Positions 1 through 64,000 of a stretch of DNA of 64,000 nucleotides are shown piece after piece. This DNA comes from Dolomitihabitans soli. GTDB lineage: Bacteria; Actinomycetota; Actinomycetes; Streptosporangiales; Streptosporangiaceae. The stretch's first letter is position 1. Each line of letters opens with the position of its first letter. The notes under the pieces are model-generated. The model made no database searches. It worked only from the letters and a program-made list of their open reading frames with translations, and was not told the DNA's origin. Position numbers and translations under genes: made by a program. The DNA lies in NCBI RefSeq assembly GCF_022213955.1, contig NZ_JAKNTW010000024.1:1-64000 (forward strand). The letters run 5' to 3'.

Positions 1-1
1 C

Positions 2-139
2 GGCCAGACCGTGACCGCCCGCGGCCTCCCCTACAACTCCACCCTCGCCCCCGGCGCCACCACCGCCTTCGGCTACCAGGCCACCCGCCCCAGCGGCAAC
101 ACCCAGACCCCCACCACCTACACCTGCACGACCAGCTGA
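2..139 (+). CDS. C-terminal end of a carbohydrate-binding module family 2 (CBM2) protein, partial
   Basis: Only the last 45 codons lie in the window; the 5' part is upstream of base 1. The reading frame starting at base 2 ends in TGA at 137-139 and reads like the end of a bacterial cellulose-binding CBM2 domain: a stretch reading LAPGATTAFGYQ is followed near the end by a Cys (TYTCTTS-stop), which in this family forms the disulfide joining both ends of the domain. The parent is therefore probably a secreted glycoside hydrolase or lytic polysaccharide monooxygenase with a C-terminal CBM2, but the catalytic part is not visible. A strong hairpin follows directly. Confidence 0.75.
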   Translation, partial: GQTVTARGLPYNSTLAPGATTAFGYQATRPSGNTQTPTTYTCTTS

Positions 140-149
140 CACACGCCCT

Positions 150-175
150 GGGGGTACGGCGACCGCCGTACCCCC
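150..175 (+). terminator. Intrinsic terminator-like hairpin after the CBM2 gene
   Basis: A perfect 11-bp inverted repeat (GGGGGTACGGC / GCCGTACCCCC) with a GACC loop starts 10 bases after the stop codon of the CBM2 protein. There is no U-tract, as is usual in high-GC actinomycetes. It separates that gene from the endonuclease V gene. Confidence 0.75.
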
Positions 176-231
176 TGGTGGGCGGGACCGCGCTCGGACG
201 GGGCCGACGCCGGCTGCCGTAGGCTCCACTG

Positions 232-885
232 GTGATCGCGTTTCCCGGCCCGCCCGCCACCGTCGCCGAAGCCGAGGCCGTCCAGGAGCGGTTGCGGCCA
301 CTGGCCGACCTGGACGACCCCGGGCCGGACGACGTGGAGTTCGTCGCCGGGCTCGACGTGGCCTACCGGAGCGACGACGAGCTGACGGCCGCCGTCGTGG
401 TCCTCGACGCCCGCACCCTGGAGATCGCCGACCAGGCCGTCGTCACCGGGCACGCCATGTTCCCCTACGTGCCCGGCCTGTTCGCCTTCCGTGAGCTGCC
501 GCCCCTCCTCGACGCCCTGGACAAGCTGACGGTCCGTCCCGAACTGCTCGTCTGCGACGGGTACGGCGTGGCGCACCCGCGCCGGTTCGGCCTCGCCTGC
601 CACCTCGGCGTGCTGACCGACCTGCCCTGCGTCGGCGTCGGCAAGACCTCCTTCATCGGCCGCAACGACCCGCCCGCGCCCGCGAGGGGAGCGTGGGCGC
701 CGATCCTCGACGGCGATGAGGTGATCGGCCGTGCCCTGCGCACCCGCGACGACGTCAAGCCGGTCTACGTGTCGCAGGGCCACCGCATGAGCCTGGACAA
801 CGCCTGCCGCCACATTCTGGATCTCACCCCGTCGTTCCGGCTGCCCGAGCCCATCAGACAGGCCGACCGGCTCTCCCGCCGCTGA
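232..885 (+). CDS. nfi: Endonuclease V (deoxyinosine 3' endonuclease)
   Basis: This 217-residue protein matches endonuclease V, which nicks DNA one base 3' of deoxyinosine and starts repair of deaminated adenine. All family active-site residues are visible: Asp42 in AGLDVAY, Glu88 in PGLFAFRE, Asp109 in LLVCDGYG and Lys138 in VGVGKTSF, together with the YVPGLFAFRE wedge region. Length is typical. The chosen start is GTG at 232; the upstream Shine-Dalgarno is weak. It stands alone, with no co-directional gene close by. Confidence 0.93.
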   Translation: MIAFPGPPATVAEAEAVQERLRPLADLDDPGPDDVEFVAGLDVAYRSDDELTAAVVVLDARTLEIADQAVVTGHAMFPYVPGLFAFRELPPLLDALDKLTVRPELLVCDGYGVAHPRRFGLACHLGVLTDLPCVGVGKTSFIGRNDPPAPARGAWAPILDGDEVIGRALRTRDDVKPVYVSQGHRMSLDNACRHILDLTPSFRLPEPIRQADRLSRR

Positions 886-969
886 CCGGATGGTCAAGCG
901 GCCGGTCCCCCACGAGACGGGCGACGTACCCCGGCGAGCCGATCCGGCGGCGCGGCGTGCGGGCCGGCG

Positions 970-2046
970 TCATCGGCCGGTGGCGAGTCCGAGGGCCTCC
1001 GCGGCGACGGCGTGGCGGAGATCGCGGATGCCGGGGCGGCCGCGCAGAGGATGGACGCTGCTGGTGAGGAGGACGACGGTGAGGCGGCCCGCGGGGTCGA
1101 TCACCAGCGACGTCCCGGTGAATCCCGAGTGGCCGAAGGCGTCCGTCAGCGGCCCGGTGATGCCGGGGTCGCCGATCCGCACGCCGAGGCCGTGCCGGAA
1201 GACGGATCCCTTGACCTGGTGGTCGCGGGTCATCTCGGCGACGGTCTCCGGGCGCAGGATGGGGGCGCCGCCGGTGCGCAGCATCTCACCGAAGCGGGTC
1301 ACGTCGCCGGCGGTGGCGAAGATCCCGGCGTGGCCGGCGACACCGCCCAGAGCGTACGCCGTCTCGTCGTGGACCTCGCCGCGGACACAGCCGGTCTCCG
1401 GGCGCTCGGGCTTGTCCTCGGTGGCGGCGATGCGGGGGCGCAGCTCGGCGGCGGGACGGTAGCCGGTGTCCGCCAGGCCGAGAGGGACGGTGATCCTCGC
1501 CCGGACCAGGGCGTCGAGCGGTGCGCCGCCCGCGATCTCCGCGACGCGGCCCACCGTCACCATGCCGACGTCGGAGTAGAGGTAGCGGTCGCCGACGGGA
1601 TGCGCCGGCGGGGTGGAGAGGACCGTGTCCATCCTGGCCGCGTGCACGTCCGGACCGTCGCCGGGGATCTCGAGGTCGGGCCGGCGGCTGGGCGGCAGGC
1701 CGGCGGTGTGGGTGAGCAGGTGCCGCAGAGTGACCTCGGGGGCGCCGCCGTACGAGGGCGGGAGGCGGGCGGCGACCGGCTCGTCCAGGTCGAGACGGCC
1801 CTCCTCGACGAGGGAGAGGACGACGACGGTGGTGAAGAGCTTGGTGATCGACGCGAGATCGAAGATCGAATCATGCCGGGCGGGGGGACGCTCGGGCAGG
1901 AGTTCCGCCGCCTGGCCGGAGTAACGCTCCAGTTCTCCCGCCGCCACGGTGGCCACGGTGGTCCCTTCGACCGCGACCACGGCCACCGCCGCGGAGCACA
2001 CGGCGGGCACCGCCGCCTCCAGGATCACCTTCAGCCGATCGGACAT
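970..2046 (-). CDS. Beta-lactamase-fold serine hydrolase, AmiE (YbbE)-like
   Basis: A 358-residue class C beta-lactamase/peptidase S12 family protein. The nucleophile motif SxxK is Ser66-Ile-Thr-Lys69, the second motif is Tyr157-Ser-Asp159, and HSGFTGTS near the C-terminus stands in for KTG. No signal peptide is seen, so it should act in the cytoplasm. In Bacillus subtilis the muropeptide operon holds a related protein, AmiE/YbbE, that removes the peptide from MurNAc-peptides. It lies downstream of murQ in the same direction (178-base gap), beside namZ and a peptide-type importer. I therefore infer a role in muropeptide trimming; a general esterase or D-aminopeptidase is the alternative. Confidence 0.7.
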   Translation of the reverse strand: MSDRLKVILEAAVPAVCSAAVAVVAVEGTTVATVAAGELERYSGQAAELLPERPPARHDSIFDLASITKLFTTVVVLSLVEEGRLDLDEPVAARLPPSYGGAPEVTLRHLLTHTAGLPPSRRPDLEIPGDGPDVHAARMDTVLSTPPAHPVGDRYLYSDVGMVTVGRVAEIAGGAPLDALVRARITVPLGLADTGYRPAAELRPRIAATEDKPERPETGCVRGEVHDETAYALGGVAGHAGIFATAGDVTRFGEMLRTGGAPILRPETVAEMTRDHQVKGSVFRHGLGVRIGDPGITGPLTDAFGHSGFTGTSLVIDPAGRLTVVLLTSSVHPLRGRPGIRDLRHAVAAEALGLATGR

Positions 2047-2224
2047 CCGAACCCTCCAACGTCAACCGCCAGGCCGGCGACCACCACCGCCACACCGCAC
2101 AGCACAACACGGCCGGCACCGAACAGCGGAGCACCGTGTGGCCCCACGACCCCAGCGCGCTCGTACAACCGCCGCGCGCCGGGCCATCACTTCACACGCT
2201 CAAAACCCCGCCCGGGCGGTCGGG

Positions 2225-3154
2225 TCAGGCGCCGCGTGCTTCCTCTATCCCGGGCCCGGCTGCGAGGGCGTCGTCCAGGCGGTCGCCGTGGAGCGCCAGG
2301 AGGGCGCGGGCGGCGTCGGCGTCGAGGCCCTGCTCGACCATCAGGATGGCGGCCTTGACGTCCCAGCCGGCGGCTTCGACGGCGGGGCGGGCGACGGCGA
2401 GGTCGGCGCCGGTGATGTCGCTGACCATGCGGGCCGCGCGGTGGGCCAGCTTGCTGTTCATGGCGGACAGCTCGATCATCTGGTTGCCGTAGGTCCTCCC
2501 CAGCTTGATCATCGAGATGGTGGAGATCATGTTGAGGACGAGCTTCTGCGCGGTGCCCGCCTTGAGGCGGGTGGAGCCGGTGACCACCTCGGGGCCGACG
2601 ATCACCTCGATGGGGTGCCGCGCCGCCGCGGACAGCGGGGAGTCCGCGTTGCACGAGATCGAGGCCGTGAGGGCACCTCGGCGCTCGGCTTCGGCGAGGG
2701 CGCCCAGCACGTACGCGGCACGGCCGCTGGCGGAGACGCCGACCACCGAGTCGAGCGGCCCCACCTCGCGCCCCGCCATCGCGGCGGCGCCCGCGGCGTC
2801 GTCGTCCTCGGCGCCCTCGACGGAGCGGGTGAGGGCGGGCACTCCGCCCGCGATGACGCCCTGCACGAGTTCGGGGTCGGTGCCGAAGGTCGGCGGGCAC
2901 TCCGAGGCGTCGAGCACGGCGAGCCGTCCCGACGTCCCGGCGCCCACGTACAGGAGGCGCCCGCCCCGTTTCATCCGGTCGGCGATGGCGTCGATCGCCG
3001 CGGTGATGGCGGGGACCGCCACCGCCACGGCTTCCGGCACGGTGGCGTCGGCCGCGTTCATCAGCCGGGCGACCTCCTCGGTAGGAAGCCGATCGATCGC
3101 GCTGTAACGCGGATCGCTCTGCTCCGTTGACAGGCCGGCGAGTGGATCAGTCAT
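2225..3154 (-). CDS. murQ: N-acetylmuramic acid 6-phosphate etherase
   Basis: MurQ cleaves the lactyl ether of MurNAc-6-phosphate to give GlcNAc-6-phosphate and D-lactate, the defining step of MurNAc recycling. The 309-residue protein has the SIS-domain sugar-phosphate loop (YVGAGTSGRLAVLDASECPP) with the presumed catalytic Glu85 and, in SVEGAEDD, Glu116. Length is normal. It is divergent from namZ across a 59-base promoter region and followed by the AmiE-like hydrolase. No phosphotransferase transporter is present here, so the 6-phosphate would have to come from a cytosolic MurNAc kinase encoded elsewhere. Confidence 0.95.
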   Translation of the reverse strand: MTDPLAGLSTEQSDPRYSAIDRLPTEEVARLMNAADATVPEAVAVAVPAITAAIDAIADRMKRGGRLLYVGAGTSGRLAVLDASECPPTFGTDPELVQGVIAGGVPALTRSVEGAEDDDAAGAAAMAGREVGPLDSVVGVSASGRAAYVLGALAEAERRGALTASISCNADSPLSAAARHPIEVIVGPEVVTGSTRLKAGTAQKLVLNMISTISMIKLGRTYGNQMIELSAMNSKLAHRAARMVSDITGADLAVARPAVEAAGWDVKAAILMVEQGLDADAARALLALHGDRLDDALAAGPGIEEARGA

Positions 3155-3213
3155 GTCGTCCCATGTCGCTAACTTTCATCCAAGGGTTCCGTCATGCAAA
3201 TTATCTTCTCATA
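3155..3213. promoter_or_regulatory. Divergent murQ/namZ promoter region
   Basis: This short gap is the only AT-rich stretch nearby. Toward namZ, TATCTT lies about 7 bases before the ATG at 3214, suggesting a near-leaderless transcript. Toward murQ the complementary strand offers GATAAT. The octamer TAACTTTC (3170-3177) recurs in front of the muropeptide ABC operon (11055-11062) and may be a shared operator. Promoter assignment is by eye. Confidence 0.45.
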
Positions 3214-4338
3214 ATGGACCGTATGTCACGCACTGGAGTAAAGCTGCTTGCCGCCGATTCGCGTCTGGTCCCCGGCGAACGGCTCGGACTGATCACGAAT
3301 CCCACCGGCGTACTGCCCGATCTGAGCCCGTCCGCGCCCGCCCTGCTGGCCGCCGGCGTGCCGCTGACCGCGTTGTTCGCCCCCGAACACGGTGTGCGCG
3401 GGGCCGTGCAGGCGGGGGTGAGCGGGCAGGACGAGACCGACCCCGCGACCGGGCTGCCCGTTTTCGACACCTACCAGAAGCGTGACGCCGAACTGGACGA
3501 ACAGGTTGCCGCCGCCAAGGTCGACACACTGCTCTTCGACATCTGCGACGCCGGCACGCGCTTCTACACCTACATCTGGACCATGTACGACCTGATGGCC
3601 TCGGCCCGGCGGCTCGGCGTGCGCTTCGCCGTACTGGACCGGCCCAACCCGCTCGGCGGCGTGATCTCCGAGGGGCCGCCGCTCGACCCCGCGTTCGCCA
3701 GCTTCGTGGGCCGGGTCTCCGTCCCGCTGCGCCACGGGCTGACGGCCGGGGAGCTGGCCCTGCACGTCAACCGGGAGCTCGGCGTCGAGCTCCAGGTGGT
3801 GGCGATGGAGGGGTGGCGCAGGGACATGTCCTACGCCGCGACGGGGCTGCCCTGGGTGATGCCGTCGGTCAACATGCCGACCGTGGACACCGCGCTCGTC
3901 TACCCGGGGACCGGGTTGTTCGAGGGCACCACCGCGAGCGAGGGCCGGGGCACCACACGGCCGTTCGAGCTGGTCGGCGCGCCGTACGTGGACGAGCGGT
4001 TCGCGGCGGAGCTGAACGGGCTGGGGCTGCCGGGGGTGCGGTTCAGGGACACCTGGTTCACCCCGACCTTCCACAAGCACGCGGGGGTGGCCGTGCGGGG
4101 CGTGCAACTCCACGTCCACGACGCGGCGGAGTTCCGGCCGGTGCTCACCGGGGTGTCGATGCTGCACCTGCTGCGCACGCTGTACCCGGACGACTTCGCC
4201 ACCACCGAGTTCCTCGACAAGCTGTGGGGGTCCGACGCGCTGCGCCTGCGGCTGGAGGCGGGCGAGGACCCTCGCGACCTGTGCCCCGAGCCGGTTCACC
4301 CGGGTTCCTGGACGGCCGGGGAACTGATGTACTCCTGA
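3214..4338 (+). CDS. namZ: Exo-beta-N-acetylmuramidase, DUF1343/NamZ family
   Basis: NamZ-family enzymes release single MurNAc residues from the non-reducing end of peptidoglycan fragments. The 374-residue protein has the family hallmarks LFAPEHGVRG, FDICDAGTRFYTY and LDRPNPLGG in the N-terminal half, and a C-terminal domain of normal length. The start is ATG 3214 (a second ATG at 3223 is possible); longer versions would run into murQ. Unlike the secreted B. subtilis enzyme it has no signal peptide, so the substrate must be imported. It is divergent from murQ and convergent with the importer operon, with only two bases between stop codons. Confidence 0.88.
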   Translation: MDRMSRTGVKLLAADSRLVPGERLGLITNPTGVLPDLSPSAPALLAAGVPLTALFAPEHGVRGAVQAGVSGQDETDPATGLPVFDTYQKRDAELDEQVAAAKVDTLLFDICDAGTRFYTYIWTMYDLMASARRLGVRFAVLDRPNPLGGVISEGPPLDPAFASFVGRVSVPLRHGLTAGELALHVNRELGVELQVVAMEGWRRDMSYAATGLPWVMPSVNMPTVDTALVYPGTGLFEGTTASEGRGTTRPFELVGAPYVDERFAAELNGLGLPGVRFRDTWFTPTFHKHAGVAVRGVQLHVHDAAEFRPVLTGVSMLHLLRTLYPDDFATTEFLDKLWGSDALRLRLEAGEDPRDLCPEPVHPGSWTAGELMYS

Positions 4339-4340
4339 CA

Positions 4341-5216
4341 TCAGGCGAGGTCGCGGCGATAGAGCCAGAAGACCCTCTCGGCACGCGCCCCGGCTGCCCG
4401 GGAGTAGAAGCGGAGCGGGCCGACCCAGCTGATCTGCGCGCTGGTGAGGCCCGTGGCCCGCTGGTCGGCGAGGCAGCGGCGGAGCAGGACCCGCCCCACC
4501 CCCAGCCCGCGAGCCGCGGGAGCCGTCCCCATCGGGCCGAACCACGCGGGCCTGGCGCCCCAGGCGGCGAAGCCGAGGATCTCGCCGTCGCGTTCCGCGT
4601 AGTGGCAGCCGGTCGCCTGGGCGACCTCCCAGGCCCAGTTGTCGTTCCAGTGCTCCCTGACGAACCCGGCCACCCCGTCCCGGTCGCCCGGCGCGGCCTC
4701 CCGCACGGTGACGCCCTCGGCGGCCAGCCGTACGAGGTCGTCCCGCACGGACAGGTCACCCGTCAGGTCGGCGGTCATGTTCCACGCGACGCTGTCGCGC
4801 CGGTAACCGAGGCTCTCCGCGAGGCAGGCGGCGGGGGTGGCGCGCACGTCGATGCCCGGCCACGCGTAGCACGGCGGGTTCCCGGCGAACCGGGCCTGCG
4901 TCGCGCCCTCCCCGCGCAGCCACTCCTGCGCCGCCTCGACCAGCGCCCTGCCCCTGCCCTCGCCCCGCGCGCCGGGGTGTACGGCGAGCAGATCGAGATG
5001 CCCGGCCGACGGGTCGCGTACCGACATCGAGGCGAACACCGCGCCCGACAGGTCGTCGGTGACCAGGGTGGTCCAGCGGCGGTCCGCGGGCGGCGAGGCG
5101 AGCCTGGCCACCAGGGCCGGGGCCTCGGCGGCGTCCAGGGTGAGGGCGGCGGCGGCGAGATCGGCGAGGTCGTCGCCGGGGCCGGCCGTGCGGATCGGGA
5201 CGCCCACGGCCGTCAC
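4341..5216 (-). CDS. Two-domain GNAT-family N-acetyltransferase
   Basis: A 291-residue protein with two tandem GNAT folds. The first carries an acetyl-CoA loop around VHPGARGEGRGRALVEAA (about residues 85-102); the second has PAARGLGVGRVLLRRC near residue 240. The start is GTG at 5216, which overlaps the stop codon of the upstream ATPase gene (GTGA), so the protein is translationally coupled to the importer operon. A longer reading frame into the ATPase gene is not supported. The substrate is unknown; position suggests an imported muropeptide, its peptide or an amino sugar, but this is inference. Confidence 0.82.
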   Translation of the reverse strand: MTAVGVPIRTAGPGDDLADLAAAALTLDAAEAPALVARLASPPADRRWTTLVTDDLSGAVFASMSVRDPSAGHLDLLAVHPGARGEGRGRALVEAAQEWLRGEGATQARFAGNPPCYAWPGIDVRATPAACLAESLGYRRDSVAWNMTADLTGDLSVRDDLVRLAAEGVTVREAAPGDRDGVAGFVREHWNDNWAWEVAQATGCHYAERDGEILGFAAWGARPAWFGPMGTAPAARGLGVGRVLLRRCLADQRATGLTSAQISWVGPLRFYSRAAGARAERVFWLYRRDLA

Positions 5217-6220
5217 CGTCCCGCCGGCTGGGCGACGACGGCGCGCCGCTCGGGATGGAAGCAGGCGTGCTCCTGCGGTATCCCCTCGCCCAGGCCGAGC
5301 ACCGGCACCTCCGACTCGCACTTCCCGGTCCGGAACGGGCAGCGCCGGGCGAACAGGCAGCCCTCGTCGTGGTGACTCTCGTCGAGCGCCTCGGTCGGCA
5401 CCACCGGCTGCGCCCCCGGCTCCTCCAGGCCGTGCAGGACCGGGATGGCCGACAGCAGCGACTGGGTGTAGGGATGCACGGGGCCGGAGATGATCGTGTC
5501 GACCGGGCCGCGTTCGACGACCTGCCCGCGATAGATCACGTAGAGCTCGCCGTCGTCGCCGATGTAGCGGGCGGTCGCCACGTCGTGGGTGATGAACAGC
5601 ACGCTCACGCCGAGCCGCTCGCGCAGGTCCTTCAGCAGCGCCAGGATGCCCAGCCGGAGCGACACGTCGATCATCGAGACGGCTTCGTCGGCGACGAGCA
5701 TCTCGGGGTCCACGGTCAGCGCGCGGGCGATCACGACGCGCTGCCGCATGCCGCCGGAGAGCTGGTGCGGATAACGCCCGAGCACGCTCCCCGCGTCGAG
5801 CCCGACCAGCGACAGCACCTCCTGCGCGCGCTCGTCCATCCAGCCGCGCGAGCGCCCGGTCTGCTTGGCCCGCAGCGCGAGCGGCGCGTTCAGGGTCTGG
5901 TGGATCGTGCGGGTGGGGTTCAGCGCCGAGTAGGGGTCCTGGTGGATGAGCTGGATCCTGCGGAAGTACGGCTGACGGTCGCGGGGGCGCAGCGACGACA
6001 TCGCGGTGCCGTCGATGGTGATCTCGCCGGTGTCGTGGCTCTCCAGCCCGGCGATGATCCGCCCGAGGGTGGTCTTGCCGCAGCCGGACTCCCCGATGAA
6101 GGACGCCGCTCCGCCCTTGGGGATGACGAAGTCGACGCCGCGCAGCGCCCGGACCTCCCTGCTGTCGAGGACGTTGCCCCGCTGCTTGAAGGTCTTGGTG
6201 ATGGCCTGCCCGGTGATCAC
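5213..6220 (-). CDS. Peptide-type ABC transporter ATP-binding protein, OppF/DppF-like
   Basis: A 335-residue ABC ATPase with Walker A GESGCGKTT, signature LSGGMRQRV and Walker B MLVADEAVS. The Walker B is slightly unusual in reading DEAVSMID where DEPxSxLD is common. The C-terminal oligopeptide-transporter extension has Cys residues (GCLFARRCPF). Start GTG 6220 has a strong AGGAGG and overlaps the stop of the preceding ATPase gene by four bases (GTGA). It forms the nucleotide-binding heterodimer of the importer with the OppD-like partner. Confidence 0.9.
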   Translation of the reverse strand: MITGQAITKTFKQRGNVLDSREVRALRGVDFVIPKGGAASFIGESGCGKTTLGRIIAGLESHDTGEITIDGTAMSSLRPRDRQPYFRRIQLIHQDPYSALNPTRTIHQTLNAPLALRAKQTGRSRGWMDERAQEVLSLVGLDAGSVLGRYPHQLSGGMRQRVVIARALTVDPEMLVADEAVSMIDVSLRLGILALLKDLRERLGVSVLFITHDVATARYIGDDGELYVIYRGQVVERGPVDTIISGPVHPYTQSLLSAIPVLHGLEEPGAQPVVPTEALDESHHDEGCLFARRCPFRTGKCESEVPVLGLGEGIPQEHACFHPERRAVVAQPAGR

Positions 6221-7230
6221 GCGACTTCCTCCTGGAGTTGGGCGGGTTCGGACGTGCCGACGGCGTGGCAGGCGACGATCCGGTCCCCGTGCGCGAGCGC
6301 GGGCGGGTCGTCGCTGTCGCAGACGTCCATCCGCTCCGCGCAGCGTTCCCTGAACACGCATCCGGTGGTGGGGACGGTGGCCAGGGTGGGCGGGCGGCCG
6401 GGCAGTGCCCTGGCCTCGTCCAGGCTGCCGACGAGGCGCGGGATCGCCTTGATCAGGCCCTTGGTGTAGGGGTGGCTGGGCGCGCCGAGCACCGCGCCGG
6501 TGGGGCCCTGCTCGACGATCCGCCCGCCGTACATCACCGCGAGCCGGTCGGCGACCTCGGCGACCACGCCGATGTCGTGCGTGATGACCAGCGTGGTGAG
6601 GCCGCGCTCCTCGTGCACCTCGCGGATGATCCGCAGGATGGTGGCCTGGGTGATCATGTCGAGCGCGGTGGTGGGCTCGTCGAGCACGACGAGGTGGGCG
6701 TTGAGCACCAGGGCCAGCATGATGCCGACCCGCTGGCGCATGCCGCCCGACAGCTCGTGCTGGTGGGAGTCGAGCACGCGGGCGCCGTCCAGGCCCATCC
6801 GGCCGAGCAGTTCCTTGGCCTCCCGGACCAGGCCCCGCAGGTCGTCCACGCCGTGCGAACGGCCGAGGTCGAGGAGTTGCTTGCCGACGGTCTTGAGCGG
6901 GTTCAGGGAGTTCTGCGCGGCCTGGAAGACGTAGCCGATGTGGCGGCCCCTGGCCTTGCGCAGGCTCTCGCCGCGCAGGCCGACGACGTCGCCGAGCCCG
7001 TCGATCTCCACCGAGCCCCCGCTGATCCTGCCGGGCGACTGGACGGCGTTGAGCAGCGAGAGCGCCAGCGTCGACTTGCCGGAGCCGGACTCGCCGACCA
7101 CTCCCGTGATACTCCCCGGCGCCAGCTCGAGGCTGACCCCGGAGACTGCGGGCAACTCCCCCGCCTGGGTCTTGTAGACGACCGTGAGGTCGCCGATGCG
7201 CACACCGGGCGCAGTGGATGCGTTGGTCAC
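6217..7230 (-). CDS. Peptide-type ABC transporter ATP-binding protein, OppD/DppD-like
   Basis: A 337-residue ATPase with Walker A GESGSGKST, signature LSGGMRQRV, Walker B LVVLDEPTTALD and H-loop ITHDIG. The C-terminal Cys cluster around CVFRERCAERMDVC is the OppD/DppD extension, which in some family members binds a [4Fe-4S] cluster. GTG 7230 lies three bases after the upstream permease stop. It is the fourth gene of the operon that starts with the binding-protein gene at 10958. Confidence 0.92.
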   Translation of the reverse strand: MTNASTAPGVRIGDLTVVYKTQAGELPAVSGVSLELAPGSITGVVGESGSGKSTLALSLLNAVQSPGRISGGSVEIDGLGDVVGLRGESLRKARGRHIGYVFQAAQNSLNPLKTVGKQLLDLGRSHGVDDLRGLVREAKELLGRMGLDGARVLDSHQHELSGGMRQRVGIMLALVLNAHLVVLDEPTTALDMITQATILRIIREVHEERGLTTLVITHDIGVVAEVADRLAVMYGGRIVEQGPTGAVLGAPSHPYTKGLIKAIPRLVGSLDEARALPGRPPTLATVPTTGCVFRERCAERMDVCDSDDPPALAHGDRIVACHAVGTSEPAQLQEEVA

Positions 7231-7233
7231 CGG

Positions 7234-8139
7234 TTACTCCTCGCGCAGGCGGGGGTTGAAGATCTCGTCCATGGCGTCGACGACGAGCACGATGCCGAGC
7301 GTGAGCAGCAGGATCGCCAGCAACGGCGCCATGAGGTACGGCAGGGCCGCGGTCGTGGTCAGCGCGCCGCCGCCGAAGACGGCCGTGTTGAGCATCACAC
7401 CCCAGTTGCTGGCCTCGAACGGCAGCACGCCCAGGAAGAACAGCCCGACCTGGGCGTAGACGGCGCCGGTCACCGCGATCAGCGCGTTCATCGCGATGTA
7501 GGGCGCCATGCTGGGCAGCAGTTCGCGCCCGACGATGTGCGTGGTGGACAGGCCCAGCCCGCGCGCGGCCTCGATGAACCCGCGCTCACGCAGCGACAGC
7601 GTCTGCGCCCGTACGGCCCGCGCCACGCCGCCCCAGCCGAGCAGGCCGAGCACCAGTCCCATCTCGAACGCGGCGCTGAACTTCCACACCGTGGAGAGCA
7701 CCAGCAGCAGCGGCAGGCCGGGGATCGTCAGCTTCATGTCCGTGACCCGCATCAGCACGGTGTCCCACCGGCCGCGCTTGAACCCGGAGAACAGCCCGAT
7801 CCCGGTGCCGAGGACGACCGTGATGACCGCGGTGATCACGGCGGTCAGCAGGACGTACTGCGAACCGGTGACGACCAGCGCGACCACGTCGGTGCCCTCG
7901 AAGTCGGTGCCGAAGGGATGCTGCCAGCTCGGCGGGGCGTAGAGCGCGTCGGTGTCGCGGGGCAGCTGGGCGGGATAGAGCAGCGGGCCGGCGATGCCCA
8001 TGAAGGCGAACCCGGCCATGATGACCACGCCCACCAGCCGGCTGGGCTTGCGCTTCATCACCCGCCAGACGCCGCGCCAGAAGTTGCGGCGCAGGGTCGC
8101 GTGCGCGCCGCCCGCCTCCGGCATGATCGTCACACTCAT
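7234..8139 (-). CDS. Peptide-type ABC transporter permease, DppC/OppC-like
   Basis: A 301-residue inner-membrane permease with about six hydrophobic segments. It has the OppC-type periplasmic start PFGTDFEGTD and the EAA loop, reading FIEAARGLGLSTTHIVGREL. The last residues FNPRLREE match the conserved end of this permease type. The start is ATG 8139, overlapping the stop of the partner permease by four bases (ATGA). With the DppB-like protein it should form the channel for the imported peptide or muropeptide. Confidence 0.92.
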   Translation of the reverse strand: MSVTIMPEAGGAHATLRRNFWRGVWRVMKRKPSRLVGVVIMAGFAFMGIAGPLLYPAQLPRDTDALYAPPSWQHPFGTDFEGTDVVALVVTGSQYVLLTAVITAVITVVLGTGIGLFSGFKRGRWDTVLMRVTDMKLTIPGLPLLLVLSTVWKFSAAFEMGLVLGLLGWGGVARAVRAQTLSLRERGFIEAARGLGLSTTHIVGRELLPSMAPYIAMNALIAVTGAVYAQVGLFFLGVLPFEASNWGVMLNTAVFGGGALTTTAALPYLMAPLLAILLLTLGIVLVVDAMDEIFNPRLREE

Positions 8140-9143
8140 GAGCTCTCCGCCCCGTCGCGCACCCGTGGGTCGATCACGGTGTAGAGCAGGTCGGCGGCGA
8201 TGTTCGCGATGATGATCGCCACCGTGATGAGCAGGAAGGCCCCGCCCATCAGCGCGTAGTCGCGCCCGGAGATGCTGTCGATGAGCAGCAGGCCGAGCCC
8301 CGGATAGTTGAAGATCTTCTCGATGAAGATCGCGCCGCCGAACAACAGCCCGATCGACAGGGCGAGGATCGTGAACAGCGGGAGGATCGCGTTGCGCGCC
8401 ACGTATCTGAAGATGAACGAACGCTTGAGGCCCCGCAACTCCGCGGCGAGGATGAAGTCGTCGCCCAGCACGGTGACCACGCTCGACTTCATCGCCAGGA
8501 TCCACCCGCCGTAGCTGGCCAGCGCGTAGGTGACCACCGGCAGCGTGGCGTGCTCGATCAGCGAGCCGATGTACGGCGCGTTGAAGCCCGGCTCGATCAT
8601 GATGTCGGCGGTGCCGCCGGCCGGCAGGATCGGGATCAGCGTCGTGAAGATCGCGGCGAGCAGCATGGCGAGCACGTACTGCGGCACGCCGTGCAGCAGC
8701 GACCCCGAGACGGCCAGCGCGTCGCCCAGCTTGCCCGAGCGCTTGATCGCCGCGTAGACGCCCATGGTGACGCCGAGCAGGAAGCTCAGCAGCGTCCCGG
8801 CGAGCACCGGTAGAACGGTCCACTGCGCCGCCCCGAGGAGCACGGTGGACACGCCGGTGCCCGGCACGGTCAGCGACTGCCCCAGGTCGAGGCGGGCCAG
8901 GCCCGTCATGTAGTCGACGTACTGGTCCCACATGCCGCCGCTCGGCAGGAATCCGTAGAGCACCGCGACGGCGCGGTCGGCCTGCTCGGGCGACATGCCC
9001 TGTTCCATCAGCTTCTGGGCCTTGGCCGCCATCGGGTCACCGGGAATGCTCCTGATGATCAGGAAGCTGATCGTGGTGACCACCAGGATCATGGCGAGAC
9101 CGCGGGCCAGGTGGCCCGCGAGTCGCCGTGCGATCTGTTTCAT
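8136..9143 (-). CDS. Peptide-type ABC transporter permease, DppB/OppB-like
   Basis: A 335-residue permease with an N-terminal membrane helix followed by the family signature FLIIRSIPGDP. An extracytoplasmic loop carries DLGQSL, and the C-terminal segment NYPGLGLLLIDSI and VIDPRVRDG are typical of DppB. The EAA loop reads FILAAELRGLKRSFIFRYV. It starts three bases after the binding-protein stop codon and overlaps the next permease, so the subunits are made in coupled translation. Confidence 0.92.
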   Translation of the reverse strand: MKQIARRLAGHLARGLAMILVVTTISFLIIRSIPGDPMAAKAQKLMEQGMSPEQADRAVAVLYGFLPSGGMWDQYVDYMTGLARLDLGQSLTVPGTGVSTVLLGAAQWTVLPVLAGTLLSFLLGVTMGVYAAIKRSGKLGDALAVSGSLLHGVPQYVLAMLLAAIFTTLIPILPAGGTADIMIEPGFNAPYIGSLIEHATLPVVTYALASYGGWILAMKSSVVTVLGDDFILAAELRGLKRSFIFRYVARNAILPLFTILALSIGLLFGGAIFIEKIFNYPGLGLLLIDSISGRDYALMGGAFLLITVAIIIANIAADLLYTVIDPRVRDGAESS

Positions 9144-9146
9144 AGG

Positions 9147-10958
9147 CTACTGCTTCTTCTTGATCATTCCGAGCTGCAGCCAGACGCCGGAGGTGAGCCG
9201 CAGCGAGTCGTGCTCATCCTTCGGGAAGCCGGTGAAGCGCGAGGTGTTGATGAACTGGGTGTTGACGTAGTCCCAGAGCTGGATGACTGGAAGGTCCTGG
9301 TTGGCGGCCTTGGCCAGCTGGCCGATGATCGCCTTCTGCTCGGCCTCGGGGGCGGAGTTGAGCTTGACCGCCAGCTCACCCGGGTTGACCTTGCCGAGTC
9401 CTTCGACGTCGATGGTCTCCGGGCTGCCCATCCAGTTGCCGTTCTTGCCGGGCGCGTGGTGCTTGAGCTTGCCCGCCAGCAGTTCCCAGCCGTTGGCCGG
9501 GCCGTACAGGCGCTGGTAGATGTTGTACGGCGCGGGGCCGAGCGCGGTCAGCCAGAAACCCAGGTCGTACTTCCCGGCGGCGAGCTCCTCCAGATAGAGC
9601 GGGTAGTCGGCGACGGTCACCACCTCGGCGTCCACCCCGGCCTCGTTGAGCTGGCTGGTGACGGCCTTCGCGCCGGACACCCAGTCGGAGAACGGCGCCG
9701 GGGCGTTGATCGTGACCTTCCACGGCTTCCCGTCGGGCAGCGCCCACTTGCCGTCCGCCTTCTTCATACCCGCGGCCTTGAACTCCTCCTCGGCCTTGGC
9801 GGCGTCGACCTTGTACGGCTCGAGGGAACCGGCCTCCGCGCCCAGCCACGCCTCGGTGGCCCGCTGGTGCATGCCCGAGGTGGTGGCGGCCGCGACGCCG
9901 CCCTCCGGCGAGGCGATCTTCGTGACCTCCTCGCGGTTGATCAGATGCGCCAGCCCGCGGCGGACGTGGACGTCGTCGTACGGCTTCTTCGACTGGTTGA
10001 AGGCCATCGAGACGGCCACCGGCGAGAAGCCCCTGGCGACGCCGTTGCCGGGCGTCTGGGTGATGCGCTTCATCACGTCGGCGGGCACGGCGGTGAACGG
10101 CGCGTTGTCGAGCTTGCCGGCGACCAGGTAGTTCCAGATCTGCTCGTTGCCCGTGTAGTTGAGGAACTTGACCTGGTCGGGGGCGACGTTGGCGGCGTTG
10201 TAGAAGTTCTTGTTCTTGACCAGCAGCGCCTCGCCGGGGTTCACCCGCTGCAGCACGAACGGGCCGGCGGAGACGTCCTTGGGCGGCGCGAAGGTGAGGA
10301 CCTTCTCGGCCAGCCCGGTGATCTCGGCCCCCGCGGCCTCGGCCTCGGGGCCGTCGCCGCGCGCGGTCTTCAGCTTGTCCCAGAAGTCTGCGGGCAGCAC
10401 CCCGGTCCAGACGTGCGCGGGAACGATGAAGGTCTCCATGACACCGCGGACGAAGGTGACGCTCGGGTTCTCCGCCGACTGGGTGACCTTGATCGTCTTG
10501 TCGTCGATGACCTCGATGTCGGAGGCCACGCCCGACGCGCTGGGGTCGATCGAGTAGGCCGTGCTGCCCTGGGTGTACGCCAGGCCGATGGAGAACCGCA
10601 CGTCCTCGGCGGTGACGGGCTTGCCGTCGGACCACTTGTTGTTCGGCTGCAGGTGCAACGTGATCGAGGAGTTGTCGGGAGCGATGTCCCAGCTCGCGGC
10701 GATTCCCGGGTAGAACTGGTTCGGGTCCGTCAGATGGTTCTTGCTCCACCCCAGCCACATGGAGTTGTAGCCCCTGAAGGCGTTGGCCTTCGGATGGTAC
10801 GGGTTGAACGGCCCGTTGACGTCGAGACCCGGCTTGAAGCCGTCGATCGTCGTGTACACACCACCGCCTGCCGCGGAATTGTTCGTTCCGGTGCTGCCGC
10901 TGCACGCTGTGGCAGCAGCAAGACTCAGCAGCGCCATGACGGCTGCCACTCGCTTCAT
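9147..10958 (-). CDS. Extracellular solute-binding lipoprotein, family 5 (peptide/muropeptide)
   Basis: A roughly 603-residue family 5 (DppA/OppA-type) binding protein. It begins with a positively charged n-region and a lipobox LAAATAC, so it should be lipid-anchored on the outer face of the membrane. I chose ATG 10958 because GGAG precedes it at good distance; ATG 10970 is four codons upstream and also possible. It is the first gene of the importer operon that ends with the GNAT gene. Family 5 proteins bind peptides, muropeptides, nickel or opines; the murQ/namZ neighbourhood favours cell-wall fragments, which is inference. Confidence 0.88.
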   Translation of the reverse strand: MKRVAAVMALLSLAAATACSGSTGTNNSAAGGGVYTTIDGFKPGLDVNGPFNPYHPKANAFRGYNSMWLGWSKNHLTDPNQFYPGIAASWDIAPDNSSITLHLQPNNKWSDGKPVTAEDVRFSIGLAYTQGSTAYSIDPSASGVASDIEVIDDKTIKVTQSAENPSVTFVRGVMETFIVPAHVWTGVLPADFWDKLKTARGDGPEAEAAGAEITGLAEKVLTFAPPKDVSAGPFVLQRVNPGEALLVKNKNFYNAANVAPDQVKFLNYTGNEQIWNYLVAGKLDNAPFTAVPADVMKRITQTPGNGVARGFSPVAVSMAFNQSKKPYDDVHVRRGLAHLINREEVTKIASPEGGVAAATTSGMHQRATEAWLGAEAGSLEPYKVDAAKAEEEFKAAGMKKADGKWALPDGKPWKVTINAPAPFSDWVSGAKAVTSQLNEAGVDAEVVTVADYPLYLEELAAGKYDLGFWLTALGPAPYNIYQRLYGPANGWELLAGKLKHHAPGKNGNWMGSPETIDVEGLGKVNPGELAVKLNSAPEAEQKAIIGQLAKAANQDLPVIQLWDYVNTQFINTSRFTGFPKDEHDSLRLTSGVWLQLGMIKKKQ

Positions 10959-11245
10959 GAACCGCTCCATGGGCTCGGGACCAGGGGGAATGCCCGGACA
11001 CTATGCGGCGCTCCAGCCGGTCGTCAATTATCTCCACACGTTGTGAGTCTCTTGTAACTTTCCTTCACCTTCGGCACTCGGGCGTCCGAATCCCCTCCCG
11101 TCCCGGACGACACACGCCGCCGCACCGGCGAGCACCAAGGCCGTGCGCCGAAACGCACCGGCCGATCAACTCAGAAGATCCGTATAAGAGGGTGCTCACC
11201 CTGGATGATGGGGTCACTGATGGATCGTGCACCAGCACGCCCCTT
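10959..11245. promoter_or_regulatory. Divergent promoter region, importer operon / nitrilase-like gene
   Basis: No gene is seen in these 287 bases. Toward the importer the complementary strand carries GATAAT about 70 bases before the start codon, with an upstream TTACAA. The octamer TAACTTTC (11055-11062) is shared with the murQ/namZ promoter region. The half facing the nitrilase-like gene is GC-rich and shows no clear promoter. Confidence 0.35.
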
Positions 11246-12319
11246 ATGCAACCGGAGACGGCTTTGAGCCCGAGTATCAGCGAGGTCCAGCCGTACCGCG
11301 CGGTCGCGCTCCAGGTGGCCACGCACGCCGTCAACGGGCTGTCCGTCACGGAGGCGCGCGCCGCGATCGGCGCGGCCATCGACCGGATCGGCGGGCAGGC
11401 CAGGGCCGCGGCCGGCTGGCACGGGCCGGACACCCGGCTCGTGGTGCTTCCCGAGTACGCCCTGACCGGCTTCCCGATGGGCGATCCGATCGAGGCGTGG
11501 GCCGCCAAGGCGGCGATCGCGCCCGGCGGTCCCGAGTACGACAGGCTCGGCGCCCTCGCCCAGCGGATCGGGGCCTACCTGGCCGTCAACGCCTACGAGA
11601 CCGACGAGCACTTCCCCGGCCTCTACTTCCAGGCCTCGACGCTGCTCGCGCCGAACGGCGACTGCGTCCTGCGGTACCGGCGGCTGCACTCCCTCTTCTC
11701 GCCCTCGCCGTACGACGTGTGGGACCGCTACCTCGACGTCTACGGAGCCGACGCGGTGCTGCCCGTCGCGCGTACGGAGATCGGCGACGTCGCGGCCGTG
11801 GCGAGCGAGGAGATCCTCTACCCCGAGCTGGTCAGGGCCCTCGCACTGCGCGGGGCCGAGGTCTTCGTGCACTCCACCTCGGAGATCGCCAGTCCGGAGC
11901 CGACCCCGAAGGCCATCGCCCGCCGCGCCCGCGCCTGCGAGAACCTGGCCTACGTGGTGAGCGCCAACTCGGGCGGGCTGCTCGGCACCCCGATCGGCGC
12001 CGACTCCACGAACGGCGGTTCGGAGATCATCGACCCCGGCGGCCGGGCGCTGGCGACGGCGGGGGCCGGCGAGAGCGTCGTGGCGATGGCCGAGATCGAC
12101 CCGGCGAGGGTCCGGCGTGAGCGGGCCCGGCCGGGCATGGGGAACCTGCTCGCCCGGGTCAAGACGGGGCTGTGGGCGCAGGAGTACGCGCGCCACGACG
12201 TGGAGCGGCCCAACGGCCTGGACTCCGCCCCGCCCGAACGCGCCTACTTCGCCCAGCGGCACGCCGAGACCATCGCCAGGCTCCGCACCGCGCTCGGCCA
12301 GTCCCCGCCCGGCGAGTGA
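11246..12319 (+). CDS. Nitrilase-superfamily (carbon-nitrogen hydrolase) protein with degenerate catalytic triad
   Basis: A 357-residue protein with the nitrilase fold. The first catalytic residue is kept (Glu in VVLPEYALTG). Where the catalytic Lys is expected the sequence reads LRYRRLH (Arg), and where the nucleophile Cys is expected it reads VASEEILYPE (Ser, codon AGC). It may therefore be non-hydrolytic or use an altered mechanism. ATG 11246 is given as start; TTG 11264 has a better Shine-Dalgarno (GGAG) and may be the true one. A small lipocalin-like gene follows 36 bases later, probably in the same operon. The substrate is not known. Confidence 0.75.
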   Translation: MQPETALSPSISEVQPYRAVALQVATHAVNGLSVTEARAAIGAAIDRIGGQARAAAGWHGPDTRLVVLPEYALTGFPMGDPIEAWAAKAAIAPGGPEYDRLGALAQRIGAYLAVNAYETDEHFPGLYFQASTLLAPNGDCVLRYRRLHSLFSPSPYDVWDRYLDVYGADAVLPVARTEIGDVAAVASEEILYPELVRALALRGAEVFVHSTSEIASPEPTPKAIARRARACENLAYVVSANSGGLLGTPIGADSTNGGSEIIDPGGRALATAGAGESVVAMAEIDPARVRRERARPGMGNLLARVKTGLWAQEYARHDVERPNGLDSAPPERAYFAQRHAETIARLRTALGQSPPGE

Positions 12320-12355
12320 GACCGCAGGCGATCACCCCCTATCGACAGGAGACCC

Positions 12356-12811
12356 ATGGGCATCCGCGAAGGCATGCCGCTGCTCGCCCGGCACGAGGGC
12401 GAGTGGACCGGCGCCTACGTCCACGTCGACCCCGGCGGAAAGGAGATCGACCGGCACGCCTCCCACCTCACCTGCCGGTTCCCCGCAGACGGCTCGCACG
12501 ACTATCTGCAGACCAACCGGTACACCTGGGACGACGGGCGCGAGGAGGTGCACACCTTCCCCGGCGTCTACGACGGGGACGGGCGCATGATCTTCGACAC
12601 CGAGCGGATCAGGGGCGTCACCTGGTGCCTCGACGAGAACACGATCTACCTCACCTGGCGGTTCAAGTCGGCCGATCCCTCAGTCGACCAGCGCCTCTTC
12701 GAACTGATCGTGCTCAGCGACGACGGCCGGCACCGCAGCCGCACCTGGCAGTGGCTGGAGCACGGGGTGTGCGTTCGCAGGACTTTGATCACCGAGCGTC
12801 GCGCTGGATGA
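12356..12811 (+). CDS. Small lipocalin-like protein, DUF3598-like
   Basis: A 151-residue soluble protein without signal peptide. It opens with a segment reading LLARHEGEWTGAYVHVDPGG and continues as alternating beta strands rich in aromatic residues and charged turns, as in lipocalin-like DUF3598 proteins. GGAGACCC precedes the ATG. It is probably co-transcribed with the nitrilase-like gene upstream, and it is convergent with the GH51 gene (12-base gap). Function is unknown; a ligand-binding or small-molecule-modifying role with its partner is possible. Confidence 0.6.
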   Translation: MGIREGMPLLARHEGEWTGAYVHVDPGGKEIDRHASHLTCRFPADGSHDYLQTNRYTWDDGREEVHTFPGVYDGDGRMIFDTERIRGVTWCLDENTIYLTWRFKSADPSVDQRLFELIVLSDDGRHRSRTWQWLEHGVCVRRTLITERRAG

Positions 12812-12823
12812 CCTTCGCCCGCA

Positions 12824-14317
12824 TCAGGTCGTGAGGCGGATGAGCGTCCAGGAGATCGCGGGGAGACGAGCCTGCAGGGTGCCGCCGTCGATCTTGGCGT
12901 CGGCGAGCGGGCGGGGGACGACCGTGGACTCGGCGTCCTTGGTGTTGATCCGGGTGGGGTCGTCATCCGACAGGCAGACGGCGGAGACGATCTGGGCGTC
13001 GCCGAACGCGCGCAGGTCCGCGACGAGGTCCAGCGGTTCGGTGGCGCTCCGGTTGACGGCCAGCAGGGTGATGCCCTCCTCGTCCCTGGTGGCGACCGCC
13101 GAGAGTTGCTCGGCCTCGCCGTGCCTGGCGGTGTCGATCAGCGGGCCGGTGGCCTCGACCCGCAGGACCTCGCCGCGCGCGTGCCTGGCGGTGAGCGCGA
13201 AGGGGTGGAAGATGGTCTGCCGCCACGCGGGGCCGCCCGCCTCGGTGCGGATCGGGGCGATGATGTTGGCGAGCTGCGCCTGGCAGGCGATGCTCACCCG
13301 GTCGGCGTGCCGGAGCAGGGTGATCAGGAAGTCGCCCACCACGACGGCGTCCGCCGCGGTGAAGTCGTCCTCGATGAGCGGCGGCGCCTCCTGGTAGTCG
13401 CCGTCGGTGCGACCGGTGTACGCCGACTGGTTCCAGACGTTCCACTCGTCGAAGGACAGGTTGATCCGCTTGCGGCTGCGGCGCTTGGCGGCCACGTGGT
13501 CGGCCGTCGCCACCACCGCGTCGATGAACCTGTCCATGTCGACCGCGCTGGCGAGGAACCCCTGGAGGTCGCCCTTCTCCTCGTAGTAGGCGTGCAGCGA
13601 GATGTAGTCGACCGCGTCATAGGCGTGTTCGAGGACGGTCGCCTCCCACGCGCCGAAGGTCGGCATCGAACTGTTGGAACTGCCGCACAGCACCAGCTCC
13701 ACCCGTGGGTCCACCAGGCGCATGGCCTTGGCCGTCTCGACCGCCAGCCTGCCGTACTCGTCGGCGGTCTTGTGCCCGATCTGCCACGGCCCGTCCATCT
13801 CGTTGCCCAGGCACCACAGCCCGATCCCGTACGGCTCGGCCGCGCCGTGCTTGATCCGCAGGTCCGACAACCGGGTGCCGCCGGGATGGTTGGCGTACTC
13901 CAGCAGGTCGCACGCTTCCTGGATGCCCCTGGTGCCGAGGTTGACGGCCATCATCGGCTCGACGCCCGCCTCCTTCGTCCAGGTCATGAACTCGTCGAGC
14001 CCGAACTGGTTGGACTCGATCTGCTGCCAGGCCAGGTCGAGCCGGGTGGGCCGGTCGGCCACCGGGCCCACGCCGTCCTCCCACCGGTAGCCGGAGACGA
14101 AGTTGCCGCCCGGGTAGCGGACCACCTCGACGCCCATCTCCCTGGTCATTTCCAGCACGTCGGTGCGGAAGCCGTGCTCGTCGGCGCCGGGATGGCCGGG
14201 CTCGTAGATTCCGGTGTAGACGCAGCGGCCCATGTGCTCGACGAACGAGCCGAACAGCCGGCGGTTCACCGGGGCGATGCGGAACGCTGGGTCCAGCGTG
14301 AGGCGAGCGGTCGCCAC
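12824..14317 (-). CDS. abfA: Alpha-L-arabinofuranosidase, glycoside hydrolase family 51
   Basis: A 497-residue intracellular GH51 enzyme that removes arabinofuranosyl units from arabino-oligosaccharides. Acid/base Glu173 lies in CLGNEMDGPW and nucleophile Glu291 in LSFDEWNVW. The N-terminal RRLFGSFVEHMGR and the VVRYPGGNFVSGY motif are also typical. No signal peptide is present, so it works on imported oligosaccharides. GTG 14317 is preceded by GGGAGA and lies 11 bases after the GH43 stop; it is the last gene of the arabinoside operon. Confidence 0.95.
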   Translation of the reverse strand: MATARLTLDPAFRIAPVNRRLFGSFVEHMGRCVYTGIYEPGHPGADEHGFRTDVLEMTREMGVEVVRYPGGNFVSGYRWEDGVGPVADRPTRLDLAWQQIESNQFGLDEFMTWTKEAGVEPMMAVNLGTRGIQEACDLLEYANHPGGTRLSDLRIKHGAAEPYGIGLWCLGNEMDGPWQIGHKTADEYGRLAVETAKAMRLVDPRVELVLCGSSNSSMPTFGAWEATVLEHAYDAVDYISLHAYYEEKGDLQGFLASAVDMDRFIDAVVATADHVAAKRRSRKRINLSFDEWNVWNQSAYTGRTDGDYQEAPPLIEDDFTAADAVVVGDFLITLLRHADRVSIACQAQLANIIAPIRTEAGGPAWRQTIFHPFALTARHARGEVLRVEATGPLIDTARHGEAEQLSAVATRDEEGITLLAVNRSATEPLDLVADLRAFGDAQIVSAVCLSDDDPTRINTKDAESTVVPRPLADAKIDGGTLQARLPAISWTLIRLTT

Positions 14318-14328
14318 GGATGTTCTCC

Positions 14329-16518
14329 CTATCGGTCGGCGCGGTGGATGCGCAGGTAGTCGAATAGCGCGGGTACGGCGGGCTGGGCCCCGCCGTGGGC
14401 GATCAGGCCGATCCTGGGCGCGGTGTCCTTGCCGAAGGTCCACACCCCGCCCCAGGTCCACGCCTTGCCGTCGCGGCTGGAGGCCGCGCGGAACTCGTGC
14501 TCCCCGGTGGCGCGATCGACCCGGTGGGCCAGCCGCAACCAGGTGGTGGCGGCGGGCGCGCCGATGATCGTGCCACCGTAGGAGAGCTTCCCGGCGAAGC
14601 TCAGCTCGCGGCCGTACTCCACCTGCCGGGTGTTCCAGATCGAGACGGTGCTGAGCCTGGCGAAGTCGTCGTCGCCGGCGTAGGCGACGAGTCCCGCCTG
14701 CTGGTAGTTGCGGATGGCGTCCTCGCCCAGGTCGAGGGTCACCTTGGTCTCGACCACGTAGTCGCCCTCGGGAGCGTCGCGCAACAGCACGCTCGCCCGG
14801 TTGGCGGCGCCGACGAGGTCGGTGCCCTCGACGGGCCAGCTCAGCGCGCCGTCGGTCACCTTCGCCGCCTGGTTCTCGCGCACCCAGTCCCAGTCTGCCG
14901 CGAGCGGCCCGCCGAACTCCTCGGCGAAGATCTTCCTGCCGGGCTCGGGGGTGGGCGTGGCGCGGGTGACGGGCCGGTGCAGGCGGGCGGCGCTGACGTT
15001 GTCGGCCTCCACGGGTCCGCCGTCGGCGACCACGCCGATCTGGCCGCGCGCCGGCCGGGCGGTCTCCAGCCGTACGGCGGCGAGTTGCTCGCCGAGCCTG
15101 GCCTCGCTGACCTCGGCGGTGAGCGTGCGCCCGCGTAGCTCGACGGCCAGGTTGTGCCACGTCCCGCTGTCGAAGCCGGCGGGCAGCGCGGCCTCGGCCC
15201 GCTTGCCGTACGCCTCGGCGACGAGCTTGTCCTCCGCCATGCGTACCGTGACGCCGTCGGCCACGCGCAGACCGGGGCTGCCCTTCTCGGCGCGCAGGTC
15301 GGCCTCGACCCGGCGGTCGGCGGGCACGCTCTTCTTGGCGGTCAGCTCGCCCTGGCCGCGCAGCCGCCCGTCCGCGACGCTCCAGCCTTCGGTGCCACGC
15401 CAGTTCCGCGCGAGGTCGCCGGCCGTGAAGCCGTCCTGTACGGCCGCTCGGACGACCGGTCCCGCCTCGGACCGCTCGGACGCGCCCGCGCCCGCCCGTA
15501 CGGTGGGCCAGCCGTCGATCCAGTCGAGCCGGTCGATCAGCATCGGGCGCTCGTTGACCCCGTAGGGCTCGTCGAGGAAGGGGTCGGCGCGGTCGATCGC
15601 GTGGTAGACCAGCCAATCCTGCCCGGACAGGTCGGTGAGCAGGCCGTTGTGCCCCGTGCCGATCCACTTGTTGCCGTTCGGGGCGATGACCGGGGTGCCG
15701 CCCGCCCTGGAGACGTCCAGGCGCAGCCCGTCGGCGTCGGTGAAGGGACCGCGCGGGCTCGTGGACCGCCCGGCGAAGACCGCGTAACCGGTGGTCGGGC
15801 CCGCGCAGCAGTTGGCCGAGGAGGCGAACAGGTAGTAGTAGCCGTCGCGACGGATCACGTGGCTGCCCTCGAACTTGTTGTCGATCGCCACCCGGGTCGG
15901 CTCGCCGGTGGCCCGCAGGCCGTCAGCGGAGAGTTCGGTCACCCAGAGGCCCCCGAAATATCCGCCGAAGTAGAGATATTTCTTGCCGTCCACGTCGGTG
16001 AGCTGGGCGGGGTCGATCGTGTTCCAGAAGGAGTCACCCGCCGCCCTGGGCTCCACCACGAGCCGGTCGCTGGGCGTCCAGGGTCCGGCGGGGGTGGGCG
16101 CGGTGGCCGCGCCGATGCCGTAGTCCCCCTTCTTCGCCGAGGTGGTGGTGTCGGTGACGGTGAAGTACATGACGTACTCGCCGTCGAGGTAGCGGACGTC
16201 GGGAGCCCAGAACATGCTGCCCTGCGCGGCGTAGGAGGGCAGGGCGTCCGGGGTGAGCGCGTCGCCGACGTAGGTCCAGTCGGCCAGGTCGGCCGACTTC
16301 GCGATCGGAATGCGGTGGAACTCCCCGGTGCCCTCACGCAGCGGGTCGGAGGTCCCGTAGGCGTACCAGAGACCGTCCTGTCCGCGGAGGATCACCGGAT
16401 CGGCGAAGGTGTCGGCGAAGCCCTTGGAGATGGGATTGGTGTAGCCGTCGTCCGCCGCGTACGCGCCGGTGGCGGTGAGCAGGCACAGCACGATGGCCGC
16501 GATAATGACACGTTTCAC
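14329..16518 (-). CDS. Secreted glycoside hydrolase family 43 protein (arabinanase/arabinosidase type)
   Basis: A 729-residue secreted enzyme with a Sec signal peptide ending near Ala21-Ala22. The five-bladed GH43 domain (about residues 25-345) shows the three expected acidic residues: Asp in FADPVILRG, Asp in FWAPDVRYLDG and Glu in KFEGSHVIRRDG. Two beta-sandwich regions follow (about 350-540 and 550-729), joined by a Pro/Thr linker; they look like concanavalin-type accessory domains. It should release arabinose or arabino-oligosaccharides outside the cell for the importer encoded just upstream. Exact specificity within GH43 cannot be read from the sequence. Confidence 0.88.
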   Translation of the reverse strand: MKRVIIAAIVLCLLTATGAYAADDGYTNPISKGFADTFADPVILRGQDGLWYAYGTSDPLREGTGEFHRIPIAKSADLADWTYVGDALTPDALPSYAAQGSMFWAPDVRYLDGEYVMYFTVTDTTTSAKKGDYGIGAATAPTPAGPWTPSDRLVVEPRAAGDSFWNTIDPAQLTDVDGKKYLYFGGYFGGLWVTELSADGLRATGEPTRVAIDNKFEGSHVIRRDGYYYLFASSANCCAGPTTGYAVFAGRSTSPRGPFTDADGLRLDVSRAGGTPVIAPNGNKWIGTGHNGLLTDLSGQDWLVYHAIDRADPFLDEPYGVNERPMLIDRLDWIDGWPTVRAGAGASERSEAGPVVRAAVQDGFTAGDLARNWRGTEGWSVADGRLRGQGELTAKKSVPADRRVEADLRAEKGSPGLRVADGVTVRMAEDKLVAEAYGKRAEAALPAGFDSGTWHNLAVELRGRTLTAEVSEARLGEQLAAVRLETARPARGQIGVVADGGPVEADNVSAARLHRPVTRATPTPEPGRKIFAEEFGGPLAADWDWVRENQAAKVTDGALSWPVEGTDLVGAANRASVLLRDAPEGDYVVETKVTLDLGEDAIRNYQQAGLVAYAGDDDFARLSTVSIWNTRQVEYGRELSFAGKLSYGGTIIGAPAATTWLRLAHRVDRATGEHEFRAASSRDGKAWTWGGVWTFGKDTAPRIGLIAHGGAQPAVPALFDYLRIHRADR

Positions 16519-16522
16519 CAGG

Positions 16523-17350
16523 TCAGCCCTTCAATCCGGTACGGGAGACGCCCTCGATGACGTAGCGCTGGGTGGCCGCGAACAGCAGGAGCACGGGGAT
16601 CGAGGCCACCACGGCTCCGGCCATGATGACCGGGTACTTGGTCGTGTAGGCGCCCTGCAGGATCGACAGGCCGGGCGGCAGTGTGAAGTACTCCGGGCTG
16701 AAGATCACATAGATGGGCCAGATGAAGTCGTTCCAGTTGGCCAGGAAGCTGATCACGGCGAGTGTGGCGAGGGCCGGCCGCGAGAGCGGCAGCACGATCC
16801 TGGTGAAGATGTGGAAGTGGTTCGCGCCGTCGAGCACCGCGGCCTCGTCGAGTTCGCGGGGCAGGCCGATGAAGAACTGCCGCAGGAAGAAGACCCCGAA
16901 GGCGCTGGCCGCGCCGGGCACGATCAGCGCCCAGAGGCTGTCCAGCCAGCCGATGCCGTCCACGATGAGGAAGTTCGGGATCAGCAGCGTGAAACCGGGC
17001 ACCAGCAGCGTGCCCACGATCACCGCGAACAGCGTGCGCTTGCCGCGGAACTCCAGCCTGGCCAGGGCGTAGGCCGCCGAGGACGCCACCACGAGTACCA
17101 GCGCGCTGTGCGCGGTTGCGGTGATCATGCTGTTCAGGAACCAGCGCAGCACCGGGGTCTGCGAGCCGCCGCCGAAGATGGTGGCGTACGCCTCGGTGGT
17201 GAACTCCCCTGGCAGGAACGTGGGCGGGTAGGCGGTCGCCTCCGACTGGGTCTTGAAGGAGGTCAGCAACATCCACAGCAGTGGGATGAGGAAGATCAGG
17301 GTCAGGCCGATCAGCAGGGTGTACCACCCGGCCCGGCGCACGCCTCTCAT
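16523..17350 (-). CDS. Sugar ABC transporter permease, MalG/AraQ-like
   Basis: A 275-residue CUT1-family permease with six hydrophobic segments. It has the N-terminal LTSFKTQSEA motif, the EAA loop (ELDEAAVLDGANHFHIFTRIVLP) and the usual end RYVIEGVSRTGLKG. Start ATG 17350 overlaps the stop of the partner permease by four bases. The GH43 gene begins four bases after its stop. It belongs to the LacI-controlled arabinoside importer; no ATPase gene is present, so a shared MsiK-type ATPase is expected. Confidence 0.92.
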   Translation of the reverse strand: MRGVRRAGWYTLLIGLTLIFLIPLLWMLLTSFKTQSEATAYPPTFLPGEFTTEAYATIFGGGSQTPVLRWFLNSMITATAHSALVLVVASSAAYALARLEFRGKRTLFAVIVGTLLVPGFTLLIPNFLIVDGIGWLDSLWALIVPGAASAFGVFFLRQFFIGLPRELDEAAVLDGANHFHIFTRIVLPLSRPALATLAVISFLANWNDFIWPIYVIFSPEYFTLPPGLSILQGAYTTKYPVIMAGAVVASIPVLLLFAATQRYVIEGVSRTGLKG

Positions 17351-18285
17351 GACCGCTCCTTCGTGCGGAACAGGCGGAAGTTCAGCAAGCTGATGAGGAT
17401 CAGCACGAACGTGAAGACGTAGCTCATCGCCGCGGAGCTGCCCATCCGGTAGTCCTTCAGCCCTTCGTTGGCGATGTACATGATCGCGGTACGGGTCTCG
17501 AAGCCCGGTGCGCCGTTGGTCAGCAGGAACGACTGGCCGAACATGTTCGCCGAGGCCAGCAGGGTGCTGGTCACCACGAACAGCAGCACGGGACGAATCC
17601 CGGGCAGCGTCACGTGCCGGAGCTGCGCCCACCTCCCGGCGCCGTCCGCCCTGGCCGCCTCGTACAGCTCCTTCGGAATGTCCTGCAGCCCGGCCAGATA
17701 GATCACCGCGTTGAAGCCGAGCGTCCACCACAGCGTGATGCCGACCAGGGAGATCCACACCCACGGCAGGTTGGTCACCCACGGGATGGGACTGCCCAGC
17801 AGGTAGTTCACCGGGCCGTTGTTCGGGTCGAGCAGGATCCGCCAGAGCACGCACACCACCGCGACGCCCAGAACGTAGGGGGCGAAGTAGACGGCGCGGA
17901 AGAACGTGCGGCCGGGGAACTTCCGGTTGAGCACCAGTGCGATGCCGAACGGCACCACCACCAGCAGCGGCACGCTGAACAGGGTGAAGATCCCGGTGGC
18001 CTGCATCGAGGACCAGAAGGACTCGAAGACCAGCGAGGCGCTGTCGAACAGGTTGGTGTAGTTGGCCAGGCCCACGAACGGCTTGCCCGGCAGCAAGTAG
18101 TCCCAGTCGTGCAGGCTGATCCACAGCCCGAACACCGCGGGCGCGCCGACGAAGGCGGCGAACAGCAGGAGGTACGGGGCGAGGAAGAGGTACGGCGTGA
18201 ACCGTCCCGCCCGCCGTACCTTCGACCCGCCCGGCGGCGTCGTCTTCGCCACAGCCGGGGTACGCAGGGCCTGGCCGACCATCAC
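17347..18285 (-). CDS. Sugar ABC transporter permease, MalF/AraP-like
   Basis: A 312-residue permease with a charged N-terminal tail and six membrane segments. PYLFLAPYLLLF opens the first helix, SLHDWDY follows it, and the EAA loop reads ELYEAARADGAGRWAQLRHVTLPG. GTG 18285 overlaps the binding-protein stop (GTGA); ATG 18282 is an equally possible start. It pairs with the MalG-like permease to form the channel of the arabinoside importer. Confidence 0.92.
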   Translation of the reverse strand: MMVGQALRTPAVAKTTPPGGSKVRRAGRFTPYLFLAPYLLLFAAFVGAPAVFGLWISLHDWDYLLPGKPFVGLANYTNLFDSASLVFESFWSSMQATGIFTLFSVPLLVVVPFGIALVLNRKFPGRTFFRAVYFAPYVLGVAVVCVLWRILLDPNNGPVNYLLGSPIPWVTNLPWVWISLVGITLWWTLGFNAVIYLAGLQDIPKELYEAARADGAGRWAQLRHVTLPGIRPVLLFVVTSTLLASANMFGQSFLLTNGAPGFETRTAIMYIANEGLKDYRMGSSAAMSYVFTFVLILISLLNFRLFRTKERS

Positions 18286-19616
18286 GCGCCGTACTTCTTG
18301 CGGTTCTGCTCCAGGATCTTGTCCGCCTTGGCGGCCGCCTCGGCGAGGGCTTCCTTGGGAGCCTTCCGCAGCAGGATCGCCTGGTTCACCGCGGCGTCGA
18401 GGATCGGACCGGGGTCCTGGATACCGGGCACGGAGGGCGCGAAGAACAGGTCGTCGATCTGGGAGCCGATCGCCGCCTGCTCCTTGAGCGCCTTGAACTC
18501 GGCGCCGTCACGGATCACCTTCCGGGCCGGCACCTGGCCGCCCTTCGCCCACTCGAGCGACTGCTGGCTGATCCAGTTGATGAACACCTTGGCGGCGGCG
18601 AGCTTGTTCGGGTCGTCGGTCCGCTGCTTGAACACCACGAACTGGTGCGAGCCGGCCCACGCAGCCCGTTTGGCGCCGATCTGGGGCAGCGGGGCGACCC
18701 CCCACTCCAGTTCGTCGATCTCGTTGAGTGTGTTGATGCACCAGATGCCGTTCCAGTTGAATGCCGCGCGGCCGTTCTGCAGGGCGATGAAGTCGGCGTC
18801 CTGGGCGACGTTCTTCGGGCTGTAGCCCTGCTTGACCAGGTCCACCAGCCAGGTCAGCGCCTGTACGCCGGGCTCCTCGGCGAACTTCACCGCCATGGCG
18901 TCGTCGGTGAACATCTGGCCGCCGAACTGGTACATCAGCGACTGGAACTGGAAGGTGCCGGTGAACGCGAACGGCGTGGCCCAGTGGCCCTCGATCCCGG
19001 CCTTCTTCAGCGCCGCCAGGGCCGACATGTACTCCTCGGCGGTCTGGGGCGGCTTCTCCGGGTCGAGGTCCGCCTTCTTCATGACGGTCTTGTTGTAGAA
19101 CATGCCGAGCGGGTGGACGTCCAGCGGGATCGCGTACCGGCTCTCCTTGAAGACGCCCGCCTGCCAGACCGGCGGGGAGAAGTCCGCCTCGGTGAGGCTG
19201 AGCGACTTGGCCAGGTCGTCGAGTGGCAGCACCACGCCGCGCGCCGCGTTGGTCGCCACGCTGTCCACGTGCATGATGCCCAGGTCGGGGCCCTGGCCCG
19301 CGGAGACGGCCGCGGGCACCTTCTTGTAGTAGTCCTCCCACTTGTAGACGTTCATCGCGACCTTGATGTTGGGGTGCTCGCCTATGAACCTGTCGATCAG
19401 CTTCTTCATCACCGGGCCGTCGCCGCCGGTGAAGCCGTTCCAGAACGAGAGGGAGACGTCGGGGCCGGTGTAGGAGGTCGGCGCCGCGGTGGCGGGGGCG
19501 GTGGCCCCGGCCTTCGGGCCTCCGCCGCCTCCGCCGCACGCGCTGAGAACGAGCGCGCCGCCGGCGCCCAGGCCGAGGCCGAGGAGACGCCGTCTATTGA
19601 TCAGGGGGTCGGACAT
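18282..19616 (-). CDS. Sugar-binding lipoprotein of the arabinoside ABC importer (family 1)
   Basis: A 444-residue family 1 solute-binding protein. It starts with NRRRLLGLGLGAGG and a lipobox LVLSAC followed by a Gly-rich linker, so it is lipid-anchored and may be Tat-exported. The body has the usual SFWNGFTGGDGP start and a WNGIWC segment in the binding cleft. It is the first gene of an operon running through two permeases, GH43 and GH51, preceded by two LacI-type operators. Genomic context points to arabinose-containing oligosaccharides as ligands. Confidence 0.9.
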   Translation of the reverse strand: MSDPLINRRRLLGLGLGAGGALVLSACGGGGGGPKAGATAPATAAPTSYTGPDVSLSFWNGFTGGDGPVMKKLIDRFIGEHPNIKVAMNVYKWEDYYKKVPAAVSAGQGPDLGIMHVDSVATNAARGVVLPLDDLAKSLSLTEADFSPPVWQAGVFKESRYAIPLDVHPLGMFYNKTVMKKADLDPEKPPQTAEEYMSALAALKKAGIEGHWATPFAFTGTFQFQSLMYQFGGQMFTDDAMAVKFAEEPGVQALTWLVDLVKQGYSPKNVAQDADFIALQNGRAAFNWNGIWCINTLNEIDELEWGVAPLPQIGAKRAAWAGSHQFVVFKQRTDDPNKLAAAKVFINWISQQSLEWAKGGQVPARKVIRDGAEFKALKEQAAIGSQIDDLFFAPSVPGIQDPGPILDAAVNQAILLRKAPKEALAEAAAKADKILEQNRKKYGA

Positions 19617-19658
19617 CGTCGTTCACTCCTTGGGGAGCCCGTCGGAATGCCGCATTTC

Positions 19659-19682
19659 TACATCGTTGGTACCAACGTTGTA
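19659..19682. promoter_or_regulatory. LacI-type operator O1 of the arabinoside operon
   Basis: The core CGTTGGTACCAACG (19664-19677) is a perfect palindrome, and the symmetry extends to 24 bases with one mismatched pair. Toward the operon it lies between TTTACA and TGTAGA, which look like -35 and -10 elements, so a bound repressor would block RNA polymerase. Confidence 0.75.
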
Positions 19683-19702
19683 AATGGGACAGCCGAAACT
19701 CA

Positions 19703-19716
19703 TTACATCGTTGTAA
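19703..19716. promoter_or_regulatory. LacI-type operator O2 in front of the lacI-type gene
   Basis: TTACATCGTTGTAA is a near-perfect palindrome with the central CG typical of LacI operators. It shares the TACA(A/T)CG half-site with O1, and the two centres lie 39 bases apart, in the gap between the divergent importer operon and regulator gene. It probably mediates autoregulation. Confidence 0.65.
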
Positions 19717-19770
19717 ACTGATGCTCGGAACGGGATAGAGTTCCGTCGACACCATCGACGAGGGGACACC

Positions 19771-20775
19771 ATGCGGCCGCGCCTCAAAGACGTCGCAGAG
19801 CACGCGGGCGTGTCCATCAAGACCGTGTCCAACGTGGTCAACGGCTATCCGCACGTCAGTGAGGAGACCCGCACCCGGGTTGAGGCGGCCATCGAGGCGC
19901 TGCGCTACCTGCCCAACCTGTCGGCCAGGAGCCTGCGGCAGGGTCGCTCAGGGGTGATCGCGCTGGCCGTGCCAGATCTGGCCATCCCTTACTTCGCCGA
20001 ATTGGCCACCCGGGTGCTCACGGCGGCGGACCGGCGTGGCTGGACGGTGCTCATCGACCAGACCCAGGGCGAGCGTGACAAGGAGCAGGTCGTCGTCTCC
20101 GGCATCCGGGCCCAGCTCATCGACGGGCTGCTCTTCAGCCCTCTCGCCCTCACCCCCGCCGACCTGGTCGGCCGGTCCGACGACACGCCCATGGTGCTCC
20201 TCGGCGAACGCACCGGGCGCCGCCGCACGCCGTACGACCACGTCACGATCGACAACGTGGCCGCCGCGCGGGAGGCCACCCAGCACCTGATCACTCTGGG
20301 GCGGCAGCGGATCGCCGCGATCGGCGCGCAGCGCTCCGCCGCCGGGGTCACCGCCCGGCTCCGCCTGCGCGGCTACCGGCAGGCCCTCGCCGCGGCGGGG
20401 CTGCCGGAGTACGCCGTGGCGCACGTGAACGCCTTCCACCGCTCCGACGGGGCGGCGGCCATGACCACCCTGCTCGACCTCCCCGAACCCCCCGACGCGG
20501 TGTTCTGCTTCAACGACACGCTGGCCCTGGGCGCGATGCGCGCTCTGCTCTCGCGTGGCTTCCGGGTGCCGCACGACGTGGCCCTGATCGGCTTCGACGA
20601 CATCGAGGACGGCCGGTTCTCCACCCCCACCCTGTCCACCGTCTCCCCCGACAAGCCGGGAATCGCCGACGTCGCCATCGCACTCCTCGCCGCCCGCCTC
20701 ACCGGCCCCCCGGCCGACCCCAGCGAACTCTGCGCCGGCCACCGCCTCGTCCCCCGCGAGAGCACCCTCGGCTAG
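19771..20775 (+). CDS. LacI-family transcriptional regulator of the arabinoside operon
   Basis: A 334-residue LacI/GalR-type repressor. The N-terminal helix-turn-helix reads LKDVAEHAGVSIKTVSNVVNG and the hinge follows with LSARSLRQGRSG. The periplasmic-binding-protein-like effector domain contains FCFNDTLALGAMRAL and ALIGFDDIEDG. It is divergent from the arabinoside importer and lies beside two palindromic operators, so it very likely represses that operon until arabinose or an arabino-oligosaccharide binds. A hairpin terminator follows. Confidence 0.92.
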   Translation: MRPRLKDVAEHAGVSIKTVSNVVNGYPHVSEETRTRVEAAIEALRYLPNLSARSLRQGRSGVIALAVPDLAIPYFAELATRVLTAADRRGWTVLIDQTQGERDKEQVVVSGIRAQLIDGLLFSPLALTPADLVGRSDDTPMVLLGERTGRRRTPYDHVTIDNVAAAREATQHLITLGRQRIAAIGAQRSAAGVTARLRLRGYRQALAAAGLPEYAVAHVNAFHRSDGAAAMTTLLDLPEPPDAVFCFNDTLALGAMRALLSRGFRVPHDVALIGFDDIEDGRFSTPTLSTVSPDKPGIADVAIALLAARLTGPPADPSELCAGHRLVPRESTLG

Positions 20776-20832
20776 AGCGACACCGGCCACAAGACGCCAC
20801 CGCCCGACGCGTCACCCCTCGGAACACCAGGC

Positions 20833-20866
20833 GGACGGCCATCCTCCCATCGGAGGACGGCCGTCC
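20833..20866. terminator. Bidirectional terminator hairpin between lacI-type gene and dctA
   Basis: GGACGGCC-A-TCCTCC and GGAGGA-C-GGCCGTCC form a 14-pair stem with one mismatch and a CATC loop. It lies between two convergent genes and can serve both. Confidence 0.8.
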
Positions 20867-20896
20867 AGGTGTGCCGACGTGTGCGGGCTGACCGGA

Positions 20897-22246
20897 TCAG
20901 GTGACCGCGTCGCGTTCGAGCTCTCTGGGCTCGGCCGGGGCGTGGTCGTCGACGAGGGTGGACTCGTCGAACGGGATCCGGCCGGCCAGCACCTCGCCGG
21001 CGCGTTCGGCGTCGAACTCCTTGGTCCAGGTGCCGATGAGCACCGTGGCGACGGCGTTGCCGGCGAAGTTGGTGAGCGCGCGGGCCTCGGACATGAACCT
21101 GTCGATGCCGACGATCAGGCCGACGCCGTCCACCAGGTCGGGCCGGTGCGACTGCAGGCCCCCCGCCAGCGTGGCCAGGCCGGCCCCGGTGACCCCCGCC
21201 GCCCCCTTCGAAGCGATGATCATAAAGACCAGCAGGGAGATCTGCTCGCCGAGCGCGAGCGGCGAGCCGGTGGCGCTGGCGATGAACAACGTGGCCATGG
21301 TCAGGTAGATCGCCGTGCCGTCGAGGTTGAAGGAGTAGCCGGTCGGCACGGTGATGCCGACGACGGGACGGCTCACGCCGAGGTGTTCCATCTTGGCGAT
21401 CAGCCGGGGCAGCGCCGACTCCGACGACGACGTGGACAGGATGAGCAGGAACTCCCGGCCGAGATAACGGAACAGGGAGAGCAGGCCGATCCTGGCCACC
21501 AGCCACAGCAGCGGCCCGAGGACGCCCGCGACGAACAGGACGCAGGTGGCGTAGAAGCCGAACATGATGACGGCCAGGCTCCTGAGCGCGTCGATCCCGG
21601 TCGCGCCCACCACCGCCGCCATCGCGCCGAACGCGCCCACCGGGGCGGCCCACATGATCATGGCGAGGATCCGGAACACGAGCCGCTGGATGTGCCCGAT
21701 CCCGGTCAGGATCGGCGTCGCCTTGTCCCCCATCGCCTGCAACGCGAACCCCGCCAGCAGCGCCACCAGGAGGGTCTGCAGCACCTGGCCCTCGGTGAAG
21801 GCCGAGACGAGCGTCGTCGGGATGATGCCGAGCAGGAAGGCCACGGTGTCGCTCTCGCCGCCCTTGGCCGCCTCGGCCTCGGCCGCCTGGCGCAGCTCGT
21901 CGGTCAGCGCCAGCCCTTGGCCGGGGTCCAGCAGGTTGCCCACCACCAGGCCGATGGCGAGCGCTACAGTCGACATGAGGACGAAGTAGCCGACCGCCAG
22001 GCCGCCGACCCTGCCGACCTTGGCCGCCTGGGTCACCGACCCGACCCCCAGCACGATCGTGCAGAAGATGATCGGACTGATCATCATCTTGATCAGCCCG
22101 ACGAAGGCCGTGCCGACCGGTTTCAGTGCGACGCCGAGGTCCGGCGCCAGCAGGCCCACGGCGATGCCGGCGATCGCGGCCACGATGACCGCGAGATACA
22201 GATAATGAGTCTTGTCCCTGCGTACGGGGTGTGCGGGTGAGGCCAT
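20897..22246 (-). CDS. dctA: C4-dicarboxylate:cation symporter, DctA/DAACS family
   Basis: A 449-residue carrier with the fold of the glutamate/C4-dicarboxylate family. It shows the Ser-rich hairpin STSSSESALPRLI, the helix break in VPTGYSFNLDGTAIY and the late helix ASKGAAGVTGAG. It should bring succinate, fumarate or malate into the cell with protons or sodium. It is divergent from a sensor kinase/response regulator pair of the DcuS/CitA type, which probably controls it. The C-terminal tail is hydrophilic and acidic. Confidence 0.92.
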   Translation of the reverse strand: MASPAHPVRRDKTHYLYLAVIVAAIAGIAVGLLAPDLGVALKPVGTAFVGLIKMMISPIIFCTIVLGVGSVTQAAKVGRVGGLAVGYFVLMSTVALAIGLVVGNLLDPGQGLALTDELRQAAEAEAAKGGESDTVAFLLGIIPTTLVSAFTEGQVLQTLLVALLAGFALQAMGDKATPILTGIGHIQRLVFRILAMIMWAAPVGAFGAMAAVVGATGIDALRSLAVIMFGFYATCVLFVAGVLGPLLWLVARIGLLSLFRYLGREFLLILSTSSSESALPRLIAKMEHLGVSRPVVGITVPTGYSFNLDGTAIYLTMATLFIASATGSPLALGEQISLLVFMIIASKGAAGVTGAGLATLAGGLQSHRPDLVDGVGLIVGIDRFMSEARALTNFAGNAVATVLIGTWTKEFDAERAGEVLAGRIPFDESTLVDDHAPAEPRELERDAVT

Positions 22247-22265
22247 GGGGGGTCTCCGTGATCAT

Positions 22266-22291
22266 CGCTCGAAGAAGGTTCGGTTCGAGCG
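22266..22291. promoter_or_regulatory. Inverted repeat in the dctA/dctS intergenic region
   Basis: CGCTCGAA and TTCGAGCG form perfect 8-base arms around a 10-base spacer, just upstream of the dctA start. It may be a response-regulator site or a leader hairpin. Nearer the kinase gene, GTTCA occurs twice (GCGTTCATTTCGTTCA). Confidence 0.45.
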
Positions 22292-22351
22292 ACTATCCGC
22301 AGGGACTATGACCTATGTCACCATTGCGTTCATTTCGTTCACCATCGAAGC

Positions 22352-24013
22352 GTGAAAGTGAGAGAGCAGATGGCGCGCACCCACCGCCGCGCGGGCCACG
22401 TGAGCCACGTCAGTCACTGGAGCGTGGCCCGGCAGGTGCTGCTGCTCCAGATCGTCGTCGTCGGCGTGACCGTCGTGGGGGCCACCCTGCTCGCCCTCGT
22501 GCACACCCGTGATCTCCTCACCGCCGAGGCCACCCGGACGGCGCGCGCGGTCGCGATCAGCGTGGCCGACTCGCCCTCCGTGCTGGCGGCGCTCGGCGAC
22601 GCGAACCCCTCCACCACGCTCCAGCCGTACGCCGAGCGCATCCGCCGGGACGCCGAGGTCGACTTCATCACCATCATGAGCACGGCGGGCCGGCGATACA
22701 CCCACCCGAACCCGGCCATGATCGGCGGCCACTTCCTCGGCAACACCGGTCCCGCGCTGCGCGGCGCCACCTTCACCGAGACCTACACGGGCACGCTCGG
22801 ACAGTCGGTCAGGGCGGTCGCCCCCGTCCTGTCCCGAGACGGCACCGTACGCGCGCTGGTGAGCGTGGGGATCACGATCGAGAAGATCAGCGCCAGGCTC
22901 CAGGAGCAGATCGGCGTCGCCGGGGTAACCGGACTGCTCGGCCTGACAACCGGCGGCGCGGGCGCCTACCTGGTGGCCTTCCGGCTGCGGCGCCAGACCC
23001 ACGGGCTCGCGGCCACCGAGCTGAGCCGGATCTACGAGCACCACGACGCGATCCTGCACGCCGTACGCGAGGGACTGCTGCTCGTGGACGGCGAGCACCG
23101 CCTGACGTTGTGCAACGACGGCGCGCGCGACCTGCTCGGGCTGCCCGCGGACGCGGAGGGCCGTGACGTGGCCGGGCTGGGGCTGCCGGCCTCGCTGGCC
23201 GAGTCGCTGGCGAGCGGGGAGGACCGCTCCGACGAGATCCACCTGACCGCCGACCGCGTGCTCGTCGTCAACACGGCGGCGGTGCGGTCGGGCTCACGCA
23301 CCCTCGGCACCGTGGTGACCCTGCGCGACCACACCGAGCTGCGCGAGCTGACCGGCGAACTCGACGCGGCCCGCGGCTTCACCGAGTCGCTCCGCTCGGC
23401 CGCGCACGAGTCGGCCAACCGCCTGCACACCGTGATCACGCTCGTCGAGCTGGGCCGGACCGGCGAGGCGGTGCAGTTCGCGACCTCGGAACTCCAGGCG
23501 GCCCAGCAGCTCACGGACCGGGTGGTGGGCGCGGTGCGCGAACCCGCCCTCGCGGCGCTGCTGCTCGGCAAGACCGCCGAGGCGGCCGAACGCGGCGTGG
23601 AGCTGTCGATCACACCGGACAGCGAGCTCGGCGACATCGGGCTCGGCGTCCGCGACCTCGTCACGATCCTGGGCAACCTGATCGACAACGCGACCGACGC
23701 GGCCGTGTCCAGCGGCCCTCCCGCCCGGGTCCGCGTCCACCTGCGCGCCGAGCGCGGCACCGTACTCGTCCGCGTCTCCGACAGCGGCCCCGGCCTCGCT
23801 CCGGCCGCGGCCGAAGACGCCTTCCGCCGCGGCTGGACCACCAAGGGCGACGGCCGCGGCCTCGGCCTGGCCCTCGTCGGCCAGGCCGTACGCCGCCTCG
23901 GCGGCACGGTCGAGGTCGACCGCGGCGAGCCCGGGTCGCACGGGGGCGCGGTCTTCACCGTCACGCTTCCCCCGGCGGGCGCGCCGGCCGGTCCCGGGGA
24001 GGCGGCTTCATGA
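22352..24013 (+). CDS. Sensor histidine kinase, DcuS/CitA (DctS) type
   Basis: A 553-residue membrane sensor kinase. One membrane helix near residues 25-50 and a second near 190-215 frame an extracytoplasmic PAS-like sensor domain (SPSVLAALGD, RYTHPNPAMIGG). A cytoplasmic PAS domain follows, then the histidine box AAHESANRLH with His352, and an HATPase domain (NLIDNATDAA, DSGPGL, GRGLGLALVG). The GTG at 22352 has a weak ribosome site; ATG 22370 is an alternative. It overlaps the regulator gene by four bases (ATGA) and probably senses C4-dicarboxylates or citrate. Confidence 0.9.
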   Translation: MKVREQMARTHRRAGHVSHVSHWSVARQVLLLQIVVVGVTVVGATLLALVHTRDLLTAEATRTARAVAISVADSPSVLAALGDANPSTTLQPYAERIRRDAEVDFITIMSTAGRRYTHPNPAMIGGHFLGNTGPALRGATFTETYTGTLGQSVRAVAPVLSRDGTVRALVSVGITIEKISARLQEQIGVAGVTGLLGLTTGGAGAYLVAFRLRRQTHGLAATELSRIYEHHDAILHAVREGLLLVDGEHRLTLCNDGARDLLGLPADAEGRDVAGLGLPASLAESLASGEDRSDEIHLTADRVLVVNTAAVRSGSRTLGTVVTLRDHTELRELTGELDAARGFTESLRSAAHESANRLHTVITLVELGRTGEAVQFATSELQAAQQLTDRVVGAVREPALAALLLGKTAEAAERGVELSITPDSELGDIGLGVRDLVTILGNLIDNATDAAVSSGPPARVRVHLRAERGTVLVRVSDSGPGLAPAAAEDAFRRGWTTKGDGRGLGLALVGQAVRRLGGTVEVDRGEPGSHGGAVFTVTLPPAGAPAGPGEAAS

Positions 24014-24690
24014 TCTCGGTGCTCATCGTGGAGGACGAGGAGATCACGGCGGAGGCGAACCGCGTCTACGTGGAGCGGATGGCCGGGTTCCGGGTGGCGG
24101 GCGTGGTCAGGTCGGGAGGCGAGGCGCTGCGGTTCCTCCGCAGTCACCCCGCGGACCTGGTCCTGCTCGACCTGTACCTGCCGGACATGCACGGCCTGGA
24201 CCTCTGCCGGGCGCTGCGCGCGGCCGGCGTCCCGATCGACGTCATCGCGGTGACCTCGGCCCGCGACCTGTCCGTGGTGCGGTCAGCGGTGTCCGTCGGC
24301 GTGGTGCAGTACCTGCTCAAGCCCTTCGCGTTCGCCGCGCTGAGCGAGAAGCTGGAGCGTTATGCGTGGTTCCGTTCGAGGGTCGGCGGCCAGGGCGAGG
24401 TCAGCGGGCAGGGCGAGGTGGATCGGGCGCTCGCCACGCTCCGCGGGGCCACCGCCCTGCCGAAGGGCATGACGCAGGACACCATGGCGGCCGTGGCCGG
24501 CGAGCTCAGGAAGGCGGCGGAGGGCCTGTCCGCCCACGCCGCGGGGACGGCCATCGGCGTGTCCCGGGTCACCGCCCGCCGCTACCTGGAACACCTGGTC
24601 GAGACCGGAATCGCCAGGCGCATCCCGCGCTACGGCGGGGTCGGCCGCCCCGAACTGCTCTACCAGCTCACCCGTGACCCGGCGAGCTGA
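24010..24690 (+). CDS. Response regulator, DcuR/CitB (DctR) type
   Basis: A 226-residue response regulator. The receiver domain has VEDEE near the N-terminus, phospho-acceptor Asp54 in LVLLDLYLPDMHG and the conserved Lys in LLKPF. The output domain carries a helix-turn-helix around AGTAIGVSRVTARRYLEHL, as in CitB/DcuR regulators. It is translated in coupling with the sensor kinase and probably activates the divergent dctA. Confidence 0.92.
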   Translation: MISVLIVEDEEITAEANRVYVERMAGFRVAGVVRSGGEALRFLRSHPADLVLLDLYLPDMHGLDLCRALRAAGVPIDVIAVTSARDLSVVRSAVSVGVVQYLLKPFAFAALSEKLERYAWFRSRVGGQGEVSGQGEVDRALATLRGATALPKGMTQDTMAAVAGELRKAAEGLSAHAAGTAIGVSRVTARRYLEHLVETGIARRIPRYGGVGRPELLYQLTRDPAS

Positions 24691-24788
24691 GAGCTGACCG
24701 ATCCTGGACGGCACAGCGACCGCTGACGCCGACGTCGGCATCCCGCAGACCATCCGGCGTCACCTCCAGCCCTGAGCGAACGGAACGG

Positions 24789-24814
24789 CTGGAGCGTGAC
24801 CCGGCAGGTGCTGC
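24789..24814 (+). repeat. 26-bp copy of the start of the sensor kinase gene
   Basis: The segment matches bases 22417-22442 inside the sensor kinase gene in 25 of 26 positions. Read in the same frame it again gives WSV-x-RQVL, the typical start of such kinases. It may be a remnant of a second kinase gene. The rest of the 24691-24969 gap holds short GGC(A/G)TCGCCCTCCC repeats and a terminator, but no gene. Confidence 0.5.
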
Positions 24815-24911
24815 GCGGAACGACATCCCCCAGACCCGCCGGCATCGCCCTCCCGCCTGACCGAACCGAACGGCATCCCGGCGTCGCCCTCCCGGGCCTG
24901 GGCGGACGGGA

Positions 24912-24946
24912 CCCGCGGGGAAGGCGGGTGGCGCCTCCCCCGCGGG
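24912..24946. terminator. Strong hairpin between response regulator and alpha-glucosidase genes
   Basis: CCCGCGGGG at one end and its complement at the other pair with one mismatch into a stem of about 14 pairs with a short loop. It lies just downstream of the alpha-glucosidase gene on the minus strand and between two convergent genes, so it can terminate both. Confidence 0.7.
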
Positions 24947-24969
24947 GGTGTGCTTCTCCGATCGGGCCG

Positions 24970-26523
24970 TCAGCGGAGCCAGGCCGCGGTGTCCGCGGGG
25001 AGGCCGTCCACGTCGACGGGGCCGCTGGTGAGCAGCACCTCCCGGTCCGGCGGGAGCGCCACCGGCGCGGGACCGAGGTTGACCACACAGGTCAGCCCGG
25101 ACTCGCGGGTGAAGGCGAGCACCCCGTCTCCCAGGTCGAGCCACGTCAGGCTGCCGTCGCCCAGGCACTCCGCGCGGATGCGCAGCCCGGCGCGGTACAG
25201 CGCGAGCATGGAACCGGGATCGGTCTCCTGGGCCTCGGTGGTGAGCTCCTTCCAGGCCGCGGGCTGCGGCAGCCAGGGCTCACCCGTGCTGAAGCCGTAC
25301 GGCGGGGCGGAACCCGACCACGGCAGCGGCACCCGGCAGCCGTCGCGGCCCGGGACGGTGTGCCCCGACCTGTTCCACATCGGGTCCTGGCGCAGTTCGT
25401 CTGGGATGTCGTCGACCTCGGGCAGGCCGAGTTCCTCACCCTGGTAGACGTAGACGCTGCCGGGCAGCGCCATGGCGAGCAGCGCCGCCGCTCTGGCCCG
25501 GCGGCGGCCGAGTTCGAGGTCGGTCGCCGTGCCGTCCCTGCGGTCGTCGTTGCTCCAGGAGGTGTCGGCCCTGCCGTACCTCGTGACCGGGCGGGCGACG
25601 TCGTGGTTGGACAGCACCCAGGTGGCCGGGGCGCCGAGTGGCACGTGGGTGGCCAGGGTCCGCTCGATCGACGCGCGCAACTCGGCGGGGCTCCACGGGC
25701 TGCCGAGGAAGTCGAAGTTGAACGCGGTGTGCATCTCGTCGGCGCGCAGGTAGCGGGCGAAGCGCTCCTGGTCGGGCAGCCACACCTCGCCGATCAGGAT
25801 CCGCTCGTCGTACTCGTCGGCGACCCGCCGCCAGTCCCGGTAGATCTCGTGCACGCCGTCGCGGTCGGTATAGGGGTCCTGGCCGTCGGGCTCGGCGTCC
25901 GGGTCCTTGATCAGCAGCGCGGCCGAGTCGATCCTGATGCCGTCCACCCCCCGGTCGAACCAGAACCGCAGCACGTCGTGGAAGTCCTCGATGACGTCGG
26001 CGTTGTTCCAGTTGAAGTCGGGCTGCTCGGGCGCGAACAGGTGGAGGTACCACTCGCCGTCGGGCACCTGGGTCCACGCCGGCCCGCCGAAGATCGACTG
26101 CCAGTCGTTCGGCGGCTTCTCCCCCCTGCCCGGCCGGAACCAGAACCGTTCCCTGGCCGGCGAACCGGGCCCGGCGGCCAGCGCCTCGACGAACCACGCC
26201 ATCTGGTCGGAGCCGTGGTTGGGCACCACGTCGATGATCACGCGGATGTCCAGGCCGTGCGCCTCCTCGATGAACTTCTCCGCCTCGGCGAGGGTGCCGA
26301 ACACGGGCTCGATGTCACGGTAGTCGGCCACGTCGTAGCCGCCGTCCGCCATCGGCGAGGGATACCACGGGTTCAGCCAGACCGCGTTCGCACCGAGCTC
26401 CGCGAGGTACGGCAGGCGGGCCCGCGCACCGGCCAGGTCTCCGAACCCGTCGCCGTTCCCGTCGGCGAAGCTGCGCAGGTAGACCTGGTAGATCGCGGCT
26501 CCCCGCCACCACGTCTTGGGCAT
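24970..26523 (-). CDS. aglA: Alpha-glucosidase, glycoside hydrolase family 13
   Basis: A 517-residue intracellular GH13 enzyme that splits maltose-like or isomaltose-like sugars to glucose. Nucleophile Asp199 is in DGIRIDSA, acid/base Glu246 in IGEVWLPD and the third Asp308 in SNHDVARP. The N-terminal WWRGAAIYQVYLRSFADGNG and DVVPNHGSDQ are classic. ATG 26523 follows GGAGAG. It is the last gene of a MalR-controlled operon with two permeases and a binding protein. Choice between alpha-1,4 and alpha-1,6 specificity cannot be made safely from the motifs. Confidence 0.93.
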   Translation of the reverse strand: MPKTWWRGAAIYQVYLRSFADGNGDGFGDLAGARARLPYLAELGANAVWLNPWYPSPMADGGYDVADYRDIEPVFGTLAEAEKFIEEAHGLDIRVIIDVVPNHGSDQMAWFVEALAAGPGSPARERFWFRPGRGEKPPNDWQSIFGGPAWTQVPDGEWYLHLFAPEQPDFNWNNADVIEDFHDVLRFWFDRGVDGIRIDSAALLIKDPDAEPDGQDPYTDRDGVHEIYRDWRRVADEYDERILIGEVWLPDQERFARYLRADEMHTAFNFDFLGSPWSPAELRASIERTLATHVPLGAPATWVLSNHDVARPVTRYGRADTSWSNDDRRDGTATDLELGRRRARAAALLAMALPGSVYVYQGEELGLPEVDDIPDELRQDPMWNRSGHTVPGRDGCRVPLPWSGSAPPYGFSTGEPWLPQPAAWKELTTEAQETDPGSMLALYRAGLRIRAECLGDGSLTWLDLGDGVLAFTRESGLTCVVNLGPAPVALPPDREVLLTSGPVDVDGLPADTAAWLR

Positions 26524-26570
26524 GCTGAACTCTCCTGTTCTGTAGGTGTCCGGCGTACGGCTCGCGCCGG

Positions 26571-27551
26571 TCAGCCCTTGAGACTCCCGGCCGTGAGTCC
26601 GGCCATGATGCTGCGCTGGAAGATGAAGAACACGACGATCGTCGGGATGCTCGCGATCACCAGGGCCGCCAGAAGCACGTTCTGCGGCAGCTGGGCCGAC
26701 AGCGAGGCGATTCCCACGCTGATCGACATCTTCTCCTGGTCCGGCAGGACGAGCAGCGGCCAGATGAAGTCCTTCCAGACGTTGATCACCGAGAGGATCG
26801 ACACCACACCGAGGATCGGCCGGGAGACCGGCAGCACGATCGACCACAGGATGCGGAACGGGGACGCGCCGTCGATCTGGGCGGCCTCGATCAGCTCGCG
26901 CGGGATGGAGTCGAAGAACCTCTTGAGCAGGAAGACGAAGAATCCGTTGGCGACGGCCGGCAGCCAGATGGCCCACGGCGTGTTCAGCAGGTCCCACCCG
27001 AGGATCGGCAGCTCCTTGGCCGTGAGATAGGCGGGGAGCAGGATGACCATCGGCGGGATCATCAGGGTGGCCAGCATCAGGCCCAGGACGAGCTTGCCCA
27101 GCACCGGCCGCAGCTTCGACAACGCGTAGGCGGCCGAGACGTCGAAGGCCAGCGTGAGCAGCCAGGCCCCGCCCGCGTAGAGGACCGTGTTGCGGAGGAA
27201 CAACCCCAGGTCGAGCAGTTCCCACGCCTCGGCGTAGACGCCGAAGTCGAAGGCGGTGGGGAAGAAGGTCGGCGGGATCTGCGCCAGTTCCTCCGGTGAC
27301 TTAAGCGCCCCGGTGATCATCCAGTAGAGGGGGAAGACGAAGGCGGCGGTGAAACTCGTCACGACCAGGATCAGGACGGTCCAGTAGAGCACCCGCCCGC
27401 GCCTGGTGGTCAGGGTGTGCGGGGAGACCACGCCGCGGAACTCCCGCGTCGTCGTCCGGCCGCTCCTCCGTTTGCGCGCCCGCGAGGGCGATTCGAGCCC
27501 ACGCGCGGCACGGGTGGCCGGGGGGCTCGGCTCGACGGTGACGTTCGGCAT
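26571..27551 (-). CDS. Alpha-glucoside ABC transporter permease, MalG-like
   Basis: A 326-residue CUT1 permease with a long, Arg-rich cytoplasmic N-terminus of about 50 residues before the first helix (LYWTVLILVVTSFTAAFVF). The EAA loop reads ELIEAAQIDGASPFRILWSIVLP and the protein ends SIMAGLTAGSLKG. Start ATG 27551 shares one base with the stop of the partner permease (TGATG). It lies between the MalF-like gene and the alpha-glucosidase gene. No ATPase is encoded nearby. Confidence 0.9.
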   Translation of the reverse strand: MPNVTVEPSPPATRAARGLESPSRARKRRSGRTTTREFRGVVSPHTLTTRRGRVLYWTVLILVVTSFTAAFVFPLYWMITGALKSPEELAQIPPTFFPTAFDFGVYAEAWELLDLGLFLRNTVLYAGGAWLLTLAFDVSAAYALSKLRPVLGKLVLGLMLATLMIPPMVILLPAYLTAKELPILGWDLLNTPWAIWLPAVANGFFVFLLKRFFDSIPRELIEAAQIDGASPFRILWSIVLPVSRPILGVVSILSVINVWKDFIWPLLVLPDQEKMSISVGIASLSAQLPQNVLLAALVIASIPTIVVFFIFQRSIMAGLTAGSLKG

Positions 27552-28471
27552 CAGTTCTGCTCCTCCCGCGACAACCTCAGGTAGAAGACGGAGAACACCA
27601 TGAGAACGAGCATCAGCATCAGCCCGAGCGCGCCGCCCGCGCCGAAGTTCCCGAAGTTGAACGCGTACTGGTACATCAGGTAGGCGACGGTGACGGTCCC
27701 GTTCTCCGGGCCGCCGCCGGTCAGCAGGTAGGGCTCGATGAACACCTGCATGGTCGCCACGATCTGAAGCATCAGCATCACCATCAGGATCAGCCGGGTC
27801 TGCGGGATCGTGACGTGCCAGACCCGCTTGAACAGCCCGGCTCCGTCCAGCTCCGCCGCCTCGTACAGGTCGCTCGGGATGCTCTGCAGCGCGGCGAGGT
27901 AGATCAGCGTCCCGGTGCCCAGGTTCATCCAGGTGGAGACGATGACCAGGGAGATGAGCGCGGTGTCGGTGGAGTCCAGCCAGCTCAGCCCGGGGATGCC
28001 GACCACGCCCAGCGCCTGGTTGAACAACCCGGACCCCGGGTCGTAGAACCACTTGAACAGCAGCACCACCACCGCGGGCGGCAGCATCACCGGCAGGTAC
28101 ACGACGAACCTGAGGTAAGCCTGCGCGTGCCGAAGCTCGTTGAGCACGATCGCCGCCACGAACGGCACGATGAACCCGACCAGCAGGGCCAGCCCGGTGA
28201 ACGTCACGGTGTTGAGCCAGGCCCCGGCGAACGCCGAGTCCTCGATCACCGTGAGGAAGTTGTCCCAGCCGACCCAGGTGGGCTCGTCGACGAAGTTCGT
28301 CTTCTGGAAGCTGAGCAGCACCTCCCGCACCATCGGGTACCAGGAGAAGAACGCGAAGCAGATCAGCGCTCCGCACAGGAACCCGTAGGCCGTGAGGTTC
28401 CGGCGCAGGCCGCGCCGCACCGCCCCGGGAGAGTCCCGTCGCCGTGATCTTCTCACGGTGGATGTGGTCAT
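27551..28471 (-). CDS. Alpha-glucoside ABC transporter permease, MalF-like
   Basis: A 306-residue permease with six membrane helices, a short basic N-terminus and the EAA loop DLYEAAELDGAGLFKRVWHVTIP. EPYLLTGGGPENGT is the usual segment before the last helices. It follows the binding-protein gene after a gap that contains a strong stem-loop, which may lower expression of the permeases relative to the binding protein. Confidence 0.92.
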   Translation of the reverse strand: MTTSTVRRSRRRDSPGAVRRGLRRNLTAYGFLCGALICFAFFSWYPMVREVLLSFQKTNFVDEPTWVGWDNFLTVIEDSAFAGAWLNTVTFTGLALLVGFIVPFVAAIVLNELRHAQAYLRFVVYLPVMLPPAVVVLLFKWFYDPGSGLFNQALGVVGIPGLSWLDSTDTALISLVIVSTWMNLGTGTLIYLAALQSIPSDLYEAAELDGAGLFKRVWHVTIPQTRLILMVMLMLQIVATMQVFIEPYLLTGGGPENGTVTVAYLMYQYAFNFGNFGAGGALGLMLMLVLMVFSVFYLRLSREEQN

Positions 28472-28495
28472 TGGTTTTGAGTTCCCATCTCGGCT

Positions 28496-28523
28496 GGGGC
28501 GCCGGCCGGTCGGCCGGCGCCCC
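28496..28523 (-). terminator. Intercistronic stem-loop between binding-protein and permease genes
   Basis: Perfect 12-base arms (GGGGCGCCGGCC / GGCCGGCGCCCC) around GGTC, placed between the stop of the binding-protein gene and the start of the MalF-like permease. It probably acts as a partial terminator or as an mRNA-stabilising end, giving more binding protein than permease. Confidence 0.65.
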
Positions 28524-28534
28524 CGGTTCTCAGC

Positions 28535-29911
28535 TCAGCTGGACTTGGCGAGCACCTTGTTCGCCTTGGCCTCCGCGTCGGCCAGCAGCTCGTCGATGTT
28601 CGCGTCCTGCCTGGTCAGCACCGCCGACATGGGAGTGTCGAGGATCGCGTAGAGCTCCTGGGCCTTCGGCGGCTCCAGCTTGTTCTGGATGGTGCCCGAC
28701 GCCTCGACGTAGGAGGTGAAGTTCTCCACGGGCACGGTCGCGAACTGCTTGCGGAGTTCGAGGACCTTCTCGCCCGGCTCGGCCGTGCCGTACAGGTCGG
28801 GGTAGGGGAGGCCGACCGGCCGCCCGATCTCCTTGGCCCGCTCGTAGTTGAACTGGCCCTCACCCGGGGTGAGGTTCTTGAACTCCAGCCAGAGCAGCCC
28901 GGCCTTGATCTTCTCCGGCGTGGCCTTCGGGTGGAACATGTAGCCGTCGCCGCCGCTCAGCGAGTGGGTGCTCTCCGGCAGGGGGGCCACCCCGTAGTCC
29001 TCGAACTTGCCCTTGAAGTCGTTGTTGACGGCCTGGACGACGTCGGGGGCGCCGATCATCATGCCGAGCTTGCCGCCGCCCATCATCCGCATCAGGTCCT
29101 CCCACTGGAGAAGCTGCTTGGCCCCCATGCTGTTGTCGGTCCAGCGCATCTGCTTGAGGTTGTCCAGTACGGCCTTGCCCTGCGGGCTGTTGAAGGCGGC
29201 CGTCTTGCCGTCGGCGGAGACCATGTCACCGCCGCGGCCGTAGAGGGAGGCGGCGAAGTGCCAGCCGCCGGTGTTGCCGGCGCTGTACTCGCCGAATCCG
29301 ACGTGGCCTGCTCCCAGCCCGGCGATCTTCTTGGCGGCCTCGCGCACCTCGGCCCAGGTCTTGGGCGGCGCGTTCGGGTCCAGCCCCGCCTGGGTGAACA
29401 GCTTGCGGTTGAAGACCAGGCCCGTGGAGTAGTTGTTCCTGGGCAGGCCGTAGACCTTCTCGCCCTGCTTGAAGACGCTCACCACATCCGGCCTGAAGTC
29501 CTTGTACGGCTTCACGGTGTCGATATAGGGGGTGATGTCGGCGGCCTGACCGGCCGCGACGATCTTCTGGACGTCGGTGAAGTAGACGTAGAAGACATCT
29601 TCCATCGTGCCGCCGGCGAGCTTGGCCTGGAAGGTGTCGGGGTTGATGCAGGGGAAGGCGTCCTTGCCTTCGATCGTGATGTTCGGGTGCGACTTCTGGA
29701 AAGCGGCGACGTCCTCGTCCCACTCCTTGCGCTCGATCGGATTGGTCTTCGGCGGCTGGCAGCCGACCGTGATCGACACCTTGGCGTCGGCCGCGGGCGT
29801 GGAGCCGGCCTTGTCACCGGTCTCGCCCGAGGTTCCGCACGCCGCGGCGGACAGCCCGAAACCGGTCACGAGCAGCAGGCCGAGATTCCTGCGATAGCCG
29901 GATCTCCTCAT
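28535..29911 (-). CDS. Alpha-glucoside-binding lipoprotein of an ABC importer (family 1)
   Basis: A 458-residue solute-binding protein with signal peptide and lipobox LSAAACG, so it is lipid-anchored outside. A Thr/Ala/Gly linker precedes the body. Typical features are KTWAEVREAAKKI and the late GDGYMFHPKATPEK stretch. It is the first structural gene of the alpha-glucoside operon, expressed from a promoter with TTGCAA-containing operator-like sequences just below the MalR-like gene. The ligand (maltose, isomaltose or similar) is inferred from the GH13 gene and MalR-like regulator. Confidence 0.88.
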   Translation of the reverse strand: MRRSGYRRNLGLLLVTGFGLSAAACGTSGETGDKAGSTPAADAKVSITVGCQPPKTNPIERKEWDEDVAAFQKSHPNITIEGKDAFPCINPDTFQAKLAGGTMEDVFYVYFTDVQKIVAAGQAADITPYIDTVKPYKDFRPDVVSVFKQGEKVYGLPRNNYSTGLVFNRKLFTQAGLDPNAPPKTWAEVREAAKKIAGLGAGHVGFGEYSAGNTGGWHFAASLYGRGGDMVSADGKTAAFNSPQGKAVLDNLKQMRWTDNSMGAKQLLQWEDLMRMMGGGKLGMMIGAPDVVQAVNNDFKGKFEDYGVAPLPESTHSLSGGDGYMFHPKATPEKIKAGLLWLEFKNLTPGEGQFNYERAKEIGRPVGLPYPDLYGTAEPGEKVLELRKQFATVPVENFTSYVEASGTIQNKLEPPKAQELYAILDTPMSAVLTRQDANIDELLADAEAKANKVLAKSS

Positions 29912-30019
29912 CGGTCAGACCTTCTTCCTGGCGAGTTAAGCCGGGTCACCCACGTCTGGTCCGGACGACGGTGCACCCCTCCTGTGGCCCTCACCCTAAG
30001 CATCCCCAACATATTTCTG

Positions 30020-30048
30020 CAATGTTTCGACATTGAATTGCAAGATAA
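30020..30048. promoter_or_regulatory. Candidate MalR-type operator of the alpha-glucoside operon
   Basis: CAATGTTTCGACATTG (30020-30035) is an inverted repeat with 6-base arms; it is bracketed by CTGCAA and TTGCAAG (30038-30044). TTGCA-type repeats are known MalR sites in Streptomyces. It lies in the AT-rich gap directly upstream of the binding-protein gene. Confidence 0.5.
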
Positions 30049-30074
30049 CGACTCGATCTCGCCCGGAAACGGCA

Positions 30075-30104
30075 GCGGGGCGGGATCGACTGATCCCGCC
30101 CCGC
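30075..30104 (-). terminator. Terminator hairpin of the MalR-like gene
   Basis: Perfect 13-base arms (GCGGGGCGGGATC / GATCCCGCCCCGC) with a GACT loop, 11 bases after the stop codon of the regulator gene on the minus strand. Confidence 0.8.
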
Positions 30105-30115
30105 AATGTTCCCGA

Positions 30116-31141
30116 TCAGCTGCTCGCGAACGACCTCGCCCTGGCCGGCGCGGTCGACGCGCGCACCACGAGCTCGGGCTCGAACAGCAGCTCGTCGCCG
30201 GGCACCGCGGCCTTGCCGATCTGGGCGACCAGGAGATCGACCGCGGCCCTGCCCATCGCGTCGATCGGCTGCCTGACCGTGGTCAGCGGCGGATCGGTGC
30301 AGTTCATCAGGGCGGAGTCGTCGTAGCCGATCACCGAGACGTCCTCGGGCACCGACAGGCCCGCCCGCCTCGCCGCTCTTATCACCCCGAGCGCGAGCAC
30401 GTCGCTCGCGCACATCACGCCCGTCACACCCCGCCGCATCAGCCGGGTGGCCGCGGCGTGACCCCCCTCGATGGAGAACATCGTGTGCTCGACGAACTCC
30501 GGCTCGACCCGCAGGCCCGCCTCCGCCGCCCGGGTGGTGAAGGTCTCCAGCTTGCGCCGGGAGGGCACGTGGTCGGGCGGGCCGAGCACCAGGCCGATGC
30601 GCTCGTGACCGAGCGCCGCGAGGTGGCCCAGCGCCATCTCGGCCGCCACCACGTCGTCACAGGAGACCTGGGGGAAGCCGAGGTGCTCCACCGACGCGTT
30701 CACCAGCACGGTGGGCAGGCGGCGCTCCACGAGGCGCTCGTAGTGGTAGTGGCTGGCGTCGGCCTGCGCGTACAGCCCGCCGGCGAAGACCACGCCGGAG
30801 ACCTGCTGCTGGAGCAGCAGCTCGACGTAGTCGGCCTCGGAGACGCCGCCGACGGTCCTGGTGCACAGCACGGAGGTGAAGCCCTGCTGGGCGAGCGCGC
30901 CTCCGACGACCTCGGCGAAGGCGGGGAAGATCGGGTTCTGCAACTCGGGGAGCACCAGCCCCACCAGCCGGGCGCGGTCACCCCTGAGCTGGGTGGGCCG
31001 CTCGTAGCCGAGGACGTCGAGGGCCGTCAGGACGGCCTCCCTGGTGGCCTCGGAGACCCCGGGTTTCCCGTTGAGGACGCGACTCACCGTCGCCTCGCTC
31101 ACTCCCACCTTCTTGGCCACATCTGCAAGCCGTCGCGTCAT
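30116..31141 (-). CDS. malR: LacI-family maltose/alpha-glucoside regulator, MalR-like
   Basis: A 341-residue LacI-type repressor. The helix-turn-helix reads LADVAKKVGVSEATVSRVLNG; GKPGVSEATREAVLTALDVLG follows, and the effector domain has MCASDVLALGVIRAARR and VIGYDDSALMNCTDPPLTTVRQP. The protein is strikingly close in these stretches to Streptomyces MalR as I remember it. It sits upstream of, and in the same direction as, the alpha-glucoside operon and has its own terminator. It should repress the operon and itself until a maltose-type effector binds. Confidence 0.85.
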   Translation of the reverse strand: MTRRLADVAKKVGVSEATVSRVLNGKPGVSEATREAVLTALDVLGYERPTQLRGDRARLVGLVLPELQNPIFPAFAEVVGGALAQQGFTSVLCTRTVGGVSEADYVELLLQQQVSGVVFAGGLYAQADASHYHYERLVERRLPTVLVNASVEHLGFPQVSCDDVVAAEMALGHLAALGHERIGLVLGPPDHVPSRRKLETFTTRAAEAGLRVEPEFVEHTMFSIEGGHAAATRLMRRGVTGVMCASDVLALGVIRAARRAGLSVPEDVSVIGYDDSALMNCTDPPLTTVRQPIDAMGRAAVDLLVAQIGKAAVPGDELLFEPELVVRASTAPARARSFASS

Positions 31142-31390
31142 GCTGCAAACTATACGGCAAATTTCGCAAGTAGTTGCGGGTCCTTACGCGCAGAGCGTGC
31201 GGGTTTCTTGCAGCCGCTTCCGGCCACGGCGATGGACATCTCCGCCCAAGGATCGTTCCTTCCGGGGATGAGCTGGCCTGGATGGCGATTCTGACTAGAA
31301 TCGATTTCTTGCGTCAACAAGTTGAGATATTGCGAACGCCGTACCTCTTCACCGGGCAGACCGCCGTACGGCCGAGCACCGGGAAGAGCC
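31142..31390. promoter_or_regulatory. Upstream region of the MalR-like gene
   Basis: No gene seen. TTGC-type motifs resembling those before the alpha-glucoside operon cluster here: GCAAATTTCGCAA at 31157-31169, and CTTGCAG near 31208. These fit autoregulation by the MalR-like protein. The part nearer 31390 is the 3' flank of the DUF2637-like gene and shows no clear terminator. Confidence 0.4.
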
Positions 31391-32626
31391 TCATTTGGAC
31401 GAGCCGTTGACCGTGAGGACCGAGTCGGGGGCCACGATGGCGGGGAAGGTCCCCGTGTCGACGATGCCGTGCTCGTTGTAGGCGGCCTCGATCAGCGCGT
31501 GCGCCCGGGGTTCCAGCTTCCACAGTGCGCGGTACTCCCGGGCGGTGATCAGCGAGATCCCCGTCTCGTGCGCGATGTCGGCGGCTCTGGGCACGAACCT
31601 GCGCTCGATCTGCTGGTCCCAGTACTCCCGGGCGGCGCGCATCAGCGCCGCCCGCTGCATGGCGTCCACGGTCTGGGTAGGCGTCTCGACCATCTCGAAC
31701 TCCTCCTCGTCGTCGTGCGGGACGCCGGGCGGCAGGATGAGCGCGGCACGCCCCTCCGGCCGCTCGGCGGCCCACGGGACGGGCGGGCTGAGGTCGATCA
31801 GCGCGGAGGTGTTGTAGAGGGCCCCGATCTGGGCCAGCAGGGCCTCCTGACGGGCGGTGTCGACCGCCAGCCCGCTGTGCTCCACCGCGCGGTCCATCGC
31901 CTGGTCCAGCTTGGTCAGGGCGACCCGCATCTTCCTGTCGGACGCGCCGGCCTCCCGCAGCGAGCGGGCCTTCTTGGCGGCCAGGGCGACCCTGGTCAGC
32001 CTCCGGTGCGCGTCGACCTCGCTCGCGGTGCGGTCGCTCGCCTCGGCCAGCCCGATCCTGACCATCATCCGCTCGGGCGTGAGCCGCCAGTTGATCCGCG
32101 AGCGCCCGGTGATGCGGTGCCGCTCGATCGCCATGCCGCGCTCCCACAGCCACGCGGCCACCAACGGCGCGGCGAGCCGGAAGACGGCCTCGGCGAGGCT
32201 GCGCGCATCCATGCTGGACAGCACCGCGGTCAGGCAGGTGAGCGCCCACACCGCGATGCCGTCGATGCCCGCGGAGAAGTTCTCCCGCATGTTGCGCCTG
32301 GCCCGGACGGCGCTGGTGATCACAGCGACCTCGATGAACGCGAAGAGCAGCAGCCGCAGCGGCCCGTCGAAGCCGAGCACGTCTCCGGAGAAGCGCCACA
32401 TGCCCTGCGCGGAGACGCCCGTGGCGATGCTGGCGGCGACGATGGTGAGGATGTCCTCCACCGGGCGCGGCGCGACATATCTCTGGAAGATCCGGTTCCC
32501 CGCGCGAACGACGGCCCGAAGGGCGAAGAAGGCAAACACCAGGAGGATAAGGGCAAATAGGCAGATAATGACCGTTACGACCGGATTATCCGACGTGAAG
32601 GCGGTTAATTCAGCGAGAGAAGGCAT
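31391..32626 (-). CDS. DUF2637-like multi-helix membrane protein with cytoplasmic C-terminal domain
   Basis: A 411-residue protein. The first third has about four hydrophobic segments (residues 16-40, 62-78, 90-106, 124-140). The rest is soluble, highly charged and helical, with a stretch near the C-terminus (AADIAHETGISLITAREYRAL) that could be a helix-turn-helix. The N-terminal half resembles DUF2637/SpdB-type proteins, often found in actinobacterial conjugative elements, but no transfer, integrase or replication gene is nearby. A 26-codon ORF ends three bases upstream. Function unknown. Confidence 0.6.
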   Translation of the reverse strand: MPSLAELTAFTSDNPVVTVIICLFALILLVFAFFALRAVVRAGNRIFQRYVAPRPVEDILTIVAASIATGVSAQGMWRFSGDVLGFDGPLRLLLFAFIEVAVITSAVRARRNMRENFSAGIDGIAVWALTCLTAVLSSMDARSLAEAVFRLAAPLVAAWLWERGMAIERHRITGRSRINWRLTPERMMVRIGLAEASDRTASEVDAHRRLTRVALAAKKARSLREAGASDRKMRVALTKLDQAMDRAVEHSGLAVDTARQEALLAQIGALYNTSALIDLSPPVPWAAERPEGRAALILPPGVPHDDEEEFEMVETPTQTVDAMQRAALMRAAREYWDQQIERRFVPRAADIAHETGISLITAREYRALWKLEPRAHALIEAAYNEHGIVDTGTFPAIVAPDSVLTVNGSSK

Positions 32627-32629
32627 CCG

Positions 32630-32710
32630 TCACTGTCCGTCATTCTCGATGTCCGTCTGTAGATCCTTGAGATCCTTCCAGAAGGTCGGCATCTTGTTCG
32701 CGAAACGCAT
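32630..32710 (-). CDS. Possible 26-residue small protein or leader upstream of the DUF2637-like gene
   Basis: ATG 32710 opens a 26-codon frame (MRFANKMPTFWKDLKDLQTD and six more residues) whose stop lies three bases before the ATG of the membrane protein gene. A GTG three codons upstream is also in frame. The tight spacing suggests coupled translation, and the encoded peptide is amphipathic. The ribosome site is weak, so it may not be expressed. Confidence 0.35.
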   Translation of the reverse strand: MRFANKMPTFWKDLKDLQTDIENDGQ

Positions 32711-32774
32711 GTTCCGCACGCGGCAACAGTGAACTGTCAGGTTTGTCCGGCGGTCGGTACGGCCGGACGAGGGT

Positions 32775-32815
32775 GCCGCCGTCCTGCACGGCGCGCAGCA
32801 CGGCAGAACGGCGGC
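32775..32815 (-). terminator. Possible terminator hairpin after the CBM48-like gene
   Basis: GCCGCCGT and ACGGCGGC form 8-base arms about 25 bases apart, with smaller pairing inside, 13 bases after the stop codon on the minus strand. The long loop makes it a weak call. Confidence 0.35.
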
Positions 32816-32827
32816 GGCCTAACGCTC

Positions 32828-33178
32828 CTACTTGGCCATGATCTTCGGCTCCCCGGCCCCCTTGGCCCGGGCCGCCTTGGGCGCCGCAGCGGGCTGGGGA
32901 ACGTGGACGATCGCCCCACGGTGGTCACGCTCACGTACCTCGGGATCGTCGAACCAGCGCCCACCTTCCGCCAGATAACGGAAGCAGATCGTGCTCCCCT
33001 CGGGAACCCAGACGACCGCCGTACGGCTGCCGTCCTCCTCCCTCGTCATCGGATGGGCGTACGGGTTCCAGTCGTTGAAGTCGCCCACCACCGAAACCGC
33101 CCCCGCGACGGCCCCGGGCGGCAGGGTGAAAACGAGCTCTACCATGCCGTCGTCGGCCTGCTCAGCGTGCTTGATCAC
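32828..33178 (-). CDS. Single-domain CBM48/isoamylase N-terminal-like protein
   Basis: A 116-residue protein consisting of one early-set beta-sandwich as found at the N-terminus of isoamylases and in AMPK-beta glycogen-binding domains. VSVVGDFNDWNPYAHPM is the diagnostic stretch, followed by FRYLAEGGRWFDDPE. A Pro/Ala/Lys-rich tail of about 20 residues ends the protein. GTG 33178 is chosen because GAGGGGG lies right before it. No catalytic domain is attached, so it probably binds glycogen or maltodextrin as a scaffold or targeting protein; that role is inference. Confidence 0.72.
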   Translation of the reverse strand: MIKHAEQADDGMVELVFTLPPGAVAGAVSVVGDFNDWNPYAHPMTREEDGSRTAVVWVPEGSTICFRYLAEGGRWFDDPEVRERDHRGAIVHVPQPAAAPKAARAKGAGEPKIMAK

Positions 33179-33329
33179 AAGGTGCCCCCTCGCAACAGAT
33201 TGTGTGCCTTCTGCACGCCATATGCGCACATCAGGAACATCGCCGTCACCCCCGACGCGGCGCTCCTACCGAGAACAGACGCGAAACTTACCTACCGCCT
33301 CGGGCCGGTACCGGACCGCCCCGCGACCG

Positions 33330-33360
33330 GGTCCGGGCCCGCGTGCGACGGGCCCGGACC
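33330..33360 (-). terminator. Terminator hairpin of the second peptide ABC operon
   Basis: Perfect 12-base arms (GGTCCGGGCCCG / CGGGCCCGGACC) around a 7-base loop, six bases after the stop codon of the last ATPase gene on the minus strand. Confidence 0.8.
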
Positions 33361-33366
33361 GGGGTC

Positions 33367-34320
33367 TCAGCGAGCCGCGTAGTGGCACGCCGTGTGCGCC
33401 TCGGGAGAGGCCGGCAGCACGGTCAGCGCCTGTGACCGGCACGCCGAGTCGACCCCCGCCTCCGCCGCCGCGCCGCCGGCCAGCACCTGGCAACGGGGAT
33501 GGAACCGGCAGCCGCCGGGAACCCGGGTCGCGTCCGGCGGCTCACCGGCCAGGATCACCGGCGCGGGCGACTCGGGGAGCACCGACAGCAACGCCTGCGT
33601 GTAGGGGTGGGAGGGCGCGGTGAGCACCTGCTCGACCGGCCCGGTCTCGACGATCCGGCCCAGATACATCACCGCGACACGGTCGGCGATGTTCCAGGCG
33701 AGCCCGAGATCGTGCGTGACCACCAGCGCCGACAGGCCGAGATCCGCGCGCAGGCGCAGCAGCAGCGCCAGGATCTCGCCGCGCACCGAGGCGTCCAGCG
33801 AGGCCACCGGCTCGTCGGCGATGAGCAGCCGGGGGTTGAGGGCCAGCGCTCCCGCGATGACGACCCGCTGCCGCTGGCCGCCGGAGAGCTGGTGCGGAAA
33901 GCTGTCCAGGAACCGCTCGGGAGGCCGGAGTCCCGCCCGTGACAGCGCCTCCGCCACCAGTTCGCGCTCGCCGGTCAGGCGATGGATCCGCGGCCCCTCG
34001 GCCACCGCCTCGTAGACGGTGTGCCTGGGGTTGAGCGACCCCATGGGGTCCTGCAGCACGAGTTGCACCTCGCGGCGGTACGCCTTCAGCGCGCGCGAGG
34101 AGTACGCGAGCGGGGCTCCGCCGTACAGGACCGAGCCTGACGTGGGCCGCTCCAGGCCGAGCAGGGTGCGCGCCAGGGTGGTCTTGCCGCAGCCCGACTC
34201 GCCCACCAGCGCGACGATCTCTCCTTCGCCGACGGCGAGGTTGACGCCGTCCACGGCGCGGGCGCGCCGCCCGTGCGAGGCGAATCCGACGTGCAGGTCG
34301 CGGGCCTCAAGGAGGGTCAT
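33367..34320 (-). CDS. Peptide-type ABC transporter ATP-binding protein, OppF/DppF-like (operon 2)
   Basis: A 317-residue ATPase with Walker A GESGCGKTT, signature LSGGQRQRV, Walker B LLIADEPVASLD and H-loop VTHDLG. The C-terminal extension holds GGCRFHPRCQV and further Cys residues. Start ATG 34320 overlaps the stop of the OppD-like gene (ATGA). It is the last gene of a five-gene operon beginning at the binding-protein gene near 39112 and is followed by a terminator. Confidence 0.93.
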   Translation of the reverse strand: MTLLEARDLHVGFASHGRRARAVDGVNLAVGEGEIVALVGESGCGKTTLARTLLGLERPTSGSVLYGGAPLAYSSRALKAYRREVQLVLQDPMGSLNPRHTVYEAVAEGPRIHRLTGERELVAEALSRAGLRPPERFLDSFPHQLSGGQRQRVVIAGALALNPRLLIADEPVASLDASVRGEILALLLRLRADLGLSALVVTHDLGLAWNIADRVAVMYLGRIVETGPVEQVLTAPSHPYTQALLSVLPESPAPVILAGEPPDATRVPGGCRFHPRCQVLAGGAAAEAGVDSACRSQALTVLPASPEAHTACHYAAR

Positions 34321-35294
34321 GGGGCCACCTCCGATCGGACGTTGACGCAGGCCGCGGTGTGCGAGCCCGAGGGATTCGCGGGCCACAGCTCGACCTCGGC
34401 CGAGGCGCAGTCCGGGCCCGCGACGGGGCAGCGGGGGTGGAAGGAGCAGCCCGTCGGCAGGTGCAGGGGATCGGGCGGATCGCCGCCCAGGCCCTGCGGC
34501 GCGAGGCGGGAGGCGGGGTCTCCGACGGTGGGGAAGGCCGCGGCGAGCGCGCGGCTGTAGGGATGGCTCGCCCCGGCGAAGACCTCGTGCGCCGGCCCCG
34601 ACTCGACGATGCGGCCCGCGTACATGATCGCGAGCCGGTCGCACATCGACGCCAGCACCGACAGGTCGTGCGAGATCATGATCAGGCTGACCTCGTGCTC
34701 GGCGATCAGCGACCGCATGAGCTGGAGGACCTGGGCCTGGATCATCACGTCGAGGGCCGTGGTCGGCTCGTCGGCGATGATCAGGCGTGGCGAGCAGGCC
34801 AGGGCCATCGCGATCATGACCCGCTGCCGCTGCCCGCCGGACAGCTCGTGGGAGTAGCCCCTGGCCCGCCAGGCGGGCAGGCCCACCTGCTCCAGCAGTT
34901 CAGCCACCCTGCGCTTGGCCTCCGCGGGGGTCGCCAGGCCGTGCACCAGCATCGGCTCGGCGATCTGGTCCTCGATCCTGCGCACCGGGTTGAGCGCGTG
35001 CTGCGCCCCCTGGAAGACCATCGAGGCCGACGCCCATCTGACCGCGCGCAGCCGGCCCCACTTCATGGCCAGCACGTCCTCGCCGTCGAGCAGGATCTCG
35101 CCGGTCACCTCGGCGTCCCGCGGCAGCAGCCGCAACAGGGCCATCGCCAGCGTCGACTTCCCCGAACCCGACTCACCGGCGAGCCCCAGCGCCTCCCCCG
35201 GGGCCAGCGACAGGGACACCCCGCGTACGGCGGGCACCTCCCCGGCCGGGATCCGGTAGGACACCGCGACGTCGCGGAGTTCGAGCAGGCTCAT
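34317..35294 (-). CDS. Peptide-type ABC transporter ATP-binding protein, OppD/DppD-like (operon 2)
   Basis: A 325-residue ATPase with Walker A GESGSGKST, signature LSGGQRQRV, Walker B LIIADEPTTALD and H-loop ISHDLS. The C-terminal Cys-containing extension (CSFHPRCPVAGPDC) is as expected for OppD. Its start overlaps the upstream permease stop by four bases. It forms the ATPase pair with the gene downstream. Confidence 0.93.
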   Translation of the reverse strand: MSLLELRDVAVSYRIPAGEVPAVRGVSLSLAPGEALGLAGESGSGKSTLAMALLRLLPRDAEVTGEILLDGEDVLAMKWGRLRAVRWASASMVFQGAQHALNPVRRIEDQIAEPMLVHGLATPAEAKRRVAELLEQVGLPAWRARGYSHELSGGQRQRVMIAMALACSPRLIIADEPTTALDVMIQAQVLQLMRSLIAEHEVSLIMISHDLSVLASMCDRLAIMYAGRIVESGPAHEVFAGASHPYSRALAAAFPTVGDPASRLAPQGLGGDPPDPLHLPTGCSFHPRCPVAGPDCASAEVELWPANPSGSHTAACVNVRSEVAP

Positions 35295-36175
35295 CGCGGC
35301 ACTCCCCGCAGACGTGGGTTGAGCACGGCCTCCAGCGCCCGGCCGCAGAGCGTGAACGCCATGACGACCGCGACGATGCACAGTCCCGGCGCCAGGATGT
35401 ACCACCACGCGCCCGAGGTCGCCGCGCCCCAGTCGTAGGAGCCGCGCAGCAGGCCGCCCCAGGAGACCTCCCCGGAGCCCGCGCCGAGAAAGGCCAGGGT
35501 GGACTCCGCCACGATGGCGCTGGCCACGGACAGAGTCGTGTTGGCCAGCACGAGCGGCGCGACGTTGGGCAGCACGTGCCTGGTCATGATGTGCCAGTGG
35601 CCCGCGCCGAGCGCCTTCGACCGCTCGATGTACGGCCTGGCCTCGACGGCGAGGGTCTGGGCCCTGATCAGCCTGGCCGTGGTGGCCCAGGAGGTCACGC
35701 CGATCGCCAGGATGATCGTGGACACGCCGCCGCCGAGGATGGCCCCGAGCACCAGGGCCAGAACGAGTTGCGGCAGCACCAGGAACCAGTCGGTGATCCG
35801 CATCAGCACGGCCCCGAACCAGCCGCGGAAGTGCCCGGCGGCGATCCCGGTCATGGTGCCGATGACCATGCTGAGCAGCGCCGACATGAACCCGATGAGC
35901 AGCGACACGCGCGAGCCCCAGAGCACCATCAGCAGCACCGAGCGGCCCGACTCGTCGGTGCCCAGCGGGAACTCCAGGCTGGGCCCCGCCATCTTGGCCC
36001 CGGTGGCCCTGGTGACGTCGAGCCCGGCCGGATCGGTGATCAGCGGGGTGAGTACGGCCAGCAGGACGGCGACCACGAGGATCACCCCGCCCGTCACCCC
36101 GGCCCGGTTCCGCCGGTACTCCCTCCAGAACCGCGCGAGAGCCGTACGGCGGCGCGCCCCGGCTGTGGCACTCAT
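35291..36175 (-). CDS. Peptide-type ABC transporter permease, DppC-like (operon 2)
   Basis: A 294-residue permease with an Arg-rich cytoplasmic N-terminus, the PLGTDESGRSVL motif, the EAA loop (YIERSKALGAGHWHIMTRHVLPN) and the usual end LNPRLRGVPR. ATG 36175 overlaps the stop of the DppB-like gene. With that partner it forms the transport channel. Confidence 0.93.
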   Translation of the reverse strand: MSATAGARRRTALARFWREYRRNRAGVTGGVILVVAVLLAVLTPLITDPAGLDVTRATGAKMAGPSLEFPLGTDESGRSVLLMVLWGSRVSLLIGFMSALLSMVIGTMTGIAAGHFRGWFGAVLMRITDWFLVLPQLVLALVLGAILGGGVSTIILAIGVTSWATTARLIRAQTLAVEARPYIERSKALGAGHWHIMTRHVLPNVAPLVLANTTLSVASAIVAESTLAFLGAGSGEVSWGGLLRGSYDWGAATSGAWWYILAPGLCIVAVVMAFTLCGRALEAVLNPRLRGVPR

Positions 36176-37230
36176 GTCGACCTGACCCGGGGATCGAGGA
36201 CGTGGTAGAGCACGTCCGCCAGTGTGTTCATGACGATCACCGCGGCGCACAGCACCATGAAGGTGCCCTGCATGACGGCGAAGTCCGGGCCCTGGATCGC
36301 CTCGTAGAACAGCAGGCCCAGGCCCGGCCAGGAGTAGACGGTCTCCACCGAGACCGCGCCGCCGACCACGAAGCCGACGTGCATGAAGACGAGGGTCACG
36401 GTCGGCAGGAGGGCGTTGGGCACCGCGTGGCGGCGCCGTACCTCGTCGTCGCGCAGGCCCTTGGCCCGGGCGGTGGTCACGTAGTCCTGGCCGATCTCGT
36501 CGAGCAGGGAGGACCGCATGACCAGGAGGTACTGCGCGTAGACCACGGCGACGAGGGTGAGGCAGGGCAGCACCAGGTGGTGCCCGACGTGCAGGATGTA
36601 GGCGAACCCGTCGGGCGCGTCGACGCCCTCCATGCCACGGGTCGGGAAGATCCCGGGGATGGGGCCGACCCCGGCGGCGAAGACCATGAGCAGCAGCAGG
36701 CCCAGCCAGAACGTCGGGACGGACCACAGGACGAGCGAGATCCCGGTGGAGAAGCGGTCGAGCCTGCCACCGTGGTTCCAGGCCGCCCTGGTGCCCTGCC
36801 ACAGGCCCAGGCTGACCGCGATGACCAGCCCGACGCCCGCGAGCAGCAGGGTCGGGCCGACACGCTCGCCGATGAGGTCGAGGACCGGCCGCTTGTACTC
36901 GTAGGAGGTGCCGAGGTCGAACCGCAGGGTGCGCAGCACGAAGTCGAGGAACTGTTCGAGCAGCGGCTTGTCCAGCCCCATCTGCTTGCGGAGCAGGTCG
37001 AGCTGCTCGGGGCTGAGCGGCACGTCCCTGGTGTAGGCGATCGCGGGGTCGCCGGGGATGAGGCGGAACATGAAGAAGGTCGCGACGATGACCATGGCGA
37101 TGCTCAGCACCGCCCCGCCGAGCTTCTTCAGCGCGTAGCGGGCCATGCCGCCCGATCGGCCCCCCGATCGTGCGTCGCCTGGGCCCGCCGCCTGGTCGGC
37201 GGCGGGCTCGACGTCGAGCGGAATGGTCAC
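36172..37230 (-). CDS. Peptide-type ABC transporter permease, DppB-like (operon 2)
   Basis: A 352-residue permease. FFMFRLIPGDPAIAY marks the first helix, and FDLGTSYEYKRPV, VPTFWLGLLLLMVF and the end VLYHVLDPRVRST are typical for DppB. I chose GTG 37230 because a purine-rich GGGGG precedes it; this gives a 28-residue Gly/Ala/Asp-rich N-terminal extension. ATG 37146 is the alternative and would start directly at MARYALKK. Confidence 0.9.
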   Translation of the reverse strand: MTIPLDVEPAADQAAGPGDARSGGRSGGMARYALKKLGGAVLSIAMVIVATFFMFRLIPGDPAIAYTRDVPLSPEQLDLLRKQMGLDKPLLEQFLDFVLRTLRFDLGTSYEYKRPVLDLIGERVGPTLLLAGVGLVIAVSLGLWQGTRAAWNHGGRLDRFSTGISLVLWSVPTFWLGLLLLMVFAAGVGPIPGIFPTRGMEGVDAPDGFAYILHVGHHLVLPCLTLVAVVYAQYLLVMRSSLLDEIGQDYVTTARAKGLRDDEVRRRHAVPNALLPTVTLVFMHVGFVVGGAVSVETVYSWPGLGLLFYEAIQGPDFAVMQGTFMVLCAAVIVMNTLADVLYHVLDPRVRST

Positions 37231-37294
37231 CCGACCCCCTTCCGCGCCCGGGTGACCGGGGCGCCGGACCGGCCGGCGCCCTGGCTGCGGCGGG

Positions 37295-39112
37295 TCATTC
37301 CCGCTCGTCCGCGTTGCTCTTGCGCCGCCGGGCGATGAGGACGCCCGCCGCGCCGACCACCACGATGGCCACCACCGCGCCGATGACCCCCGGGACGATC
37401 GAGCCGCCCGCGGCCGCGGCACCGGCGGCGGGCGCCGCCACCGCGTCCACCGTGTAGACCGGCCAGTAGCCGCTGCCGCCGTAGAGGATGCCCTTGTTCT
37501 CGGGGATCGGGGTGATGGAGGTGATCCGGTCCTTGCGGTAGAGCTCCAGGTTGTTCGGGTAGTAGAGGGCGATGACCGGCGCGTCGGTGTAGAGCCTGCG
37601 CTGCATCTGCTTGATGATCTCGGCGCGCTCGCCCCGGTCGAGCTCGGCGAGCTGCTCCTGGTAGAGCTTCTCGAACTCGTCGTCGCAGTAGAACGACTCG
37701 GTGCCGCCGCCCTCACCGGCGGCCGTGGGCCGCCGGCTGCACAGGTGCGTGGACAGCACCTCCTCCGGGTCGGGGTTGACCGACCAGCCGCTGATCGCGA
37801 TGTCGAACAGGCCCGTGAAGCCGGTCTCCTCGGTGAACTTGCTGGAGTCGAGCTTGCGGGTGGTCAGCGTGATGCCGATGTCCTTGAACCAGCCGGTGAG
37901 GAACTGGGCGAGCTTGTCCTCGACGGGCTCCTCGGTGTGGATGCTGAAGCGCAGTTCCAGCTTGCGCTTGCCGTCGGGCATCGTGCGGACCCCGTCGGCG
38001 CCCTTCTTGTAGCCCGCGTCGTCGAGGATCTCGTTCGCCTTGGCCGGGTCGAAGGCGACGAGGTCCTCGCCCTCCGCCTGCCAGAAGAAGTCGGAGTACA
38101 TCGGCGGCACGATCGAGCCGTCCGCGGGCACGGCGAGGCCACTCTGCACCTGGTCGACGAGGGCCTTCTTGTCGATCGCGTGGTGCAGCGCCTGCCGTAC
38201 CTTCGCGTCCCGCAGTGCGGGGTGGCCGTCGCCGACCGGCTTGTCGTCGATCGTCTCGGCGCCGTGGTTGATCTGCAGGTAGGCGGCGCGCCTGCCGGGG
38301 GTGTTCCACTGGACGATGGCGGGGTCGCCCGCCATGGACTCGAACTGGGGGGCCTGGAGGCGGCCGATCCAGTCGATGTCGCCCTTCTTCAGGCCGGCGA
38401 TGGCGGCCTCGGGGTTCTGGTAGAAGATGACGTGCAGCTCGTCGATCTTCGGCTTGCCCCGCCAGTAGGTGGGGTTGGCCTTGAGCTTCGCGTAGGCGTC
38501 CTTCTTGTACTCGATCACGGTGTACGGCCCGCTGCCGACGATCGGCATGACCACGTTCTCGTTCGCGCCGATGTCGCCGGCGGCCTCCCAGACGTGCTTG
38601 GGCACGATCGGGATCGGGTTCTCCAGCATCGACGCCTGCGGCTTCTTGGCCTTGATGACCAGGGTCCGCTCGTCGGTCGCCGTGACGCTCTCGAAGTTCT
38701 CCACCGCCGGGCCGTTGGCCTGCTTGGCGGCGTCCACCTTCATGACCGTGTTGAAGGTGTACTCGGCGTCCTGGGCGGTCACCGGCTTGCCGTCCGACCA
38801 CTTGGCGTCACGGATCTTGAACGTCCAGGTGAGCCCGTCGTCGGAGGTCGTCCACGACTCGGCGAGGTCCGCGCTCGGCTGCAAGGTCTTGGAGTCGGGG
38901 ACCGTGAGATAGCCGTAGGTCCATCGGTGGATCGAGCTGGAGACGATCCGTACCGCCAGGAACGGGTTCATGGAGTCGACGGCCTGGGTCACGCCCATCC
39001 GGACGATCTTCTTGCCCGCCGCGGGCTCCTGAACCGCCAGCGCGGGAGCCGCGATGCCCGCCATCAACAGTGCCAGGCTCAACGCCGCCAGGCGTACGCA
39101 GCCTCTAATCAT
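37295..39112 (-). CDS. Family 5 solute-binding protein with C-terminal membrane anchor (operon 2)
   Basis: A 605-residue peptide-type binding protein. It has a cleavable Sec signal peptide (LAALSLALLMAGIAAPALA) but no lipobox Cys. Instead the C-terminus ends in an Ala/Gly linker, one hydrophobic helix (about residues 578-600) and a basic tail ARRRKSN, so it is held in the membrane by its C-terminus. The body carries GVTQAVDSMNPF and the family 5 segment YTFKIRD-like WTFKIRDAKWSDGKPVTAQD. It starts the five-gene operon. The ligand (peptide, nickel or other) is not evident. Confidence 0.88.
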   Translation of the reverse strand: MIRGCVRLAALSLALLMAGIAAPALAVQEPAAGKKIVRMGVTQAVDSMNPFLAVRIVSSSIHRWTYGYLTVPDSKTLQPSADLAESWTTSDDGLTWTFKIRDAKWSDGKPVTAQDAEYTFNTVMKVDAAKQANGPAVENFESVTATDERTLVIKAKKPQASMLENPIPIVPKHVWEAAGDIGANENVVMPIVGSGPYTVIEYKKDAYAKLKANPTYWRGKPKIDELHVIFYQNPEAAIAGLKKGDIDWIGRLQAPQFESMAGDPAIVQWNTPGRRAAYLQINHGAETIDDKPVGDGHPALRDAKVRQALHHAIDKKALVDQVQSGLAVPADGSIVPPMYSDFFWQAEGEDLVAFDPAKANEILDDAGYKKGADGVRTMPDGKRKLELRFSIHTEEPVEDKLAQFLTGWFKDIGITLTTRKLDSSKFTEETGFTGLFDIAISGWSVNPDPEEVLSTHLCSRRPTAAGEGGGTESFYCDDEFEKLYQEQLAELDRGERAEIIKQMQRRLYTDAPVIALYYPNNLELYRKDRITSITPIPENKGILYGGSGYWPVYTVDAVAAPAAGAAAAGGSIVPGVIGAVVAIVVVGAAGVLIARRRKSNADERE

Positions 39113-39164
39113 CGTGTGACTCACTTTCCTGGTGGAGTATGCCCGCCACCCCTGATGTAGAGAA

Positions 39165-39192
39165 GTCACACCACAAGCACGCAGCGTGTCAA
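39165..39192 (-). promoter_or_regulatory. Possible sigma-70-type promoter of ABC operon 2
   Basis: On the minus strand a perfect TTGACA (39192-39187) is followed after 16 bases by TGTGAC, about 50 bases before the binding-protein start. The flanking region up to 39332 is unusually AT-rich and shows no gene. Confidence 0.35.
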
Positions 39193-39332
39193 CGGAATCC
39201 GGAAAATTGTTTCACTGCCGTTGCATTCACTGGTTTTAATTTTCACCCGTTAAGGTAGCGCCATTCTCCCGTCCGCTCACCCTGAGTGATGACATTCGGG
39301 GATATCCGGGCGCCGCGCGGCAGCTCTCTCCC

Positions 39333-39575
39333 TCAGGCCGGATGCGCGTCGTCGAGCACGGCCGGCAGCGTGTCCGCGAGTATCCGCAACAGCGTTTCCT
39401 CGAGACGAACATGGACCTGGCTTCTGGTGAGCCGGCCGAATCTCAGCCATTCCCGCGAGGTGGCCTCAGCCATGTCGCTGAAGCCGCGCAGCACGGCCCG
39501 CGACGCGGCGCCGTAGATGCTTCGAACACCCCGCGGGCCTCGTCGCCTTCCGCGCGGCTGAAACCCGGAGTCCGG
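39333..39575 (-). pseudogene. C-terminal remnant of a TetR-family regulator
   Basis: The frame directly below the stop of the CopC-like gene reads SIYGAASRAVLRGFSDMAEA, then a helix-rich stretch, and ends at TGA 39335-39333. This looks like the ligand-binding C-terminal domain of a TetR regulator (EWLRFGRLTRSQVHVRLEET). The DNA-binding half is missing and no proper start lies upstream, because the frame is closed by the neighbouring stop codon. It is likely a decayed gene. Confidence 0.5.
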
Positions 39576-40196
39576 TCAGAGACCGCTCTCCTCGCCGTCC
39601 CTCCGCCGCCGCGCCATGACGAGCGCCATGATCCCGAACCAGACCGTGGCCACCACCACGATCACCATCGGCACCACCGTCATCCCGCCCACTCCGGCCG
39701 CCTCCGCCCGCTCCCTCTCCCCGCCCTGTCCGTCCCCGGCCCGTGCCCCGCCGTCCCGTTCCTCCCCGGCCCGTCCCCCGCTGTCGCGCTCCCCGGCGTC
39801 CCGTTCCCCGACGGCGGGCGACGGGCTCGCCAGCGCGAAGCCGATCTCCCCGCTGATCGGATCGCCGCCGGCGGAGACCACCCGGTACGCGACCGTGTAC
39901 CGGCCCGCCCGGCGCAGCGCCCTGAGCGGCTGCCTGACCCTGCCCCCGCTGATCATCACCTTCCCCTGCTCGCACCGTTCCCGCCGGGGCCCGCGCACGA
40001 CCACCGTCGCCGTCTCGGGGAGCACCCCGTCGCCGAAGCTCAGCAGCACCGACGCCGGGGCCCGGGACAGGGTCGTCCCATCCCGCGGGTCGCTCGCCTC
40101 CAGGCCGTTCCGCGCCTCGGCCGCCCCCGCGTTCCCGCAGACGAGCAGCACCCCCAACCCCACCACCACGGCACGAGCCGCCAGAAACCGCACCAT
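39576..40196 (-). CDS. CopC-like domain protein with C-terminal membrane helix, copper ligands not conserved
   Basis: A 206-residue protein with signal peptide (cleavage near Ala25), a CopC beta-sandwich (ASDPRDGTTLSRAPASVLLSF), a charged Gly/Glu/Arg linker and a C-terminal helix before a basic tail. In copper-binding CopC the mature N-terminus begins with His and a second site reads DGHP; here these read ARNGL and GGDP. The protein may have lost copper binding. ATG 40196 has AGGAG upstream. It lies between a TetR remnant and nuoN, in the same direction. Confidence 0.75.
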   Translation of the reverse strand: MVRFLAARAVVVGLGVLLVCGNAGAAEARNGLEASDPRDGTTLSRAPASVLLSFGDGVLPETATVVVRGPRRERCEQGKVMISGGRVRQPLRALRRAGRYTVAYRVVSAGGDPISGEIGFALASPSPAVGERDAGERDSGGRAGEERDGGARAGDGQGGERERAEAAGVGGMTVVPMVIVVVATVWFGIMALVMARRRRDGEESGL

Positions 40197-40449
40197 GAAC
40201 CACTCCTCTTTCCTCCGCCCGGAGGTACGGCCCGCCCGCACCCGGAGTTCACGTCGCCACCCGCGGCCACCGTGGGAGCCCCCGAACGCGTACGGCGGGC
40301 CCGGCGCTCCTCGTCGAGCCGTGGCGAACCGGCGGCGACACCGCCCGCGACCGGCTCACCGAACCTCCGACGGCGACCACCTGGGCCGCAAAGCCGGCGA
40401 GCCGGTGAGCCGGTACCGCCGGGCGGACCTCACGTGTCCCGCCCGCGCG

Positions 40450-41814
40450 TCACCCCCGGGTGAGCATGAGGGCGGCGGCGACGCCCAGGAGCAGTGACGC
40501 CGTGGCGGCGAGGCAGGCGACGCGGGTGGCGACGGGAGCCGGGGCGGGCGGCTCGCCGGGGCGGAAGGCGGGGACGATCCAGCGCAGGTAGTAGAAGACG
40601 CTGGCCACGGTGTTGAGCACGGCGACCACGGCGAGCCAGGCGTAGCCACCGTCCACGGCGGCGGCGAAGACGAGGAGCTTGCCGGCGAAGACGGCGGTGG
40701 GCGGCGTGCCGACGAGGCCGAGCAGGCACACCACGAGGGCGAGGGCCAGGCCGGGCGCGCGGCGGGCGAGTCCCGCGTAGCCGGCGAGCGAGTCCCGGCC
40801 CACGGCGACCACGACGGCGAACGCGCCGAGGTTGGTAACGGCATAGGCGGCCAGATAGAACAGCAGCGCCGGGCGGGCCAGGCCGGTCTGGCCGGTGACG
40901 GCGACCGGGATCAGCAGATAGCCGGCCTGGCTGATGGTGGAGTAGGCCAGCAGGCGGCGCACGTTGTCCTGGTGGAACGCGGCGAGGTTGCCCAGCGTCA
41001 TGGTGGCCACGGCGATCAGCGCGACGAGCGGGCGCCAGCCGGCGTCGGCGCCGTCGAACATCTCGGTGGCCAGCCGGAGCAGACCGGCGAGGGCGCCGAT
41101 CTTGGGCACGGTGGTGACGAACGCGGCGACGACGGGCGGCGCGCCCTCGGTCACGTCGGGCACCCAGAAGTGGCCGGGCACCGCGCCCGCCTTGAACAGC
41201 ACACCGGCGAGCAGGAGGAGGATCCCGCACCCGGCGGCGGCTCCGGGCGCTCCCGCCAGGGACATGTACGAGGTGGTCCCCTTCAGGCCGTAGAGGAGGG
41301 TGACCCCGGCGAGCATGATCACCCCGAGGAACGCGCCCATCAGGTAGTACTTCAGCGCGGCCTCGGTCCCACGGCCGTCCTCGGCGAAGCCGGCCAGGGC
41401 GTAGGCGGGGATGCTCGCCACCAGGTAGGCGGCGGCGAAGACGAGCAGGTCACCGGCTCCGGCCAGGACGACCGCGCCGAGGGCGGCCAGCAGGAGCAGG
41501 ACGTAGACCTCGGCCTCCCGGCGGTTCCCCCGGGCCCACCCGGCGGCGAGCACGACGACGAGCAGCGTCGCGACGGCGACGGTGACGCGGGTGACGTTGG
41601 TCAGCGGGTCCACGGCGTACGCCTCGAAGGCCATGGTGTCCGGCCGGACCGCCGCGAACGCGGTCGCCACCGCCGCCCCGGTCAGCGCCGTACCGCAGAT
41701 CCAGGCCACCGCCCGCTGCCGGTCACGCCGGGTGAACGCGCCGGTGAGCAGCCCGATGACCGCGCCACCGAGCATCAGGAGCTCCGGGAGGAGAGCCGAC
41801 GGGTCCTCGTTCAC
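40450..41814 (-). CDS. nuoN: NADH-quinone oxidoreductase subunit N-like antiporter subunit
   Basis: A 454-residue, about 13-helix proton-channel subunit of complex I. The Lys sites are kept: ALKYYLMGAF, and LLFKAGAVPGHFWVPDVTEGAP followed by TTVPKIGAL. The Glu of helix 5 seen in standard NuoN (GxELxSLP) is replaced: the aligned stretch reads AAYLVASIPAYAL with no acidic residue. The start is GTG 41814, overlapping the stop of a 22-codon ORF. It is the last gene of the nuo operon; about 200 bases without a gene follow. Confidence 0.92.
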   Translation of the reverse strand: MNEDPSALLPELLMLGGAVIGLLTGAFTRRDRQRAVAWICGTALTGAAVATAFAAVRPDTMAFEAYAVDPLTNVTRVTVAVATLLVVVLAAGWARGNRREAEVYVLLLLAALGAVVLAGAGDLLVFAAAYLVASIPAYALAGFAEDGRGTEAALKYYLMGAFLGVIMLAGVTLLYGLKGTTSYMSLAGAPGAAAGCGILLLLAGVLFKAGAVPGHFWVPDVTEGAPPVVAAFVTTVPKIGALAGLLRLATEMFDGADAGWRPLVALIAVATMTLGNLAAFHQDNVRRLLAYSTISQAGYLLIPVAVTGQTGLARPALLFYLAAYAVTNLGAFAVVVAVGRDSLAGYAGLARRAPGLALALVVCLLGLVGTPPTAVFAGKLLVFAAAVDGGYAWLAVVAVLNTVASVFYYLRWIVPAFRPGEPPAPAPVATRVACLAATASLLLGVAAALMLTRG

Positions 41815-41879
41815 ACGATCGCCTCGCCGGGTGGGTCGAGGACCGCGTCCGCGAAGGCGCGTGGCGTGACCGCCGTCAT
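41811..41879 (-). CDS. 22-residue ORF coupled between nuoM and nuoN
   Basis: ATG 41879 overlaps the nuoM stop as ATGA, and the stop at 41813-41811 overlaps the nuoN GTG as GTGA. The peptide reads MTAVTPRAFADAVLDPPGEA plus Ile-Val. The 4-base overlap at both ends is the same arrangement used by the real nuo genes here, so it is probably translated, either as a small subunit or only as a relay for ribosomes. No relative is recognised. Confidence 0.5.
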   Translation of the reverse strand: MTAVTPRAFADAVLDPPGEAIV

Positions 41880-43360
41880 CGCGACACCAGGGCTACCAGG
41901 GCGGCGGCGACCGGGTCGATGAGGTCCAGCAGCCAGCGGGGCGCGATGCCGATGATCAGCGACAGGGCGAGCAGGGGCGCGACCGCCGCCAGTTCCGCCG
42001 GCCGTACCTCCGTGACCCGGCCGGTCAGCTCGCCGGGGCCGCCGAGGAACACCTTCCGCAACACCCGCAGGAACAGCGCCGCGGTGATCAGGATGCCCAG
42101 TACGGCCAGCGCCCCCGCCACCACCGCGCCCGCCCCGATCACCCCGGCGAGGATCTGGAACTCGGCGATGAACCCGGAGAACCCCGGCAGGCCGAGCGAG
42201 GCGAACGCGGCGACGGCGGTCAGCGCGGTGAGGATGGGGGCGTTCGCGGCGATCCCCCCGAACCGGTTCAGTTCGTAGGCTCGCGCGCGGTCCCAGAACA
42301 CCCCCGTCAGCAGGAACAGCGCCCCCGTGACGAGCCCGTGGCCGACCATCTGGGTCACCGCCCCGGTCACCGCCAGTTCCCTGGCCCGCACGTCGCCCGC
42401 GACCAGGCCCGCCGCGCCGAGGGCGAGCACGATGTAACCCATGTGGTTGACCGAGGTGTAGGCGATCAACCGTTTCAGGTTCTCCTGCGCGAGGGCGACG
42501 AGCGCGCCGTACAGCAGGCTGACCACGCCGATGGCGATGATCACCCAGGCGTACCGCTGCCAGGCGACGGGAAGCGTCGGCAGCGCGATCCTGGCGAGGC
42601 CGTACGTGCCCATCTTGAGCAGGACCCCCGCCAGGACGGCCGACCCGGCGGCGGGCGCGTCCGTGTGCGCGGGCGGGAGCCAGGTGTGCAGGGGCACCAC
42701 GGGCGTCTTGACGGCGAACCCGACGAAGATCGCGATCAGGACCGGGGCGGCGCTGCCGGGCGAGCCGGAGAACGGCGGGTTCGCGGCGAGGTCGGTCAGG
42801 TCGAACGTGTGCGGCTCGGCGCCGAGGAACAACCCGATGAAGCCGAGCAGCAGCACCAGCGAGCCGAGGAAGGTGTAGAGGAAGAACGTCAGCGCCGAGC
42901 GCGCCCGGTCCCCGTGCCCCCAGCCGACGATCACGAAGTACATCCCGACGATCGACAGGTCGAAGAAGACGAAGAACAACAGCAGGTCCAGGGCGGCGAA
43001 CACGCCGATCGAGACGGTCTGCAGGAACAGGAAGAGCGCCGCGTACGACCGTGGGCGTTCGGTCCCGCGCAGCGAGTAGACCGCGCAGAGCAGGAAGAGC
43101 AGCGCCGTCATCGCGATCAGCGGCAGCGACATCCCGTCCACGCCCACGTGGTAGCCGGCGCCCGCCGACGGGATCCAGCGCAGCCTGGTCTCGTGGCCGA
43201 TCCCGCCCCGGTAGCCCAGCCACATCGCCGCGACCAGGATGAGATCGACGGCGGTCGCGGCGATCCAGACCCAGATCGCCCGCCGCCCGCCGAGCCCGCG
43301 CAGGGCCAGCAGCGTGGCGGCGGCCAGTGGCAGGAAGATCACAATGGTCAGCACGGTCAC
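41876..43360 (-). CDS. nuoM: NADH-quinone oxidoreductase subunit M-like antiporter subunit
   Basis: A 494-residue complex I antiporter-like subunit. It keeps the channel Lys residues (FAVKTPVVPLHTWLPPAHT; LLKMGTYGL), the NHMGY helix and the late Glu in FSGFIAEFQIL. The helix 5 position that is Glu in standard NuoM is Asp134 here (FFVFFDLSIVGMY). GTG 43360 overlaps the nuoL stop (GTGA) and its own stop overlaps the small ORF before nuoN. Role: proton or ion translocation in the membrane arm. Confidence 0.94.
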   Translation of the reverse strand: MTVLTIVIFLPLAAATLLALRGLGGRRAIWVWIAATAVDLILVAAMWLGYRGGIGHETRLRWIPSAGAGYHVGVDGMSLPLIAMTALLFLLCAVYSLRGTERPRSYAALFLFLQTVSIGVFAALDLLLFFVFFDLSIVGMYFVIVGWGHGDRARSALTFFLYTFLGSLVLLLGFIGLFLGAEPHTFDLTDLAANPPFSGSPGSAAPVLIAIFVGFAVKTPVVPLHTWLPPAHTDAPAAGSAVLAGVLLKMGTYGLARIALPTLPVAWQRYAWVIIAIGVVSLLYGALVALAQENLKRLIAYTSVNHMGYIVLALGAAGLVAGDVRARELAVTGAVTQMVGHGLVTGALFLLTGVFWDRARAYELNRFGGIAANAPILTALTAVAAFASLGLPGFSGFIAEFQILAGVIGAGAVVAGALAVLGILITAALFLRVLRKVFLGGPGELTGRVTEVRPAELAAVAPLLALSLIIGIAPRWLLDLIDPVAAALVALVSR

Positions 43361-45333
43361 CTCACCAGCGCGATCACGACGGCCAGCAGCGCCAGCCCGA
43401 TCGCCGCCTGGGCGAGGTAGAGGTGCGCCTGGCCGGTCTGCGGACGTCTGGCGAGCGTTCCGAGCCGACCGGCCCCCGCCGCGACCGCCCGGACCACCCC
43501 GTCGATCCCCGTCTCCACCGGCGTCCTGGCGATGCCGGCCGCCCGGGTGACGGCGCGCGCCGCCCCGTGCACGGCCCCGTCGATCACCCGGTCGTCGAAC
43601 CGTGCCAGCGCGCCGGCCAGCGCCATGACCGGCCGCGCCACCGCCGTTCGCGCCACCCGTTCCAGGCCGAACCAGCGCGCCGGCCCCCACCACAGGTCCA
43701 CCCCGAGCGGTCGGACACCGCGACGCCGTACGGCGAGCACGAGCCCGGCGACCACGACCGCCAGGCCGCCGGAGACGGCCAGTTCGGCGGCTCCCGGGCC
43801 GCGCTCCGCCGGAACCCCGAGCAGCCCGGCCCACCCGTCGAAGACCACGGGGACGCCGACGACGCCGAACCCCGCGGCCGCCAGCGCCAGCGCGGCGAGA
43901 GGCGCCCAGCCGAGCGGACCTTCGCCGGGCCGCTTCCCCGGCTGCGGCGGGGCGGGGGCGCCCGGTCGCCAGACGACGATCAGCGCCTTGGTGGCGTAGG
44001 CGGCGGCGAGGAGGGTGGCGGCGAAGGCGACCACGCGCAGGGCGGGCGGGTGCACCGAGGCGAGGACGGCGTCCTTGGTGACCCACAGCGACAACGGCGG
44101 CAGCCCGGCCAGGGCCGCCGCGCCGATCCCGAAGGTGACCCCGGTCACCGGGTGACGCCGGGCCGCGCCGCGCAGCCTGACCAGGTCCTCGGTGCCCAGG
44201 GTGGTCAGCCAGACGCCGGCGCAGAGGAAGAGCAGGCTCTTGACGGCGGCGTGCGCGACGAGATGCGCGACGCCGCCCGCCACGGCCGCGACCCCGGCGG
44301 CCAGCACCATGAAGCCGACCTGCGCGCAGGTGGAGGCGGCCAGGAGTTGCTTGAGGTCGCGCTGGGCCAGGGCGACCGCGCCGAGCAGCAGCGCGGTCAG
44401 CGCGCCCGCCCAGGCGACCAGCGTGGCGGCCCATCCGGTGGCGGCGAGCAGGGGTTCGACCCGGAGCAGCAGGTACGCCCCGGCGGCGACCATGGTGGCC
44501 GAGTGCAGCAACGCGGAGACCGCGCTCGGCCCGGCCATCGCGCGCGACAGCCAGAACGAGAAGGGCAACTGGGCCGACTTGCCGAGGGCGGCCACCACGA
44601 TCCCGGCGGCGATCAGGTGCGCCCAGGGCGAACCGGCGGCGGGCAGGGCGGCCAGGCTCAGCGAGCCGGTACCCGCGAGGGCGCAACCGGCGGCGAGATA
44701 GAGGCCGAGGTCGCCCGCCCGGGTGGTGACGAAGGCGAGGTCGGCCGAACGCGCGTGCTCCGCGTCGTGCCACCGGTAGCCGATCAGCGCGTACGACATC
44801 GCGCCCATGACCTCCCACGCCATCAGCAGCAGCGCGAGGTCGGCGGCCGTCACGGTGACCAGCATCGCGGCGGTGAACAGCAGCATCAGGCCGAAGAACC
44901 GCGCGTCACGCGCCTCGCCCGCCGCGAAGGCCAGCACGGCGAGCGCGACGGCGGCCACGGTGACGACCATCACCGCCGACAGCCCGTCCACCGCCAGCCC
45001 CGACCGCAGCCCGTCGAAGAGCACCGTGTCGGCCCGGGGCCGGTCCACCGCGACGAGCACCGCGACCAGCAGAGTCACCACCGCGACCAGCACGGCGACC
45101 GGACCCGCGAGCCCTTCCCGCGCACCGCGGAGCAGGCCGCCCGGTCGTCTGCCGGCAGCGGGCTCACCATGCGCCCCGCCCTTCCCGGAGGCCCATCCGC
45201 TCCGTCCCCGAGCCGGCTCCCCGTACGGCTCCGCCCCGCCGTCGTGCCTCCGGGACGGGACGAGGTGGGCGATCAGGAGCAGGGCGCCCGACACGGCCGG
45301 CAACCCGGGGAGAACCCACAGCAGGCCGTTCAC
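43357..45333 (-). CDS. nuoL: NADH-quinone oxidoreductase subunit L-like antiporter subunit
   Basis: A 658-residue subunit with about 15 helices. It shows the helix 5 Glu (LLMAWEVMGAMSYALIGY), the Asp in TTRAGDLGLY, the channel Lys (ALGKSAQLPFSFWLSRAMAG) and HSATMVAAGAYLL. A hydrophilic insertion of about 45 residues rich in Gly, Arg and Pro follows the first helix. The C-terminal part includes the lateral helix region and a last anchoring helix. GTG 45333 overlaps the nuoK stop by three bases. Confidence 0.94.
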   Translation of the reverse strand: MNGLLWVLPGLPAVSGALLLIAHLVPSRRHDGGAEPYGEPARGRSGWASGKGGAHGEPAAGRRPGGLLRGAREGLAGPVAVLVAVVTLLVAVLVAVDRPRADTVLFDGLRSGLAVDGLSAVMVVTVAAVALAVLAFAAGEARDARFFGLMLLFTAAMLVTVTAADLALLLMAWEVMGAMSYALIGYRWHDAEHARSADLAFVTTRAGDLGLYLAAGCALAGTGSLSLAALPAAGSPWAHLIAAGIVVAALGKSAQLPFSFWLSRAMAGPSAVSALLHSATMVAAGAYLLLRVEPLLAATGWAATLVAWAGALTALLLGAVALAQRDLKQLLAASTCAQVGFMVLAAGVAAVAGGVAHLVAHAAVKSLLFLCAGVWLTTLGTEDLVRLRGAARRHPVTGVTFGIGAAALAGLPPLSLWVTKDAVLASVHPPALRVVAFAATLLAAAYATKALIVVWRPGAPAPPQPGKRPGEGPLGWAPLAALALAAAGFGVVGVPVVFDGWAGLLGVPAERGPGAAELAVSGGLAVVVAGLVLAVRRRGVRPLGVDLWWGPARWFGLERVARTAVARPVMALAGALARFDDRVIDGAVHGAARAVTRAAGIARTPVETGIDGVVRAVAAGAGRLGTLARRPQTGQAHLYLAQAAIGLALLAVVIALVR

Positions 45334-45635
45334 CCTTTCAGCTCTCCCGCGTCGTCGGTCAGGTCGACCTCGCGGGCCCGGAAGAGCGCGGTGACCACGG
45401 CGAAGCCCATCGCCATCTCCAGCGCCATGACCGTCACCACGACCAGCACCAGCACCTGCCCGTCCGCGGCGCCGGGCGCGAGGAAGTACCAGAAGCCGCC
45501 ACCCGCGACGATCAGGCCGTTGATCATGAGTTCCAGCCCCATCATCAGCATCACGATCGACTGCTGGGACAGCGCGCCGTACAGACCCACGGCGAACAGG
45601 GCCGCGGCCAGCAGCAGGAAGCCCTCCAGGGTCAT
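45330..45635 (-). CDS. nuoK: NADH-quinone oxidoreductase subunit K
   Basis: A 101-residue, three-helix subunit of the membrane arm. Both buried carboxylates are present: Glu35 in MMGLELMING and Glu73 in VMALEMAMGFAVV. ATG 45635 overlaps the nuoJ stop (ATGA), and the gene end overlaps nuoL (GTGA). The acidic C-terminal tail (EVDLTDDAGELKG) is slightly longer than usual. Confidence 0.94.
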   Translation of the reverse strand: MTLEGFLLLAAALFAVGLYGALSQQSIVMLMMGLELMINGLIVAGGGFWYFLAPGAADGQVLVLVVVTVMALEMAMGFAVVTALFRAREVDLTDDAGELKG

Positions 45636-46162
45636 CGCTCCCCCTCGCCAGTACGCCGGTCCGGCGGCGGGTCGTAACGTCCCCGGGCGGTCGCGAGGAC
45701 CACGGTCGAGATCATGGTCGCCAGGATCGCCACCCCGATGACCATCATCACCAGCATCTTCGGCCCCATGATCGACAGGCCGAGCGCATGAGTGGGGTCG
45801 GCGGGCGGGCGTCCCCGCCGCCGGGGCCATGGCGTCAGGAGCGCGCCCGCGGCGAGCAGGACGAAGACGCCGCCCGCGACGAGTCCGGCGATCCGGGTGT
45901 TGTGCACCATCCTCATCGGCGTCAGCCCGGCCGGGTTCATCATGAACATGATCATGAATACCGCCATGATCAGCATCTCCATGACCATCATCAGGATGAT
46001 CAGCACCCCGAGGTAGTGCAGGTCGATCAGCAGGAAGGCCACCCCGACCGCCAGCAACGACGTCAGCAGGGCGAACGTGGCCCGGGCCATCGAGTCGACC
46101 ACGAACACCGCGACCGCGCTCGCCGCGGACACCACGGCCAGGCCCCAGAACGCCGCCGTCAC
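45632..46162 (-). CDS. nuoJ: NADH-quinone oxidoreductase subunit J-like
   Basis: A 176-residue, five-helix membrane subunit. The central helices are unusually Met-rich (LMMVMEMLIMAVFMIMFMMN), with a Glu inside. The loop after them (PAGLTPMRMVHNTR) and the C-terminal tail are basic. GTG 46162 overlaps the nuoH stop (GTGA). It couples the quinone end to the antiporter-like subunits. Confidence 0.88.
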   Translation of the reverse strand: MTAAFWGLAVVSAASAVAVFVVDSMARATFALLTSLLAVGVAFLLIDLHYLGVLIILMMVMEMLIMAVFMIMFMMNPAGLTPMRMVHNTRIAGLVAGGVFVLLAAGALLTPWPRRRGRPPADPTHALGLSIMGPKMLVMMVIGVAILATMISTVVLATARGRYDPPPDRRTGEGER

Positions 46163-47067
46163 AACACCACGACCGCGACGACGAGCAGTTGCAGCAGCGA
46201 GGCCGGGATCAGCACCAGCCACGACACCTGCGTGAACCGATCCATCCGCACGGCGGGCAGCCGGTGCGCCGCCCAGATCAGCCCCGCCAGCACGGCGGCG
46301 GTCTTGATCGCCGTCCACGCCCAGGCGGGCAGCACGGGCCCCGCCCCGCCGCCAAGGAAGAACGGCACCGCGGCCGCCGCGGCGACCACCAGGAGCGCGT
46401 ACCTCCCCACCTGGAAGACCAGCCGGTCCGGCCCGGACAGCTCGCCCCGTACCCCGCCCGCGATGTCCGATCCCACCGGCCGGTCCATCGGCCCCCAGAA
46501 CGCCATCGCCGCCGCCGACACCAGATAGACCGCGAACGCCACCGGCATCCACACCACGAACCACAGCCCGCTCTGCGCCGCGACCACCTCGCCGACCCGC
46601 AGCGAGCCCGCCCCCAGCCCGACCGTGATCAGCGCGAACATGTGCGGCAGCTCGTAGGCGAGCCCCTGCGCCACGAACCGGTAGCCCCCCACCAGCGGAT
46701 AGCAGGAGTTGGTCCCCCACCCGGTGAGCCAGATCGCCCCCCAGACGCACACCTCCATCGCGTTGAACCACACGACGCCGACGGGCGGATCGGCCACCGG
46801 CCGCTCCCCCAGCGGCAGCACGACCCCCGCGAGCACCGCCGCCACGAGCAGCCCGCACACCCCGGCGCGCAGCAGCAGCGTGTCCGGCAGGAGGGTACGG
46901 CGCCGCTGCTGCACGAGCAGCCGGGCCGCCTCCCGCAGCGGCCCCCCGGCCGCCCGCCACGACCACCCCGCCCCCACCACCGAGTCGAACACGGCCGCCA
47001 CCACCGTGAACCCCGCCAGAGCCACCGGAAAAGCGACCACGATCCCGTACGGCACGGCTTCAGACAT
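46159..47067 (-). CDS. nuoH: NADH-quinone oxidoreductase subunit H-like
   Basis: A 302-residue subunit with eight helices that normally forms the quinone tunnel entrance. GWGTNSCYPLVGGYRFVAQG and AYELPHMFAL (Glu139) correspond to the family stretch NSKYxxLGxxR-AxQxxSYE; the Lys is Cys122 here. The usual acidic loop PEAExELVxGxxxEYS is reduced to SDIAGGVRGELSG. The quinone-binding face is therefore modified. ATG 47067 overlaps the end of the NuoB/D-like gene. Confidence 0.9.
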   Translation of the reverse strand: MSEAVPYGIVVAFPVALAGFTVVAAVFDSVVGAGWSWRAAGGPLREAARLLVQQRRRTLLPDTLLLRAGVCGLLVAAVLAGVVLPLGERPVADPPVGVVWFNAMEVCVWGAIWLTGWGTNSCYPLVGGYRFVAQGLAYELPHMFALITVGLGAGSLRVGEVVAAQSGLWFVVWMPVAFAVYLVSAAAMAFWGPMDRPVGSDIAGGVRGELSGPDRLVFQVGRYALLVVAAAAAVPFFLGGGAGPVLPAWAWTAIKTAAVLAGLIWAAHRLPAVRMDRFTQVSWLVLIPASLLQLLVVAVVVL

Positions 47068-48574
47068 GGCGCAGGGCTCCGAGCTGCTCCGTGTCAGGGT
47101 CCAAACTGGCGACGATCAGCCGCGCCGCCCCCAACTCGACCCCTTCGAGCACCCCTGGCAGTACGGCGAGCAGCGCCCGCGACGGCTGAGCGCCCACCGG
47201 CCCTCGCGGCCCCCGGTCGTCCTGGAGGATCGAGGGGTCGTCCAGCGCGCCCAACGCCACCCCGGTCGCGACGAGCCAGCGATCCAGCCGCGCCGCCACG
47301 TCACCCGAGAACCGCCCGCCTCCCACCCCACCGCGTCCGGACAGCCCGGCACCTCCCCCGGCCCCCGGCGATCCAGCACCACCGCCCACGCCCACGCCCA
47401 CGCCCACGCCAGAGGCGACACTCGATCCGGCACCGGCACCACCCCCGACACCCGGCCTTCCACCACCGTCTCCCACCCCACCTCCTCCTGACAGCCAGGC
47501 ACCACCCCCGGTCCCCGGCGCTCCAGCGCCGCCGCCCACGCCACCGGTGTCCGGCGGCTCGTCGCCGATCACACCGAGGTCGCGAAGCATCCACCGGAGG
47601 AGGCGCGAGCGGCCTACCCGCCGGGCGAACCAGCCGAACTCCGGCATCAGGTCCTCGCGGGAAGCCCCCGCCAGCGCGCGGTCCCGCAGCGCCCTCGCCG
47701 TGGCCGCCGCGGCCGGCCAGCCCGCCACCGCGAGCAGCCGGCCCAGGCTGTCGAGATGCGCCGCGGCCCTGCGCCGCTCCGCCTCGCCCCGCGTCACCCG
47801 ATGCCCCCGGCTCGCGAGCAGCCACGGCTCATCCCAGAACGGCGCCTCCCCGCCGCCACGCGCATCGCCCTCGTGCTCACCTGCCGTGTCCGCCGAGTCC
47901 CGGTGCCCATCCGCCGCGTTAGCCGAGCCCTCACGGCCGCCGCCGGACTCCGGGCCTGGACCGTTCCAAAACCCGGGAGTCAGGCGGATCGACGCCCGCT
48001 GGATCACGTCTCCCTGCAACGTCGCCTCGACCACGAGCCCGCTCGGCCAGTCGGCCAGGATCGGCCCCAGCGGCACATGCAAACGATCAAGCGCCAGACC
48101 GTCCCGATCCGGCCCCCGACCGGCCATCGGCACTCCACCCGGGCTTCCGCCGTGCTCACCGTGCTCGTCGTGCCCGTCGTGCCCGTCGTGCTCTCGGCCG
48201 GCGGGCATGGGCGCGGACGGCCGGGAACGGGCCAGGTGCGCGGCCGCGTCGCGGCGTTGGGCCGGCGCGTCGGCCAGCCGTACGACGGCTTGGTCGAGTG
48301 CCTGGGCGGGGTCGGTCCCGTGGGGCAGTTCCACCAGGGCGCGGGGAGCGGACATGTCCATCCAGACGGTGCGGATCGCCTTGTCGAGGGCGTCGCCGGG
48401 GATGCCGCACACCACCAGGAGACTCGCCCCGGCCGGGCCGTCGGCGATGGGCCAGCCACGGCGGGCGAGTTCCCGTTCCACCCGCAGCCGGGTGCGCGTG
48501 CCGTACGGGGCGGTGACCACGAGGGGGCGCGGGCGGCGGGCGGCCTGGCGGGTGAGCCAGTCGCTCAGGCCCAC
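47060..48574 (-). CDS. Complex I-associated NuoB/NuoD-like subunit lacking iron-sulfur ligands
   Basis: A 504-residue soluble protein between nuoA and nuoH, where nuoB-C-D normally stand. Residues about 16-85 resemble NuoB (RRGWPIADGPAGASLLVVCG, then MDMSAPRALVEL), but the cluster-binding Cys pair and the other Cys ligands are absent. Residues about 178-200 (LVVEATLQGDVIQRASIRL) look like a NuoD beta hairpin. Between them lies a His/Asp/Glu-rich run (residues 129-141), and a Gly-rich repeated region lies near 350-430. GTG 48574 overlaps the nuoA end. It probably caps the membrane arm; function is unproven. Confidence 0.6.
   Translation of the reverse strand: MGLSDWLTRQAARRPRPLVVTAPYGTRTRLRVERELARRGWPIADGPAGASLLVVCGIPGDALDKAIRTVWMDMSAPRALVELPHGTDPAQALDQAVVRLADAPAQRRDAAAHLARSRPSAPMPAGREHDGHDGHDEHGEHGGSPGGVPMAGRGPDRDGLALDRLHVPLGPILADWPSGLVVEATLQGDVIQRASIRLTPGFWNGPGPESGGGREGSANAADGHRDSADTAGEHEGDARGGGEAPFWDEPWLLASRGHRVTRGEAERRRAAAHLDSLGRLLAVAGWPAAAATARALRDRALAGASREDLMPEFGWFARRVGRSRLLRWMLRDLGVIGDEPPDTGGVGGGAGAPGTGGGAWLSGGGGVGDGGGRPGVGGGAGAGSSVASGVGVGVGVGGGAGSPGAGGGAGLSGRGGVGGGRFSGDVAARLDRWLVATGVALGALDDPSILQDDRGPRGPVGAQPSRALLAVLPGVLEGVELGAARLIVASLDPDTEQLGALRHV
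47338..47550 (-). repeat. Imperfect repeats encoding the Gly-rich region of the NuoB/D-like subunit
   Basis: Two copies of a segment encoding GGVGGGAG(A/S)PG(T/A)GGGA lie about 159 bases apart. Within them a CCCACG hexamer repeats four times (47383-47410), encoding alternating Val-Gly. This is low-complexity coding sequence, prone to slippage, not a CRISPR array. Confidence 0.7.
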
Positions 48575-48912
48575 AGGAACGCGCCCTCGCGCCAGGCGTA
48601 GACGACCCCGGCCATCAGGAGGCCGAGGAAGAGGAACATCTCCACCACCGTGGCGACCCCCACCTCGGCGACGACCAGCGCCCACGGGTACATGAAGACC
48701 ATCTCCATGTCGAAGGCCAGGAAGACGAGGGTCACGGCGTACCAGCGGGCGTGGTATCGGGACAGGGCGTGCTCCTGCGGGCGCGCGCCGGAGAGGAAGG
48801 GCCCGACCCCGAGCGGGCCGGGCGGCGCGAGCAGGAGCGAGACGGCGTACACCCCGGCGACGGCCGCGCCGAGCAGGCACAACAGGCTGAGAACGGCTGC
48901 CCAGGATTGCAT
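48565..48912 (-). CDS. nuoA: NADH-quinone oxidoreductase subunit A
   Basis: A 115-residue, three-helix subunit. The conserved second-helix segment FLAFDMEMVFMYPWA carries the two acidic residues of the family, and the protein ends VYAWREGAFLWA. I chose ATG 48912, preceded by GGGAGAAG; a start 11 codons upstream (48945) has a poorer ribosome site. It is the first gene of the nuo operon, and its end overlaps the NuoB/D-like gene by 10 bases. Confidence 0.92.
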   Translation of the reverse strand: MQSWAAVLSLLCLLGAAVAGVYAVSLLLAPPGPLGVGPFLSGARPQEHALSRYHARWYAVTLVFLAFDMEMVFMYPWALVVAEVGVATVVEMFLFLGLLMAGVVYAWREGAFLWA

Positions 48913-49019
48913 CGGATCTTCTCCCAGAAGGGCTACTGAGATCACTCGTCCCCGCCCGCGCGGACCCTAACCGTGGATCTTCGATCAACCTGCCCGTGCA
49001 CCCGTTACGCTGCCACCTC

Positions 49020-49970
49020 ATGATCAGATCACGGTTCGTGAGCGTCCTGCTGTGGACGATGCTCTTACCCTTCGCCCTGTGGGCCGTCATCAGACTCGCC
49101 GGGTGGATCCCCGTGTGGCAGTGGGTCCCCCTGGTGGCGTTCACGCCCTACGTCGCGGCGGCCTCGGTCGTGCCACTGCTCCTGGCGGCGGGGACGCGCC
49201 GCCGGGCTGCGGGCGCGGTGGCCCTCGTCACGTGCGTGGTGCTCGCCGCGGCCGTACTGCCACGGCAGTTCACCGACGGCAATCCCGAGTCGGGAGACCA
49301 GCGGCTGCGAGTGCTCGCCGCGAACCTCGCGGTCGGCGCGGGTGACACGGCGAGCCTCGTCGGGCTGGTGCGGGAGCTGAGGCCGGACGTGCTCGCGCTG
49401 CAGGAACTCACCCCGCCGGCCAGGGAGCGGCTGAAGGCGGCGGGGCTGCTGAAGATCATGCCGCACGTCGTCGACCGGTCCAAGGAGGGGGTCTGGGGGT
49501 CGGCCGTCTACTCGCGGCATCCCGTCGAGGAGCTGCCGCTGATCGAGCTGGGCAGGTTCCGGCAGGCGCGGGCCCTGGTGACGCGTCCGGACGGGGAGAA
49601 GATCGAGGTCGTCTCGGTGCACCCGTGCGCGCCTCGGTACGACTACAAGGTGACGTGCTGGTCGACGGGCCTGGAGGCGCTGCCGAGGGCGGGCGGCGGG
49701 CTGCGGGTGCTCGCCGGGGACTTCAACGCCACCCTCGACCACCGGCCCGTGCGCGACCTGCTGTCCAGTGGCTACCGCGACGCCGGCGACGTCACCGGGC
49801 AGGGGTTCACCGCGACGTGGCCGCAACAGGGCTGGGAGCCGACGCCGGGCGTGACGATCGACCACATACTCGCCGACGAACGGATGTCGATCCGCTCGTT
49901 CGGCGTGCACGCCCTGCCCGGCACGGACCACCGTCCCGTCTTCGCCGAGCTCGGCCTGCCCGCCCGCTGA
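49020..49970 (+). CDS. Membrane-anchored endonuclease/exonuclease/phosphatase-family protein
   Basis: A 316-residue protein with three N-terminal membrane helices (residues about 8-28, 35-55, 62-82) and an extracytoplasmic EEP domain. Visible motifs are LAANLAVG, DVLALQELTP, LAGDFNATLDHRPV, the catalytic Asp-His pair in TIDHILADE and the final GTDHRPVFAEL. Members cleave phosphodiesters (DNA, inositol phosphates, sphingomyelin). ATG 49020 is chosen over GTG 48996. Its stop abuts the stop of the convergent TetR gene. Confidence 0.88.
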   Translation: MIRSRFVSVLLWTMLLPFALWAVIRLAGWIPVWQWVPLVAFTPYVAAASVVPLLLAAGTRRRAAGAVALVTCVVLAAAVLPRQFTDGNPESGDQRLRVLAANLAVGAGDTASLVGLVRELRPDVLALQELTPPARERLKAAGLLKIMPHVVDRSKEGVWGSAVYSRHPVEELPLIELGRFRQARALVTRPDGEKIEVVSVHPCAPRYDYKVTCWSTGLEALPRAGGGLRVLAGDFNATLDHRPVRDLLSSGYRDAGDVTGQGFTATWPQQGWEPTPGVTIDHILADERMSIRSFGVHALPGTDHRPVFAELGLPAR

Positions 49971-50585
49971 TCACTTCGGCGGGTCGAGCAGCGCACGGAT
50001 GAGCGGCACGGCCAGCCGGAGCACGTCGTCGACGTCGGCCTCGGCCAGGTCGGGCATTCGCAGCAGGTGACGGTGGCTGGTGATGCCGAACATCACCGCG
50101 CCCACCAGGGCCGCCCGGAGCCGCACGTCGGGGCCGTCGAGCGTGGGCACGATCTGGTCGATCGCCTCCGAGGTCACGTGCCTGCGCAGCAGATCGGCGG
50201 CTTCCTCGCTGGTCATGCTGGCGCGCAGGAGCACCGCCATCGGGTTGTCGGGCTCGGCGGCCCATCTTTCGAGCATGGCACGCAGATAGTTCTCGGCGGT
50301 GCGGGCCGGGTCGTCCGTGGTTTGGGCGTCGATGTCGATGCGGTAGTCGACGGCTTCGCCGAACAGCCGTTGCTTGGTGCCGAAGTACTGGATGACCGAC
50401 GACTTGTCGACGCCCGCCTCGGCAGCGATGGCGCGGATGGTGGCCCGCTCGTAACCGAGGTTGCCGAAGGTGCGGCGAGCGGCCTGGAGGATACGCCGCC
50501 GAGTGCGTTGTCCCTTGCTCTCGGCACGAGCGGGCCCGGCTTCCGCCTCCGGGGCCCGCTCCGTGTGGACGTCGCCGCTCGCCAT
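49971..50585 (-). CDS. TetR-family transcriptional regulator
   Basis: A 204-residue regulator with an N-terminal helix-turn-helix (RRTFGNLGYERATIRAIAAEAGVDKSSVIQYF) and a C-terminal all-helical ligand domain (PDNPMAVLLRASMTSEEAA). It follows the sulfotransferase gene after eight bases and is probably in the same operon, so it may regulate that gene. ATG 50585 is the start that fits the spacing. Confidence 0.9.
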   Translation of the reverse strand: MASGDVHTERAPEAEAGPARAESKGQRTRRRILQAARRTFGNLGYERATIRAIAAEAGVDKSSVIQYFGTKQRLFGEAVDYRIDIDAQTTDDPARTAENYLRAMLERWAAEPDNPMAVLLRASMTSEEAADLLRRHVTSEAIDQIVPTLDGPDVRLRAALVGAVMFGITSHRHLLRMPDLAEADVDDVLRLAVPLIRALLDPPK

Positions 50586-50593
50586 CGATCGCC

Positions 50594-51307
50594 TCAGTTC
50601 TGCGGACTCGCGCCGAACGGTGAGGCGATGCTGCCGTCGGTCATCAGCTGGGACAGGGTGCGCTGCATCGACTCGGCGTCGTTGAGGTGCGGGAACGGCT
50701 CGCCGACCGGAACCTCGACATCGAGGAACCGGCACAACGGCTCCCAGCCCTCCCGGACGTCGAACACCAGGAGCCGATCCGCGGGCAGGCTCTCCTTGAC
50801 GGTGTCAACGTGGCGGTGGAACGCCTCCACGGCGACCTCCTCGTCGGGCATGCCGTCACCGAAGTCGCCGTTCCCGCCGAAGGTGGACCGCTGGATCAGG
50901 TCGAGCACCGGGCTGAGCCTCTTCATCGACTCGAAGACCACGGCCGCCCCTTCGGGCAGATTCTCCGGCATCGCCCGGCCGGGACCGTTGGCGAGCAGCA
51001 TCTTCATGCTGGCATACCAGCGGTGCGGGTCGCGCACGGTCAGGACGACCTTCGCGTCCGGGTACGCCTCTGCCTGCTGACGCCAGAAGAAGCTGGCCGG
51101 CCAGTCTTGGGAGGATCCGAAGCCCTCGAACACCTGGTCCCAGTCCACCGGCGCGCCGGAGGCGAGGGGCAGCCACCGGTCGACCTGGCGGCCATCCGAC
51201 AGGATGTTGAACATGTGATAGCAGGGGCCGAACCCCAGTCGTTCCAGGGCGGCCTTCATGGAACTGGTTCCGGTACGCGGGAACCCTGCGCCGATCACTC
51301 GCAACAC
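50594..51307 (-). CDS. Sulfotransferase-family protein
   Basis: A 237-residue soluble sulfotransferase-fold protein. The N-terminal phosphosulfate loop reads VIGAGFPRTGTSSMKAAL and the 3'-phosphate segment VVLTVRDPHRWYASM. It belongs to the group common in actinomycetes (Sulfotransfer_4 type), whose acceptors are mostly unknown. GTG 51307 starts the gene. A good promoter lies about 70 bases upstream, and a TetR gene follows. Confidence 0.85.
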   Translation of the reverse strand: MLRVIGAGFPRTGTSSMKAALERLGFGPCYHMFNILSDGRQVDRWLPLASGAPVDWDQVFEGFGSSQDWPASFFWRQQAEAYPDAKVVLTVRDPHRWYASMKMLLANGPGRAMPENLPEGAAVVFESMKRLSPVLDLIQRSTFGGNGDFGDGMPDEEVAVEAFHRHVDTVKESLPADRLLVFDVREGWEPLCRFLDVEVPVGEPFPHLNDAESMQRTLSQLMTDGSIASPFGASPQN

Positions 51308-51372
51308 GTCGTGCTCCTCATCCGTCTGCCGACGAAACGGCTCACATCGTTCAGTTCGTGTGGTGCGGATCG

Positions 51373-51401
51373 AGCCTACGGCGATCGTCGTATTTTCTCA
51401 A
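51373..51401 (-). promoter_or_regulatory. Promoter of the sulfotransferase-tetR operon
   Basis: On the minus strand TTGAGA and TAGGCT are separated by 17 bases, matching the vegetative actinomycete pattern. It lies upstream of the sulfotransferase GTG in an AT-richer gap. Confidence 0.55.
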
Positions 51402-51423
51402 CAGTTGTACATAAATCGCGTGA

Positions 51424-51960
51424 TCAGCACCTCGCCCGCAGGAGGATCTCGAAGTGAACCGTCTGGAACCTCGTGAGATCCCCGTCGCGGGAGTCGTGGA
51501 CCGGCTCGGCCAGCGAGCGCCAGAACGCCTCCGCCCCCTCGACCCGGGTGTCGGAGTGCAGGTAGACGATCTTGTATCCGCCGTGCGCCGCGACGAAGTC
51601 ACAGGCCAGCCGTACCATCCGGCGGGCCAGGCCGTGCCGCCGGTGCGCGGGGTCGACGTACACCCGGAAGAGTTGGGCCGTCGAGTCGTCCGGGTAACGG
51701 TCGGCGAGCCGACGGGGGTGCGGCGGACTCTTGGGCCCACCGGCGCGGACCGCCGTCGTGCCGACCACCTCCCCCTCGTGCACGGCGACGACCAGGGTGT
51801 GCCCGCCGGGACGGAGGTAGGTCCCGGCCAGGTCCACGACGTCCCAGTGCCATTCCGGGCGGTAGCCGTAACCGAACTCGCGGTAGAAGGTGTCGAGCAT
51901 GACGCGGCGGGCGCCGTCGAGATGCCCGGGTTCGGCATGTGTGACGTGGTAGGAGGGCAT
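51424..51960 (-). CDS. GNAT-family N-acetyltransferase
   Basis: A 178-residue acetyltransferase. The acetyl-CoA loop is YVDPAHRRHGLARRMVRLA; before it lie VVAVHEGEVVGTTAVRAGG and AQLFRVYVD. GAAGGAG precedes ATG 51960. It starts 11 bases after the stop of the fused ATPase gene, so it is probably the last gene of the third peptide-type operon. A GNAT gene also ends the muropeptide importer operon, but the two proteins differ in size and domain number. Confidence 0.85.
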   Translation of the reverse strand: MPSYHVTHAEPGHLDGARRVMLDTFYREFGYGYRPEWHWDVVDLAGTYLRPGGHTLVVAVHEGEVVGTTAVRAGGPKSPPHPRRLADRYPDDSTAQLFRVYVDPAHRRHGLARRMVRLACDFVAAHGGYKIVYLHSDTRVEGAEAFWRSLAEPVHDSRDGDLTRFQTVHFEILLRARC

Positions 51961-51971
51961 GAGGGGCTCCT

Positions 51972-53921
51972 TCAGCGGGGTGCGGCGACGAGCGCCTTGG
52001 TCAGTGGCTGGACGGGACTTCTCAGCACCTGTTCCGCCGTGCCCTCCTCGATGATCCGCCCGCCGTCCACCACCACGACGCGATCCGCCAGCCGGGCGAC
52101 GACTCCCATGTCATGGCTGACCAGGATCAGGCCGAGTCCTCGCGCACGGCCGAGGTCGCCGATCGGCTCGCCGGACGAATCGCGACCCGGCCCGTCGAGC
52201 GGCCCGCCGAACGAACCACGGTCCAGTCCCCCGGGCCCGTCAACGCGCACGTCCCGGCGCCGGCCGTCGGGGACGTCAAGGGCCGCGTCACGGCCCAGGC
52301 CACCGGGAACGCCGACGGACGCGTCACGGCGCAACTCGTCGAGCAGGTCGAGGATGCCGGCCTGGACGAGCGTGTCGAGGCCGGAGGTGATCTCGTCGCA
52401 GATCAGCACCCTCGGCCCGGCGAGCAGCGCACGGGCCAGTGCGGCACGCTGGAGTTCGCCGCCCGAGAGCGCAGGGGGCCGCCGCTCCGCCGTACGGGCG
52501 TCGAGGCCCGTCCGCGCCAGCATGTCCAGCGCCGCGTCGTGCGCGGCGGCGGCCGGGAGACCCCGCAGACGTACGGCGGAGCGGGCGACCTGGGCGGCCA
52601 CGGTGCGCAGCGGGTCGAAGGAGGCTCTGGCGTCCTGGAAGACGTACTGGACGCCGGCCACGTCGCGGCGGTTCCTCCTCGCCAGGCGGCGGGGCAGGGG
52701 GCGGCCGTCCAGGGAGACGGCCCCGCCGGTCGGCGGGTGCAGGCCGGCCACGCATCGGGCCAGGGTGGTCTTGCCGCTGCCCGATCGTCCGACCACAGCC
52801 AGGCACTCCCCCGCCTGGACGGCCAGCGTCACGTCATGCAGCACGGTCGACCGACGATGCCCGGCCGTCAACCGGGTGACCTGAACCAGCGCGGCTCCCG
52901 GCCGGCCCGCCCATCCTGCTCCCGTCGCCATCGCCTCGGCTCCTCGCGGCCCTGACCGGCGTGGCTCCCCGCCCGGCTGCGCGAAGGCGATGAGCGCGGC
53001 TCCGGGCCGGCCTGATTCCGTCGCCGACAGCCCGGTGACCTCGATTTCCGCGGCTTCCGGCGCGTCCGCTCGCCCTGGTCTCATGGCCGGTCGCATGGCC
53101 GGTTGCGCGGCGATGAGCCTGCGGGTGTAGTCGTGCGCGGGGCTCTCCAGGATCGTGCCGGCGGGCCCCGACTCGACGGCCCGCCCGGCCCGCATCACCA
53201 CCACGTGGTCGGCCAGCGCCCGGACCATGTCGAGGTCGTGACTGAGCAGCACCACGGCGACGCCCTGGGCGCGCACACCGCCGAGCTCCGCTGTGACCTC
53301 GCGGCGGATGACCGGGTCCTGGCCGGTGGTGGGCTCGTCGGCGACGATCAGCACGGGATCGAGGAGAAGCGCCTGAGCCAGGACGACCCGCTGCTGCTGG
53401 CCGCCGGAGAGCTGGTGCGGGTAGCGGCCGAGCAGCGCGGCGGGGAGCCGGGCCCGGCGGGCCGCGTCCAGGACCCGTTCCCACGCGTTCGCCGCGCCGG
53501 CGCCACGCCCGGCGAGGGCGAGGCGGGCCGCCCTGCCCGGCGGCCCGGCGGGAACGAGACGGGCCGCACCGTCCGGCGGCCCGGCGGGAGCGGGGCCGGA
53601 GGTACCGGCCCTGGCCCGGCTGCGGGCGATCTCCTTGAGCACCGCGCCGACCCGGCGGGCGGGGTTGAGCACGGCGGACGGGTGCTGTGGCACGTAGGCC
53701 ACCGCGCCCGCCGCACGGCGGATCTCGCCGGACAGCCGCACCCCGGGCGAGTGCTCGCCGAGCAGCGCGAGACCGATGGTGGTCTTGCCGCTGCCCGAGG
53801 CCCCGACCAGCGCGAGCACCTCACCGGCGGCCAGCGCGAAGGACACGCCGTCCACCAGCGTGCGCCCACCGGCCTCGGCCGTCAGGCCGGTCACCTCCAG
53901 CACGGACCCGGACGGGTTCAC
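51972..53921 (-). CDS. Fused double ATP-binding protein of a Dpp/Nik-type ABC importer
   Basis: A 649-residue fusion of both ATPases. Domain 1 has Walker A GASGSGKTT (residues 40-48), signature LSGGQQQRV and Walker B VLIVADEPTTGQD. Domain 2 has Walker A GRSGSGKTT, signature LSGGELQRA and Walker B VLICDEITSGLD. Two low-complexity insertions stand out: a Pro/Ala/Gly-rich repeat before the first signature motif, and an Asp/Gly/Arg-rich stretch of about 60 residues between the second D-loop and H-loop (LILVSHDMG). GTG 53921 overlaps the permease stop (GTGA). Confidence 0.9.
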   Translation of the reverse strand: MNPSGSVLEVTGLTAEAGGRTLVDGVSFALAAGEVLALVGASGSGKTTIGLALLGEHSPGVRLSGEIRRAAGAVAYVPQHPSAVLNPARRVGAVLKEIARSRARAGTSGPAPAGPPDGAARLVPAGPPGRAARLALAGRGAGAANAWERVLDAARRARLPAALLGRYPHQLSGGQQQRVVLAQALLLDPVLIVADEPTTGQDPVIRREVTAELGGVRAQGVAVVLLSHDLDMVRALADHVVVMRAGRAVESGPAGTILESPAHDYTRRLIAAQPAMRPAMRPGRADAPEAAEIEVTGLSATESGRPGAALIAFAQPGGEPRRSGPRGAEAMATGAGWAGRPGAALVQVTRLTAGHRRSTVLHDVTLAVQAGECLAVVGRSGSGKTTLARCVAGLHPPTGGAVSLDGRPLPRRLARRNRRDVAGVQYVFQDARASFDPLRTVAAQVARSAVRLRGLPAAAAHDAALDMLARTGLDARTAERRPPALSGGELQRAALARALLAGPRVLICDEITSGLDTLVQAGILDLLDELRRDASVGVPGGLGRDAALDVPDGRRRDVRVDGPGGLDRGSFGGPLDGPGRDSSGEPIGDLGRARGLGLILVSHDMGVVARLADRVVVVDGGRIIEEGTAEQVLRSPVQPLTKALVAAPR

Positions 53922-54730
53922 GGGTTCCTGCCTTTCCGCGCGCGCAGCGCGCCGTCGAACACCAGGTTGGTCCCCACCGACAAGGCCACGATCAGCAGCG
54001 CGGGGACCAGCACGGCCCACGGCTGGAGGAACATGCCGGTGCGGTTGCGGTCCACCATGACCGCCCAGTCGCTCGCGTCGGGCGGCACGCCGACGCCCAG
54101 GAAGCTCGCCGACGCGACCAGGTACAACGCGCCGACCAGGCGCGCGCCGAGGTCGGCCAGCAGCGGGCCCAGCATCGACCGCCCCACATAGCCGACCGCC
54201 CTGCGCCACCACGTCTCCCCCTGCGACCGCATCGCCTCCAGCACCGGCCGGGCGGCGATCTCCAGCCCCGCCGCCCTGGAGACCCGGGCCACCTCGGGGA
54301 GGCCGATCAGCGCGACGATGACGACCAACGCGGCGGAGCCGGGCGCGGCGATGGCGGCCAGCAGGATGAGCAGCAGCAGCGACGGGACCGCCAGGAGCAG
54401 GTCCAGCGGGCGCATCAACAGCTCATCGACCCACCGCCGCCCGGCCATCGCGGCGGCCACGCCGAGCGGCACCCCCACGGCGTACGCGAGCAGGGTCGCC
54501 AGCAGCGCCACCAGCACCACCGAGCGCCCACCGAGCAGCACCTGCTCCCACACGTCACGGCCGACGAAGTCGGTGCCGAGCGGCGGCCCCGCGGCGAAGG
54601 ACACGCCGCGCGGCTCGGGAGCGCCCGCGAGCCACGGCCCCAGCAGCGCCAGCCCCAGCGGTACGGCGAGCAACACGGCGCCGAGGCCGGGACGAACCAA
54701 CCGGCGGACACGTGTCACCGGTGGGCTCAT
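53918..54730 (-). CDS. Dpp/Nik-type ABC transporter permease, DppC-like (operon 3)
   Basis: A 270-residue permease, shorter than usual at the N-terminus. It shows PLGTDFVGRDVWEQVLLGG, the helix ending LLAVPSLLLLILLAAIAAPG and the EAA-type loop (PVLEAMRSQGETWWRRAVGY). The end VGTNLVFDGALRARKGRNP is typical. ATG 54730 overlaps the stop of the DppB-like gene. Confidence 0.88.
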   Translation of the reverse strand: MSPPVTRVRRLVRPGLGAVLLAVPLGLALLGPWLAGAPEPRGVSFAAGPPLGTDFVGRDVWEQVLLGGRSVVLVALLATLLAYAVGVPLGVAAAMAGRRWVDELLMRPLDLLLAVPSLLLLILLAAIAAPGSAALVVIVALIGLPEVARVSRAAGLEIAARPVLEAMRSQGETWWRRAVGYVGRSMLGPLLADLGARLVGALYLVASASFLGVGVPPDASDWAVMVDRNRTGMFLQPWAVLVPALLIVALSVGTNLVFDGALRARKGRNP

Positions 54731-55671
54731 TGGGTGCCCGCCGCGCCCGGGGTCAGGCGGAAGGTGGTGAGGTCGGCGGCGAGGTTGACCAGGATCGTGG
54801 TGCCGGCGAACAGCACACAGAGTCCCTGGATGACCGGGATGTCCCTGGCGGCCACCGAGTCGGTCAGCACCGTGCCGAGGCCGGGGATCACGAACACCGC
54901 CTCGACCACGATCACGCCGCCGAGCAGCCAGTCGGTGGTCCTGGCGAGTTGCTGCACACCGGGGGCGAGCGCGTTGGGCAGGGCGTGCGCCAGCCGTACG
55001 CGGCGGGGCGAGAGGCCCAGGCGCAGCGCGTGCCGTACGTAGCCGGAGCCGAGGGCGTCGATCATGCCCGCGCGGATCAGGCGGCTGAGCGAGCAGATCG
55101 GGCGGGCGAGCAGGACCACGACCGGCAGGACCAGCAGGGCGGGCTGGTCCAGCAGGTCGGGGCCGGCGCCGACGGCGGTGGGCGGGAACCAGCCGAGCCC
55201 GACGGCGAACACCGCGACCAGCACCACGCCGAGCGCGAACTCGGGGATGGAGTACAGCCCGACGGTGACGGCGGTGAGCGTCCGGTCCAGGAGCCCGCCC
55301 TCGCGCGTCGCCGCGACGACTCCGGCGACGACCGAGATCGGGACGAGCGCCAGCAGGGTCGCCGTCGCGAGCAGCAGGCTGGGGAGGAGGCTGCTCGCCA
55401 GCAGTTCGGCGACCGGGCGGCCGGAGACCAGGGAGACGCCGAGGTCGCCGCCGAACAGGCCGAGCAGCCAGCCGGCCCAGCGTTCCACCGCCGGGCGGTC
55501 GAGTTCGAGGGCGTGCCTGAGCTGGGCGATCCGCTCCTCGTCGGGGATGTCGCCGGCGAGCACCACGGCGGCGTCGCCGGGCAGCGCCTCGGTGAGCGCG
55601 AACACCAGCGTGGCCACCGCGACGATCTGCGCCAGGCCGAGGAGGAGCCGCCGCAGGGTGTAGCGGGTCAT
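54727..55671 (-). CDS. Dpp/Nik-type ABC transporter permease, DppB-like (operon 3)
   Basis: A 314-residue permease with the start RYTLRRLLLGLAQIVAVATLVF, TEALPGDAAVVL, GDLGVSLVSGRPV and the helix LYSIPEFALGVVLVAVF. The EAA-type loop reads YVRHALRLGLSPRRVRLAHALPN. ATG 55671 lies two bases after the binding-protein stop. Confidence 0.9.
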   Translation of the reverse strand: MTRYTLRRLLLGLAQIVAVATLVFALTEALPGDAAVVLAGDIPDEERIAQLRHALELDRPAVERWAGWLLGLFGGDLGVSLVSGRPVAELLASSLLPSLLLATATLLALVPISVVAGVVAATREGGLLDRTLTAVTVGLYSIPEFALGVVLVAVFAVGLGWFPPTAVGAGPDLLDQPALLVLPVVVLLARPICSLSRLIRAGMIDALGSGYVRHALRLGLSPRRVRLAHALPNALAPGVQQLARTTDWLLGGVIVVEAVFVIPGLGTVLTDSVAARDIPVIQGLCVLFAGTTILVNLAADLTTFRLTPGAAGTQ

Positions 55672-55673
55672 GC

Positions 55674-57215
55674 TCAACCGAGCCACACCTTGTCGAACCG
55701 GGCCCAGTCGAGCGTGTTGGCGGGCGCGTTGGCCACGCCGTGCAGCCGCTGCGCGGTGCCGAGCAGCCAGTCGGCGAACCCCCAGATCAGAAAGCCGCCC
55801 TCGGCGTGCAGGACGCGTTGCATGTCCAGGTAGATCTCCCGGCGTCGTCCTTCGTCGGCGGTGGCCACGGCCTTGTCGTAGAGGGCGTCGAACTCGGGGC
55901 GCGCCCACTTGGTGGCGTTGGTGGTGGAGCCGCTGAGCAGGCGCTGGGACAGGTGCGTCTCGATGGGCATGGCTCCCGACCGGTAGCAGCAGATCGTGCC
56001 CTCGTTCAGGATGTCGGCCCAGTAGGTGTCCTTGTTGCCCACTTTGGCGGTCACGTCGAGGCCGATCTGCCGTGCCTGGTCGGCGAACACGCCGGCCGCC
56101 TCCAGGAAGCCGGCGGCCGCCGCCGAGGTGTCGAGCTGGATCTTCAGCCCCTTCGCGCCCGCCTTCTCCACCAGCCACCTGGCCCGGTCGAGGTCGCGGG
56201 CGCGCTGCGGGATCTCCTTCGCGTAGTACTGGTAGTCCTTGCCGAACAGGTCGTTGCCGATCGTCCCCGCCCCCGAGAGCACGCTGTCGATCATCTGCGG
56301 GCGGTCGGCGAGCAGGAACATGGCCTCGCGCAGGCCCGGGTCGTCGAACGGCGGGCGGTCCACCTTCATGGCGAGGGCCTGCATGCCGCTGTTGTTCAGC
56401 CGGATCACGTTCAGGCGCCCGCCGCCCTCGTAGGTGCGGGCGGTGGCGGGCGTCAGGTCGTGGGCGTACTCCGCCTGGCCGCCGAGCACCGCGTTCACCC
56501 GGGCGGACTCCTCGTTCGCCAGGAGGTACTCCAGCTCGTCGAGGTGGGCCGGACCCTCCCAGTAGTCCGGGTGGCGCTTCAGCAGCAGCGACCGGCCGGG
56601 AGTGAAGGAGACGAAGGAGAAGGGTCCCGACCCGACGGGACGCGCGAACTCCTCGGTCCCGTCCGGCACGATGTACGCGCCGAAGGCGGCCAGCACGTTG
56701 GGGAACTCGGCGAACGGCCGTTTCAGCGCGAACTCCACGGTGCGGTCGCCGACGGCCCGGCTGTTCCTCAGGTCGATCAGGGCCAGGTTGGCCCTGGCGC
56801 GGAAGGTCCGCGTGCCGTCGGCGATCCGGGCGTAGCTGTGCAGCACGTCGGCCGCCCGCACCGGCCGCCCGTCGTGGAAGCTCGCCTCGCGCAGCGTGAT
56901 CCGCCACGTGCTGAGCTTCTTGTCCGGCTCCCAGCCCTGGGCCAGCCGGGGGACGATCGACACGTCGGTGCCGTAGTCCGCGAGCTTGTCGAACATGGCC
57001 TTGGCCCGGGACGCCTCGACGAAAAGGTTCGCCAGGTGCGGATCGAGGGTCTCCTGCGCGCCGCCCCCGGCGAACACGGCGCGGAGCCGTCCGCCCTTTC
57101 TCGGCGGTACGGCGCCGCGCGGCCGGCCCGGGGCCGGCGTCGTGCCGCATCCGGTGAGTGCGGCGGCGGACAGCATGGCGGCGGCGCCGAGGAAGGATCG
57201 GCGGTCATAGTGCAT
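55674..57215 (-). CDS. Family 5 solute-binding lipoprotein, Dpp/Nik/opine type (operon 3)
   Basis: A 513-residue binding protein. The N-terminus DRRSFLGAAAMLSAAALTGCG combines a twin-arginine pattern with a lipobox, suggesting Tat export and lipid anchoring. The body has the family 5 features ETLDPHLAN, VGSGPFSFVSFTPG and LTPATARTY. ATG 57215 is chosen; TTG 57224 would add three residues. No clear Shine-Dalgarno is visible, and a Fur/Zur-like palindrome overlaps the start region, so the mRNA may have a very short leader. It opens operon 3. The ligand could be a metal-chelate; this is inference. Confidence 0.85.
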   Translation of the reverse strand: MHYDRRSFLGAAAMLSAAALTGCGTTPAPGRPRGAVPPRKGGRLRAVFAGGGAQETLDPHLANLFVEASRAKAMFDKLADYGTDVSIVPRLAQGWEPDKKLSTWRITLREASFHDGRPVRAADVLHSYARIADGTRTFRARANLALIDLRNSRAVGDRTVEFALKRPFAEFPNVLAAFGAYIVPDGTEEFARPVGSGPFSFVSFTPGRSLLLKRHPDYWEGPAHLDELEYLLANEESARVNAVLGGQAEYAHDLTPATARTYEGGGRLNVIRLNNSGMQALAMKVDRPPFDDPGLREAMFLLADRPQMIDSVLSGAGTIGNDLFGKDYQYYAKEIPQRARDLDRARWLVEKAGAKGLKIQLDTSAAAAGFLEAAGVFADQARQIGLDVTAKVGNKDTYWADILNEGTICCYRSGAMPIETHLSQRLLSGSTTNATKWARPEFDALYDKAVATADEGRRREIYLDMQRVLHAEGGFLIWGFADWLLGTAQRLHGVANAPANTLDWARFDKVWLG

Positions 57216-57224
57216 GGGTAGCAA

Positions 57225-57239
57225 TGGTAACGATTTTCA
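57225..57239. promoter_or_regulatory. Zur/Fur-family-like box over the operon 3 promoter
   Basis: TGGTAACGATTTTCA resembles the actinobacterial Zur consensus TGAAAACGATTTTCA, with one perfect half and three differences in the other; it is flanked by AT on the far side. It lies 10 bases before the binding-protein ATG, ideal for repression. The rest of the gap to 57461 is GC-rich and holds no gene that I can see. Confidence 0.5.
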
Positions 57240-57461
57240 TAATCGCCGCAAATCGCCCCTCGGCACGAGCGATGAGCCCGGCCACCGTGATCGGTACGGA
57301 AGTGTGTTTCCCCGGCCGTCAGACCGAGGCTCCGCTACCCAGCGGCGGCCCTGCTCAAGATGACGGCTTTCAGTCGAAGAGATTCGGCCAATTGCCGCTG
57401 CGAACCCGGACGTCCGCGCGTGGGCTGCTTTCCCTGGGTGACGTGGAGTTCAGGGGCGGGC

Positions 57462-58040
57462 CTAGAGACCCAGGCCGGACTCCAGGTGCGCGAGTGCCCT
57501 GTCGATCTCGGCGGGCCCGTCCATGTCGGGGTCGTGTGCCCATTGCAGCCAGACCATGGCCACGACCCCGAGGACCGCGCCGATGGCGTTCCGGATCCGA
57601 GGGTCGCCCGCATCGCATCCGGCCCTGTCCGTCAGGACCTCGGAGATCTCCCGTAGCAAGGGGGGGCTCTTGCGCAGGTTGGCGGCAAGCAGTTCAGGGA
57701 CGGTCGTTGCGAACACCTCCCGTGCGTACCCCGCAGCGATCTCGTCGGCGGTCAGGGAGGCGAACGCCGTACGGAATGCGCCGCGCAGGACGGCGACCGG
57801 TTCTCCCGGTGGCTGGACGTGGAGCGCTTCGATGAGCGGGGGGGAGTGATCGAGGGTGACCAGGTCCTCCTTCGTCGGAAAGTAGCGGAAGAAGGTGGCG
57901 GGGGAGATCTCGGCGGCCTCGGCTATCTGGTCGATGGTGGTGGCGTTGTAGCCGCGTTCGCGGAAGAGCCTGAACGCTTCGCGCAGGATCGTCTCCCTGG
58001 TCTTGGCCTTCTTACGTTCGCGTAGTCCACCGGTCGCCAT
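57462..58040 (-). CDS. TetR-family regulator divergent from the P450 gene cluster
   Basis: A 192-residue TetR regulator. The helix-turn-helix spans [20 protein letters not shown] and [20 protein letters not shown]; the ligand domain follows. It is divergent from the P450 cluster across an 80-base gap with a palindromic site, so it most likely represses that cluster and itself. Confidence 0.9.
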
Positions 58041-58056
58041 GTCCTTATTCTACTAG

Positions 58057-58072
58057 ACCACCAAATGATGGT
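58057..58072. promoter_or_regulatory. TetR-type operator in the tetR/P450 gap
   Basis: ACCACCAAATGATGGT is a palindrome with 6 of 8 pairs matching. It lies in the AT-rich gap between the divergent tetR gene and the P450 cluster. Confidence 0.55.
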
Positions 58073-58120
58073 GTACTCTCATAAAAGAGCCAACTGTCAT
58101 AATCCTGGAACGGGAGAGCC

Positions 58121-58279
58121 ATGCCAGTTCGCGGCACCCGCAGGTGGTGGGCACTGGGGGTCCTCGCTGTCGGCCTGCCGGCCACCATGCACTCCCACGC
58201 CGACGCCGCCGTGCTCGCAGCCTCGGCGAACTTCGAACGAGCCATGCTCTGGGCCCACCTGCGGCCCACCGACCTTTGA
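58121..58279 (+). pseudogene. N-terminal remnant of an MFS-type transporter upstream of the P450 gene
   Basis: A 52-codon frame with a good ribosome site (GGGAGAG) begins [20 protein letters not shown], which is how DHA2-type MFS drug transporters start. The rest of the membrane protein is missing; the frame ends 13 bases before the P450 ATG. It may be a deletion remnant or a short leader peptide translated before the P450. Confidence 0.45.
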
Positions 58280-58292
58280 AGGAGCTGTCTCC

Positions 58293-59522
58293 ATGCGCGA
58301 TCAGAACCTCGAAACCCCCACGACCCTGCCCATCCGGCGCGATCCCGCCTGCCCGTTCGACCCGCCCCCGGAGCTGACGCGGCTGGGTGAATCCCAGCCG
58401 CTGACCCGACTCGCTTTCCCCGACGGCCACGTCGGCTGGCTGGTCACCGGCTACGACGCCGCCCGCGCCGTACTGTCCGACCCCCGCTTCACCGCCCGAC
58501 CCGAACTCAAGCACTCGCCGCTCCCCCGGCCCAACGTCCGCCCCGGCGGCCACGACAAGCCACCCGCGCCAGGGTGGTTCGCCGGCATGGACCGGCCCGA
58601 GCACACCCGATACCGTCGGCTGCTCACCGGCCAGTTCACCGTCCGCAGGATGAAGGCCCTCGAACCGCACATCGCTCGAATCACCGCCGATCAGCTGGAC
58701 GCCATGGCCGCGGCCGGCCCACCGGCCGACCTCGTGCAGGCGTTCGCGCTGCCCATCCCCTCCCTGGTGATCTGTGAGCTGCTCGGCGTCCCCTATGGCG
58801 ACCACGCGTTCTTCGAGGAGCAGACGACCGTGGTAGTCAACATGGACAGCACAGAGGCGCAGGCGATGACCGCCACGGGCAACCTGTCCGGCTACCTGAA
58901 CGATCTAGTACGGCAGAAGCGGGCCAGGCCCACCGACGACCTGCTGAGCAGCCTGATCACCGAGAGCGACCTGACCGACGAGGAACTCACCAACATCGCC
59001 CTTCTGCTGCTGGTGGCCGGACATGAGACCACCGCGAACATGCTCGCCCTGGGTGCTTTCGCCCTCCTGCAACATCCTCACCAGCTCGCCGCCTTCCGCG
59101 CCGACACCGCACTGACCGAAACCGCGGTCGAGGAGCTGATGCGCTACCTGACCATCGTCCACCTGGCCACACCCAACCGCGCCGCGTCGGCGGACGTCGA
59201 GGTCGGCGGTCAGATCATCCGCAAGGGCGAGACGGTGGTCATGGGGTTGCCCGCCGTCAACCGCGACCCCGGGCAGTTCGCGGATCCCGACGCGCTGCGC
59301 CTGGACCGTACCGACGCCAGACATCACCTGGCCTTCGGACACGGCGTGCACCAGTGTCTGGGCCAGCAGCTCGCCCGGATCGAGATGCGCATCGCCTATC
59401 GCGCCCTGTTCGACCGCTTCCCCACCCTGTGCCTCGCGGTGCCGGCCGCCGAGATCCCCATGCGCGAGGCCTCCTTCGTCTACGGTGTGTGGCAGCTCCC
59501 GGTCACCTGGGAGCAGGCATGA
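58293..59522 (+). CDS. Cytochrome P450, CYP105-like
   Basis: A 409-residue class I bacterial P450. The I-helix oxygen-binding motif AGHETT is at 242-247, the K-helix ExxR at Glu281-Arg284 and the heme loop [10 protein letters not shown] has the thiolate Cys355. The early [23 protein letters not shown] stretch is typical of CYP105-type enzymes, which hydroxylate varied substrates including xenobiotics. ATG 58293 follows GAAGGAG. It overlaps the ferredoxin gene by four bases (ATGA), giving it a dedicated electron donor. The substrate is unknown. Confidence 0.95.
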
Positions 59523-59719
59523 GAGTGATCGTCGATGAGGACCGCTGCGTGGCCAGTGGCCAGTGCGTCATGACCGCAGCGGACGTCTTCGATCAGCGCG
59601 AAGAGGATGGAATCGTCGTCCTCCTCGACCCCAAGCCACACCGCGGCCTGCACGACGAGGTCCACAACGCCGTCATGCTCTGCCCCGCCGGAGCCATCCG
59701 CGTCCAGGAGGAATCGTGA
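59519..59719 (+). CDS. Ferredoxin of the [3Fe-4S] P450-partner type
   Basis: A 66-residue small acidic ferredoxin. Three cluster Cys residues are placed as in SoyB/Fdx partners of CYP105 enzymes: Cys10, Cys16 and Cys55 (DRCVASGQC ... LCPAGAI). A Cys-x2-Cys pair is absent, so a [3Fe-4S] cluster is expected. It passes electrons from a reductase encoded elsewhere to the P450 made from the same mRNA. Confidence 0.93.
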
Positions 59720-59977
59720 CGGCGCCGACAGCAGCGACGGCGTGTCATGCTCCATCGCCCGGTCCAACGGAAACTGCGCTAGCTCCTTCAGCGACTCCCC
59801 CACCGGTCGGCACCGGCTTCCAATCCAGATACTTCAGCACCAGGTTCGTCGGATTCTCCGCAGTCGCTACGTGGACCCCGCTCGCAGCCGCACGTCCAGC
59901 ACGACCTCGGGGTGGGGCAGGGTGGCCGGGCGCGAGGAGACCGCGCAATGGGGAGGCAGAGCCAGGTGCAGTCCTGG
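59720..59977. other. Gene-poor debris between ferredoxin and a membrane protein gene
   Basis: A GTG-initiated frame overlaps the ferredoxin stop but its product is low-complexity and matches nothing that I recognise. On the minus strand a short stretch reads ENPTNLVLKYLDWKP, possibly a fragment of another gene. Bases 59883-59930 are an exact copy of part of the rhodanese gene. I see no functional gene here. Confidence 0.5.
59883..59930 (+). repeat. 48-bp direct repeat, copy 1
   Basis: Identical over 48 bases to 61349-61396, which lies inside the MBL/rhodanese gene. On the minus strand this copy also encodes PATLPHPEVVLDVRLR, then runs into a stop codon within a few codons. It is therefore a detached fragment of that gene. 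Confidence 0.9.
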
Positions 59978-60826
59978 TCAATCGCGTGTGTCGGCGAGTC
60001 CGGCAGAGATGATCTGGATCGATCGGACCTGGTTTCTACCTGACAGGGTTCTGATTTCTTCCAGCTCTGCGGAGGCGATGAATCCGTACATCTTGCCGTT
60101 CTTCGCACGACTTCGGAGATCGACCAGGTCGAGCCCCAGTTTGGCGAGAAGCGGAGCATCGTCGTCGCGAAGAGCGGCAACCCAGAGTTGGAACCCCTCG
60201 GAAGCGCGCAGAAGCTCATCCGGCGGGCAGGGAAGGTTTCTGTCTCGGCAGAAATGCGTGTCCCAGGAGACCGGCCCGCCGGCTCTGCCCCGTTCGGTGA
60301 AGATGGCGACGTCGATGCCGTTGGGCAGCCAGAGGTCCACCGCATTTTCGGTCATCGGCTCGGAAAGCCAGACGACGAGGAGCGCGCGTAGCTGGTGCTG
60401 GGGATCGCTGAGGCTGAGGAAAGCGCGATCGTCGGGCAACAAGGGACTCGATACGGGCTCGCGAATGGCTCCCGTGAGTCTCCACGGCCTGAGAAGCGGT
60501 TGAGTCACTTCACCGGACGATAGAAGCTCGATGTTCTCCCGTCGCGTCGCCTCCGGTCCGCGAATAAGGGGGTAGGCGGGCCGGGGATCCAGCAGGACGG
60601 GGACGCTCACGTCCTGGAGACTCTGGTGCGCCTCGGAGGCGTCATCGATCCGTATGCGGTAGTCGGGATGGGATGCGGCCAGGCCGTTGGCCAAGACGAA
60701 GGCGGCTCGTTCGCTGGAGACGCCGGCCTGCGGGGATCGCATCCAGCCCACGCCCAGCGCGAGGACCGTTGTGACCACCAGGGCAATGGCTAAGGGCAGG
60801 CGGTGACGGCGCCCGACGGATAACAT
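59978..60826 (-). CDS. Membrane-anchored protein of unknown function
   Basis: A 282-residue protein with one N-terminal membrane helix (LPLAIALVVTTVLALGVGWM) and an extracytoplasmic domain. No known motif is recognised; CRDRNLPCPPDEL contains the only two Cys residues of the domain and could form a disulfide. ATG 60826 is preceded by GGAG; a frame running further upstream belongs to other remnants. It is the only intact-looking gene in a rearranged stretch between two copies of a 48-bp repeat. Confidence 0.55.
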   Translation of the reverse strand: MLSVGRRHRLPLAIALVVTTVLALGVGWMRSPQAGVSSERAAFVLANGLAASHPDYRIRIDDASEAHQSLQDVSVPVLLDPRPAYPLIRGPEATRRENIELLSSGEVTQPLLRPWRLTGAIREPVSSPLLPDDRAFLSLSDPQHQLRALLVVWLSEPMTENAVDLWLPNGIDVAIFTERGRAGGPVSWDTHFCRDRNLPCPPDELLRASEGFQLWVAALRDDDAPLLAKLGLDLVDLRSRAKNGKMYGFIASAELEEIRTLSGRNQVRSIQIISAGLADTRD

Positions 60827-60944
60827 GGCTGTCTCCATTCCGAATGGTCGACGGGGGTGCCGGCCATCAAGATGACCGGCGCCCAGCCGCATGCTAGTTG
60901 TCGTTCGTCGGTGGCATAGGGGCTTGATCGACATTGGTGGCTCT

Positions 60945-61111
60945 GGTCGGGCAACGGCTGGGCGGTCGCGGAGCCGGGCGACATCGCCGACGGACCCGAG
61001 GCGCGGCCGGTCGGCGGGCTCGCCCGGCACCCAGGTGGTGACGATCCAGGGGCGCGCGAACAGCGCGGCGGGCTCGCCGAGGCGTTGTGGTGCGCCCGCC
61101 GCTTCAAGCCA
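60945..61111 (-). pseudogene. Fragment of an aminoglycoside-phosphotransferase-family gene
   Basis: Below the end of the rhodanese gene, one minus-strand frame reads WLEAAGAPQRLGEP, FARPWIVTTWVPGEP and ADRPRLGSVGDVARLRDRP. This matches the part of APH-family kinases that joins the two lobes. It is closed by a stop upstream and lacks both the N-terminal lobe and the catalytic loop, so it is a remnant. Confidence 0.5.
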
Positions 61112-61125
61112 TGCTCAGGACACGC

Positions 61126-62475
61126 TCAGGCCAAGGGCACGCCTGCCGGGGCCGCCGCGTCGAAGATGTCGTCGATCAGCACGGCCGTACGGCCCGCGCG
61201 GGTGAGCAGCGAGGCTGCGGCGGCGGCACGGTAACCGCTGCCGCAGTGCGTCCACACCACCCCGGGCGGCACGTCCGCGAGGCGGTGGGGCAGCTCGGGC
61301 AGCGGGATGTGCACCGCGCCCGCGATGTGCGACGTCTTCCACTCGTTGCGCAGCCGCACGTCCAGCACGACCTCGGGGTGGGGCAGGGTGGCCGGGGGTG
61401 CGGCCAGGTCGGCGAACGTCGCGACGGGCAGGGCGGCGTCCCCCGCGAGGCCGGTGGCGAAGGCCGCGATCCGGTCGACACCGATCCGCGCCAGCTCGCG
61501 CCGGGCCTCGGCGATCTGGCCGGGCTGCTCGCCGATCAGCGTCAGCGGCGCGCCCCACTCCATCAGCCAGCCGAGCCAGGTGGCCATCGGACCGTCGAGG
61601 CCGAGGCTGATCGTGCCCGCCAGATGGGAGTCGGCGTAGGCCCTGCGGTCGCGCAGATCCACCACCCACTCCCCCGAGGCCAGACGGCGGCGTACCTCCT
61701 CGGGGTCGGCCGGGTCGGCCAGGTGCAGGTCGAGCGGCTCGGGCCCGGCCAGGTTGATCGCCCCCAGCCGGGCGTAGTAGGCCGGGTAGGCGTCCAGGCC
61801 GGCGAGGACCACGTCGACGAACTCCTCCGCCGCCAGCCGCAGCACCGGGTTGATCAGCCGCTCCCTGGCCAGGGTCGACTCGTCGCCGCCCGAGGTCGGG
61901 GAGGCGGCGCAGAAGCTGCCGAACCCGTGGGTCGGCCACACCCGCGTGCCGCCGGGCAGCGCGTCGACGAGCTTGCGCACCGACGCGTACTGCATCCTGG
62001 CGAGGTCGCGCGCGTGCTGCTCGCCGAGCAGGTCGGTACGGCCGGTCGTGCCGAACAGCAGGGACCCGCCGGTGAACACGCCCTCCACCCCGCCGCCGCG
62101 CTCCAGCACGTACGACAGATGGTGGAAGGTGTGTCCGGGCGTGGCGACCACCCGGAGCGACCTGGCCGGGCCGATCTCCAGCACGTCGCCGTCGGCGAGC
62201 GGGAGATGGTCGAAGGGCGCCTTGTCGGCGGCGGGCACGCCGTACACCGCGCCGGTCAGCCGGGACAGTTCCAGCCCGCCGGAGACATAGTCGTTGTGCA
62301 TGTGGGTCTCCACCACATGCGTGATCCGCGAGCCCAGCCGACCGGCCATTGCGATGATCCGGTCGATGTCGCGTTGCGGGTCGACCACGAGCGCCGCCTC
62401 GCCGTCGGTGGCGAGGTAACCCCGGTCCCCGAGCCGTGAGGTCTCGATGACCTCGATCTCCCCGTGAGCAGCCAT
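61126..62475 (-). CDS. MBL-fold metallohydrolase with two rhodanese domains (persulfide dioxygenase/sulfurtransferase type)
   Basis: A 449-residue cytosolic protein. The N-terminal metallo-beta-lactamase domain has the metal motif ETHMHNDYVSGG (His58, His60, Asp62) and ATPGHTFHHLSY, as in ETHE1-like persulfide dioxygenases. Rhodanese domain 1 (about 265-355) lacks an active-site Cys. Domain 2 (about 365-449) has the loop THCGSGYRA with a candidate catalytic Cys. The family handles glutathione- or mycothiol-persulfides in sulfide detoxification. ATG 62475 is chosen. Bases 61349-61396 recur at 59883. Confidence 0.9.
   Translation of the reverse strand: MAAHGEIEVIETSRLGDRGYLATDGEAALVVDPQRDIDRIIAMAGRLGSRITHVVETHMHNDYVSGGLELSRLTGAVYGVPAADKAPFDHLPLADGDVLEIGPARSLRVVATPGHTFHHLSYVLERGGGVEGVFTGGSLLFGTTGRTDLLGEQHARDLARMQYASVRKLVDALPGGTRVWPTHGFGSFCAASPTSGGDESTLARERLINPVLRLAAEEFVDVVLAGLDAYPAYYARLGAINLAGPEPLDLHLADPADPEEVRRRLASGEWVVDLRDRRAYADSHLAGTISLGLDGPMATWLGWLMEWGAPLTLIGEQPGQIAEARRELARIGVDRIAAFATGLAGDAALPVATFADLAAPPATLPHPEVVLDVRLRNEWKTSHIAGAVHIPLPELPHRLADVPPGVVWTHCGSGYRAAAAASLLTRAGRTAVLIDDIFDAAAPAGVPLA
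61349..61396 (+). repeat. 48-bp direct repeat, copy 2 (inside the MBL/rhodanese gene)
   Basis: Exact match to 59883-59930. This copy is the functional one, encoding the start of the second rhodanese domain on the minus strand. The two copies are 1466 bases apart in the same orientation. Confidence 0.9.
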
Positions 62476-62645
62476 GCAATCATGCTCACACAGCCGACGG
62501 GGACGGCTCCGGGCGGGTTCCGCCTTACGCGTGACGCGGGTCACGACCCCGGCCGAGCCGCGCAGCCGTACATCGGCCCAGGTCGCGGTGGGATCGTTTG
62601 CCGCCGCTTGAGCATGGGTGCGAAGCGGTCGGGTAACGATGGCGC

Positions 62646-63155
62646 ATGGAGGCCATCGAGATTGTGCTGACCGTCAACGGCGACGAGCGGCGTCTGGCCG
62701 TCGACACCCGCGCCTCGCTCCTGGACGTGCTGCGGGAACGACTCGGCCTGACCGGCGCCAAGAAGGGCTGCGACCACGGGCAGTGCGGGGCGTGCACGGT
62801 GCTCCTCGACGGCCGCCGGGTGAACTCCTGCCTGGCGCTGGCCGTGGCGCACCAGGGGGCCGAGGTCATCACGGTGGAGGGCCTCGCCGACGGGGACGAC
62901 CTGCATCCCGTGCAGCGGGCCTTCATCGAGGAGGACGGCTTCCAGTGCGGCTACTGCACGCCGGGCCAGCTGTGCTCGGCGGTGGGCATGCTCGACGAGC
63001 TGAAACAGGGCTGGCCGAGCGCCGTGACCGGCGATGACGACGACCTCGGGGACGAGCCGTCGGATGACGAGATCCGGGAGCGGATGAACGGCAACCTGTG
63101 CCGCTGCGGAGCGTACGCCGGCATCCTCGCGGCGATCAAGGAGGCGTCGCGATGA
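62646..63155 (+). CDS. paoA: Aldehyde oxidoreductase [2Fe-2S] subunit, PaoA/YagT-like
   Basis: A 169-residue small subunit of a molybdenum-cofactor hydroxylase. The plant-type [2Fe-2S] cluster is bound by CDHGQCGAC and a Cys in RRVNSC; the second cluster by CGYCTPGQ and CRCGAY. An acidic insertion (DDDDLGDEPSDDE) precedes the last motif. No Tat signal is seen, unlike E. coli PaoA, so this one should be cytosolic. It overlaps the FAD-subunit gene by four bases (ATGA). Confidence 0.92.
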   Translation: MEAIEIVLTVNGDERRLAVDTRASLLDVLRERLGLTGAKKGCDHGQCGACTVLLDGRRVNSCLALAVAHQGAEVITVEGLADGDDLHPVQRAFIEEDGFQCGYCTPGQLCSAVGMLDELKQGWPSAVTGDDDDLGDEPSDDEIRERMNGNLCRCGAYAGILAAIKEASR

Positions 63156-64000
63156 GGCCGTTCGTCTACCGGCGCGCCACGGACGCCCAGGGCGCGGTGG
63201 CGACCTTCGAGGCGGCGCCGCACGCCATGTACCTGGGCGGCGGCACCAACCTGGTGGACCTGATGCGGCTGGGCGTGGCCAGCCCCGACCTGCTGGTGGA
63301 CGTCACCGGCCTGCCGTACGACCAGGTGGAGGAGACGCCGGGCGGCGGCCTGCGGATCGGCGCGGCGGTGCGCAACAGCGACCTGGCGGCCGACGCGGCG
63401 GTACGGCGGAGCTATCCGGTGCTGTCGCAGGCGCTGCTCGCCGGGGCGTCCGGCCAGCTGCGCAACCTGGCCACCGTGGGCGGCAACCTGCTGCAACGCA
63501 CCCGCTGCCCGTACTTCCAGGACGTGTCCAAACCGTGCAACAAGCGCGACCCCGGCTCCGGGTGCCCGGCGCGCGAGGGCGAGCACCACAACCTGGCGAT
63601 CTTCGGGCACTCCGCCTCCTGCGTGGCCACCCACCCCTCCGACATGGCGGTGGCGATGGCGGCGCTCGGCGCGGTCGTGCACGTCGAGGGGCCCGGCGGG
63701 CCGAGGCGGATCGGCATGCCCGGACTGCACCGGCTGCCCGGCGACACCCCCGAACGGGACACGGTGCTGGAGCCGGGCGAGCTGATCGTCGCCGTGGAAC
63801 TGCCCGCGTTGCCGTACGCCGCCCGTTCCCGGTACCGCAAGGTGCGCGAGCGGGCGTCGTTCGCGTTCGCGGTGGTCGCCGTGGCCGCCGCGCTCGACGT
63901 CGCCGACGGCGTGGTGCGCGACTGCCGGGTGGCGCTCGGCGGGGTCGCCCACGTGCCGTGGCGGGCGGAACTGCTGGAGACGACACTGCGCGGCGCGCCC
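63152..64000 (+). CDS. paoB: Aldehyde oxidoreductase FAD-binding subunit, PaoB/YagS-like, partial
   Basis: The first 283 codons are in the window; the 3' end is cut by the edge. It is the CO-dehydrogenase flavoprotein-type subunit. The FAD loop is YLGGGTNLVDLM and the second FAD site ATVGGNLLQRTRCPYF. The stretch CPYFQDVSKPCNKRDPGSGC provides Cys residues for the extra [4Fe-4S] cluster known from PaoB. The molybdopterin subunit (paoC) is expected just beyond base 64000. Confidence 0.92.
   Translation, partial: MRPFVYRRATDAQGAVATFEAAPHAMYLGGGTNLVDLMRLGVASPDLLVDVTGLPYDQVEETPGGGLRIGAAVRNSDLAADAAVRRSYPVLSQALLAGASGQLRNLATVGGNLLQRTRCPYFQDVSKPCNKRDPGSGCPAREGEHHNLAIFGHSASCVATHPSDMAVAMAALGAVVHVEGPGGPRRIGMPGLHRLPGDTPERDTVLEPGELIVAVELPALPYAARSRYRKVRERASFAFAVVAVAAALDVADGVVRDCRVALGGVAHVPWRAELLETTLRGAP

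Follow-up and report, generated by a model that had tools for sequence, protein, structure and literature searches.

A complex I-like operon of actinobacteria, predicted to be redox-free and probably linked to copper

The operon and its genomic setting

The stretch of DNA analysed here (hereafter the window; 64,000 nucleotides, positions 1 to 64,000 of contig NZ_JAKNTW010000024.1 of Dolomitihabitans soli) carries on its minus strand, between positions 40450 and 48912, eight genes in the order nuoA-X-H-J-K-L-M-N, all of them present as an earlier sequence-only reading had described them, with X given as a NuoB/NuoD-like gene. Pfam and NCBIfam profiles identify seven of the products as A, H, J, K, L, M and N, that is, all seven membrane subunits of respiratory complex I. 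These are a NuoA-like protein of 115 aa (48565..48912; PF00507, E = 3e-24, and residue conservation across 79 homologues), a NuoH-like protein of 302 aa (46159..47067; PF00146, E = 1e-41), a NuoJ-like protein with a methionine-rich TM3 and TM3-4 loop (45632..46165, from an inferred GTG start; PF00499, E = 6e-13), a NuoK-like protein of 101 aa counted from an inferred ATG (45330..45635; PF00420, E = 3e-13), and three antiporter subunits. The latter resemble NuoL (658 aa; 43357..45333; Pfam, NCBIfam and residue conservation), NuoM (41876..43360; TIGR01972, NDH_I_M, 456 bits against a cut-off of 264) and NuoN (454 aa; 40450..41814; TIGR01770, NDH_I_N, 336 bits against a cut-off of 333). Because the NuoM- and NuoN-like proteins score above the cut-offs of the NDH-1 subfamilies, the unit descends from respiratory complex I and not from Mrp antiporters or hydrogenases. 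Adjacent genes overlap by a few bases at the A/X, X/H, H/J, J/K, K/L and L/M junctions; the overlaps previously claimed for the entire run thus hold from A through M but not for M/N, where 61 bp separate the two genes.

Genes for NuoC, NuoI and the NADH-module subunits E, F and G, already listed as missing in the first reading, were found in none of the operons at the loci examined, including those on plasmids, nor were they seen next door in the stretches fetched. The D. soli genome (10.8 Mb in 81 contigs) does contain a separate, standard nuo operon on contig C79, in which similarity within the 20 kb fetched identified A, B, C/D and H through L; large genes fill the interval from D to H, the expected place of E-G, and M and N fall beyond that stretch. 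A nuo2 set with a cysteine-bearing NuoB2 resides on contig C37, and a lone NuoD2 gene on C79.

A scan of GTDB genomes yielded 220 relatives, and the 80 that were fetched all come from actinobacteria, judging by record titles. The order A-X-H-J-K-L-M-N is kept in every one of these loci that is long enough, and is therefore attributable neither to chance nor to a local deletion. Strong matches to X (E < 1e-15) occur in about 27 of 395 sampled genomes of the class, spread over about ten families. Complete copies are also found on plasmids of the Mycobacterium avium complex, Rhodococcus, Gordonia, Arthrobacter, Curtobacterium and Pseudonocardia, and two plasmids bear truncated copies. Judged by gene content and order, the redox-free operon is a conserved and widespread family, not a one-off.

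Protein X is a degenerate NuoB-NuoD fusion

The 504 aa product of X (47060..48574), characterised by profile searches, modelling and fold searches, carries the label hypothetical or DUF4779 in public records, those of the plasmid copies included, and as a single sequence it matched nothing in Pfam, NCBIfam or the PDB. A profile built from seven relatives, on the other hand, retrieved NuoB/NDUFS7 chains from the PDB (E of about 3e-4) and, in dozens of genomes, produced weak matches over residues 42-84, apparently to ordinary NuoB genes. With 72 relatives, hhalign aligned residues 42-78 with NuoB (E = 4e-6) and the C-terminal part of X with the C-terminus of NuoD (E = 1e-5), and the N-terminus of NuoD gave a weak but collinear match, so that the NuoB and NuoD matches follow each other along X, NuoB first. 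The AlphaFold2 model, a check suggested by the sequence-only reading, is confident (pLDDT of at least 90 over 316 residues), and every one of the 50 PDB matches listed by Foldseek is a NuoD- or NuoB-type chain, from complex I, NDH, FHL, MBH or MBS; the scores are modest, with a best E-value of 1.3e-3 and TM-scores of about 0.2-0.5. The traces of both folds noted in the first reading are thus recovered by hhalign, profile and fold searches alike, and sequence comparison and modelling together confirm X as a degenerate NuoB-NuoD fusion. It consists of a degenerate NuoB part (about residues 15-102), a His/Met-rich linker (103-149) and a degenerate NuoD part (about 150-495), with a Gly-rich insert at 344-417 that most relatives lack. 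Histidine makes up 14.5% of the linker compared with 1.6% of the rest of X, although the linker is His-poor in some homologues, 18 of the 72 having fewer than three histidines.

In agreement with the earlier statement that the NuoB/NuoD-like protein has no Fe-S ligands, no conserved set of cysteines corresponding to the N2 [4Fe-4S] ligands of NuoB could be found across the 72 X proteins, the only frequent cysteine being C56 (51 of 72). Likewise, the quinone-site histidine motif of NuoD, GPQHPxxHG, is absent from X, in which the aligned place reads GPxLxDWPxGL. Given the lack of both the conserved cysteine set and the histidine motif, the X cap is predicted to be redox-dead.

Conserved charges and new methionines in the membrane arm

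We examined the channel residues of the antiporter subunits, NuoH, NuoK and NuoA (E. coli numbering) for conservation among homologues. In essentially all aligning homologues, NuoL keeps E144, K229, K342 and K399, NuoM keeps K234, K265 and E407, with E144 replaced by aspartate, and NuoN keeps K217, K247 and K395, with leucine at the position of E133. Both E-channel glutamates of NuoK (E36 and E72) are kept, as are D79 and E81 of NuoA. NuoH has retained E157 and E228 and has lost E36, E216, E218 and E241, which are quinone-site or E-channel glutamates. The replacements of NuoN E133 by leucine and of NuoJ Y59 by methionine, along with the loss of several NuoH glutamates, imply that the pumping cycle cannot be canonical.

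The most conspicuous change concerns the methionines of NuoJ, 16-19 in number and mostly invariant. The TM3 region alone holds 11-13 of them, against 1-4 in canonical NuoJ (n = 28 plus E. coli). TM3 and the TM3-4 loop carry the motif MMxxEMxxMxxFMxMxMMNPxGLxPMxMxH, which recurs in the plasmid homologues. At a threshold of at least 94% conservation, 14 of 17 methionines of NuoJ are conserved compared with 15 of 60 Leu, Ile, Val and Phe residues (P = 2.9e-5); the corresponding excess is weaker in NuoK (P = 0.03) and NuoA (P = 0.07) and is not significant in the other subunits. M55, M59, M62, M66 and M70 of NuoJ form a stripe on one helical face of TM3, and a further set lies at 128, 132 and 135. 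In complex I, TM3 of NuoJ gates the proton wire, or central axis, and the loop after it contacts that of NuoA at the cap (PMC10212512). Both E-channel glutamates of NuoK are flanked by invariant methionines, the new residues of this subunit around the E-channel being M72, M74, M75, M113 and M117, and a conserved M69-E70-M71-M74 cluster of NuoA adjoins the E-channel acids; the NuoA loop contains two histidines, H48 and H54, that are not found in canonical NuoA. By homology, the methionines of J, K and A may form a continuous path through these three subunits.

Association with copper genes

The sole hint of copper in the window is a gene for a CopC-domain protein (39576..40241, minus strand; PF04234, E = 9e-16), located about 209 bp downstream of the operon on the same strand, which possibly serves as an accessory copper protein in this genome. 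CopC was also considered as a general companion of the operon and rejected, with no occurrence in the flanks of 40 other genomes.

The survey of these flanks (40 genomes, 439 kb, with expectations derived from genome-wide counts) revealed DUF305 genes at 12 loci against 0.22 expected, CsoR at 8 against 0.14 and BlaI/CopY at 8 against 0.17 (Poisson P < 1e-10 in each case), the three counts being mutually non-independent as these genes cluster. Most of the flanking CsoR proteins display the ligand pattern for Cu(I), and CPC motifs are present in the full-length ATPases. Altogether, 33 of the 80 loci hold at least one gene for CsoR, a CPC-ATPase, DUF305 or a multicopper oxidase, and no obvious copper gene was seen at 47 of the 80 chromosomal loci in the approximately 11 kb of flanks examined. 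On plasmids, the operon comes after CopZ-CopA in Curtobacterium, lies opposite CsoR-CopZ-CopA in Pseudonocardia, and follows DUF305 and a multicopper oxidase in Arthrobacter FB24. Multicopper oxidases are close by at several loci, and one plasmid carries ctaD.

Furthermore, TACCCC-N3-GGGGTA, a palindrome that forms the core of the S. lividans CsoR consensus (PMC3902906), is found in exact form within 250 bp upstream of nuoA at 6 of 87 loci (Streptomyces, Saccharopolyspora and Curtobacterium), a figure to be counted in lineages rather than loci as the Streptomyces cases are related. Genome-wide, there are 53 such sites in 16 genomes (about 142 Mb), from which about 0.008 would be expected upstream of nuoA, for a spacer length that was picked after several had been tried. 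In three genomes a copy of the palindrome lies no more than 100 bp from a CsoR gene. The window contains no CsoR box, and no CopY/BlaI-type boxes were detected upstream of nuoA. Collectively, gene neighbourhoods and operators make it very probable that the operon family is linked to copper.

Proposed function

We propose that this complex I-derived membrane complex has turned into an ion-translocating machine that is free of redox chemistry, related to copper and acting as a proton-driven Cu(I) exporter, a proposal that we consider to have an even chance of being correct. Under copper excess, CsoR would be relieved, and Cu(I) would arrive from the cytosol at the former quinone cavity, handed over by a chaperone or by the linker of X. 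It would then be taken up by the NuoA loop histidines and the Met/His loop of NuoJ (MPMxMxH), and pass along the TM3 methionine stripe, which would replace the old proton wire, and out of the cytoplasm. The cost would be met by inward flow of protons through L, M and N, amounting to Cu(I)/H+ antiport in the same sense as in CusA, in which a methionine relay is coupled to proton import (PMC8092243). Export is the presumed direction and Cu(I) the presumed substrate, silver being a possible one. The sequence-only reading had envisaged an ion-translocating machine that some unknown partner drives or gates. The antiporter charges fit the first part of that description; as to the second, the partner is most likely copper as a substrate and not a redox protein, and we would replace the driving or gating partner by a proton gradient that would move Cu(I). 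Neither the copper context nor the methionines figured in that reading.

Among the alternatives, the least improbable, although we regard it as unlikely, is a copper-gated antiporter of H+ against Na+ or K+, similar to Mrp, which would guard pH or membrane potential under copper stress and only sense the metal, through the methionines and the linker of X. Such a device would be expected to keep the antiporter charges, as observed, and would show an identical copper genomic context; the Mrp relatives are non-redox cation/H+ antiporters (PMC7419157). However, the NuoJ stripe at 55, 59, 62, 66 and 70, together with the set at 128, 132 and 135, exceeds what a single sensor would need, and the operon has no subunit of the MrpE/F/G type.

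It is distinctly improbable that the operon encodes a copper-resistant or alternative complex I that borrows NuoI and the NADH-side subunits from nuo1 or nuo2, or that uses Cu(I) as the electron donor, and that still couples electron transfer to proton pumping. Subunits could be provided by the other nuo loci of the genome, but no route for electrons is evident in the absence of the N2 ligands and the histidines of the quinone site, and the quinone-loop glutamates of NuoH have been lost as well. A Cu(I) importer, or a periplasmic copper recycler feeding cuproenzymes, might account for the multicopper oxidases near several loci and for the ctaD gene on one plasmid; yet the CsoR operators and the neighbouring CopZ and CopA genes point to induction when copper is in excess, as is typical of resistance, and make this reading very doubtful. 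Finally, the degeneracy of X as a redox protein and the truncated copies on two plasmids might bring to mind a functionless, decaying nuo remnant or pseudogene, a reading contradicted by eight intact genes in strict synteny across Actinomycetota families and mobile plasmids and by the invariant new residues.

Few bioenergetic machines have been studied as much as complex I, and how its quinone end drives the remote antiporters is still debated; a natural form with an inactive redox end and a coupling channel remodelled for a different ion would indicate that the membrane arm with its E-channel can be coupled to something besides electrons, whether as the driven or the driving partner. It would also represent an unexpected type of copper determinant in soil actinomycetes and on actinobacterial plasmids. 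In the open-access papers searched we found no earlier description of a copper-linked, redox-free nuo operon. Whether these complexes constitute a new class of metal transporters, with a methionine-rebuilt E-channel on a complex I scaffold spread by plasmids in actinobacteria, is in our estimate an evenly balanced question.

Comparison with known systems

By its gene content and residues, the unit is not complex I, nuo2, Mrp or a hydrogenase but a branch of the complex I superfamily that is free of redox chemistry. With respiratory complex I (NDH-1) it shares subunits A, H, J, K, L, M and N, most of the antiporter charges and the NuoK glutamates; it differs in the absence of the NADH module, NuoC and NuoI, the Fe-S ligands and the quinone-site histidines, and in an E-channel region rich in invariant methionines. 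The nuo2 cluster of Streptomyces comprises nuoA2 B2 H2 I2 J K2 L2 M2 N2 and a remote nuoD2 (PMC8388888). It is likewise an incomplete second nuo set of actinomycetes without E, F and G, but it keeps the cysteine-bearing NuoB2, NuoI2 and separate NuoD2 that the present operon lacks.

The Mrp antiporters also make non-redox use of NuoL/M/N-type subunits. They have neither a NuoH-like subunit nor a NuoB/NuoD-like cap and contain MrpE/F/G, whereas the operon encodes both a NuoH-like subunit and X. The group 4 [NiFe] hydrogenases and the FHL, Mbh/Mbs and Ehr complexes have the complex I-type architecture in common with it. FHL, Mbh and Mbs are redox enzymes that keep the NuoB-type [4Fe-4S] site, in contrast to X, a B-D fusion devoid of such ligands. 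In the proposed principle, a transmembrane methionine relay combined with proton import, the unit resembles CusA, an RND exporter of Cu(I)/Ag(I), although CusA belongs to an unrelated protein family and to the Gram-negative envelope.

Plasmid copies and probable horizontal transfer of the operon

The proteins WP_007626392, WP_017836399 and WP_007626381, encoded by the operon, are present under identical accessions on plasmids of Rhodococcus pyridinivorans (L153) and Gordonia hongkongensis (L157), members of two families, which points to recent horizontal transfer. The entire operon is also carried by plasmids of the Mycobacterium avium complex, namely M. avium pMAH135 (L151) and an M. intracellulare plasmid (L160), where genes for a heavy-metal P-type ATPase and a metal-binding protein, along with nocobactin-type genes, are located nearby. 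Truncated copies, on R. oxybenzonivorans pRB29 (L155) and a plasmid of Streptomyces sp. NBC_00080 (L159), retain just nuoA and X, the degenerate NuoB-NuoD fusion, or nuoA and a fragment of X; the pRB29 copy adjoins ctaD and repeated M56/BlaI pairs. A single genome (G010; L031 and L032) contains the operon twice, in versions that diverge from each other, and another genome, G410, likewise yields two X matches.

Among the 80 chromosomal loci (L040-L119), the operon is flanked by BlaI/CopY-type regulators in 17 and by M56 peptidases in 15, the two being recurrent together; no known CopY box was found ahead of nuoA. Residues 344-417 of X (window 47320-47545) form a Gly-rich, low-complexity insert that is absent from most relatives and corresponds to the low-confidence portion of the predicted structure.

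Other nuo and hydrogenase-like genes of D. soli

About 100 kb from the operon, the same contig (C14) encodes a [NiFe]-hydrogenase-like small subunit (148523-149023). Elsewhere in the D. soli genome, a nuo2 operon (contig C37, 45-54 kb) encompasses the A, H, J, K and L genes, a cysteine-bearing NuoB2 and further genes, and a lone NuoD2 gene lies far from it (contig C79, 305757-306500). This organization is similar to that of Streptomyces ambofaciens, in which nuo2 and nuoD2 are described as split (PMC8388888).
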